NCBI GenBank assembly: GCA_023142915.1 | Contig: JAGLIO010000074.1 | Location: 1-37,353, forward strand | Direction of reading: 5' to 3' | Source: Candidatus Parcubacteria bacterium | Lineage (GTDB): Bacteria > Patescibacteriota > Patescibacteriia > Patescibacteriales > UBA12075 | DNA length: 37,353 nucleotides | Shown here: piece by piece, positions 1 through 37,353 of the stretch | How the letters are laid out: the number at the start of each line of letters is the position of its first letter | Numbering within the stretch: the first letter of the stretch is position 1 | Notes under the pieces: model-generated | Databases searched by the model: none | The model's input: only the letters and a program-made list of their open reading frames with translations | What the model was told of the DNA's origin: nothing | Made by a program: the position numbers and the translations under genes

Positions 1-4
1 TGTC

Positions 5-1102
5 TTGACAAACCCGACCACTATACAGCCTTTTGTGTTACAGCAATTATCCCGAGGCGTAGATCCATTTAAAAAAGAAAAAGAAAAAATGGTTTTAACA
101 TTTGAAAAATTTTCATGGCGCTGGGTGGAATTGTATGTAAAAAATAATAACAAAATATCAGGGCTAATAGGAAAGACAAGTGTACTCAAGACTCATCTAG
201 TGCCATTCTTTGAAAAAAGGAAGTTAAATGAAATTACTAATTTTATGATTAAGGAATATAAGGCTCATATTCTTAAAAGGGGTTTGTGTAACAAAACAGT
301 AAATAATCATCTTACTATACTTAGCACATGTTTAACGCATGCTGTTGAGTGGGGCGAGTTAGAAGTTACTCCGAGAATTAAAAGATTAAAAGTCGAATCA
401 AATAAATTTGATTTTCTTACTTTTGAAGAAAGTGAAATGTTGATTAATATGTCTCATGGTATTTGGAAAAGAATGATTTTGTTTGCATTTCATACTGGAA
501 TGAGATATGGAGAAATAAGAGCTATTCGCTGGCAGGATATTAATTGGGAAAAAAAATCGGTTACAGTTAAAAATGCTTTTTATCGAGACATACTTGGGGC
601 TACTAAAAGCAATAAAGAAAGGCATATACCAGTCTCTCCAACGCTCTTCGAGCTCTTGGAGAGACGAAAAAGAGCCAGAGGATTTATTTTTGCCGATAGT
701 AATAATAGGCACTTAAAGGAAAATAAACCAAGACTTGCGCTTAGAAGAATTATAGAAAAAACAGAACTTAAAAAAGCAAACGGAAGAAAAATCGGTTGGC
801 ATGCGTTAATACATACATTTGCGTCCCAATTAGCCATGAGAGGCGCTCCATTGTCCGCTATTCAGCAATTACTCGGTCATTCTGATATTCAAACCACAAT
901 GAAGTATGCTCACTTGTCGCCCTCAACCTTAGATGACACTATTAAGCTATTAGAAAAGGATAATATAAATAATGTTGGGCAACATATGGGCAACAGCTAT
1001 ATTATGAAGCAAGAATTTGCACGCGTTTTAAACTCTCTCAACCTCAATTCTGACACTAACATAAAACAAAAACAAGCCCATACAGACTTGTCTTTAAATT
1101 AG
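5..1102 (+). CDS. Tyrosine recombinase/phage-type integrase, probably N-terminally truncated by the window edge
   Basis: TGMRYGEI (first Arg), ATKSNKERHIPVS (Lys), LGHSDIQTTMKYAHLSP (His and Tyr). The HxxR box reads HALIHTFAS, so the Arg is replaced. The track start is TTG at 5; the true start may lie upstream of the window. Confidence 0.9.
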   Translation: MTNPTTIQPFVLQQLSRGVDPFKKEKEKMVLTFEKFSWRWVELYVKNNNKISGLIGKTSVLKTHLVPFFEKRKLNEITNFMIKEYKAHILKRGLCNKTVNNHLTILSTCLTHAVEWGELEVTPRIKRLKVESNKFDFLTFEESEMLINMSHGIWKRMILFAFHTGMRYGEIRAIRWQDINWEKKSVTVKNAFYRDILGATKSNKERHIPVSPTLFELLERRKRARGFIFADSNNRHLKENKPRLALRRIIEKTELKKANGRKIGWHALIHTFASQLAMRGAPLSAIQQLLGHSDIQTTMKYAHLSPSTLDDTIKLLEKDNINNVGQHMGNSYIMKQEFARVLNSLNLNSDTNIKQKQAHTDLSLN

Positions 1103-1492
1103 TGGAGATGGCGGGAGTTGAACCCGCGTGTAGCAAGTTACCAAGAGTAATTTTACGAAAATAGCTTGGTTTATTGTTTCTCTGTTACGCGAAAAACCAA
1201 ACAAAACCGCAACAGAAAAGTTCTTTTAAGTTTCAGTGAAAATTCAAGAACGTAAAATTCACCTAGCTCAAGATTATGACACCCGCCTGCGAATTATTGA
1301 GCCGTCATTCGCGGCGGATGGCTGCGGCCGTTTAGGCGGCAACGGGTACAAAGACAGGTATGCTAAAAGCAGCTTTTGCCTTTGCTAGTACAGATTTTGC
1401 ACTTATATTTTTCCGAGCAGATTAACGCGATATTCGGAAGCGCGCGTTTCGAATACAATTAGATAGGCTCGCTATCGAAGCCCAGCATCCCC
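1103..1492 (-). ncRNA. ssrA: tmRNA (transfer-messenger RNA)
   Basis: On the minus strand, 5' GGGGATG pairs with 3' CATCTCC plus discriminator A. T-arm GCGGGTTCAACTCCCGC. Internal tag ORF starting at GCA encodes AKSVLAKAKAAFSIPVFVPVAA-stop. Next to smpB. 3' CCA is not encoded. Confidence 0.93.
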
Positions 1493-1504
1493 ATAACAAT
1501 CCCG

Positions 1505-1963
1505 CTACCTGTGTTTTATCAAAGTTCTCATCTGCCTTTCAACATCCCGTTTTTTAATCGTTTGTCGTTTGTCGTATTTTTTCTTTCCTCGTCCGATTCC
1601 GAATTCCAGTTTTATTAAATTATGTTTAGTATATATCTTAATTGGCACTAAAGTCAAGCCTTGCTCCTGCTTTTTTCCGATTAGATGCGTAATTTGTTTT
1701 TTCTTTAACAATAATTTCCGCGGCCTTTCCGAGTCATAACTGTCAATTGTGGTTGCTTTTTTATAAAGCGGGATAAAAGCATTTGTTAAATACATTTCAG
1801 GGGAATTATTATTGGATTTAATAGTCACATAAGACCCCTTAAGGCTGATATGTCCGGTTTTAATTGACTTTACTTCATAGCCAAACAAAACAATTCCGGC
1901 TTCATAAATTCCGCTGATTTCATAATCATATCGCGCTCGTTTGTTTACTGCTAATGTCGGCAT
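1505..1963 (-). CDS. smpB: SsrA-binding protein SmpB
   Basis: NKRARYDYEISGIYEAGIVLFGYEVKSIKTGHISLKGSYV and a basic C-terminus; adjacent to tmRNA. Confidence 0.96.
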   Translation of the reverse strand: MPTLAVNKRARYDYEISGIYEAGIVLFGYEVKSIKTGHISLKGSYVTIKSNNNSPEMYLTNAFIPLYKKATTIDSYDSERPRKLLLKKKQITHLIGKKQEQGLTLVPIKIYTKHNLIKLEFGIGRGKKKYDKRQTIKKRDVERQMRTLIKHR

Positions 1964-1984
1964 ATTATTCTACTAATTAAAAAA

Positions 1985-2476
1985 TTATATCCGTTCTAAT
2001 ATTTTTAATTCAGGCTCTTCTTTTTCCAAGTCCCAAACCGCGAAAGTGGCTTTTTGGAAAACCGCTCCCAAGGTTCCCGGATTAATAAATAAATAATTAC
2101 TTTTCTTTTCTATCCATGGCTTGTGCGTATGCCCGTAAAAAATTATATCGCATTCTCCTTTTTTTAAAACATATTCCGATAAAAACGGCTCATGGCAAAG
2201 GCCGACCTTTTTTCCTTCCAATTTAAATCTCGCTACGCGGCCAAAGTAAATTATATTTTTATATTTTTTCGGTTCTTCATCTTCAAAAATTTCCATATTG
2301 CCGCGGACTAAATATATTTCCTTTTGAAAATTATCTTCTAAAAATTCTAATGTCTCTGAATTTGTTACGTCCCCGCAGCAAAAAATTTTTTCAATATTAT
2401 TTACCGCGCAGTAAACAAGGCATTTTTTTAAATTTGGAATATTATCATGGATATCGGAAATTATAGCAATTTTCAT
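1985..2476 (-). CDS. YfcE-family metallophosphoesterase
   Basis: MKIAIISDIHDN, CCGDVTN, VRGNME, GHTHKP metallophosphatase motifs. Confidence 0.9.
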   Translation of the reverse strand: MKIAIISDIHDNIPNLKKCLVYCAVNNIEKIFCCGDVTNSETLEFLEDNFQKEIYLVRGNMEIFEDEEPKKYKNIIYFGRVARFKLEGKKVGLCHEPFLSEYVLKKGECDIIFYGHTHKPWIEKKSNYLFINPGTLGAVFQKATFAVWDLEKEEPELKILERI

Positions 2477-3654
2477 ATAAGATTAAAATTTACGATTTCA
2501 TAAATCATGCCGATGGCAAATAATACCATTAGCAAATAAACAAGCGCGTTTGGCGGTTTATACTTAAACATCGGCATTTTATTTTTTTTCTTTTTTACCC
2601 AAGGGGCACTTTGTATCTTCAAAAACACGCTCAACATTATAATAGCGCAAAAACCGCCTCCAACCGCGCCGATAAAGCTTATAACTCCGATTAAATCGGT
2701 AATTCCGGCTAAATATAAAATATAAGGAACAAAAACAGCCAAAGCCCATGCAAGAGTTTTATTAACTTTAAAATCCCACCAAAGAGTCTCTTTGATTGAT
2801 TCAGCCACGCCGATTATTGAAGTCATTATGCTGAACAAGCCAAAAATAAGAACTAAAGTAATAACGCCGTTAGCAAGAATCTTCTGAACGCCGACAAGCG
2901 CGTCAGGAGTGGTATTCGCGCCTGAAATTCCGACTATTACAAATACAAACAAAGTTAAAATCAATGAAGACAAAATCATGCTCGTCCTAATCACGCTTTT
3001 AAATAAAACAACGTCTTTTTTAACCAGCCGCCCCACTATCGGCAAAGAGCCGTTTCCATCCAAAGCCATTAACATAGCGCCGAATGGAAGCAAAATATTT
3101 TTCCAATCAATTACCAAATAATTCTCCGCTTCAATTGTCTCCCAGCCCTTGTAAACCATTACGCCAATAACAAAAAAAAGCAGCGCTGACATATATAGCT
3201 CTACTTTTGAAATCGCCCTTATGCCGCGAAATACAACAATCGCCGCTAAAGCGACGATAATGCTGGCGTACAAAATTAAATTCTCTCCCAAAAATCGGCC
3301 TAATAATTGCCTTAAAAAAATACTTGAAATAATAATATAGGCGAGCAGCGCGCCGTAGTTCCCGATTAATTTAGCTGGAAAAACCGCCCATTTTCCTTTT
3401 AGCCCCAAATATTTTTCAACATAGCCGGGCAGGCGATGGAAAGAGCCGTTGGTTACTATTATATTGGCATAAATCAACTGCAAAAAATACTGAGCCAATC
3501 CCAAAACTACGAGTAAAACAACGAACACCAGCCAGCCGGCTCTAACCGTCAAATACGGCAAGCCAAACATGCCGACTCCGACAATATAACCGACCATTAC
3601 CGCTATTGCCTGAAAATATTTTTTGTTTTTTTGATGTTTTTTTTTATGCCACAT
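2473..3654 (-). CDS. Amino acid permease, aromatic amino acid/HAAAP-like, multi-TM
   Basis: About 11 hydrophobic segments; N-terminal YIVGVGMFGLPYLTVRAGW typical of the amino-acid transporter superfamily. Confidence 0.7.
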   Translation of the reverse strand: MWHKKKHQKNKKYFQAIAVMVGYIVGVGMFGLPYLTVRAGWLVFVVLLVVLGLAQYFLQLIYANIIVTNGSFHRLPGYVEKYLGLKGKWAVFPAKLIGNYGALLAYIIISSIFLRQLLGRFLGENLILYASIIVALAAIVVFRGIRAISKVELYMSALLFFVIGVMVYKGWETIEAENYLVIDWKNILLPFGAMLMALDGNGSLPIVGRLVKKDVVLFKSVIRTSMILSSLILTLFVFVIVGISGANTTPDALVGVQKILANGVITLVLIFGLFSIMTSIIGVAESIKETLWWDFKVNKTLAWALAVFVPYILYLAGITDLIGVISFIGAVGGGFCAIIMLSVFLKIQSAPWVKKKKNKMPMFKYKPPNALVYLLMVLFAIGMIYEIVNFNLI

Positions 3655-3699
3655 TTTATCATTGTGCCGCTTTATGATTTTGACGCGTAAGATAAGCGA

Positions 3700-4155
3700 C
3701 TAATATATCTTATGCGGCGCAGTTTCGTAAATACCGGATTTTAAGCCGAAAACGCCGCTTTCCAAACGATATTTTATAATATAGCCTTTGGCGTCAATAG
3801 CGCCATCTTCGCAATTCTCACTTTGCGCGTCATAGCATGGAATATACGAATATCTTTCATTGCTTAACGGATCAACAGGATAATTATCAAGGCATAAACC
3901 ATTGAAACACTCTTCTTCTTTTTTCGCTTCTTTTTTAACTAATATTCTCTCCGGAAATTTATTGCGATTACTGTAAAACAAAAACAAATCAGACTGCAAT
4001 GCTTTTATCGCCGACAGCCTAATAATATCCCGCGACTGTTTTTTTTCAATAGATAACCCTAAAAACGTTACAACCGATAGCAAAACAAAAACAAGCCCGC
4101 CGCCGAAATACATTAAAATTTTATTTTTTTGTTCTTGAGTTATGGATTCTTTCAT
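3700..4155 (-). CDS. Hypothetical single-TM protein, pilin-like C-terminal region
   Basis: One N-terminal TM segment followed by an extracytoplasmic region with Cys pairs; no canonical GFTLIE prepilin motif. Confidence 0.5.
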   Translation of the reverse strand: MKESITQEQKNKILMYFGGGLVFVLLSVVTFLGLSIEKKQSRDIIRLSAIKALQSDLFLFYSNRNKFPERILVKKEAKKEEECFNGLCLDNYPVDPLSNERYSYIPCYDAQSENCEDGAIDAKGYIIKYRLESGVFGLKSGIYETAPHKIY

Positions 4156-4232
4156 AACATTTGTTGTTTAGCCGTTTTTATTAACCTGTTTATATAATAT
4201 CATTTTTTTGAAAAATTAGAAAATGTTTATTT

Positions 4233-5153
4233 TTATAAATCATTAATTGTTTTTTTGTAAACCTTAGCGCACTGCCGATATAATTTATTTGAACGCCCTT
4301 TATCAGCTTGATTCAAAGCCTCAAAATATGATTGGCGATTTCTGTTTTTGAGAAGTATCACTCCATATCCCGATTTAAGGAGCATCCAATTAAAAATTAT
4401 TCTTCCTACCCGTCCATTGCCATCGGTAAAAGGATGAATATATTCAAAACGGTTATGAAAATCCGCGGCAATAAACAAGGGATGTCTTTTTTCTTTTTGC
4501 GCGATTTTTAACCAAAAAAATAATTCAGACATTCCGGAACGCACCTCTCCGGGAGGAACCGTTTCTTTGTTATTAACAATTATTTTTACTTTTTTGTAAC
4601 CGCGCTCTATATCCAACCCAAAAGTTAAAAGCTTGTGCAATTCAATAATTGATCTTTGGTTTAGCTTAAAATCCTTTTTCCTAATTAAATCAAAAACTTT
4701 AATTGAATTTTGCACTTCAAATATTTCTTTTCTGCTAATTGTTTTTTTGATATATTTTCGCCCCGCAATAGATGACACTTCTTCCACTGACAATCTGCTG
4801 CCTTCAATCGCGTTAGATTCAAAAATAAATTGAATCGCGAATTTAAGCAATAATTTATCTTGCTCAATTTCGCTCATACTCGCAATTTTATATTTCCACT
4901 TTAAACGCGCGGCTTCAATTTCTTTAATTTCATTTTCAGTTATTTTCGGTTCTTTTTTAAATATATTCTTTATATTTTCCAACACCAATTTAATTTCTTT
5001 TTCTTTCAGCGCAACATAATATAACTCTAAATTTTTAGGTATATTTTTACCTATATATACCTGAATTTTTTTATATTTTTTATTCAGCCTGACTTGCTCC
5101 GTAAAATAAAAAAATGGCTTATTTTTAATAATTTTCTTCTCTATTTTTATCAT
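4233..5153 (-). CDS. Fic family protein (probable AMPylase, class II with N-terminal inhibitory motif)
   Basis: Fic core HPFTDGNGRVGR; upstream inhibitory-helix-like SNAIEG matching [S/T]xxxE[G/N]. Confidence 0.93.
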   Translation of the reverse strand: MIKIEKKIIKNKPFFYFTEQVRLNKKYKKIQVYIGKNIPKNLELYYVALKEKEIKLVLENIKNIFKKEPKITENEIKEIEAARLKWKYKIASMSEIEQDKLLLKFAIQFIFESNAIEGSRLSVEEVSSIAGRKYIKKTISRKEIFEVQNSIKVFDLIRKKDFKLNQRSIIELHKLLTFGLDIERGYKKVKIIVNNKETVPPGEVRSGMSELFFWLKIAQKEKRHPLFIAADFHNRFEYIHPFTDGNGRVGRIIFNWMLLKSGYGVILLKNRNRQSYFEALNQADKGRSNKLYRQCAKVYKKTINDL

Positions 5154-5300
5154 TTTTGTTAGGTATATTTTTTATAGCTTTATTATAGCAAAAAAAATTT
5201 AAATTCGCAAATATATTCAAATATATATTGACAAAATTTTCATGGAACGGTATGGTTATAATACAACTATACGTACCTAATATTAAAAATAGCAATAAAT

Positions 5301-5462
5301 ATGAAATTATTAATCAATCTACAATACGATTTTGAATATCAGGGTTTTGTCGCTGATTGCCCTGCTTTGCCCGGATGCATGTCTCAAGGAAAAACAAAAA
5401 AACAAGCATTAAAAAATATTAAAGAAGCTATTCTCGGCTACGTTAAAACTCTTAAAAGGTAA
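5301..5462 (+). CDS. Small HicB-like protein (53 aa), no HTH tail and no HicA partner
   Basis: Own translation MKLLINLQYDFEYQGFVADCPALPGCMSQGKTKKQALKNIKEAILGYVKTLKR; HicB-type LPGC/G.T..EA.NI.EAI pattern. Below the length cutoff of the ORF track. Confidence 0.72.
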   Translation: MKLLINLQYDFEYQGFVADCPALPGCMSQGKTKKQALKNIKEAILGYVKTLKR

Positions 5463-5489
5463 AAATAATTCTTTAGTTTATGCTAAACC

Positions 5490-5515
5490 AAAAAACCGCC
5501 TAAAGGCGGTTTTTA
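5490..5515 (+). terminator. Rho-independent terminator after the HicB-like gene
   Basis: AAAAACCGCC-TAAA-GGCGGTTTTT. Confidence 0.8.
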
Positions 5516-5549
5516 AAATACTCTATAAATCATTTTTAATAATTTATTT

Positions 5550-6125
5550 CTACTTTTTTATTACTATTTCTTTAGCAATAAAATTTTTAATTTCTTTTAT
5601 ATTTTGATTGGCATAAACATTAACCACTTGTCCGACTTTTAAATTTTCTAAATTTGTTAACACTTGTTCATATTTATCCGGTCCTAGTTGCCTGTCAGGG
5701 CTTGGCACAAAAGTATTTATATCAATATTATTTTCCTTATAATAATTCTCCAATTCTTTTTTATATTCCTCTTTACTCTTTGGCTGAAACTTATATATTT
5801 GTGTTTGGTTATTTACAGTAACGATTCTATTGTCTAACGCCGGATCAGATAAAAGTTCAGATGAACTTATTTTTATATTAATTTGATTTCCATTAATCTT
5901 GGTAATTGTTCCAAAAACCATATCTCTTACAATACCGTCATTGGCAATTGATCCGATTTGCGCGTAAAGCCTTGCCTTGGCATCATTCCAGCCTTTTTGA
6001 TAACTTACTTCTCTTACATCATTAATTTTAATATTTAGAAAAAAACTAAAAATTGCTATAAATAACAATAAAAAAATAATTAAAACTATAGCTTTTATGT
6101 TTTTTTGCATAAAATTATTTGCCAA
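5550..6125 (-). CDS. Hypothetical membrane-anchored protein
   Basis: N-terminal TM helix and soluble domain; start overlaps the end of the upstream ORF. Confidence 0.6.
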   Translation of the reverse strand: MANNFMQKNIKAIVLIIFLLLFIAIFSFFLNIKINDVREVSYQKGWNDAKARLYAQIGSIANDGIVRDMVFGTITKINGNQINIKISSSELLSDPALDNRIVTVNNQTQIYKFQPKSKEEYKKELENYYKENNIDINTFVPSPDRQLGPDKYEQVLTNLENLKVGQVVNVYANQNIKEIKNFIAKEIVIKK

Positions 6126-6786
6126 TTCCGCACCATTTTATATGCCATTTCCAAGTATCCCTGACTGTAACAGTATTAAATGCCGTTAAATCATTATTGC
6201 TTAAATACAGCCTAAAATCCGTAGCGTTTGAATCATATATATTGTTTATACCAACGGCTTTATACATTCCATCATCACCGTTTAATGACGCAAAATAAAT
6301 TACTTCATTATTTGTAAAATTAGCAATTGTCGTATCTACTACTACGGTAATTGTATTAGCCGCCGCTACTATCCAATTTGTTGCCCCATAAGATGTGGTG
6401 CCGCATACCATTTTTAAATTTTCACCGCCTGTATTAGTTATATTTGCCGAACCGGTATTCACCTGGCTATCAACATAGGCTTTGCTTGCCACATCGCTAT
6501 CATTAATCGGATCAGCTAAATTTATAATATTATTGCCACCCATATTTAAATTGCCTTGCATGGTGTCCCCGCTTTTTGCCACAAAATCGTCATCCAAATT
6601 ATTCCAGTCTGTCGCGTCTAAAGAATCGCCTAAATTTTTATTATAATTTCCGGTCAAAGCCATGGCGATTTGCTGCCATGAAAAAGGAAAAAAAACAAAA
6701 AAAGAACTCACAAATAAAACAAATACAAAAATTAATAACAAAGATAATTTTAGCTGTTTAGTTTTAATATTTTTAAATAAACTCAT
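6115..6786 (-). CDS. Membrane-anchored putative surface protein with a phage tail-fibre-like motif
   Basis: N-terminal hydrophobic segment, then FVAKSGDTMQGNLNMGGNNIINLADPINDSDVASKAYVDSQV. Confidence 0.65.
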   Translation of the reverse strand: MSLFKNIKTKQLKLSLLLIFVFVLFVSSFFVFFPFSWQQIAMALTGNYNKNLGDSLDATDWNNLDDDFVAKSGDTMQGNLNMGGNNIINLADPINDSDVASKAYVDSQVNTGSANITNTGGENLKMVCGTTSYGATNWIVAAANTITVVVDTTIANFTNNEVIYFASLNGDDGMYKAVGINNIYDSNATDFRLYLSNNDLTAFNTVTVRDTWKWHIKWCGIGK

Positions 6787-6885
6787 AAATAATTATTTTT
6801 TAATTTAACTAATACTATTATATCATATTTTATTTAAAATACAAAAATCAATATTTATAACTGTTTATATTTTAGCACAAATACC

Positions 6886-6914
6886 AAAAAACCGCTAATA
6901 AAAAGCGGTTTTTT
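6886..6914 (-). terminator. Rho-independent terminator downstream of the pilin gene
   Basis: AAAAAACCGCT-AATAAAA-AGCGGTTTTTT, usable on either strand. Confidence 0.75.
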
Positions 6915-6937
6915 GAAATATTTTATCAAAGCAAAAA

Positions 6938-7474
6938 CTATAAACCATTTTCAGTACAGTCACCTGCCCTTTGATAGCAAGAACCATTGATGCAAACAAA
7001 ATATTCAGCTTCGCCTTCCAAATAGGCCGATATACAATAGCCATCACCACATTCAGCAGCAGTAGCACCATCATTATCACATTCATAATGATAAACAAGA
7101 GGAGGGGTTGCAGCATTGTCATCGGTCGGATCATCGGGAATTGATTGCAGGTAAGTATTAGTGCCGTCCGTAATAGAGCTTCCAGAACTGCAAAGCCTGT
7201 CAATAGCGGCGGCATCCTCGGCAACAGCAACAACACCAGCATCACCGCAAACTTGTGGCGCTGTAAGATTTATCGGATAATCACTCGTCCCTTGATCGGA
7301 CGAATAAAGCTCCATTGCTGTTGAAATTTGTTTCATATCAGACATTCTTTTGGCATCGCGAGCTTTTTGCCTGGCATTGCTTAAAGAAACAACAGCCAAA
7401 GTTGACAGTAAACCGATAATGGCGATTACTACCAATAACTCAATTAAAGTAAAACCTTTTTTATTAATTTTCAT
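6938..7474 (-). CDS. Type IV pilin-like protein (prepilin)
   Basis: [50 protein letters not shown] class III prepilin signal. Confidence 0.93.
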
Positions 7475-7651
7475 ATATTCACCTCTCTTTCTATTTTTTC
7501 ACACTCATTAGCTTAATTCTAGAAATTAAGACAACGAACGTGAGGATTAAATTAAATAATATAACTTATCCACATTATACCATAAAATCGCCTAAAAATA
7601 AATAAAAAATCATAAAAAATCATAATACCGACTTCAAATATTCAATATAGG

Positions 7652-8164
7652 CTACAATTTAAACCCGATTTCAGTTTTATCGCCTTCTTTTTTATTAAAC
7701 TCATCTAAAATTTTATAAATATCTATAATTTTATTATCATATTTATTTTCTAATTCTGCCATTTTCATAGCCAAGCCATCATAAGTTGAAACAAACTTTC
7801 TTATATTTACAAAAGTTCGCATAATTGCGATATTAACCTCTATTGCTTTCTCGCTATTCAAAACACTGGATAACATAGCAATGCCCTGTTCAGTAAAAAC
7901 ATAAGGAAAATATCGCTGCCCACCCCAACTTGAGGTCACAATTTGTGACCTCAAGATTTCAAACTCTTCTTTTATTAATCTAAACATAAAATCTTCTGGA
8001 AATCTTTTTGTATTTCTTCTGACTGCTTGATTAAAAACTTTAGTCTCCACGCCATAAAGACTAGCCAAATCTCGATCAAGTATAACTTTTTGTCTTCTTA
8101 TTAAAAATATTTTACTCTCAACAATATCCTGCGATACAATATTTAATTCTTTTATTTTTGACAT
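7652..8164 (-). CDS. ORF6N domain-containing protein
   Basis: IFLIRRQKVILDRDLASLYGVETKVFNQAVRRNTKRFPEDFMFRL...FTEQGIAMLSSVLNSEKAIEVNIAIMRTFV matches the ORF6N family. Confidence 0.9.
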   Translation of the reverse strand: MSKIKELNIVSQDIVESKIFLIRRQKVILDRDLASLYGVETKVFNQAVRRNTKRFPEDFMFRLIKEEFEILRSQIVTSSWGGQRYFPYVFTEQGIAMLSSVLNSEKAIEVNIAIMRTFVNIRKFVSTYDGLAMKMAELENKYDNKIIDIYKILDEFNKKEGDKTEIGFKL

Positions 8165-8188
8165 AAAATTTATAAACCACAGATTATT

Positions 8189-8677
8189 TTACCACCCCCT
8201 AATCATCTTCACTCCATCCTCCTCCAAAGTATAAACAAGCGCGTATTCGCTGCCTGTTGCGTCGGTAACATAACGATATATGTAAGTATTGTTTGTCGTT
8301 GCTAAATTATCATCATTTATCGGATCAATCGGCATTATCATTATAATCGGACGCGCTCCCGCGGTTAAATCAGCTCCTAATACATTTAAATAACACCAAG
8401 AACCGTCATCAACAGCATCGCCGACTGTCGCGCCAAAATCAGCTGCCGCTCCATCCCAAAGCCCGCAAATAGGATAATGCGCGTTCTCAAAATTATACAA
8501 ACTAAGCGCTGTTCTAATTTGCGCCATATCGCCCTTGCGCAAAGCATCACGCGCCTTAACGCGCGCGGAATTCAAAGACACGACTGAAAAAGAAGAAAGA
8601 ATGCCAATGATGCTGATCACAACCAAAAGCTCTATTAAAGTAAAACCGCGTCTGTTTATTTTATAATTAAATTGCAT
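8189..8677 (-). CDS. Type IV pilin-like protein (prepilin)
   Basis: [46 protein letters not shown]. Confidence 0.92.
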   Translation of the reverse strand: MQFNYKINRRGFTLIELLVVISIIGILSSFSVVSLNSARVKARDALRKGDMAQIRTALSLYNFENAHYPICGLWDGAAADFGATVGDAVDDGSWCYLNVLGADLTAGARPIIMIMPIDPINDDNLATTNNTYIYRYVTDATGSEYALVYTLEEDGVKMIRGW

Positions 8678-8764
8678 GATAAAATTTTAATAATTCCAAA
8701 TTTATTATACCACAAATCTATAATATTATAAAAAATTAAAAAATAAACACAAAAATAATTAATT

Positions 8765-9970
8765 TTAGAAGTTTGAAGACATCTGGTACATTGGCAGGAT
8801 AATTGCCGCGACCATAAGACCGACGCCGATGCCCATGACAACCATAATTATCGGCTCCATTAAAGTCATTAGGTTCGCGACCATATTATCTATTTCTCTG
8901 CCGTAAAAATCGGTAATGCGCTCCAAAATAACATCCAGCTTGCCTGTTTTTTCTCCAATACTCATCATCTGCGAAACCATATTCGGAATGTCTTTGCTGC
9001 CTGAAAAAACCAATGAAATTGAATTGCCGTCTTCAATCTCTTTTTTAGTCGCCAATATCAAATCTTTATAAACTTGATTTTCCACAACCTCGGACACAAT
9101 TAATAATCCCTTGGAAATATTAACTCCGCCGACTAAAAGAGTGTGAAGCGAACGGGTAAAGCGCACTAAATAAATCAAGCGGAACAAACGACCGAAAATC
9201 GGCAAATGCAAAAGAATTCTGTCAATAACTTTTTTAAAAGCAGGTATTTTTTTTACAATTTTAAAGCCGACTATCAAACCTATTAAAACAATCAAAACCA
9301 GCCACCAAAAACCTGCTAAAAAATCCGATACCGCCACTAATATTTTAGTTGCCATCGGCAATTCAGCTCCAGTTTCAATAAGCACGGCTGTTAACTTCGG
9401 CACCACAAACACCATCATAATAACGCCGACAGCGGTTAAGCCGCAAAATACAAAAGCCGGATAAATCATAGCGCCCTTAATTTTGGAAGTCATGTCATAA
9501 TCCTTTTCCAATTCATCAGCCAAATAATTCAAAACTTCATCAAGCTTACCTGAGGTCTCGCCAGAACGGACAACATTAACATAAAATTTGGAAAAAATAT
9601 GCGGCTTCTTGCCTAAAGCGTCTGACAAGCGCGCGCCTTCGTCAATATCATCGGCAATTTCAGAAATTGCCATTTTTAATTTAACATTGGAGGCTTGCTC
9701 GGTAAGCAATTTCAAAGACTGCACTAAAGCGACATTAGCGGAAATCAAAACCGAAAACTGGCGGGAAAACGCAACCAGTTCTTTGGCTTTTACGCCTCCA
9801 ATTACAATAGAAAAATTGCCAAACCCGCCTGCTTTGGTTTTTTCCAAAGAAACTATATTTAAATGTTTATCTTTCAGCAAATCAATCGCCGCTTCTTCGC
9901 TCTCAGCCTCAACCAAACCGGAAACGGTTTTATTATCTTGATTTGTAGCGCTATATTTAAATGCTTGCAT
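8765..9970 (-). CDS. pilC: Type IV pilus inner-membrane platform protein PilC/GspF
   Basis: YSATNQDNKTVSGLVEAESEEAA N-terminus; repeated T2SSF-type domains; C-terminal LMEPIIMVVMGIGVGLMVAAIILPMYQMS. Confidence 0.95.
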   Translation of the reverse strand: MQAFKYSATNQDNKTVSGLVEAESEEAAIDLLKDKHLNIVSLEKTKAGGFGNFSIVIGGVKAKELVAFSRQFSVLISANVALVQSLKLLTEQASNVKLKMAISEIADDIDEGARLSDALGKKPHIFSKFYVNVVRSGETSGKLDEVLNYLADELEKDYDMTSKIKGAMIYPAFVFCGLTAVGVIMMVFVVPKLTAVLIETGAELPMATKILVAVSDFLAGFWWLVLIVLIGLIVGFKIVKKIPAFKKVIDRILLHLPIFGRLFRLIYLVRFTRSLHTLLVGGVNISKGLLIVSEVVENQVYKDLILATKKEIEDGNSISLVFSGSKDIPNMVSQMMSIGEKTGKLDVILERITDFYGREIDNMVANLMTLMEPIIMVVMGIGVGLMVAAIILPMYQMSSNF

Positions 9971-9973
9971 ATT

Positions 9974-10363
9974 CTAGTCTCGTCCCAATATTTTTTTAAT
10001 CCTTGTAACAACTTCCGAAGGCATAAAATGGGCTTTAATTAAATAATCATCCGCGCCTAAAATCAGGCCCTTTTCAATTTCATCTTTTTGGTTTAAATTC
10101 GTCAAAAGAATAATTGGAATTTTTTTTGTATCCTCATCAGCTTTCAATTTTTCCAACACCTCAAAACCGTTCATTTTCGGCATTAAAATATCCAATAGAA
10201 TTATATCAGAGTCTGTTTTTTTTGCCGCCTCCAAGCCTTTCTCGCCGTCATCCGCGGTTGCGACAACAAACCCCTCGGCTTCAAATTTTATTGAATACAT
10301 GCTTAATAAAAAAGGATCGTCTTCAATTAAAAGAATTTTAATAGGATTATTTTTGTCTGTCAT
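9974..10363 (-). CDS. Single-domain response regulator (REC only)
   Basis: ILLIEDDPFLLSMY...DIILLDILMPKMNG...PIILLTN...GADDYLIKA; no output domain. Confidence 0.93.
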   Translation of the reverse strand: MTDKNNPIKILLIEDDPFLLSMYSIKFEAEGFVVATADDGEKGLEAAKKTDSDIILLDILMPKMNGFEVLEKLKADEDTKKIPIILLTNLNQKDEIEKGLILGADDYLIKAHFMPSEVVTRIKKILGRD

Positions 10364-10390
10364 ATTTTTATTATTATGTTAATTGTTAAT

Positions 10391-12133
10391 TTAATCCTTC
10401 ATCACCCTCATAACCTCCTCCATTGTCGTGATTCCCTGTAAAACTTTTAATATTCCATCTTGTTTTATAGCAATAAATTCTTGCGTGCTTAATATTTGCT
10501 CCATGCTTAAATCGCGATTGCCGTCAAAAATCAATCTTTTTAACTTTTTATTTATATCCAAAACCTCCACAACTGACACCCTGCCGAAGTAACCGCTGTT
10601 GCCGCAGCGCGGACAGCCTTTGCCATGGTAAAAAGTTAATTTTTCCGAATTAAAGCCTTTAACTATTTTATTAATATATTTTTCATCAATATCGCTTATT
10701 TTCGCCTTTACTTCCGATAAAATATCTTTTGGAATTTCAAATTCCTCTTTGCAGTGCGGGCATATTTTTCGCGCTAAGCGCTGTGCAATTACCGTATGAA
10801 CGGTTGAGCCCAGTAAAAAAGGCTCAATGCGCATATCAAGCAAGCGCGGTATAGCGCCAACTGCGCTATTCGTATGCAAAGTGGATAAAACCACGTGTCC
10901 GGTTAAAGCGGCGTGAATCGCCAATTCCGCTGTTTCTTCATCGCGAATTTCTCCAACCATAATTACGTCAGGGTCTTGCCTTAAAAAAGACCTCAGACCT
11001 GTTGAAAAAGTGTAGCCGATCGTAGGTTTGACCTGCGACTGATTAACACCTTTTATTTGATACTCAACCGGATCTTCCAATGTGGAAATATTTACGCCTT
11101 CCTTATTTAAAATATCAATCATTGAAAACAAAGTGGTTGATTTGCCAGAGCCGGTAGGGCCTGTTACCAAAAGCAAGCCTTCGGTTTTTTTTAAATTATT
11201 TTCCACCACTTTTAACTGCCTTCCCTGAAAGCCCAAATCAAGCAAAGTCGGAGCGCCTTTAGTCGTATCTAAAATTCTCATAACCACTTTTTCCGAACCG
11301 ACCAAAGGCAGGATTGAAACGCGAAAATCAATTTCTTTTTTATTTATAAGCAGGCGAATGCGCCCGTCTTGCGGAATTCTGGTTTCGTCAATTTTTAAAT
11401 TCGCCATTACTTTTACGCGGGCGACAATCGCGTTATGCACATTGCGCGGCAGCACCAAAGAAGTATGCAATATGCCGTCAATGCGATACCTGACTCTGCT
11501 TTCCGAATGCAAAGGCTCAATATGAATATCGCTTGCGCCTCCTTCAACCGCGTGGCGTATTATAACTGAAACGATTTTTGCAACTGGAGCGCTCTTGGTT
11601 ATTTCTTCCAAATCAATCTTATCCTTGTCGTCAACCGTCATTAATTCCTCTTCCTCTGACTCTTTGGATTCTATTGCCGAAGAAAGCTCTTCAGAAATTG
11701 ATTCATATTTTTTAATCGCTTGGGCGAAACTGTTTATTGAAACAAGAAAATATTCAACTTCCAAGCCGTTTCCTTTAGCCAAAAAATCCATTGCCTCAAT
11801 CGCTTTAAAATTATCAGGATCAATTATTCCGACTTTTATTTTCTGGTCGTCTTTTGAAAAACATATAATTTTATAATTTTCCGCAACCTCTTTGGAAATT
11901 ATATTGATTATATCTTTATCAATATCTTTTTCCTGCAAATTTTCATAAGGCAGATTATAAAGCGTTGCCTTAAGCTTTGTCAGATCTTCCAAACCGATTA
12001 TTTTCTTATTTACCAAAATTTCTTCAATATTCTTTTTGTTCGCTTTTGCCTCTTCTTTAAATTCAATTATTTGCTCTTGCGTTAACATTTGATTTTCAAC
12101 CAAATGCCTTAAAATTTCTTCCTGTTTTGCCAT
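10391..12133 (-). CDS. pilB: Type IV pilus assembly ATPase PilB/GspE
   Basis: Walker A GPTGSGKSTT, Asp/His boxes, CPHC...CPRCG zinc motif, MshEN-like N-terminus. Confidence 0.96.
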   Translation of the reverse strand: MAKQEEILRHLVENQMLTQEQIIEFKEEAKANKKNIEEILVNKKIIGLEDLTKLKATLYNLPYENLQEKDIDKDIINIISKEVAENYKIICFSKDDQKIKVGIIDPDNFKAIEAMDFLAKGNGLEVEYFLVSINSFAQAIKKYESISEELSSAIESKESEEEELMTVDDKDKIDLEEITKSAPVAKIVSVIIRHAVEGGASDIHIEPLHSESRVRYRIDGILHTSLVLPRNVHNAIVARVKVMANLKIDETRIPQDGRIRLLINKKEIDFRVSILPLVGSEKVVMRILDTTKGAPTLLDLGFQGRQLKVVENNLKKTEGLLLVTGPTGSGKSTTLFSMIDILNKEGVNISTLEDPVEYQIKGVNQSQVKPTIGYTFSTGLRSFLRQDPDVIMVGEIRDEETAELAIHAALTGHVVLSTLHTNSAVGAIPRLLDMRIEPFLLGSTVHTVIAQRLARKICPHCKEEFEIPKDILSEVKAKISDIDEKYINKIVKGFNSEKLTFYHGKGCPRCGNSGYFGRVSVVEVLDINKKLKRLIFDGNRDLSMEQILSTQEFIAIKQDGILKVLQGITTMEEVMRVMKD

Positions 12134-12140
12134 ATATTAA

Positions 12141-12437
12141 TTATTTCGTAAAAGGATTTTTTTTGCCAATTTTTAAATCCTCTATATCTTTAATTTTAAC
12201 TGAATTATCTTTTAAGCCTCTATAACGGCTATCTCTCAAAAAACCTGAGTCAAATTTTTTAGTCGGCATATCAAGCGCTTTAAAATCCGTTTGCGGAGCC
12301 AAAAGAGAGTCTTCTTTTTTATCGCTGCCGGTAAAAATATGATCTTTCAACAGCAAAACAGCGATAATAATAAAAATTACGCCTAAGACAGCTCCGTAAA
12401 TTAAATTTTTCTTTTGATTAGATTTCTGCGTTAACAT
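12141..12437 (-). CDS. Small single-TM protein in the pilus operon (PilP-like position)
   Basis: Between pilO and pilB; one TM and a short periplasmic tail ending KIGKKNPF. Confidence 0.55.
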   Translation of the reverse strand: MLTQKSNQKKNLIYGAVLGVIFIIIAVLLLKDHIFTGSDKKEDSLLAPQTDFKALDMPTKKFDSGFLRDSRYRGLKDNSVKIKDIEDLKIGKKNPFTK

Positions 12438-13083
12438 CTTGTTTATCTTTTAAATAATATGATGTAACCGTTAAATTTAAAGCTCCGGCTTCCATGTCAA
12501 AATTCAATTCATTAATATCCAATATCTGCAATTTTTTTTCAAACGTAAATAATACTTTTTTAAAATGTTCATAATCGCTAACTCCTGAAATTGACAAATC
12601 TATTTTAAGTTCATCTATGTCGGAAACCGGTGCTGCTGTGCCAACATCCGTTTCCACGCGCCTGCTTCTTGAATTATTTGCTGTCTGGCTTTCATATATT
12701 TCAATAGAATCAAGAATCAAGCCTTGGCGCAGAATAAAAGCCTCCATATTTGTAAATAAAAAATTTTTCTTGATTTTTTCAGGAATCATTATGCTTATTC
12801 TTTGCTTTTCGGTCTCGCTAACGCTTTCATAAGCCAAGCGATATTCTTGCAATTTTTCCAATTTTTTTCCAAGCATTGCTTTATTATTTTCCTTATTTTC
12901 ATTAACAGCTTCAATATTATTTTTTATGCTATCCTGCTTGGCTTTAATAATATAAAAATAACCGATGTATAATAATAAAACAACCGCCAGCGCGACAATA
13001 AAACCAAAATATTTAAGCAAAAATAAATTTATTTTATTCTGCATTTCTTTATTTTGTTTGCTGCTTATTTCCGGTTTGTTCAT
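12418..13083 (-). CDS. pilO: Type IV pilus assembly protein PilO-like
   Basis: N-terminal TM, coiled coil, small alpha/beta domain; position in the pilMNO order. Confidence 0.72.
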   Translation of the reverse strand: MNKPEISSKQNKEMQNKINLFLLKYFGFIVALAVVLLLYIGYFYIIKAKQDSIKNNIEAVNENKENNKAMLGKKLEKLQEYRLAYESVSETEKQRISIMIPEKIKKNFLFTNMEAFILRQGLILDSIEIYESQTANNSRSRRVETDVGTAAPVSDIDELKIDLSISGVSDYEHFKKVLFTFEKKLQILDINELNFDMEAGALNLTVTSYYLKDKQDVNAEI

Positions 13084-14051
13084 TTTATTTTAAAAATATC
13101 CGGAGATAACTCCAGTTCTAATGAATATTTTACGCCGCTTTTTATTTTTTCATCTTCTTCGCCTTCCTCGTTCATTGATCCTGATAAAGTGTTTGCTTTT
13201 AGCACATGCTTGTCAGCCCTTAAAATTCTTAGCTGATTATCAATATCGCTATAATTTTTAGCAACCGCCTCAAAATTAAAAGTTCCGGCAATATCGCCTG
13301 AAACGCTGCTTGTGTAATAAGTATTGGATAAAGTATTTTCTTCCAAAAATTTAAAAAAATTAGTCCAATGTATGTGGCTATCAAGCAAATCCGCGGCAAT
13401 ATTCAATTTTTCTTGAAACTCAATAATTTCCTGGTTCTGCTCTTCAAGCTTATCAATTTTAACATTTAAAACTTTAATCTCCCTGTCCAAGTCCTTGCCC
13501 TCTAAACCGGACGCGTATTCCTTGTAAATCAATTGCGCGTAAAAACCGCCGATTACCAAAACAACAAAAACCAAGCCGAATAAAATAAAAATGATATTTT
13601 TTTTCCAATTTATGTAAGTTGTGACATCCTCTTTGATTAAATTGGTTTTTAAAGTGGCTTCCAGCGAATATCCGGAACTATCAATTTTATTAATTCCGGA
13701 TTTCAAACCCGCAAGACTTAAACCGCTTTTAACGGACTTTTTCTGATTTGAATTCGGAGCGGCGATTTTTATATTTTTCTTTACTGAAAAACTTTTGTCT
13801 TGCTTTTCCGTTTTTAAAGCTTCGTTATATTCATTTAAAAAACGCTTTTTAGCCGCAAAATCAGAATTATTATCAATAATATTGTTTTGCGATTTTTTAA
13901 AAAAAGAAAAGAAACCCTTTTTATTTTCTTCCAAAGGCTGATTGTCTGCCAAGCCGCTATCAGGCGACGTCCACGCGATTTTCTCTTTCTCTTCTTTTAG
14001 CCCGGCTTTTTTTACATTTTCTTGATTTGTTACAAAGTTATTGCCGCTCAT
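13080..14051 (-). CDS. pilN: Type IV pilus assembly protein PilN-like with a long cytoplasmic N-terminus
   Basis: TM segment NIIFILFGLVFVVLVIGGFYAQ, coiled coil, position downstream of pilM. Confidence 0.7.
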   Translation of the reverse strand: MSGNNFVTNQENVKKAGLKEEKEKIAWTSPDSGLADNQPLEENKKGFFSFFKKSQNNIIDNNSDFAAKKRFLNEYNEALKTEKQDKSFSVKKNIKIAAPNSNQKKSVKSGLSLAGLKSGINKIDSSGYSLEATLKTNLIKEDVTTYINWKKNIIFILFGLVFVVLVIGGFYAQLIYKEYASGLEGKDLDREIKVLNVKIDKLEEQNQEIIEFQEKLNIAADLLDSHIHWTNFFKFLEENTLSNTYYTSSVSGDIAGTFNFEAVAKNYSDIDNQLRILRADKHVLKANTLSGSMNEEGEEDEKIKSGVKYSLELELSPDIFKIK

Positions 14052-14094
14052 AAATTACAAATTAATAAATAATGCGAATACTACAAATTATATT

Positions 14095-15150
14095 TTATTC
14101 TAATTCCCTAATAGCCAAGCCGATTGCTACTGCCAGTCTGGGACCGATCTCTTGCAATAACGGCTTTAATTCTTCCGGATAAGAAACTCTGGACCAAGGA
14201 TCTCCGATAATTACTTTCATATCCAAAATTTTAGCCAAATATTTGGTCAAATCAGGCAAAAGCGCTGAACCGCCTGACAAAACAATCTTTTCAATTTTTT
14301 TATTATTCTTATCCTGGAAATGATTGATGGCGTATTTTATCTCATTAACTACCGGCGAAACAGCGTCAATAATCGCTTTCGGCGCCTTGCTGCCGGGCGA
14401 AGCAATCGCGGAAACGCCCAAATCATATTTGAATTGTTCGGACTTATCCAAAGAAATATTTAAATTCTTGGCTATCGCTTCTGTTATTTTTTCTCCTCCA
14501 ACGTCAATGCTACGATTCAATATGGGAATAATGGAATCAACCACAGACACATCCGTGGTGCTGGCGCCGACTTCAACCAGCATTATTGTTGATTTATCAT
14601 TTCCAAGCAAAGAGCGAATCAGGGAAAAAGTTTCCGTTTCCAAGCTTAATAAATTTATTTTTGCCAATTTAAAAATTTCAATATATTTTTTCACTAAAAT
14701 TCGCGGCGCTCCCGTTAATAAAACTTTAATATTATTAACATTTTGTTTGTTATTTTTTTCTTTCTGGCTAGCGTCAATTTCTTTCCAATCCAAAATCATA
14801 TCTTCCAATGGAAGCGGAATTACTTTTTTTGCCTCCCAATGAATAGCCGAAGCAATATCTTTTTTGGAAACATTGGATAAATTCAAAATTGAAGAAAAAA
14901 CAGAAAAAGTCGGCAAAGCGGAAATCGCGCTTTGCGCGCTTATTCCGGCTTCTCTGATAATTTTTTTTATCACACGAGCGGAAAGCTCGGGATTATTCTG
15001 CCAATCCATGGTTTTTGATTTTTCACTTTCGCTAAAGCCATAGCTTGCCAGTTTAATTTTTCCGCTTTCTTTTTTTAGCTCAACAATTTTTATGCCGGTG
15101 CTGCCGATATCTATGCCCATATAGCTTGCCGAATTTGATAATAACGCCAT
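14095..15150 (-). CDS. pilM: Type IV pilus assembly ATPase-like protein PilM
   Basis: SYMGIDIGSTGIKIVELKKESGKIKLASYG; actin/FtsA-like VLSGGSALLPDLTKYLA. Confidence 0.93.
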   Translation of the reverse strand: MALLSNSASYMGIDIGSTGIKIVELKKESGKIKLASYGFSESEKSKTMDWQNNPELSARVIKKIIREAGISAQSAISALPTFSVFSSILNLSNVSKKDIASAIHWEAKKVIPLPLEDMILDWKEIDASQKEKNNKQNVNNIKVLLTGAPRILVKKYIEIFKLAKINLLSLETETFSLIRSLLGNDKSTIMLVEVGASTTDVSVVDSIIPILNRSIDVGGEKITEAIAKNLNISLDKSEQFKYDLGVSAIASPGSKAPKAIIDAVSPVVNEIKYAINHFQDKNNKKIEKIVLSGGSALLPDLTKYLAKILDMKVIIGDPWSRVSYPEELKPLLQEIGPRLAVAIGLAIRELE

Positions 15151-15281
15151 AAAGTATTTTGCGCGATTTCTTAATTTGTAGTATAATTTATATACATCTG
15201 AAATTACTGTCTCTAGCGCATGCTAATAAATATTTTCTTTTTTTATTATACCACAAAACAGCGCTTAAACAAAATACTTTT

Positions 15282-16517
15282 ATGAATTTTTGGCATAAAT
15301 ACCAAAAACTTATTCTAATAACGGGTTTTCTTGCTATTTGTTTATCAATCGGCTATTTTTTGTATTTAATATTCTTTAAACCGTCTATTCCGACAACACC
15401 CATAAACAAAGAAAAAACAAGCACCTCGAGCGTAGATGGTTTCCCTGATTCTTCCGGAGCAAAAACAATTGGCAAAACAGAAGACGACTCGCAGACAAGC
15501 GATACTTTTTTACCGCAAAACAGGATCAGCGAAATAGCCAGAGGCGGCTTAACCAAAACAAGCAAATTAAACAATGAAAGCTCCCTTAATCCCATAATCA
15601 GCTCTGATGGAAATAATTTGCAATATTACAGCAGAGAAGACGGACATTTTTATAAAATTGATAAAAACGGCAAAGCAATTTTACTGTCGGAAAAAAGATT
15701 TCACAATGTTGAAAATATTGTTTGGGCGGATACTAAAAATAAAGCTATCATTGAATATCCTGACGGAGCAAATACTTTATATAATTTTGATACAAATAAG
15801 CAAATAACACTGCCATTGCATTGGAAAGATTTTAATTTTAGTCCCGGTTCTGACGAAATCGTCATGAAAAGCATCGGTCTTGATCCGGGAAACCGCTGGC
15901 TGGCTATTGCCAGTGATGACGGTTCCAAAGTTCGCGCCCTTGAGCCATTGGGAACAAAAGACGATACAGTCTATCCTGCTTGGTCTCCCAGTAATCAAAT
16001 CGCCGCGGTTTTTACGGAAAGCCGTGATTTTGACCGCCAAGAAGTTTATTTTGTAGGACTGAATAATGAAAATTTCAAATCCACCATTGTTGACGGCCGC
16101 GGCTTCCAGCCGAAATGGTCGCCAAAAGGCGATCAATTGCTTTATAGCGTTTACTCAAGTAAAAACAATCTTAAGCCGAATCTTTGGGTGGTAAACGCGC
16201 AAGGCGAATCAATCGGCAGCGGACGAAAAAGCTTAAACATTGAAACTTGGGCGGAAAAATGCGTTTATGGCAACAGCACTGCGTTATACTGCGCTGTCCC
16301 TGAAAATCTGCCGGAAGGCGCCGGTTTGTTTCCAGAACTTGCTTTGGAAAGCAAAGACAATATCTATAAAATTGACACAAAAACCGGAGTAAAAAAATTA
16401 ATCGCCATACCTGATCAAGATTTTAGCATGTCTAATTTGATGATTAGCGAAAACGGCTATCATCTTTATTTTACTGACAATGAAAATAATAATATTCATA
16501 AGATTAAATTGAAATAA
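15282..16517 (+). CDS. Membrane-anchored beta-propeller (WD40/TolB-like) protein
   Basis: Probable start MNFWHKYQK, internal to the track ORF 15159..16517; TM segment; repeated PAWSPSNQIAAV/QPKWSPKGDQLLYSV motifs. Confidence 0.75.
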   Translation: MNFWHKYQKLILITGFLAICLSIGYFLYLIFFKPSIPTTPINKEKTSTSSVDGFPDSSGAKTIGKTEDDSQTSDTFLPQNRISEIARGGLTKTSKLNNESSLNPIISSDGNNLQYYSREDGHFYKIDKNGKAILLSEKRFHNVENIVWADTKNKAIIEYPDGANTLYNFDTNKQITLPLHWKDFNFSPGSDEIVMKSIGLDPGNRWLAIASDDGSKVRALEPLGTKDDTVYPAWSPSNQIAAVFTESRDFDRQEVYFVGLNNENFKSTIVDGRGFQPKWSPKGDQLLYSVYSSKNNLKPNLWVVNAQGESIGSGRKSLNIETWAEKCVYGNSTALYCAVPENLPEGAGLFPELALESKDNIYKIDTKTGVKKLIAIPDQDFSMSNLMISENGYHLYFTDNENNNIHKIKLK

Positions 16518-16520
16518 TTC

Positions 16521-17252
16521 ATGAATTTTATTTTTGATTTAATTTTCCCGATAGAATGCTTGGGCTGTGGCAAGCAGGGAAAATGGCTATGCGACAAATG
16601 CTTTAAAAAACTTGAAGTTAACAGCAAACAGCATTGCTTGAATTGCAAAATTGAAAATGATTTCGGAGAATTATGCCCTGAATGTAAAAAATTGTTTTAC
16701 TTGGACGGCGCACTTGCTGCTGGAAATTATGAAAACAAGCTAATAGCGCAATTAATTAAGCAATATAAATATTATTTTTCTAAAAAAATCGCTGATATTC
16801 TCAGCGATTTTTTACTTTTCTTTCTTAGGAATTTAAACAGCCAAATAATTTTACTGCCAACGAAAAAAGCGAACGCGCCTGAATTTTTATTTAAACAAAA
16901 TAATTATTATATTATGCCGGTTCCTTTGCATAAACGCCGCTTGCGCTGGCGCGGCTTTAACCAAGCAGAGGAACTCGCAAAAATATTATCAAAAAAACTG
17001 AACATTCCAATGCTTTTAAACCAATTATCCAGAAAAAGGCACAGCAAGCCTCAAGCCAAAATGAATTCACAAAAAAGAAAAACCAACATCAGCGGCTGCT
17101 TTCAACACACTGGCGCCCCTCTTGACGGAAAAAATATTATTCTTATTGATGACGTCGTGACAAGCGGCTCAACCCTGAATGAATGCGCGAAAGTTTTAAA
17201 AGAAAAAGGCGCGAAAGAGGTTTGGGGAATTTGCGTTGCTTGGGGCGGGTAG
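16521..17252 (+). CDS. comF: ComF family protein (phosphoribosyltransferase-like)
   Basis: Zn motif CLGCGKQGKWLCDKC, HKRRLRWRGFNQAEELAK, PRPP loop IILIDDVVTSGSTLNECAK. Confidence 0.94.
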   Translation: MNFIFDLIFPIECLGCGKQGKWLCDKCFKKLEVNSKQHCLNCKIENDFGELCPECKKLFYLDGALAAGNYENKLIAQLIKQYKYYFSKKIADILSDFLLFFLRNLNSQIILLPTKKANAPEFLFKQNNYYIMPVPLHKRRLRWRGFNQAEELAKILSKKLNIPMLLNQLSRKRHSKPQAKMNSQKRKTNISGCFQHTGAPLDGKNIILIDDVVTSGSTLNECAKVLKEKGAKEVWGICVAWGG

Positions 17253-17254
17253 GA

Positions 17255-17593
17255 TTATAAACCAAAATGTTTTTTTAAATATTCTTCTACTTGAGCCATT
17301 ACAATAAATTCTATTTCACCAATCTTATGAATAAAACGCGCTTTATCAAAACTGATTACGTGATAAACTTTGATTAATGAATCTTTATTTAACCTATTTT
17401 TTAAATCTTTTTTTACCGCAATGTCATCTATATATTTATTGGTTGAGCTAGTCATAGGCATTATAGTAACTACTGTTGCAATCTGTATTTGTTTATTGCT
17501 TTCAATAATAAGAGCCGGCCTATCTTTCATATATTCATGACCGACGCTTTTGCTTTCTATAAATTTAACTAACCATATTTCTCCTTTCTTCAT
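17255..17593 (-). CDS. PemK/MazF-like toxin (mRNA interferase family)
   Basis: MKKGEIWLVKF...RPALIIES...ATVVTIMPMTSS; C-terminal IGEIEFIVMAQVEEYLKKHFGL. Confidence 0.85.
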   Translation of the reverse strand: MKKGEIWLVKFIESKSVGHEYMKDRPALIIESNKQIQIATVVTIMPMTSSTNKYIDDIAVKKDLKNRLNKDSLIKVYHVISFDKARFIHKIGEIEFIVMAQVEEYLKKHFGL

Positions 17594-18336
17594 AGTTGTT
17601 TTAAGCTGCGATAATAATTAGCTTCATCCGCTGGCATATCGCCAAGGACATCAAGCGCGTCTCTGCCGGCGGCATCCTGCATTGCCGACAACTCCTTAAA
17701 TGAAGAATTTTTTATTACATTTTTTACAACCCCGTTAACCATATAATTATCATTTTGATGAATAAAAATTGGCGTAATATTTTCGGTTGACTCTGAGGTA
17801 AGCGCGATTTGCTTTCCTTTGCCATCCCATAAAAATTTTTTTATGTTCGCGGCGCCGTCAATTACAGATAACACATAATCACCATTACTAGGACTTTTAT
17901 TACCCGGATCAATCAACACGTAATCGCCCTCTTCAATGGAAAATTCACCATTCACTTTAGCCTGATTCATTGACGGACCTTGAGCCTTAACCGCGAAAAT
18001 ATTTTTTACCTTGCCAATCAAACTTTTTGATACGCGGAGATATCCTTCCAAATTCTCTTCGGCAAACGCGCTTGCTTCACCGCAATCAGCACAGCCATAA
18101 ATAGGGACAGCCACAACGGAATCTTTTCTTATAATTTCCGGATTTACTTTCCCAATTTCACCGGTTTTCTTATTGATATCAACTAATCCCTTCTTTTCCA
18201 ATTGAGCTAAATGATGGCGAATTTTTTGCGGATGCGTTTCATCCACCAATAAAGCAATATCCCTTAAACTCATTTTTTTAAGATTTATCTTTGATGAAAT
18301 GCTTAATAATTTATTTTGTATAGGGTGGATTTGCAT
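17590..18336 (-). CDS. LexA-like S24-peptidase transcriptional repressor
   Basis: N-terminal winged-HTH-like region, LexA-type YGCADCGEASAFAEENLEGYLRV, catalytic GPSMNQA Ser region, ANIKKF Lys region. Confidence 0.88.
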   Translation of the reverse strand: MQIHPIQNKLLSISSKINLKKMSLRDIALLVDETHPQKIRHHLAQLEKKGLVDINKKTGEIGKVNPEIIRKDSVVAVPIYGCADCGEASAFAEENLEGYLRVSKSLIGKVKNIFAVKAQGPSMNQAKVNGEFSIEEGDYVLIDPGNKSPSNGDYVLSVIDGAANIKKFLWDGKGKQIALTSESTENITPIFIHQNDNYMVNGVVKNVIKNSSFKELSAMQDAAGRDALDVLGDMPADEANYYRSLKQL

Positions 18337-18361
18337 AATTTTTCTCTAATTGCTTGTTAAT

Positions 18362-18390
18362 ATTATATATCAAATATATATCCTTGTCAA
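18362..18390 (-). promoter_or_regulatory. Consensus sigma70-type promoter for the S24/MazF operon
   Basis: Minus strand TTGACA (18390-18385), 17-nt spacer, TATAAT (18367-18362). Confidence 0.8.
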
Positions 18391-18417
18391 ATTTATGTCA
18401 TAAATTCTCGCTTATCT

Positions 18418-18434
18418 TGTCAAGTGTCTTGACA
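18418..18434. promoter_or_regulatory. Candidate operator overlapping the rightward -35
   Basis: Inverted repeat TGTCAAG-TGT-CTTGACA; further TGTCA sites at 18385-18389 and 18396-18400. Confidence 0.55.
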
Positions 18435-18457
18435 CTTTATCTTAAATTTATTAATAT
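18429..18457 (+). promoter_or_regulatory. Rightward promoter for the 47-aa ORF
   Basis: TTGACA, 17-nt spacer, TAATAT. Confidence 0.7.
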
Positions 18458-18544
18458 TAAGTTAAGAGTACTTTTCTCGCTCCCCAGAAGCGAGTTTATT
18501 AACCCTGATTTGAGTCTGGGGCGCAAATCAATTAAAACAAAATT

Positions 18545-18688
18545 ATGAATAATTCTAGAAAAGTCACCAGCCGTAGTGCGGCTAGAGCTTCAAGCAATGT
18601 TTTACGAGATGATCGGACTGGTCGGAAATCAAAAACAGCGGCAGGCAGCGCGCTGTCTCAAACTCCGAATAAACGGAGGAAAAAATAA
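18545..18688 (+). CDS. Small basic 47-aa protein (KVTS...AAGSALSQ type)
   Basis: Own translation MNNSRKVTSRSAARASSNVLRDDRTGRKSKTAAGSALSQTPNKRRKK. Promoter upstream, terminator downstream. Absent from the ORF track because it is short. Confidence 0.72.
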   Translation: MNNSRKVTSRSAARASSNVLRDDRTGRKSKTAAGSALSQTPNKRRKK

Positions 18689-18705
18689 AAACAAATATAG
18701 CATGG

Positions 18706-18736
18706 GGAATAGAGTGAAAGCTCTATTCCTTTTTTT
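18706..18736 (+). terminator. Rho-independent terminator of the 47-aa ORF
   Basis: GGAATAGAG-TGAAAG-CTCTATTCC followed by T7. Confidence 0.9.
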
Positions 18737-18800
18737 AGTTAGCTATTTCCAATCAGTGATTAAAATTTATGTAATTGTCTTGAACTATGATTTTAATTGA

Positions 18801-20681
18801 TTATTGTGCTGGGCTATGGTTATCTTTAATAAGCCCAAATTTCATATTTTCTGCCGCTTCAACACCAACATCCGATCTTAACAAAAAATCATCTAAAAAT
18901 TTCTTTTTCGCTTCGCCTTGCATTAATTCCACTTGGCTTTTTTTTGATAAAAAGGGAAATAGCGTAAATTCAAAATTGTTGTTTTGCAAAACGGCTTTGA
19001 CTGCCAAGCCTTCTTGCGTGTCTTTTGAAAAATATTGATCAAATATAAAATTACCAAGCGAATAAAAAATATACTTGCCTTTATACTCTTCAACTCCTTG
19101 AACAACATGCGGATGATGGCCAATTATCAAATCAGCTCCAAAATCAATTAATTTACGCGCGAATGTTTTTTGTACCGCGTCATAATCACGGCTATACTCT
19201 TTGCCCCAGTGCATATTAACTATTACGGCGTTGGTTTTTGATTCTAAATTTGTAATAATTTTTTCAACTTCCGCCTCGCTTAAAATTCCGTAAACCATGC
19301 TAAAACTTGCCATGCCGATTTTTTTTCCGGCAATATTTAATATTTTAAAACTGCAGTCACCGGTCTTTCTATCACGGCATCCCGAATAAGAAAAACCCAA
19401 ATCATCCAAATTTTTTCTTGTTTCAATAATTCCTTGCTCTCCTTGATCAAATATATGATTATTCGCGATTGTAGAAAAATTAAAATTGTAATTTTTAAGA
19501 TTGGCAATTATCTTTGGCGCAAAAGCAAAATCATAAGCCATTTTAGGGTCATAATGCGCGCCGTCATCTGTAACAGCTCCCTCCAAATTCGCTGAAATTA
19601 TATCACATCCTTGAAAAAATTCTTTTTCCTTGCCGGCAATATTTTCAAACAAATAATCAAAACCTTTTTTATCAATTATATCGCCGACATGGCGATCAAA
19701 CATTAAGTCGCCAAAAAATAAAAATTTTATAGCAGTTGGTTCAATTAATATTTTTTCTTGTTCTTCTTTTGCTTCTTGCTTGTCTCCTCCAAAAAACACA
19801 GCCGTTACATAACTCGTTGTCTCAACATTTAAATTATTATGCATTATTCCGGAATTAGTGTTTTTTAAAATCTTTATTTTACTGTTTTCCAAATAATCTT
19901 TCATCATCATTGGAATTGCCACGCATGACGGGCAATCCAAATTATCATTAGTCATTTTAAAAATTGCTCCATAATCGCTATTCTGTATCGCGGATATTGT
20001 TTCCAAATCTTTTACCTGCGCAATCTCTCCGTCCAAATAATGGGAAAAATCAACTGAAGAAATAATAACAACGTCATCATTTATATAATTCTTTAAAAAA
20101 TTAAAAAACTCCAGCGAATGTTCAATGTCTATTTTACGGCTCATTAAAATCGGGACTACTTTTGAATTTGGCGAATAATGTTTTATAAACGGCAACAGAT
20201 TAAAACAAGCATGATCGTTTTTTACTATTTCATTATCAAGTTTGATAAAATCTGATTCAAGCAAAATATTAATCATTTCCATGTCAGATTCAATTATTCC
20301 CAAATCCGTATCCCAAGAATAATCAGAACAGATCATCAAAGCATCGCCAAGCTCATTATGGTTCGGTCCGATTATTAAAACCGTTTTTGGCTGATTGCTT
20401 AGCGCGACAGAAAACAATTCAGCAATTAAATCCGCCGCAAGCAAATGATGCGGAGAAATGCCGGCAAATATATTATTCTTTATTTTATTTTTATTTATTG
20501 GATACTTTTCCAGTGATTCAAAAAATATTCCCCTATCTTCCAAGGAAACATTATTTATCTTTTTATCCTGCCTGTCTTGTATCTGTAAATTATCCAATTT
20601 AACTAAATCAAAAAAAACAACTGCAAGAGATGTTGCTAATAAAATACAAATTAATAATATTATTTTATTTTTTCCCATCAT
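18801..20681 (-). CDS. MEMO-like (AmmeMemoRadiSam protein B) / CapA-type fusion protein
   Basis: N-half: GISPHHLLAADLIAELF, VLIIGPNHNELG, VVIISSVDFSHYL. C-half: IKFLFFGDLMFDRHVG, SANLEGAVT, TIANNHIFDQGEQG, NMHWGKEY, IIGHHPHVVQGVEEYKGKYIFYSLGNFIFDQ. Confidence 0.88.
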   Translation of the reverse strand: MMGKNKIILLICILLATSLAVVFFDLVKLDNLQIQDRQDKKINNVSLEDRGIFFESLEKYPINKNKIKNNIFAGISPHHLLAADLIAELFSVALSNQPKTVLIIGPNHNELGDALMICSDYSWDTDLGIIESDMEMINILLESDFIKLDNEIVKNDHACFNLLPFIKHYSPNSKVVPILMSRKIDIEHSLEFFNFLKNYINDDVVIISSVDFSHYLDGEIAQVKDLETISAIQNSDYGAIFKMTNDNLDCPSCVAIPMMMKDYLENSKIKILKNTNSGIMHNNLNVETTSYVTAVFFGGDKQEAKEEQEKILIEPTAIKFLFFGDLMFDRHVGDIIDKKGFDYLFENIAGKEKEFFQGCDIISANLEGAVTDDGAHYDPKMAYDFAFAPKIIANLKNYNFNFSTIANNHIFDQGEQGIIETRKNLDDLGFSYSGCRDRKTGDCSFKILNIAGKKIGMASFSMVYGILSEAEVEKIITNLESKTNAVIVNMHWGKEYSRDYDAVQKTFARKLIDFGADLIIGHHPHVVQGVEEYKGKYIFYSLGNFIFDQYFSKDTQEGLAVKAVLQNNNFEFTLFPFLSKKSQVELMQGEAKKKFLDDFLLRSDVGVEAAENMKFGLIKDNHSPAQ

Positions 20682-23600
20682 CCCGCTTGTTTTTATTTAT
20701 TTCTCTTACAAGATAAACAATTCCGATGATTGTCATGATTATTGGAAATAGCAAGCCATAATATTTTTTAATTGGGGCTTTTTTTATTTTTAATTCTCTG
20801 ATAATACCAACATTTTTTTCAGAAAAACTTTCTATTGCCCATTCTTTGATTTCCTCCATTTCTCTTGAATTTTCTTCTATTTCCAAAGTTTGCGCGTCTG
20901 ACATTCCTGATATTTCAGGAGAATACATATAAGAAACATGCGCCGGCGGTACTTGAAAGATTCCGCTGTTTACGACTCTTGCTTTGTATTTAATTGTTCT
21001 TGCGCCATTTCTCGGGTATCTTAAATAAACCTGTATCCCGTCTTTTTTATAATCTTTATCGCCATACCAATACCATCTGCTATAAGAGTTTCTGCCTGAT
21101 TCATTTTTTAATGTTGTGTTAATCGGAATCATTCCGGCAGGCAAAAAATCTTCAATTATCGCGTACTTTCTGTCATTTCCAAAACCGTTCACTTTTAATG
21201 ATATTTCAACAACATCGCCGATTCCAATGGAATAATTAACGCCTTTTTCGTTTTGATAAACGCGATCAATTGAAACGCCGTTGCTAATTGCTTTTGCTTT
21301 TGCGTCTGAATTAAAGTTTTCAATCACAAGCGTTGAGTATATTTTTGTTTTTTCTTCCTGCTCTATCCTTAATTCAGAGCCGCTGTTTTTTATATCAGAC
21401 TCTGAAATATTTAATTCAATAAAACTGTTATTTTTATCAATCACGCCTTTATCAATCATAATATCATCAAGATAAACAAAATATCTATTGCTTTCATTCA
21501 TTTGATAAACAACAAGATAGTCAACCAATGCTTGAATTACCCTGGCTGTTCCGTAAGTATTTGACCAATAGCGAGTTCCGCGATTTTCCAATAAATAACC
21601 GGCCGCCTTATGAATTATGCCGCTTTCATATTTTACTGACAACAAGGCTCTTATCGCCATCGCGTTTGAAGCGTTTCTTGAGCCGTATTTTTCTGAATTT
21701 CCTGCAATCCAATAAATATATTTTCCATCTGTTTTTGATTTTGATAATAATTCTTCAATTCCGATATTTGCCGACTTACTATGACCTGCCAAAGAATTTG
21801 CCATTATCGCGTAAGACAATGATTCAACATCTAAATTTTCAAACTCATTAAAATCATCAATTTTATCTCCCAAAAGAACTAAAACATAATTTCTATACGC
21901 GATTGCTTCATTTTTTGATGATGCGCCGTATTTTGTGTATGAATTCAAGTCTATATCGCGAAAAAAATTGCTTGCTTTTTCAAGCACGCTTTCATCAATA
22001 TCAACTCCGGCGTTTTTTGCTTTTAAAACATATTCAAAAATATACGCGCTTAACGCAATTTCAGATTGATCGGAATTCCACCAAGCCCATCCGCCGTCAT
22101 TATTTTGAAAATTGGCTAAACGATCTATTCCGGCCATAATCATTTTATCCAAATCTTTTCCAAAAAGTTTTTGCTTGAATATTTTTTCATTTTCTTTGGC
22201 AATAACAGCAGGCACAAATTGGCTTGTGGTTTGCTCCATGCATCCATAAGGATAGCCTACTAAATAATCCATTGCCGACATTATCGGTCCTTCAGCAGAC
22301 AAAGATAAGGTTAAGTTAATCTTTGCCTGTTTGGAAGAAGTTGCCAATAAGTCAATCTGATAATTTTGATTGCCATTTCCTGAAAAAGATTTTGTCTGCC
22401 AAAAACCAAACTCTTTAACAGGTATTTTTATTTCAATAATGTCGCCGATTTCATCATCATTAATATCCAAAGCTGAAAATCTTATTACTGCCTGTTCGTT
22501 TTCTTTTTCAGGAAAAACCGACCAATTTATTTGCTTAAAACCTTTTGATTTTATAACAATCTTTTGACTTGAGCTTGCGACGCGTCCTGAATCAAATTCC
22601 AAATCAACAAAAAATTCTCTATCAATATCACTATAATTATTTACAATTGCCGACACAATTATGCTGTCGCCGGTTCTTAATATATTTGGCAATACAGGCT
22701 CTATAAAAATATCTTTTGTGACCAACAAATCTTTTTTTGTTTGACCGACTTTTGTGTCAAGCGTTGCCGCGACTGCCGAAATTACCCAAGTTGTTAAATT
22801 GTCAGGCAATTTAAAAGTAACAGATGCCCTGCCGTTTTTATCTGTTTTTACGCTCGGATTCCAATAAGCTGCATCTTCAAAAACGCTTCTGGTTCCGCCT
22901 CCTTTATCATTATGCACCCAAATATTGTTCGCAATAAATGTATGATATTTTCTTATTTCCAAATTATAAACTTCAAATTTGCCTTTTTGCCATTCAACGG
23001 AATATACTTTTTGTTTTTCTCCATTTGAGTTACGCAAATAATCGCCAATTTGAATTAAGCCGGCAACATTCCAATCGTTATTAATCATTAATATATGATT
23101 TGGCGTTATTTTTAAATTTTCATTAATAATCAAGTATCCATCCACGACCGCATTGTGAACATCAACAACTTCTGCTTTAACCAATTTTTTATTTTCTTTA
23201 TTCGCAAATGTTAATATTTTATCGCCTATGCTAACTTGGCTGATGCTTTTTATTTTATTATCTTGCATTAAAATTTCAGTATCTGCTGAAAAACATCCGC
23301 CTTTTTCAGCCATATCCATATTTAAACCTTTTAATGAATGACTCATTGAAGTGTAAGAATTTCTTACAGACCAAAATTTATCAAAAATATTTCCGGTATT
23401 ATCATCAGCCAATTCAAACAATGCTTTGTCAACCAGCCAAATTGTTGACTCGGTTGAAACACCGTTGCCATTTATGTCTTTTGTTAGAATATCAAGCCGA
23501 ACAGTATCACTAGGTCCGTATTCATCTTTATCGGCCTTGATTTCAACATCCAATAAATATTTTTCAGCTGACACATTAACGTTTCGTATCGCCCGATCAA

Positions 23601-25746
23601 GATTAAAATCAGAAAAACCGCTCGCGCTTATTCTAACATTTGGGATATCTTTAATTTCAACAGGCATTTTAAAATTTGCTTCTCCGCTCCTGATTTTTAT
23701 CACATTAAATCTTTTTACCCAATCTCTTTCTATTGAAACAAAAACATCCCTGTCTTCAATTTTAGAAAAAACTTTAATATTCATATCTTCGCCTGCTTTA
23801 TATTCTTCCTTGTCCGCGATAATTGATAATCCGCCAATCATATTATTATCATAATTATGATAATAATCTCCAACCCAAAAATTAAAACTTTTTTCAATTT
23901 TATTTCCTTTATCATCTTCTAAATTAATTTTTATACTATATGATCCTTTTTTAATTTTCTCAAAATTCAATATAAGCCTGCCGTCGCTATCGGTTGTAAT
24001 AATTTTCTCAGGATAACCCTCTACATTTTTTTTACAACTCCAATAGCCGTTAGTACATACCCATTCCGTTCTTGCGATATTTACTTTTAATTCTCTTTCA
24101 TTGACATTTTTATTGTCATCATACGGGACAATTTTAAATTCCACATCAACATTCCTTCCAACTTGCGCGTTATGTCTTCTGTTAACTCTGAATATTCCAA
24201 ATTCAGCGCCTAAAACCAAAGCATTTTTTCTGGCAATCACTTGGTTTTGCGTGCTATCAATATATTTTGCTTCAATTATATAAACTTGGCCTTTTAATGA
24301 ATCTTTTTCAACATCATTTAAAACAACCTCGGCCATGCCCTCTTCATTTAAGTCAACAACACCTGTCTTTACTGTGTTTTTACCATAATAATATCCATAA
24401 TGATATGAATTATCTTGTTTTTTAAAATATTCCAAATACGGAGATTCATAATAATCTCGCCTTTTTACCGTATAACTTACCTGCTTATTATTAAGAGGCT
24501 GTCCTGAAAAATAACTGCCTTTTATTTTAAACTTTAAATCAGAACCGGCAATGACTTTTGTGTAGTCCATATCAATATCAAGCGTATATTCCGGCTTGCG
24601 ATAATGCTCAACTAAAAAATTAATATTTGCCGAAGGAGTGTAACCGCCCCAGCCCCAACGGCTCGTTACCGCTTGTTCGCCTTCTTTTTTCAAATTAATC
24701 GTATAATTTCCCGTTTTAGCTGATTTTGGAATAATAAATTCACCGTCAACCGCTCCGTAATTATCTATATTAAATTTGTCAGTATAAACGATTGTTTTGT
24801 TCTGTCCATATCCCGTATAGACTTCTGCTTTTATTTCTCCGCTGAATATTTTATAATCAGCATCCAAATCAGCCCTCATTATTGATTTAAATTTAACAGT
24901 GTCACCAGGCTTATATATCGGACGATCAGTAAAAGCAAAATATTTTGTGCTTGGCTGTACTTCTTCAAAATTACCTGATTCGCCATAACCGCTATTTAAA
25001 TATTTCAAATTTAAAAATACTAAAGATTCAGAGCCATCAGACTTAATCACTGCCACGTCAACATCTTCGCTTATTTTTGTTTTCGCGATTCCGTCATTAT
25101 TAATTATACTCTTATCCATTTCTTCTTTTTTATCTTCCAAATTATATACTGTTACAGAACCGCCTGTTCTACTTTTCTTGGTTACGAAATCTTGAGACCA
25201 AAAAATTATTTCCTTTTGCGCCTCATGCGCCACTGTGCCAAAATTTGATCTTACAACATAAGCGTAATGGCTTTTTTTATCAATTTTCATATCCAACAAA
25301 AACACGCCGTCAGCGTTAATGGGCAAAAGTACTGTTTTCTCGCCTCTATATGAATATCTGTATTCTGACAAAGCAACATCAAGTGAAGCCACAAAAGGCA
25401 AACCGTCTGTATTGGCAGACGAGTCTAATTGATTTTTTTTATCATCATGAACAAGAAAATCAAGCAAATTGTCCATATCTGTTTTATATACATTAATATG
25501 TATGTTGCCTGATAAATTATATCCTGACATTTGTATAGAAGGCTCATCCAAAGAGCTAAGCAAAATAATACCGCCCCTGCTTCTTGAGTTATTGTTTCCA
25601 TCAATATAAATTCTCGGCCTGTTCGTGTCCGGACCGCCGGCATCCGCTTTATTAACATAATCGGCGATTAACGGAATTAATAAAACTCCAATTAAAAAAA
25701 CACTAAAAAAATAAAATAAAATTTTGCTTTTTAATTTTTTTGCCAT
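20665..25746 (-). CDS. Alpha-2-macroglobulin-like protein, thioester-containing, with an embedded Hint domain
   Basis: MG-type TDRPIYKPGDTVKFKSIMRAD; FEDAAYWNPSVKTDKNGRASVTFKLPDNLTTWVISAVA; thioester YGCMEQTTSQFVPAV; TM segments at both termini. Confidence 0.93.
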   Translation of the reverse strand: MAKKLKSKILFYFFSVFLIGVLLIPLIADYVNKADAGGPDTNRPRIYIDGNNNSRSRGGIILLSSLDEPSIQMSGYNLSGNIHINVYKTDMDNLLDFLVHDDKKNQLDSSANTDGLPFVASLDVALSEYRYSYRGEKTVLLPINADGVFLLDMKIDKKSHYAYVVRSNFGTVAHEAQKEIIFWSQDFVTKKSRTGGSVTVYNLEDKKEEMDKSIINNDGIAKTKISEDVDVAVIKSDGSESLVFLNLKYLNSGYGESGNFEEVQPSTKYFAFTDRPIYKPGDTVKFKSIMRADLDADYKIFSGEIKAEVYTGYGQNKTIVYTDKFNIDNYGAVDGEFIIPKSAKTGNYTINLKKEGEQAVTSRWGWGGYTPSANINFLVEHYRKPEYTLDIDMDYTKVIAGSDLKFKIKGSYFSGQPLNNKQVSYTVKRRDYYESPYLEYFKKQDNSYHYGYYYGKNTVKTGVVDLNEEGMAEVVLNDVEKDSLKGQVYIIEAKYIDSTQNQVIARKNALVLGAEFGIFRVNRRHNAQVGRNVDVEFKIVPYDDNKNVNERELKVNIARTEWVCTNGYWSCKKNVEGYPEKIITTDSDGRLILNFEKIKKGSYSIKINLEDDKGNKIEKSFNFWVGDYYHNYDNNMIGGLSIIADKEEYKAGEDMNIKVFSKIEDRDVFVSIERDWVKRFNVIKIRSGEANFKMPVEIKDIPNVRISASGFSDFNLDRAIRNVNVSAEKYLLDVEIKADKDEYGPSDTVRLDILTKDINGNGVSTESTIWLVDKALFELADDNTGNIFDKFWSVRNSYTSMSHSLKGLNMDMAEKGGCFSADTEILMQDNKIKSISQVSIGDKILTFANKENKKLVKAEVVDVHNAVVDGYLIINENLKITPNHILMINNDWNVAGLIQIGDYLRNSNGEKQKVYSVEWQKGKFEVYNLEIRKYHTFIANNIWVHNDKGGGTRSVFEDAAYWNPSVKTDKNGRASVTFKLPDNLTTWVISAVAATLDTKVGQTKKDLLVTKDIFIEPVLPNILRTGDSIIVSAIVNNYSDIDREFFVDLEFDSGRVASSSQKIVIKSKGFKQINWSVFPEKENEQAVIRFSALDINDDEIGDIIEIKIPVKEFGFWQTKSFSGNGNQNYQIDLLATSSKQAKINLTLSLSAEGPIMSAMDYLVGYPYGCMEQTTSQFVPAVIAKENEKIFKQKLFGKDLDKMIMAGIDRLANFQNNDGGWAWWNSDQSEIALSAYIFEYVLKAKNAGVDIDESVLEKASNFFRDIDLNSYTKYGASSKNEAIAYRNYVLVLLGDKIDDFNEFENLDVESLSYAIMANSLAGHSKSANIGIEELLSKSKTDGKYIYWIAGNSEKYGSRNASNAMAIRALLSVKYESGIIHKAAGYLLENRGTRYWSNTYGTARVIQALVDYLVVYQMNESNRYFVYLDDIMIDKGVIDKNNSFIELNISESDIKNSGSELRIEQEEKTKIYSTLVIENFNSDAKAKAISNGVSIDRVYQNEKGVNYSIGIGDVVEISLKVNGFGNDRKYAIIEDFLPAGMIPINTTLKNESGRNSYSRWYWYGDKDYKKDGIQVYLRYPRNGARTIKYKARVVNSGIFQVPPAHVSYMYSPEISGMSDAQTLEIEENSREMEEIKEWAIESFSEKNVGIIRELKIKKAPIKKYYGLLFPIIMTIIGIVYLVREINKNKRDDGKK
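22231..22245 (-). other. A2M thioester motif GCMEQ
   Basis: Codons GGA TGC ATG GAG CAA on the minus strand, matching CxEQ. Confidence 0.92.
22909..23295 (-). other. Hint (mini-intein/BIL-like) domain, 129 aa, inside the A2M ORF
   Basis: Block A CFSADTEILMQDNKIKSISQVSIGDKILTF; block B LKITPNHILMI; C-terminal VYNLEIRKYHTFIANNIWVHN followed by D. Confidence 0.9.
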
Positions 25747-25822
25747 ATGATTTAATTATTATTAATATTATATTTTTATTATAACAAAAATCGCCATTTC
25801 TGGCGATTGTTATTTTTAAAAC

Positions 25823-25866
25823 AAAAAAACGTAGGAATGCGCCGCGCCGCGTTCCTACGTTTTTTT
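25823..25866 (-). terminator. Long hairpin/terminator overlapping the glycosyltransferase stop
   Basis: AAAAAAACGTAGGAATGCG-CCGCGC-CGCGTTCCTACGTTTTTTT, 19-bp stem with one wobble/mismatch. Confidence 0.8.
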
Positions 25867-26919
25867 ACCCCAATCTTTTTCATCCTTATACTTGGCTATT
25901 AATTCATTAATCTTTTTAAATATTCCGGAATTGTCTTCTTTGGGATATTGTTTTAAATTTTTTTTATATAAATCTAAATTGGAAATAAATGATTCTATTT
26001 TCTCTTTACTGATATCTTTCTGGCATTTTCCATACCCCAGCTTTTCCAAAATAAAAGCATTAAAAATTTGTTCAAAATGGCTATTAATCGGCAAAGCCAA
26101 ATATGGTTTTCCAAAATGAAGCGCCTCGCTAATAAGTGTAAAACCCGCGCTGGCTGCCACTGCCCGGCAATCAGCCAAATCGCGCAAGAAACCATCTTGG
26201 CTAAAAGGCTTAAATTCTATATTCCCGTCCATTTCGCGCCGGTCAAAGCCATAAACAATAAATTTGGCATTTATTTTTTTTAATATTTCAATTAAGCCTA
26301 AAAATCCAGATGTCACATAAACCAAAATAAAATCCTTTTCCAAAGCGCTAAGCGCTAATACTTCTTTTCTTAAAATTGGAGGGAATAAAAAAGTTTTCTT
26401 ATCCGCTGTTCCGCCATGATGAAACGTGGTAACAAGGTACGCTTTAGGATTAAAAATCATTAATTTTATTACCAACTTAGCTATCATAGCGTCCGGTTTG
26501 TGTCCGCGCGGAACTTCAATAACAGTATTAGTAAGACGATGCTGATTATCAATGGAAATGAGAGGAATTCGCAAAAGATTGGCAACTATGCAAGATATCG
26601 GCTCAAAATCAGAAAAAATTATGTTTGGCTGAAATTTTTTAGCGTTTTTTACAACTCTTAATATGCTTCGCGCAAGCCCGGGAAATCTGCATAAATTTTT
26701 ATACAAAGTTCCCATATACCGGATCTTATTATTTTTAAAGCTAAAATGCAATCCGTTAATTTCCTCCACGTCAAAATATCGGTTTAAGCCCTTATACCCT
26801 CTGCCATAAGAAACTACTTTTACTTGATGCCCCTGTTTGATTAAATTTTCAATTACTTCTTTTGCCCGAGAAGAGTGCCCCGACCCTTCGCCGGATACGC
26901 CATATAAAAATTTTGCCAT
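25855..26919 (-). CDS. Glycosyltransferase, MurG/GT-B-like (MJ1255-type)
   Basis: YGVSGEGSGHSSRAKEVIENLIKQGHQVKVVSYGRGY; SAGFTLISEALHFGKPYLALPINSHFEQIFNA. Confidence 0.88.
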   Translation of the reverse strand: MAKFLYGVSGEGSGHSSRAKEVIENLIKQGHQVKVVSYGRGYKGLNRYFDVEEINGLHFSFKNNKIRYMGTLYKNLCRFPGLARSILRVVKNAKKFQPNIIFSDFEPISCIVANLLRIPLISIDNQHRLTNTVIEVPRGHKPDAMIAKLVIKLMIFNPKAYLVTTFHHGGTADKKTFLFPPILRKEVLALSALEKDFILVYVTSGFLGLIEILKKINAKFIVYGFDRREMDGNIEFKPFSQDGFLRDLADCRAVAASAGFTLISEALHFGKPYLALPINSHFEQIFNAFILEKLGYGKCQKDISKEKIESFISNLDLYKKNLKQYPKEDNSGIFKKINELIAKYKDEKDWGKKT

Positions 26920-27064
26920 AAATTTAGAGTGTTATTTTATTCTTTCAATTTCATTATATCATCTTTTTGCGTTTTTTTCTCTTTATCTTTACTCGTTAAA
27001 CTTTATCCATAAAAAAATCTTCAACAATTAATAAAAACGTATGAAAAAACAAGCCTTACTGAAT

Positions 27065-27139
27065 GGTGGTTATAGTTCAACGGTTAAAACATCGGCTTGT
27101 GGTGCCGAGATGATGATGGTTCAATTCCCTCTGGGCGCA
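27065..27139 (+). tRNA. tRNA-His (GTG), structurally degenerate
   Basis: GGTGGTTATAGTTC 5' end; anticodon arm TCGGC-TTGTGGT-GCCGA; T-loop TTCAATT. Acceptor has a G:G mismatch and three G.U pairs; T-stem and D-stem each have a mismatch. Confidence 0.65.
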
Positions 27140-27196
27140 CATTGACAATATTAAAGCAAAAATTTATAGTTATAGATATAATATTATTATAAATTT

Positions 27197-27745
27197 ATGC
27201 ATATTATCAATTTATTGGAAGCTATATTTTTGCTTGTCTTGGTTTTTTGGTTTTTCTTTTTTATCGCGCAGGCCTACAACATCATATTCAGGGGCTATGC
27301 CCCGTTTATTTCCACTAAAAAAAGTATAATCAAAAAAATAATTAATAATATTGAGCTGGAAAACAACGCTGTTATCTGTGAGTTGGGCTGCGGGCGAGCC
27401 GGATTTTTGCGCTTTGCGCGAAAGAAGTTTCCAAATTCAAAAATAATCGGCTATGAATACGCGCTATTGCCGTTTTTCTTGGCAAAAATCCAAAATTGGT
27501 TTAAAAAAAGCAATCTTGATATTAGAAGAAATGATATATTCAAAGTTGATTTAAGCAAAACTGCTTTGGTATACTGTTTTTTAAGCGTAAAAATGATGAA
27601 GCTACTTAAGAATAAATTTTTAAAAGAATTAAAGCCCGGGGCGCAAATTGTCAGCTATCAATTCAAACTGCCGGAATTTGAACCGATAAAAGTTATTACT
27701 GGAGACAAGCCCAGCGAGAAGATATATTTTTATAAAATTAAATAA
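27197..27745 (+). CDS. Small class I SAM-dependent methyltransferase-like membrane protein
   Basis: N-terminal TM; NNAVICELGCGRAGFLRFARKKFPNSKIIGYEYA SAM-binding motif I. Confidence 0.75.
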   Translation: MHIINLLEAIFLLVLVFWFFFFIAQAYNIIFRGYAPFISTKKSIIKKIINNIELENNAVICELGCGRAGFLRFARKKFPNSKIIGYEYALLPFFLAKIQNWFKKSNLDIRRNDIFKVDLSKTALVYCFLSVKMMKLLKNKFLKELKPGAQIVSYQFKLPEFEPIKVITGDKPSEKIYFYKIK

Positions 27746-27761
27746 TTTTTTATAATACCAT

Positions 27762-28259
27762 ATGAGAACACCAACAAGAAAACCCGGAAAATACGCCGGC
27801 ATAAAACCTAACGCTAATATTACAAAAAGAAAATATTTGGAATTAAAAGCAAAATTGGAAAAGCTAACAGGGAGCAATCAAATACAGGCCATAAAAGAAG
27901 TAAAGCGCCTAGCTCTGGATGGCGATTTTTCGGAAAACCATGCTTATTCAATGGTCAAGGGCAGGCTTAGGGGAATTAATCGCAGCATAGATGAAATAAA
28001 AGATCAGCTTAAGCGAGCAATAATTATTAATCCGCAAAACACGGATACCGCGCGTCTCGGGCATTTTATTACCGTGGAAACCGGCGGAAAAACAAAAATC
28101 TACCAAATTCTCGGTCCCGCGGAGACTAACCCTGAAAAAAATATCATTTCCCATTTGTCCCCCTTAGGCGCTGCCTTAATCGGAAAAAAACGAGGAGATA
28201 TAGTGGATTTAAAAATTAGAGATAATATAAAAAAATATAAAATACTTGAAATAAAATAA
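27762..28259 (+). CDS. greA: Transcription elongation factor GreA/GreB family
   Basis: GDFSENHAYSMVKGRLRGINRSIDEIKDQLKRA; C-terminal SPLGAALIGKKRGDIVDLKI. Confidence 0.88.
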   Translation: MRTPTRKPGKYAGIKPNANITKRKYLELKAKLEKLTGSNQIQAIKEVKRLALDGDFSENHAYSMVKGRLRGINRSIDEIKDQLKRAIIINPQNTDTARLGHFITVETGGKTKIYQILGPAETNPEKNIISHLSPLGAALIGKKRGDIVDLKIRDNIKKYKILEIK

Positions 28260-28262
28260 ATA

Positions 28263-28970
28263 TTATTTTGTAAGCATCTTATTCAGCCATCCAAATAAGC
28301 TAAAACCTTTGCTTTCCGCAATAACTTCTTTTGCTAATTCTATTTTCACTTGCTCCATTATTTCAATTTGTTCTAGTAATTTTGTTGCGTCTGCTTCGTC
28401 CGCAATTTGAATTGCCAGCTGTTTTAACTGTTCTAATTTTTCATCGTGATTGGCAAGCCTGTCTTCCACTGAATTTAAGTTCTTATAATCCGGTCCAAAG
28501 AAAAACTTCTTTAACCGTCCGCGATTTTTTACTTGCTTTATTTCATCCTCAATTTGTTCCTGATTCTGATTTTGTGTTTGCGCTATTACGCGAATTTGCT
28601 CGCCTATTCCTTTATCGCCCTGATTGCGATTGGCAACTCCCAGCATCTCATGTACTGCATTTGCAACCTTGCTTCTTCTTTGCCTTGCTTTATCATTAGG
28701 GTTATTTTGTCCAATAGCCTTGGCTTGTCCATTAGCCTGTTTGTCTTGCGCGTCCTGCTGTAATTGAACCGCATTTTGCTGTTCTTTTCCCTGATTTTTT
28801 AACATAGTCTTATTTTCCGCCTGCTTTGATACAGGACTTGGAATAATCGCGCTTGGCGCTGGAATATCTTTTGGATCTTCAACAATGCCAATAACAGCAA
28901 GAGGGGAAAGCATTAGCAAAAAAACACTAATGCTTAAAACTTTTTTAAAATGTTTTTTCTTGTTTTGCAT
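28263..28970 (-). CDS. Hypothetical secreted/anchored Gln-rich protein
   Basis: N-terminal signal-like segment; Q/N-rich coiled region. Confidence 0.6.
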   Translation of the reverse strand: MQNKKKHFKKVLSISVFLLMLSPLAVIGIVEDPKDIPAPSAIIPSPVSKQAENKTMLKNQGKEQQNAVQLQQDAQDKQANGQAKAIGQNNPNDKARQRRSKVANAVHEMLGVANRNQGDKGIGEQIRVIAQTQNQNQEQIEDEIKQVKNRGRLKKFFFGPDYKNLNSVEDRLANHDEKLEQLKQLAIQIADEADATKLLEQIEIMEQVKIELAKEVIAESKGFSLFGWLNKMLTK

Positions 28971-29065
28971 ATTTTTTAAAATTTTATTTAATAATTTTTT
29001 ATTTTATTTAATCGCTTGTCTTATAAATTATAACAGAAACTTACAAAAAAAACAAACAAAAATAT

Positions 29066-29094
29066 TTGACTTGTTTTATTTAATATGCTAATAT
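29066..29094 (+). promoter_or_regulatory. Promoter upstream of tRNA-Asp
   Basis: TTGACT, 17-nt spacer, TAATAT. Confidence 0.65.
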
Positions 29095-29185
29095 CTTTTT
29101 AGATAGCTAAGGGTAGCTATTTTTTCTTTTGTTGAATATATTATTTTCAAATCAAAAATCCCAAATCATAAATCTTAAATTATTT

Positions 29186-29260
29186 GGGGGTGTAGCTCAG
29201 TTTGGTTAGAGCGCTTGCCTGTCACGCAAGAGGTCGCGAGTTCGAGTCTCGTCACTCCCG
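29186..29260 (+). tRNA. tRNA-Asp (GTC)
   Basis: Acceptor GGGGGTG/CACTCCC, anticodon arm CTTGC-CTGTCAC-GCAAG, T-arm GCGAG-TTCGAGT-CTCGT; CCA not encoded. Confidence 0.95.
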
Positions 29261-29277
29261 CACAACGGAACACTTGA

Positions 29278-29308
29278 CCCTTTGATGTATTATGTCAAAG
29301 GGTTTTTT
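29278..29308 (+). terminator. Terminator after tRNA-Asp
   Basis: CCCTTTGA-TGTATTATG-TCAAAGGG then T6. Confidence 0.85.
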
Positions 29309-29406
29309 GTATGAGATTAGCAATTTTCCGTCCTTTAATGTTGAGTTCGAAAGTATAAAATTAAGCAGTTCGTGTTTTTCGTCCCGAGTAGCGTTTTTGT
29401 TTTAAT

Positions 29407-30879
29407 TTATAAAAATTTAAAGCTTTTCCATAATTTTTCATTACCAATACCACGATAATATATTGTAAAAAGTAAATCGTTTTTAAAAAAAATTACTTCC
29501 TTGTTATAATCATATTTTTCCATATCGCTTTCTTGATAAACAACAATCGCATCCACGCCGTCAACTTTGATTTTTTCGTCTATTACATATCGCAAAAAAC
29601 GACTCTCAATATCTTTATATCGATGACTTAGTCTTTCATTTTCTTTTTTCAGCCACTCATCCAAAGTTTTGGCTTCAGGATTTTCGTAAATACCGACATT
29701 CATCAGTCCCTGCCCGGTATAGGGTACGGCAAAATTTATTACTTTGCTAATTGTTTTTTCACCCCCGCCGTAATTATCTGAATATTTTATAACAAAATCA
29801 TCACTAATTTTAAGGCGCAAATTTGAGGGGTAATCCATACTAAAGCCGTATTTATCATCCTGGTATTTTCGCCAAATATCAGCACCGCTGGCAATCCTTT
29901 CGCCTCGGCCGCCACTTATTCGCATTGACTCAATTACTTCATCCACGTTCTCGCGAAGTATAGCATAACCGCCAGCCTCTTGTGGCAATTCGCCCACAGA
30001 CACGGCAATAATATGTTCATCGGTTTTGAGTATAGGCCGTTCGTTGGATAGGCTGAAAATTTTATCCAAACCAAAGTCAGCCGGGAATATTGAGGCGGAA
30101 AATAACATTTTATTTTCGCCATTTAGGTTTTTGTAATCAAATTTTACCACTCGCTTATTGTCTTCTTCGTGATGAGTGATGTCAATTTTATTTCGCCAGT
30201 TTTCCGGGTAGGCTATTTCCAGTCCGCTTGGTCCGTCATTCCAAAAATACGGCGTACCGTTTATGCAAGCAACTTTTGGCTTGTCATAATTCGGCGCGCC
30301 GTCCTTAACCCACTGTCCATTCTCGCAGACCCAAATATTCTTGCTTAGCATTGAGGCAAATATCGCCCCGCCGCCGAATACAAGCAAACACGCCGCCGCA
30401 ATGATTGCGTATGTTTGTTTGCTTAAATTATTCAGATTAAATTTATGCTTGGGCAGAAATACAATATTTGCGCCCCTGATAACAATCCCGATAAGTCCGC
30501 CCAAAAGATAAATTCCGGCTAAGGCTCCGTGGATAAAAAGTTGGTCTTTATCAGAAAAGGGATTAAAGTGCGTCCATAATGACAAATTCAGATTCTCCAA
30601 AATATAGATGTGAAGTTTTATTAAAAAAATAACAAGGAAGGTATAAAAAATTGAACCCGCCAGCACCTTAGGTAAATACTGATAACTTCTATTTTTATTC
30701 TGGACCAGGACAGTTAATGCTCCTGCCAAAATCGGCAAGGCTAAAAACGTAACACCGCCCAGCCAATTTGGTTGCAGCAGGTTGAGTAAAAACGAGTAAA
30801 CGGCAAAGCCGATGGCGATTAGGATTGAATTTAGTATAATTGTTTTTTTCATTATAAAAAAATTAATTATTACACTCAA
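29407..30879 (-). CDS. Hypothetical multi-TM protein with a C-terminal extracytoplasmic domain
   Basis: Four or more TM helices, then a soluble domain with ISGGRGERIASGADIWRKYQDDKYGFSMDYPSNLRL. Start may be internal at MKKTIILN. Confidence 0.6.
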   Translation of the reverse strand: MSVIINFFIMKKTIILNSILIAIGFAVYSFLLNLLQPNWLGGVTFLALPILAGALTVLVQNKNRSYQYLPKVLAGSIFYTFLVIFLIKLHIYILENLNLSLWTHFNPFSDKDQLFIHGALAGIYLLGGLIGIVIRGANIVFLPKHKFNLNNLSKQTYAIIAAACLLVFGGGAIFASMLSKNIWVCENGQWVKDGAPNYDKPKVACINGTPYFWNDGPSGLEIAYPENWRNKIDITHHEEDNKRVVKFDYKNLNGENKMLFSASIFPADFGLDKIFSLSNERPILKTDEHIIAVSVGELPQEAGGYAILRENVDEVIESMRISGGRGERIASGADIWRKYQDDKYGFSMDYPSNLRLKISDDFVIKYSDNYGGGEKTISKVINFAVPYTGQGLMNVGIYENPEAKTLDEWLKKENERLSHRYKDIESRFLRYVIDEKIKVDGVDAIVVYQESDMEKYDYNKEVIFFKNDLLFTIYYRGIGNEKLWKSFKFL

Positions 30880-31020
30880 TGTATTGCCCCCTTTGTCTAG
30901 ACTGTGATATTGTGTGTATTTAGTGGGTTTTTAAAAATTAAATTTTGAATTTTTTAAATTATATAAATTTGTAATATTAAATTGTGGATAAAATATTTTT
31001 TATTGGCTACTTGATCTTTA

Positions 31021-31155
31021 TTAATTTTTTCCAAAATATATTTCTTTAGGCACTTTTTCATTTAAAGATTGATGCGGTCTTCTGTCATTGTAATCATTAA
31101 AATATTTTGTTAAACCGATTCGCACCTCATTGATATCGCGGTAGTCTTGAATATA
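31021..31155 (-). pseudogene. C-terminal remnant of an IS3/IS481-type (rve) transposase
   Basis: Own translation YIQDYRDINEVRIGLTKYFNDYNDRRPHQSLNEKVPKEIYFGKN-stop; classic YFNxYNxxRPHQSL motif; truncated upstream at the IS630 end. Confidence 0.85.
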
Positions 31156-32074
31156 TACTAATTTGCTAAACTAAATAGGATTTGATATAATTAAAATATA
31201 ATTTTTATTTTTTAATTATATCAAATCCTGTGTACAAAATCAAACTTTCTAAAGACGAACTTTCAGAGCTTAACAAAAAGAAAAAGCGAGAAAAAAACAC
31301 TAAAATGTATCATCGTTTGCAATCCGTCTATTTGGCGCATAAAGGCAGGGATAACAAAGAAATAACCGATATTTTAGGCGTTAATAAAAACAGCGTAACC
31401 AAATGGGTTAAAATTTATTCTAAAAAAGGCTTGAATGAATTATGCCAGCCGATAAATTACAACAGAAGATCAGCCAAAATAGATGATTATATTGATAAAA
31501 TCAAGAAAGAGATAAAAGACAACACTATTTCCACTTTAGCTGAACTTCAAGAATGGATTAAAAAAAATATTCTCTGGAAATCGAACAAAGCTGGCTGTTC
31601 CGTTGTTGTAAAAAAAACTCCGTTTGTCTTACAAAAAAACGCGTTTAGTCCCTGGAAAAGTTCAAGATAAGGAAATTCAAGAAAATTTTATTAAGCAAAT
31701 TATGGATACAATCGCGAAAGCGCGAAACGAAAACAGCGAAGTTATTTTTTTAGATCCGACGCATCAAGTGCATAATACGGTTAACGGCTATTGTTGGCAA
31801 AAAATCGGCAAAGGCAACACTAAAATGCTGAAAAATTAAATATTGAATTAATGTTCTTGCCGCCGTATTCGCCGAATTTGAATTTAATCGAAAGACTATG
31901 GAAATTTTTTAAAAAACATGTAATAAAAAATGGATATTATGGTACCTTTGAAAAATTTAAAAAAGCTGTTTTTGAATTTTTTGAAAACTTTGAACAGTAT
32001 AAACCTGAACTGGAAAAATTATTGACGCTTAATTTTGAAATCATTAATCCTATTTAGTTTAGCAAATTAGTATA
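31154..32074 (+). mobile_element. IS630-family element, internally deleted, with 29-bp terminal inverted repeats
   Basis: TATACTAATTTGCTAAACTAAATAGGATT at the left end and its exact reverse complement at 32046..32074; terminal TA consistent with TA target duplication. Confidence 0.88.
31230..32057 (+). pseudogene. Degenerate IS630 transposase (frameshift at A8 plus internal deletion)
   Basis: ORFs 31230..31670, 31624..31839 and 31851..32057 join as HTH..., SYKKTRLVPGKVQD...FLDPTHQVHN..., AEKLNIELMFLPPYSPNLNLIERLWKFFKK. Confidence 0.9.
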
Positions 32075-32173
32075 ATTGACAAAAATTAGTTTTTATTATA
32101 GTATTCTTAAATAAGATAAAATACTAACTTTTTTAATAGAACTTGATGTTCTGTTTTTATTATAAAAAAATAT

Positions 32174-32560
32174 ATGACTGAAGATAAGAAAAAATCAGCT
32201 AACACACAAGAAAAAAAAGCCAAACCTTTATTAGAAAAGATTCCTGATTTAAAGCCAGGAATGACTGTTCGCGTTTATCAAAAAATTAAAGAATTAAATA
32301 TTAAAGGCGAGGAAAAAGAGCGTGTTCAGTATTTTGAAGGTATGATTATTGCCAAGAAACACGGCAAAGAGGCAGGCGGCACTATTACCGTCAATAAAAT
32401 CTCTAATGGCGTTGGAGTGGAAAAAATCTTTCCTTTGAATCTGCCGACTATTGAAAAAATTGAAGTGAAAAAAGAAGCCAAAGTCAGCCGCGCCAAACTT
32501 TACTTTTTGAAACGCGGATATAAAAAGAAACTCAAAGAAACGATTGTCGCGGCTAAATAA
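32174..32560 (+). CDS. rplS: 50S ribosomal protein L19
   Basis: LKPGMTVRVYQKIKE...ERVQYFEGMIIAKKHG...GVGVEKIFPLNLPTIEKIEV...VSRAKLYFLKRGYKKKLKE. Confidence 0.95.
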   Translation: MTEDKKKSANTQEKKAKPLLEKIPDLKPGMTVRVYQKIKELNIKGEEKERVQYFEGMIIAKKHGKEAGGTITVNKISNGVGVEKIFPLNLPTIEKIEVKKEAKVSRAKLYFLKRGYKKKLKETIVAAK

Positions 32561-32606
32561 GATTTAAAAAACGGGGTTCGCCCCGTGATGCCACAGGCAT
32601 TTTACG

Positions 32607-32691
32607 GGGCGAGTGGTGGAACTGGTAGACACGCAAGCTTGAGGGGCTTGTGAGCATCTCGCTCGTGGAGGTTCAAGTCCTCTCTCGCCCA
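32607..32691 (+). tRNA. tRNA-Leu (GAG)
   Basis: Acceptor GGGCGAG/CTCGCCC, anticodon arm CAAGC-TTGAGGG-GCTTG, long variable arm. Confidence 0.94.
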
Positions 32692-32756
32692 CTAATACAA
32701 AAAATATATCGCTAAAAGCAACATTTGGGCTTGCCCCGCGAAGCTTTAGCGAAGTG

Positions 32757-32830
32757 GGGCGCATAGCTCAGTTGGCTAGAGCGCTTCGTTTACACCGAAG
32801 ATGTCCGGGGTTCGAGTCCCTGTGCGCCCA
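32757..32830 (+). tRNA. tRNA-Val (TAC)
   Basis: Acceptor GGGCGCA/TGCGCCC, anticodon arm CTTCG-TTTACAC-CGAAG, T-loop TTCGAGT. Confidence 0.96.
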
Positions 32831-32836
32831 CAAATA

Positions 32837-32866
32837 GAAAAATCCCGAGATCGCGGGATTTTTTTT
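32837..32866 (+). terminator. Terminator after tRNA-Val
   Basis: AAAATCCCG-AGATCG-CGGGATTTTTTTT. Confidence 0.85.
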
Positions 32867-32898
32867 GATTATTTCCAATTCTAAGCTATAATAAAACC

Positions 32899-33330
32899 AT
32901 GAATAAAATAATAACAAACTCAGAACAGGAAACTTTTAATTGGGCGAAAAATTTCGCGCGCTGTCTTAAAGGCGGAGAAATTATCGGCCTTGTCGGCGAC
33001 CTTGGAGCTGGCAAAACTGTTTTTGCCAAAGGACTGGCAGATGGCTTGGGAGTAAAAAATACTGTCACAAGCCCGACTTTTGTGATTATGAAAATTTATA
33101 ATATTAAGAATCAAAAATCAAAAATCAAAAATTTAGTTCACGTTGACGCTTACAGATTAAAATCAGAAAAAGATATTATTGCCATTGGAGCGGATGAATA
33201 TTTTGAACGAAAAGATACCATAACAATAATTGAATGGCCGGAGAATATTAAAAAATGCTTGCCTAAAAAAACTATTTATATTAAATTTAAAATACAAAAA
33301 AATACAAGAACTATAATTACACAAAATTAA
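32899..33330 (+). CDS. tsaE: tRNA threonylcarbamoyladenosine biosynthesis ATPase TsaE
   Basis: GGEIIGLVGDLGAGKTVFAKGLADGLGV, TSPTFVIMKIY, HVDAYRL, IIEWPE. Confidence 0.95.
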   Translation: MNKIITNSEQETFNWAKNFARCLKGGEIIGLVGDLGAGKTVFAKGLADGLGVKNTVTSPTFVIMKIYNIKNQKSKIKNLVHVDAYRLKSEKDIIAIGADEYFERKDTITIIEWPENIKKCLPKKTIYIKFKIQKNTRTIITQN

Positions 33331-33357
33331 AAAATCCCGCGCAATACGGGATTTTTT
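33330..33357. terminator. Bidirectional terminator between tsaE and the convergent gene
   Basis: AAAAAATCCCG-CGCAATA-CGGGATTTTTT. Confidence 0.8.
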
Positions 33358-33374
33358 AAATACGACTATTTTTA

Positions 33375-33767
33375 TTACATAGTTTTTCTTTTTTTAAAAT
33401 CTTCAAGATCATTTAAAAGATTTTCTTCAATTCCATCAATTTTATTACTGCTATTATCTTTTTTATTTTTAAAATTAAGCATATCTACAACATTATCTTC
33501 TCCTGTTTCTTTTTTTAAATTATTTATTTTTTTTGTACTTCTGTATTTTTTAAAAGCGAACTTATATGCTTTTACTTGTTTTTTAATATCATCTAAATTC
33601 ATCTCCAAGATTTTTTTTTCGTCTCCTTTCGCTTGATTAATTTTCTCCTCAATTATTTTTTGTTCATTTTCCAATCTAACCAGCCCGTTTAAAAATTTTG
33701 TGTCAGGGTCTATTTTGGGTTCATCTCTTTTATCTATAGAATCTGGCTGCAAATTTAAATTTTCCAT
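33375..33767 (-). CDS. Hypothetical coiled-coil protein
   Basis: Charged helical composition; no motif recognised. Confidence 0.55.
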   Translation of the reverse strand: MENLNLQPDSIDKRDEPKIDPDTKFLNGLVRLENEQKIIEEKINQAKGDEKKILEMNLDDIKKQVKAYKFAFKKYRSTKKINNLKKETGEDNVVDMLNFKNKKDNSSNKIDGIEENLLNDLEDFKKRKTM

Positions 33768-33778
33768 ATTTTTTTATG

Positions 33779-34231
33779 TTATTTATTTTTTAGATTACTA
33801 ATAATCAACAACACCGCACCAACCACAATCATTGAATCGGCTATGTTGAATACTGTGAAATATTTTAAGTCTAGGTAATCAATTACAAAACCGTATTTTA
33901 TTCTATCAACAATATTGCTTATAGCGCCGAGTATAACAAATGTCAAACATGAGGCTTGAGCATATTCTTCTTTTTTTATCAGTATTACATAAAAATATAA
34001 TAAAATCAATATAACTATCCCAATAAACAAAGTCAAAATAGGACCTGACAGAGGCAGTGAGAAAGCAATATAATAGTTTTTAGCCAAAGTAAAGCCGAAA
34101 TAATCAGAAATTAGCTCTAATTTAATGTTTTCATGATAATTAAGAGCCAGAACTTTAAATAACCTGTCTAAAATAACAAAAAAAATGGCTAAAATTATAT
34201 AATAAACCATCTTTTTTTTGTATATAAGCAT
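33779..34231 (-). CDS. lspA: Lipoprotein signal peptidase (signal peptidase II)
   Basis: Four TM pattern; GAISNIVDRIKYGFVIDYLDLKYFTVFNIADS catalytic Asp motifs. Confidence 0.9.
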   Translation of the reverse strand: MLIYKKKMVYYIILAIFFVILDRLFKVLALNYHENIKLELISDYFGFTLAKNYYIAFSLPLSGPILTLFIGIVILILLYFYVILIKKEEYAQASCLTFVILGAISNIVDRIKYGFVIDYLDLKYFTVFNIADSMIVVGAVLLIISNLKNK

Positions 34232-34253
34232 ATTTTATTTCATATCATAAAAA

Positions 34254-34631
34254 TCACGGTCGGCTTTGCAGTTTTGTTTTGCAAGGAACGCAAGCGCTGG
34301 CTACTGGTCTGGCTAGCATACGTTTTTTGCCAATCGGCTGTTTGCAATATTTGCAAACTCCATAAGTCTTGTCTTCTATTCTTTGTATCGCCGCGTCAAT
34401 ATCCTTTAAAGTGCCTTGTAAAACCTTGTCAGTTGCCAAATTTGTTGAAAATTCGCTGATTTCCTGGGCATTTTCATCGGACTTGTCGCCATACTCGGGA
34501 AATTTTACTTTTCCGTTTTTATCATCACCGGAAATATCTTCCAAATCTTTTAAAATCTGCTTTTTCCTGGCTAGCAATTCTGCTTTTATTGTTTTTATAT
34601 CGCTCTTGCTCAGAACGTCTTTATTTGTCAT
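34254..34631 (-). CDS. DksA/TraR-family zinc finger protein
   Basis: YGVCKYCKQPIGKKRMLARPVASACVPCKTKLQ C4 zinc finger; N-terminal helical region. Confidence 0.93.
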   Translation of the reverse strand: MTNKDVLSKSDIKTIKAELLARKKQILKDLEDISGDDKNGKVKFPEYGDKSDENAQEISEFSTNLATDKVLQGTLKDIDAAIQRIEDKTYGVCKYCKQPIGKKRMLARPVASACVPCKTKLQSRP

Positions 34632-34760
34632 ATTTTTAAAGAATATTTTTCAATTCTCTTAAATAAGTAAAAAACAACCTTCTCTATAAAAGATTATTCA
34701 TATTCAATTATAAGTATAGACCAAAACCGTTAAAATAGCAATACTCGCTTACTTTTATAC

Positions 34761-35363
34761 TTATTCCTTTATCCCATCCAAATTCACATCATATAAAATT
34801 TTCTCCTGCAAATGCGTATATTTAAGAATTTCATCGTCTTTAAACCAAATTTTCAACTCTTTTTTTGCTTCTTCAACAGTGCCGGAAGCGTGAATTAAAT
34901 TTCTAACGCTTCTCCCGTCAGTATCCGCCAAAGCAAAAGAATCTAAAGTTAAATCACCGCGAATTGTTCCGACATCAGCCAAAAGCGGAGCGGTTGAGCC
35001 TGTTATTTTTCTTACCAGTTCAACGGCGCCTGCGCCTTGCCAAACAATAGCCACAACCGGTCCTGAACTTAAATATTTGGCGTTAGCCTTTAAGACAGCC
35101 CAGCCGTTTTCCGAATAAGTTTTATACGGAGATTTTTCGCCTTTTTTTTCATAAGCCGCGGATGCTTTTCTGCCAACTTCTTTAATCCATTCATCACCTC
35201 CGACTTCATAATAATGCTTGGTTGCTTGCTCCTCAGTAGGAATAATCATTTTAAGGCTGATTAATTTAAGGCCTGTGCGCTCATAACGCTTAATAATCTC
35301 GCCGATTAATGATCTTTGCACGCCATCCGGCTTAATAATCACTAAAGTTTTTTCGTTTTTCAT
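34761..35363 (-). CDS. ndk: Nucleoside diphosphate kinase (with insertion)
   Basis: EKTLVIIKPDGVQRSLIGEIIKRYERTGLKLISLKM...GTIRGDLTLDSFALADTDGRSVRNLIHASGTVEEAKKEL. Confidence 0.94.
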   Translation of the reverse strand: MKNEKTLVIIKPDGVQRSLIGEIIKRYERTGLKLISLKMIIPTEEQATKHYYEVGGDEWIKEVGRKASAAYEKKGEKSPYKTYSENGWAVLKANAKYLSSGPVVAIVWQGAGAVELVRKITGSTAPLLADVGTIRGDLTLDSFALADTDGRSVRNLIHASGTVEEAKKELKIWFKDDEILKYTHLQEKILYDVNLDGIKE

Positions 35364-35447
35364 AAAAAAATAAACCCGCCAAATATATAAATCAACAAAT
35401 TATTAATTCGCAGATTAGCATATATTCGCAGATTAGCATTATATATA

Positions 35448-35816
35448 TTAGACTAAATATTTTTTTATCGCTTCACCGACCTGCGACGGAGTTAGATTTG
35501 CTTTTACCAAATAATCTGTTGCTCCAAATTGATCGCCTTTTTTCTTGTCTTCGTCAGTGCTTAAATTAGTCAGCATTATTATCGGCGTATTTTTTGTTTT
35601 CGCGCTTGCTCTTAATTCTTGCAAAACCGAAAAGCCGTCCAGTTGCGGCATAATAATATCCAATAAAATCAAATCAGGCTTTTGGCTTAATGCCATGCTA
35701 AGCCCTGAGGCGCCATTATCAGCGAGAAGAACCATATACCCTTCCTGTTCCAGTTTGGTTTTATACATTCCGCCAATCATAGCGTCGTCCTCGCAAATTA
35801 ATATCTTTTTTTCCAT
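35448..35816 (-). CDS. Single-domain response regulator (REC only)
   Basis: KILICEDDAMIGGMY...DLILLDIIMPQLDGFSV...PIIMLTN...GATDYLVKA. Confidence 0.93.
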   Translation of the reverse strand: MEKKILICEDDAMIGGMYKTKLEQEGYMVLLADNGASGLSMALSQKPDLILLDIIMPQLDGFSVLQELRASAKTKNTPIIMLTNLSTDEDKKKGDQFGATDYLVKANLTPSQVGEAIKKYLV

Positions 35817-35886
35817 ATTTTTAAATTAAATTCAATTAATATCAGTATAGCAAAATATTTATAAATGGCAAGGGTGCAAACACACT

Positions 35887-35914
35887 GTAGAGACGCATTG
35901 CAATGCGTCTCTAC
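35887..35914. repeat. Perfect 28-bp palindrome (REP-like)
   Basis: GTAGAGACGCATTG-CAATGCGTCTCTAC, self-reverse-complementary. Confidence 0.9.
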
Positions 35915-35924
35915 GCTGGTTTTT

Positions 35925-36767
35925 TCAAAACCTAATTGTACCATCCGTATCCGTCCGCAATATCTCCGTCCCCAGCCTTTCCAAACGTTTAATAATCCGC
36001 AGGCTTGGGTGTCCGAATTTATTGTCCTTGCCAGCTGAAATTATCGCTTTTTCAGGATTAACCAATTCTAAAAATTCCTGATGGCTGGAAGTATTTGAGC
36101 CATGATGTCCGACTTTTAAAATTTCCACTTCATTTAATACGCCTGCCTTAATTAATTCCTCTTCCACTTCTATTTCAGCGTCTCCTGTAAATAAAACTGT
36201 TTTATTCGCGCAATCCAATTCCGCGACAATTGAGCTGTTATTAAGATTGCTTACGCTTTTTCCCAATAAACTTTGCCTCGGATAAATTACATCAAAAAAA
36301 CAATCATCTCCAAAATTTATTTTTTGCGGACGATCCATAATTATTAATGGGATGTTTTTGGCTTTAATAATTTTCAACCATTCCAAATAAGCCGGCGCGC
36401 TATGAACAACTCCTGTGTAAAAAATTTTTTCAACATTATATCTTTCCAAAACAAAGATCAAACCGGCGACATGATCGTTGTGCGAATGAGTTAAAATCAT
36501 TAAATCAATTGTTCTATCCCACCATGGCAATATTTTTTCCAATTCATTTACTACTTTATAATCCGCTCCGCCGTCAATTAAAATATTCTGTCCGAATGGG
36601 GTTTTAATCAAACTGGCGTCGCCTTGACCGACATCTAAAAACGCTATTTCCAAATTATTTTCCGCGCTGTACGCGTTCCAAAAAACAGGAAGCGCTAAAA
36701 ATATTCCGATTATCGCGAGGGTGATTAAGATTTTGTATAATTTTTGAGGCATTTTTATTTTTGGCAA
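35925..36767 (-). CDS. ComEC/Rec2-related metallo-beta-lactamase-fold hydrolase
   Basis: IAFLDVGQGDASLIKTPFGQNILIDGG, LTHSHNDHVAGL, LFTGDAE, LKVGHHGSNTSSHQEFLE. Confidence 0.92.
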   Translation of the reverse strand: MPKIKMPQKLYKILITLAIIGIFLALPVFWNAYSAENNLEIAFLDVGQGDASLIKTPFGQNILIDGGADYKVVNELEKILPWWDRTIDLMILTHSHNDHVAGLIFVLERYNVEKIFYTGVVHSAPAYLEWLKIIKAKNIPLIIMDRPQKINFGDDCFFDVIYPRQSLLGKSVSNLNNSSIVAELDCANKTVLFTGDAEIEVEEELIKAGVLNEVEILKVGHHGSNTSSHQEFLELVNPEKAIISAGKDNKFGHPSLRIIKRLERLGTEILRTDTDGTIRF

Positions 36768-36908
36768 ATCTGTCGCCTTTAGTAATATTTTCTTTAAAAA
36801 AGTATTCTCTAATCCTAAGATGATACCGAAATAATTTTAGCAATTTTTTTGCAAAATATCAATAATGGACTTAAAAGATTTTAGAAGATTCGGTCTGAAG
36901 TTCGATCC

Positions 36909-36932
36909 TGTGGTTATAGCGCTATAACCACA
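36909..36932. promoter_or_regulatory. Perfect 24-bp palindrome, candidate operator upstream of guaB
   Basis: TGTGGTTATAGC-GCTATAACCACA, flanked by direct repeats CGATCCT at 36903-36909 and 36933-36939. Confidence 0.7.
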
Positions 36933-36938
36933 CGATCC

Positions 36939-36967
36939 TTGACTTTTTCATAATTTTCTGCTAAGAT
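36939..36967 (+). promoter_or_regulatory. guaB promoter
   Basis: TTGACT, 17-nt spacer, TAAGAT. Confidence 0.7.
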
Positions 36968-37013
36968 TTTTTAATATTTTATTTAAAAAAAGTAATGTTC
37001 ATTTTATTTTTAA

Positions 37014-37353
<340 letters not shown>

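Follow-up and report, generated by a model that had tools for sequence, protein, structure and literature searches.

A BIL-like Hint domain at a conserved site in the bait region of alpha-2-macroglobulins of Patescibacteria

The window analyzed in this study, a stretch of 37,353 nucleotides from a Candidatus Parcubacteria bacterium (contig JAGLIO010000074.1), encodes an alpha-2-macroglobulin (A2M) whose bait region is interrupted by a Hint domain. Seventy distinct A2Ms, almost all from Patescibacteria, were found to have a Hint domain at this bait site. The best explanation, to which a probability of roughly 55% is assigned, is that a type A bacterial intein-like (BIL) autoprocessing domain resides in the bait of membrane-anchored A2Ms of this phylum and cuts the bait from within, serving as an internal trigger or a step in maturation. 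BILs and A2Ms are known families, but their combination and its conserved placement appear to be new; searches of the open literature for inteins or Hint domains together with macroglobulins, and for A2Ms in Patescibacteria, returned nothing relevant.

The A2M gene and its Hint domain

The A2M gene is a single intact ORF encoding 1,693 amino acids, with the Hint domain in frame within it (Table 1). The Pfam models MG2, A2M_BRD, A2M, TED, and bMG10 matched the product in this order, each above its cut-off, and the A2M part of an AlphaFold model of residues 601–1624 matched the folds of the Salmonella and E. coli A2Ms (4u48, 5a42, 4ziu). Hydrophobic segments are present at both ends of the protein, as in its nearest relatives, and the C-terminal one is common to the group of A2Ms that possess both a thioester and a Hint domain. 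The same genome encodes a second A2M of 2,159 amino acids (G000 contig 56; L069:584-7060, minus strand), with the thioester motif GCSEQ and without a Hint domain, and no second Hint copy was found in this genome.

Table 1. Features of the A2M locus in the window.
Feature	Position	Strand	Residues and basis
Memo-like and PGA_cap partner gene, with N-terminal hydrophobic segment	18801..20681	-	Pfam
Bacterial A2M gene	20665..25746	-	ORF and Pfam domains
A2M domain order: N-terminal hydrophobic segment, MG domains, bait-region domain, interrupting Hint, A2M/CUB/TED, bMG10, C-terminal hydrophobic segment			
C-terminal hydrophobic segment, predicted membrane anchor	20698..20763	-	about residues 1662-1683; hydropathy
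Thioester motif GCMEQ in TED	22231..22245	-	residues 1168-1172
C-side bait flank DKGGGTR	22888..22908	-	residues 947-953; +1 Asp; corresponds in alignment to switch segment Phe947-Asn963 of E. coli A2M
Hint (BIL type A-like) domain	22909..23295	-	residues 818-946 of A2M; Pfam, alignment, AlphaFold fold
Catalytic positions of Hint: Cys818 (C1), Thr881/His884 (block B TxxH), Asn928 (block F:4), His935 (F:13), His945-Asn946 (block G)			
N-side bait flank MDMAEKGG	23296..23319	-	residues 810-817; -1 Gly
N-terminal hydrophobic segment, signal peptide or signal anchor	25666..25722	-	residues 9-27; hydropathy

A first-pass annotation, made from the nucleotide sequence without database searches, had described a 129-residue Hint-like block in the bait of this A2M, with an N-terminal Cys, a TxxH motif, a terminal His-Asn, Asp at +1, and no homing endonuclease. 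The block is real and correctly delimited: the minus-strand translation of the interval reproduces it exactly within one ORF, the plus strand across it contains seven stops, and all of these residues and features are present in the window. The further proposals that the domain is of a self-processing kind and that it lies in the bait agree with the evidence set out below, as does its recurrence in related A2Ms, the absence of which was named there as a refutation; the domain is also unlike a silent class 1 intein.

In isolation, the block scored 32.7 bits with the Pfam model PT-HINT (cut-off 27.7) and 30.8 with Vint (cut-off 27); matches to Intein_splicing and Hedgehog-Hint were weaker. AlphaFold, supplied with 57 aligned copies, returned a HINT fold (mean pLDDT 90.8), whose top matches in the PDB were the BILs 6tmm/6y75 (TM 0.82) and 2lwy (TM 0.81, rmsd 1.8 Å). 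The last of these, from C. thermocellum, is also the closest solved relative by sequence profile (E 2.3e-18).

Among the 69–70 distinct copies, Cys1, Phe2, Thr64, His67, Asp85, Asn111, His128, and Asn129 are invariant (C1 in 70/70; T64, H67, N111, H128, and N129 in 69/69), and the block-F His is kept in 59 of 69. Selection on the domain is purifying, with dN/dS values of 0.03–0.11 in pairs of close relatives, which were lower than those of the rest of the protein in five of the six computable pairs. From these invariant residues and low ratios, the Hint domain looks catalytically complete and constrained. A Cys besides C1 occurs in just one of 70 copies. The −1 residue is Gly in 66 of 70 proteins, and the +1 residue in the 69 readable ones is D (23), E (23), Q (9), A (7), N (4), S (2), or K (1), never Cys or Thr. 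At block F:4, all 69 copies have Asn; in inteins, Asp at this position activates Cys1 and may restrain Asn cyclization (PMC4031507). Type A BILs keep the His-Asn and are able to splice, but mostly cleave (PMC4031507). Since Cys or Thr never follows the domain and the block-F Asp is always replaced by Asn, the domain is best classed from its sequence as a type A BIL and not as a class 1 intein.

Position of the domain in the bait region

Several comparisons place the Hint domain in the bait. In the model of residues 601–1624 (47 aligned sequences; pLDDT 87, pTM 0.68) it occupies model residues 218–346, between strands 166–173 and 359–367 of one MG domain, and the linker preceding it has a pLDDT below 50. 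A few positions beyond the domain, residue 952 aligns with position 731 of human A2M, the bait of which spans about 690–728, so that 731 lies just behind it. On E. coli A2M, the insertion point falls after RFGG and before DGDELKRGGK, i.e., at G949/D950, by a profile alignment with moderate posterior support (about 0.6–0.7); the chain was converted to published numbering by adding 22, checked against Cys1187, Phe947, Arg956, Gly958, and Asn963. When E. coli A2M is cleaved, the segment Phe947–Asn963 is freed, binds the C-terminal MG domain (CTMG), and displaces the TED (PMC4498604). According to the model and these alignments, therefore, the Hint domain is within a predicted disordered bait loop, inside the equivalent of this 947–963 segment.

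Among A2Ms in general the bait varies, but in the Hint-bearing family both the insertion site and the sequence around it are conserved. The AE.GG of the N-side flank is kept in relatives, and a Lys is found within positions +1 to +3 after the domain in 69 of 69 readable proteins. In thioester-less relatives without the domain, the corresponding site mostly resembles GAEKGGGGGG.R. Were the Hint domain excised and the bait perfectly ligated, the median length between the anchors would be 82 residues, compared with 90 in Hint-less relatives.

Recurrence and history

When A2Ms were sampled without regard to the Hint domain, 31 of 69 were found to possess it, and every strong Hint match in a 380-genome sample of the phylum fell in an A2M bait. 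A scan of 85,000 species genomes recovered more than 50 A2Ms with a Hint domain at the same site, all assigned by placement or title to Patescibacteria with the exception of one WOR-1 bin. A tree of 130 A2M backbones, from which the Hint domain had been removed, split into two deep groups with good support, of which the first mostly has the thioester and the second lacks it; the Hint domain is found in both, with at least 12–13 state changes. The tree of the Hint domain itself, although built from few columns, mostly repeats the close groups of the backbone tree, which points to long residence. One transfer of the domain is likely: L254, an A2M whose backbone sister has no Hint, has one that groups with the window's. 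In a further lineage (L123/L248, L263, L260), a divergent Hint subtype is found at this site. That some 70 distantly related proteins have the Hint domain at one and the same place suggests that it is probably a working part of the A2M and not a passenger.

An origin from a mobile element was considered and rejected: no viral contig carries a Hint-bearing A2M, the plasmid relatives of the domain are mostly toxin-type Hints, none of them an A2M, and the domain is present as a single copy in the genome. The nearest Hints found outside A2Ms form the C-terminal ends of secreted proteases, namely a subtilase and a reprolysin-like protein with FG-GAP repeats (L057:28-5193, L060:7984-12231). One genome (G462; L215, L264) has three A2M genes and several Hint-like matches, with a bait Hint in one A2M only, and at L061:5988-8900 a gene for DNA gyrase subunit A is interrupted by an intein-like domain.

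The thioester and the Hint domain

It had been proposed in the first-pass annotation that the Hint domain pre-activates or arms the downstream thioester. The GCxEQ motif is kept in only eight of the 70 Hint-bearing A2Ms and lost in the other 62, so on sequence grounds arming cannot be the general role of the domain. It is possible in the window's own protein, which is among the eight. Of the sampled A2Ms, 28 of 51 without a thioester possess the Hint domain, against 3 of 18 with one, and 23 of the 69 have neither. Whilst these raw counts lean toward the Hint domain being a substitute for the lost TED thioester, this idea was rejected because on the tree the two traits do not shift in concert.

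Gene neighborhood

The partner gene lies directly downstream of the A2M gene and overlaps its stop by 17 bases. Among loci with room to see it, a relative of this gene adjoins 47 of 65 Hint-bearing A2Ms (7/7 with a thioester, 40/58 without) vs. 13 of 59 Hint-less ones (0/30 with, 13/29 without). Independent pairs are too few to separate this association from shared descent, and the Memo-like protein was not retained as a Hint-dependent factor. More generally, Memo-like proteins that are secreted or anchored in the membrane, some having a PGA_cap domain and some lacking it, are closely linked to A2M genes of Patescibacteria, in the window and in homologues at 62 loci. Classical Hint-less A2Ms are more often found beside a PbpC-like gene.

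Many thioester-less A2M genes follow an ECF sigma factor gene within a few bases. At L048:5693-6373, for example, such a gene directly precedes an A2M gene at L048:6380, and further loci of this kind, mostly with thioester-less A2Ms, include L049, L063, L082, L088, L096, L108, L231, and L245, among others. The sigma-linked A2Ms have, ahead of the membrane segment, a cytoplasmic N-terminus of 36–119 residues, with a median of 73 compared to 19 in those without a sigma gene (p 6e-10, uncorrected for relatedness). This long N-terminus suggests an anti-sigma role for these proteins, which would resemble anti-sigma receptors; a known anti-sigma domain was sought there, but Pfam gave no match. The window's A2M has no ECF sigma gene upstream. 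Elsewhere in the window (17255-18336, minus strand), a LexA/S24-peptidase-like regulator comes before a PemK/MazF-like toxin gene, a combination unusual among toxin-antitoxin units.

Proposed mechanism and alternative explanations

In the reading preferred here, Cys818, helped by Thr881 and His884, would convert the Gly817-Cys818 bond to a thioester through an N-S acyl shift, and Asn946, helped by His945, would cyclize and so cut the chain before Asp947. As there is no nucleophile at +1 and block F:4 has Asn instead of Asp, the two cuts would be uncoupled, unlike those of an ordinary intein, and internal cleavage of the bait should be the main outcome. In some molecules the freed amino group could attack the thioester and re-join the halves by a BIL-type ligation (...AEKGG-DKGGGTR...). 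The cut before Asp947 would free the equivalent of the segment that a protease frees in the E. coli A2M bait, which is why the Hint domain may be a built-in trigger or maturation step. The eight thioester-bearing members call for either a cue or ligation, since constitutive cutting would waste the thioester. A bolder version, which seems rather unlikely, is that on cue the Hint domain either cuts the bait or passes the N-terminal half, via its own thioester, to an amine of the attacker; the trap would then be sprung by autocatalysis and not by the attacking protease, and the thioester-less majority would be covalently charged.

Silent, or merely timed, BIL-type splicing is a doubtful but serious alternative, in which the domain, once folded, would soon excise itself and re-join the bait, so that an ordinary Gly-rich AEKGG-DKGGG would remain and the domain would have no part in the trap. 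The residues for both half-reactions are all kept, as full excision needs, and type A BILs can ligate through a free amino group according to the review PMC4031507, which cites Aranko 2013 on 2lwy. The ligated product would resemble Hint-less baits in both motif and length, and for this reason such splicing also fits. The loss of Asp at F:4 and the non-nucleophilic +1 residue in nearly all copies are, however, features of BILs that mainly cleave. A silent passenger is further disfavored because the domain has neither an endonuclease nor apparent mobility and sits in a Gly-rich linker that should tolerate its precise loss, yet it persists intact over deep divergence, in 70 lineages, and the largely shared close groups of the Hint and backbone trees speak against recent arrival.

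The thioester at Gly817 could instead be attacked by a Lys of the attacker, or by the conserved Lys after the domain, leaving the N-terminal half joined by an isopeptide bond, so that the bait would supply the capture chemistry that most TEDs have lost. Such a transfer, though unlikely, is conceivable: the top fold match, Tetrahymena BUBL1 BIL2, makes isopeptide bonds with lysine and hands the domain on its N side over to other proteins (PMC8616854). Both the loss of the TED thioester in most of the family and the Lys following the domain in every readable protein would suit it, but presence of the Hint domain does not track thioester loss in independent tree pairs, and thioester-less A2Ms without the domain exist. 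Lys-Gly-Gly is also frequent in Hint-less baits (35/46), so the conserved Lys may simply belong to the A2M switch motif, and it was not accepted as an isopeptide nucleophile. That the domain is unreactive, its folded bulk only capping or spacing the bait in a structural or protease-sensing role, is quite improbable: its place in a disordered loop and the AE.GG still found on the N side of the bait would permit this, but a domain serving only as a spacer would not retain an invariant Cys1, TxxH, and terminal His-Asn, and the near absence of any other Cys also counts against it. Chance resemblance or a misassembled fusion is scarcely credible in view of the intact ORF, the confident fold, and the recurrence of the architecture across dozens of independent assemblies, and nothing in the data analyzed was found to favor it.

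Comparison with known systems

The type A BIL of C. thermocellum (2lwy) shares the HINT fold, the N-terminal Cys, the TxxH, and the terminal His-Asn with the window's domain, likewise has VYN in place of VYD at block F, and has no Cys or Thr at +1. Type A BILs are found in scattered variable regions of non-housekeeping proteins, whereas the Hint described here, of predicted activity, occupies one conserved site in one extracellular family. BUBL1 BIL2 (6tmm/6y75), the best fold match, also lies between two functional domains, but it joins a ubiquitin-like domain to lysine and no such product is known for a Hint-bearing A2M. In comparison with class 1 inteins, which have Cys, Ser, or Thr at +1 and most commonly Asp at F:4, the window has Asp at +1, and in its relatives Ser is limited to 2 of 69. 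Large inteins possess a homing endonuclease, which is missing here. The pretoxin HINT (PF07591) of polymorphic toxins is the best Pfam model for the domain, and plasmid relatives are annotated as such; however, in those proteins a toxin domain follows, and in the window A2M, TED, and bMG10 follow instead. Hedgehog proteins are cleaved at a Gly-Gly/Cys-Phe junction, and that of the window is similar, but the C-terminal Hint of Hedgehog uses a sterol and has no terminal His-Asn reaction, while the window's domain has the His-Asn and ends in the A2M chain.

The A2Ms of E. coli and Salmonella (YfhM/ECAM, SaA2M) have the same domain order, with a Gly-rich switch segment after the bait and a thioester as in the window. 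Their baits are, however, simple disordered loops without a Hint domain that are cut by foreign proteases, and their partner is PbpC instead of a Memo/PGA_cap gene. A precedent for self-cleavage of extracytoplasmic signaling proteins is the anti-sigma factor FoxR, a membrane protein with a single pass, which cuts itself by an acyl shift in its extracytoplasmic part ahead of signaling (PMC11637429). It does so with a different domain and chemistry (an N-O shift at Gly-Thr), and an ECF sigma gene is found beside only some of the A2M relatives, not beside that of the window.

Implications

In A2Ms and complement proteins, the known trigger is a protease that cuts a loop; here the cutting chemistry seems to be built into the loop itself. 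If the Hint domain is active, this would give a defined job to BIL domains, whose role in nature has been unclear, and would represent either a new route of A2M activation or a two-chain maturation. It would also provide a compact switch that can be tested and might prove useful. The findings also point to extracellular A2M systems in Patescibacteria, some of them beside ECF sigma genes, that seem to be undescribed in the open literature searched.
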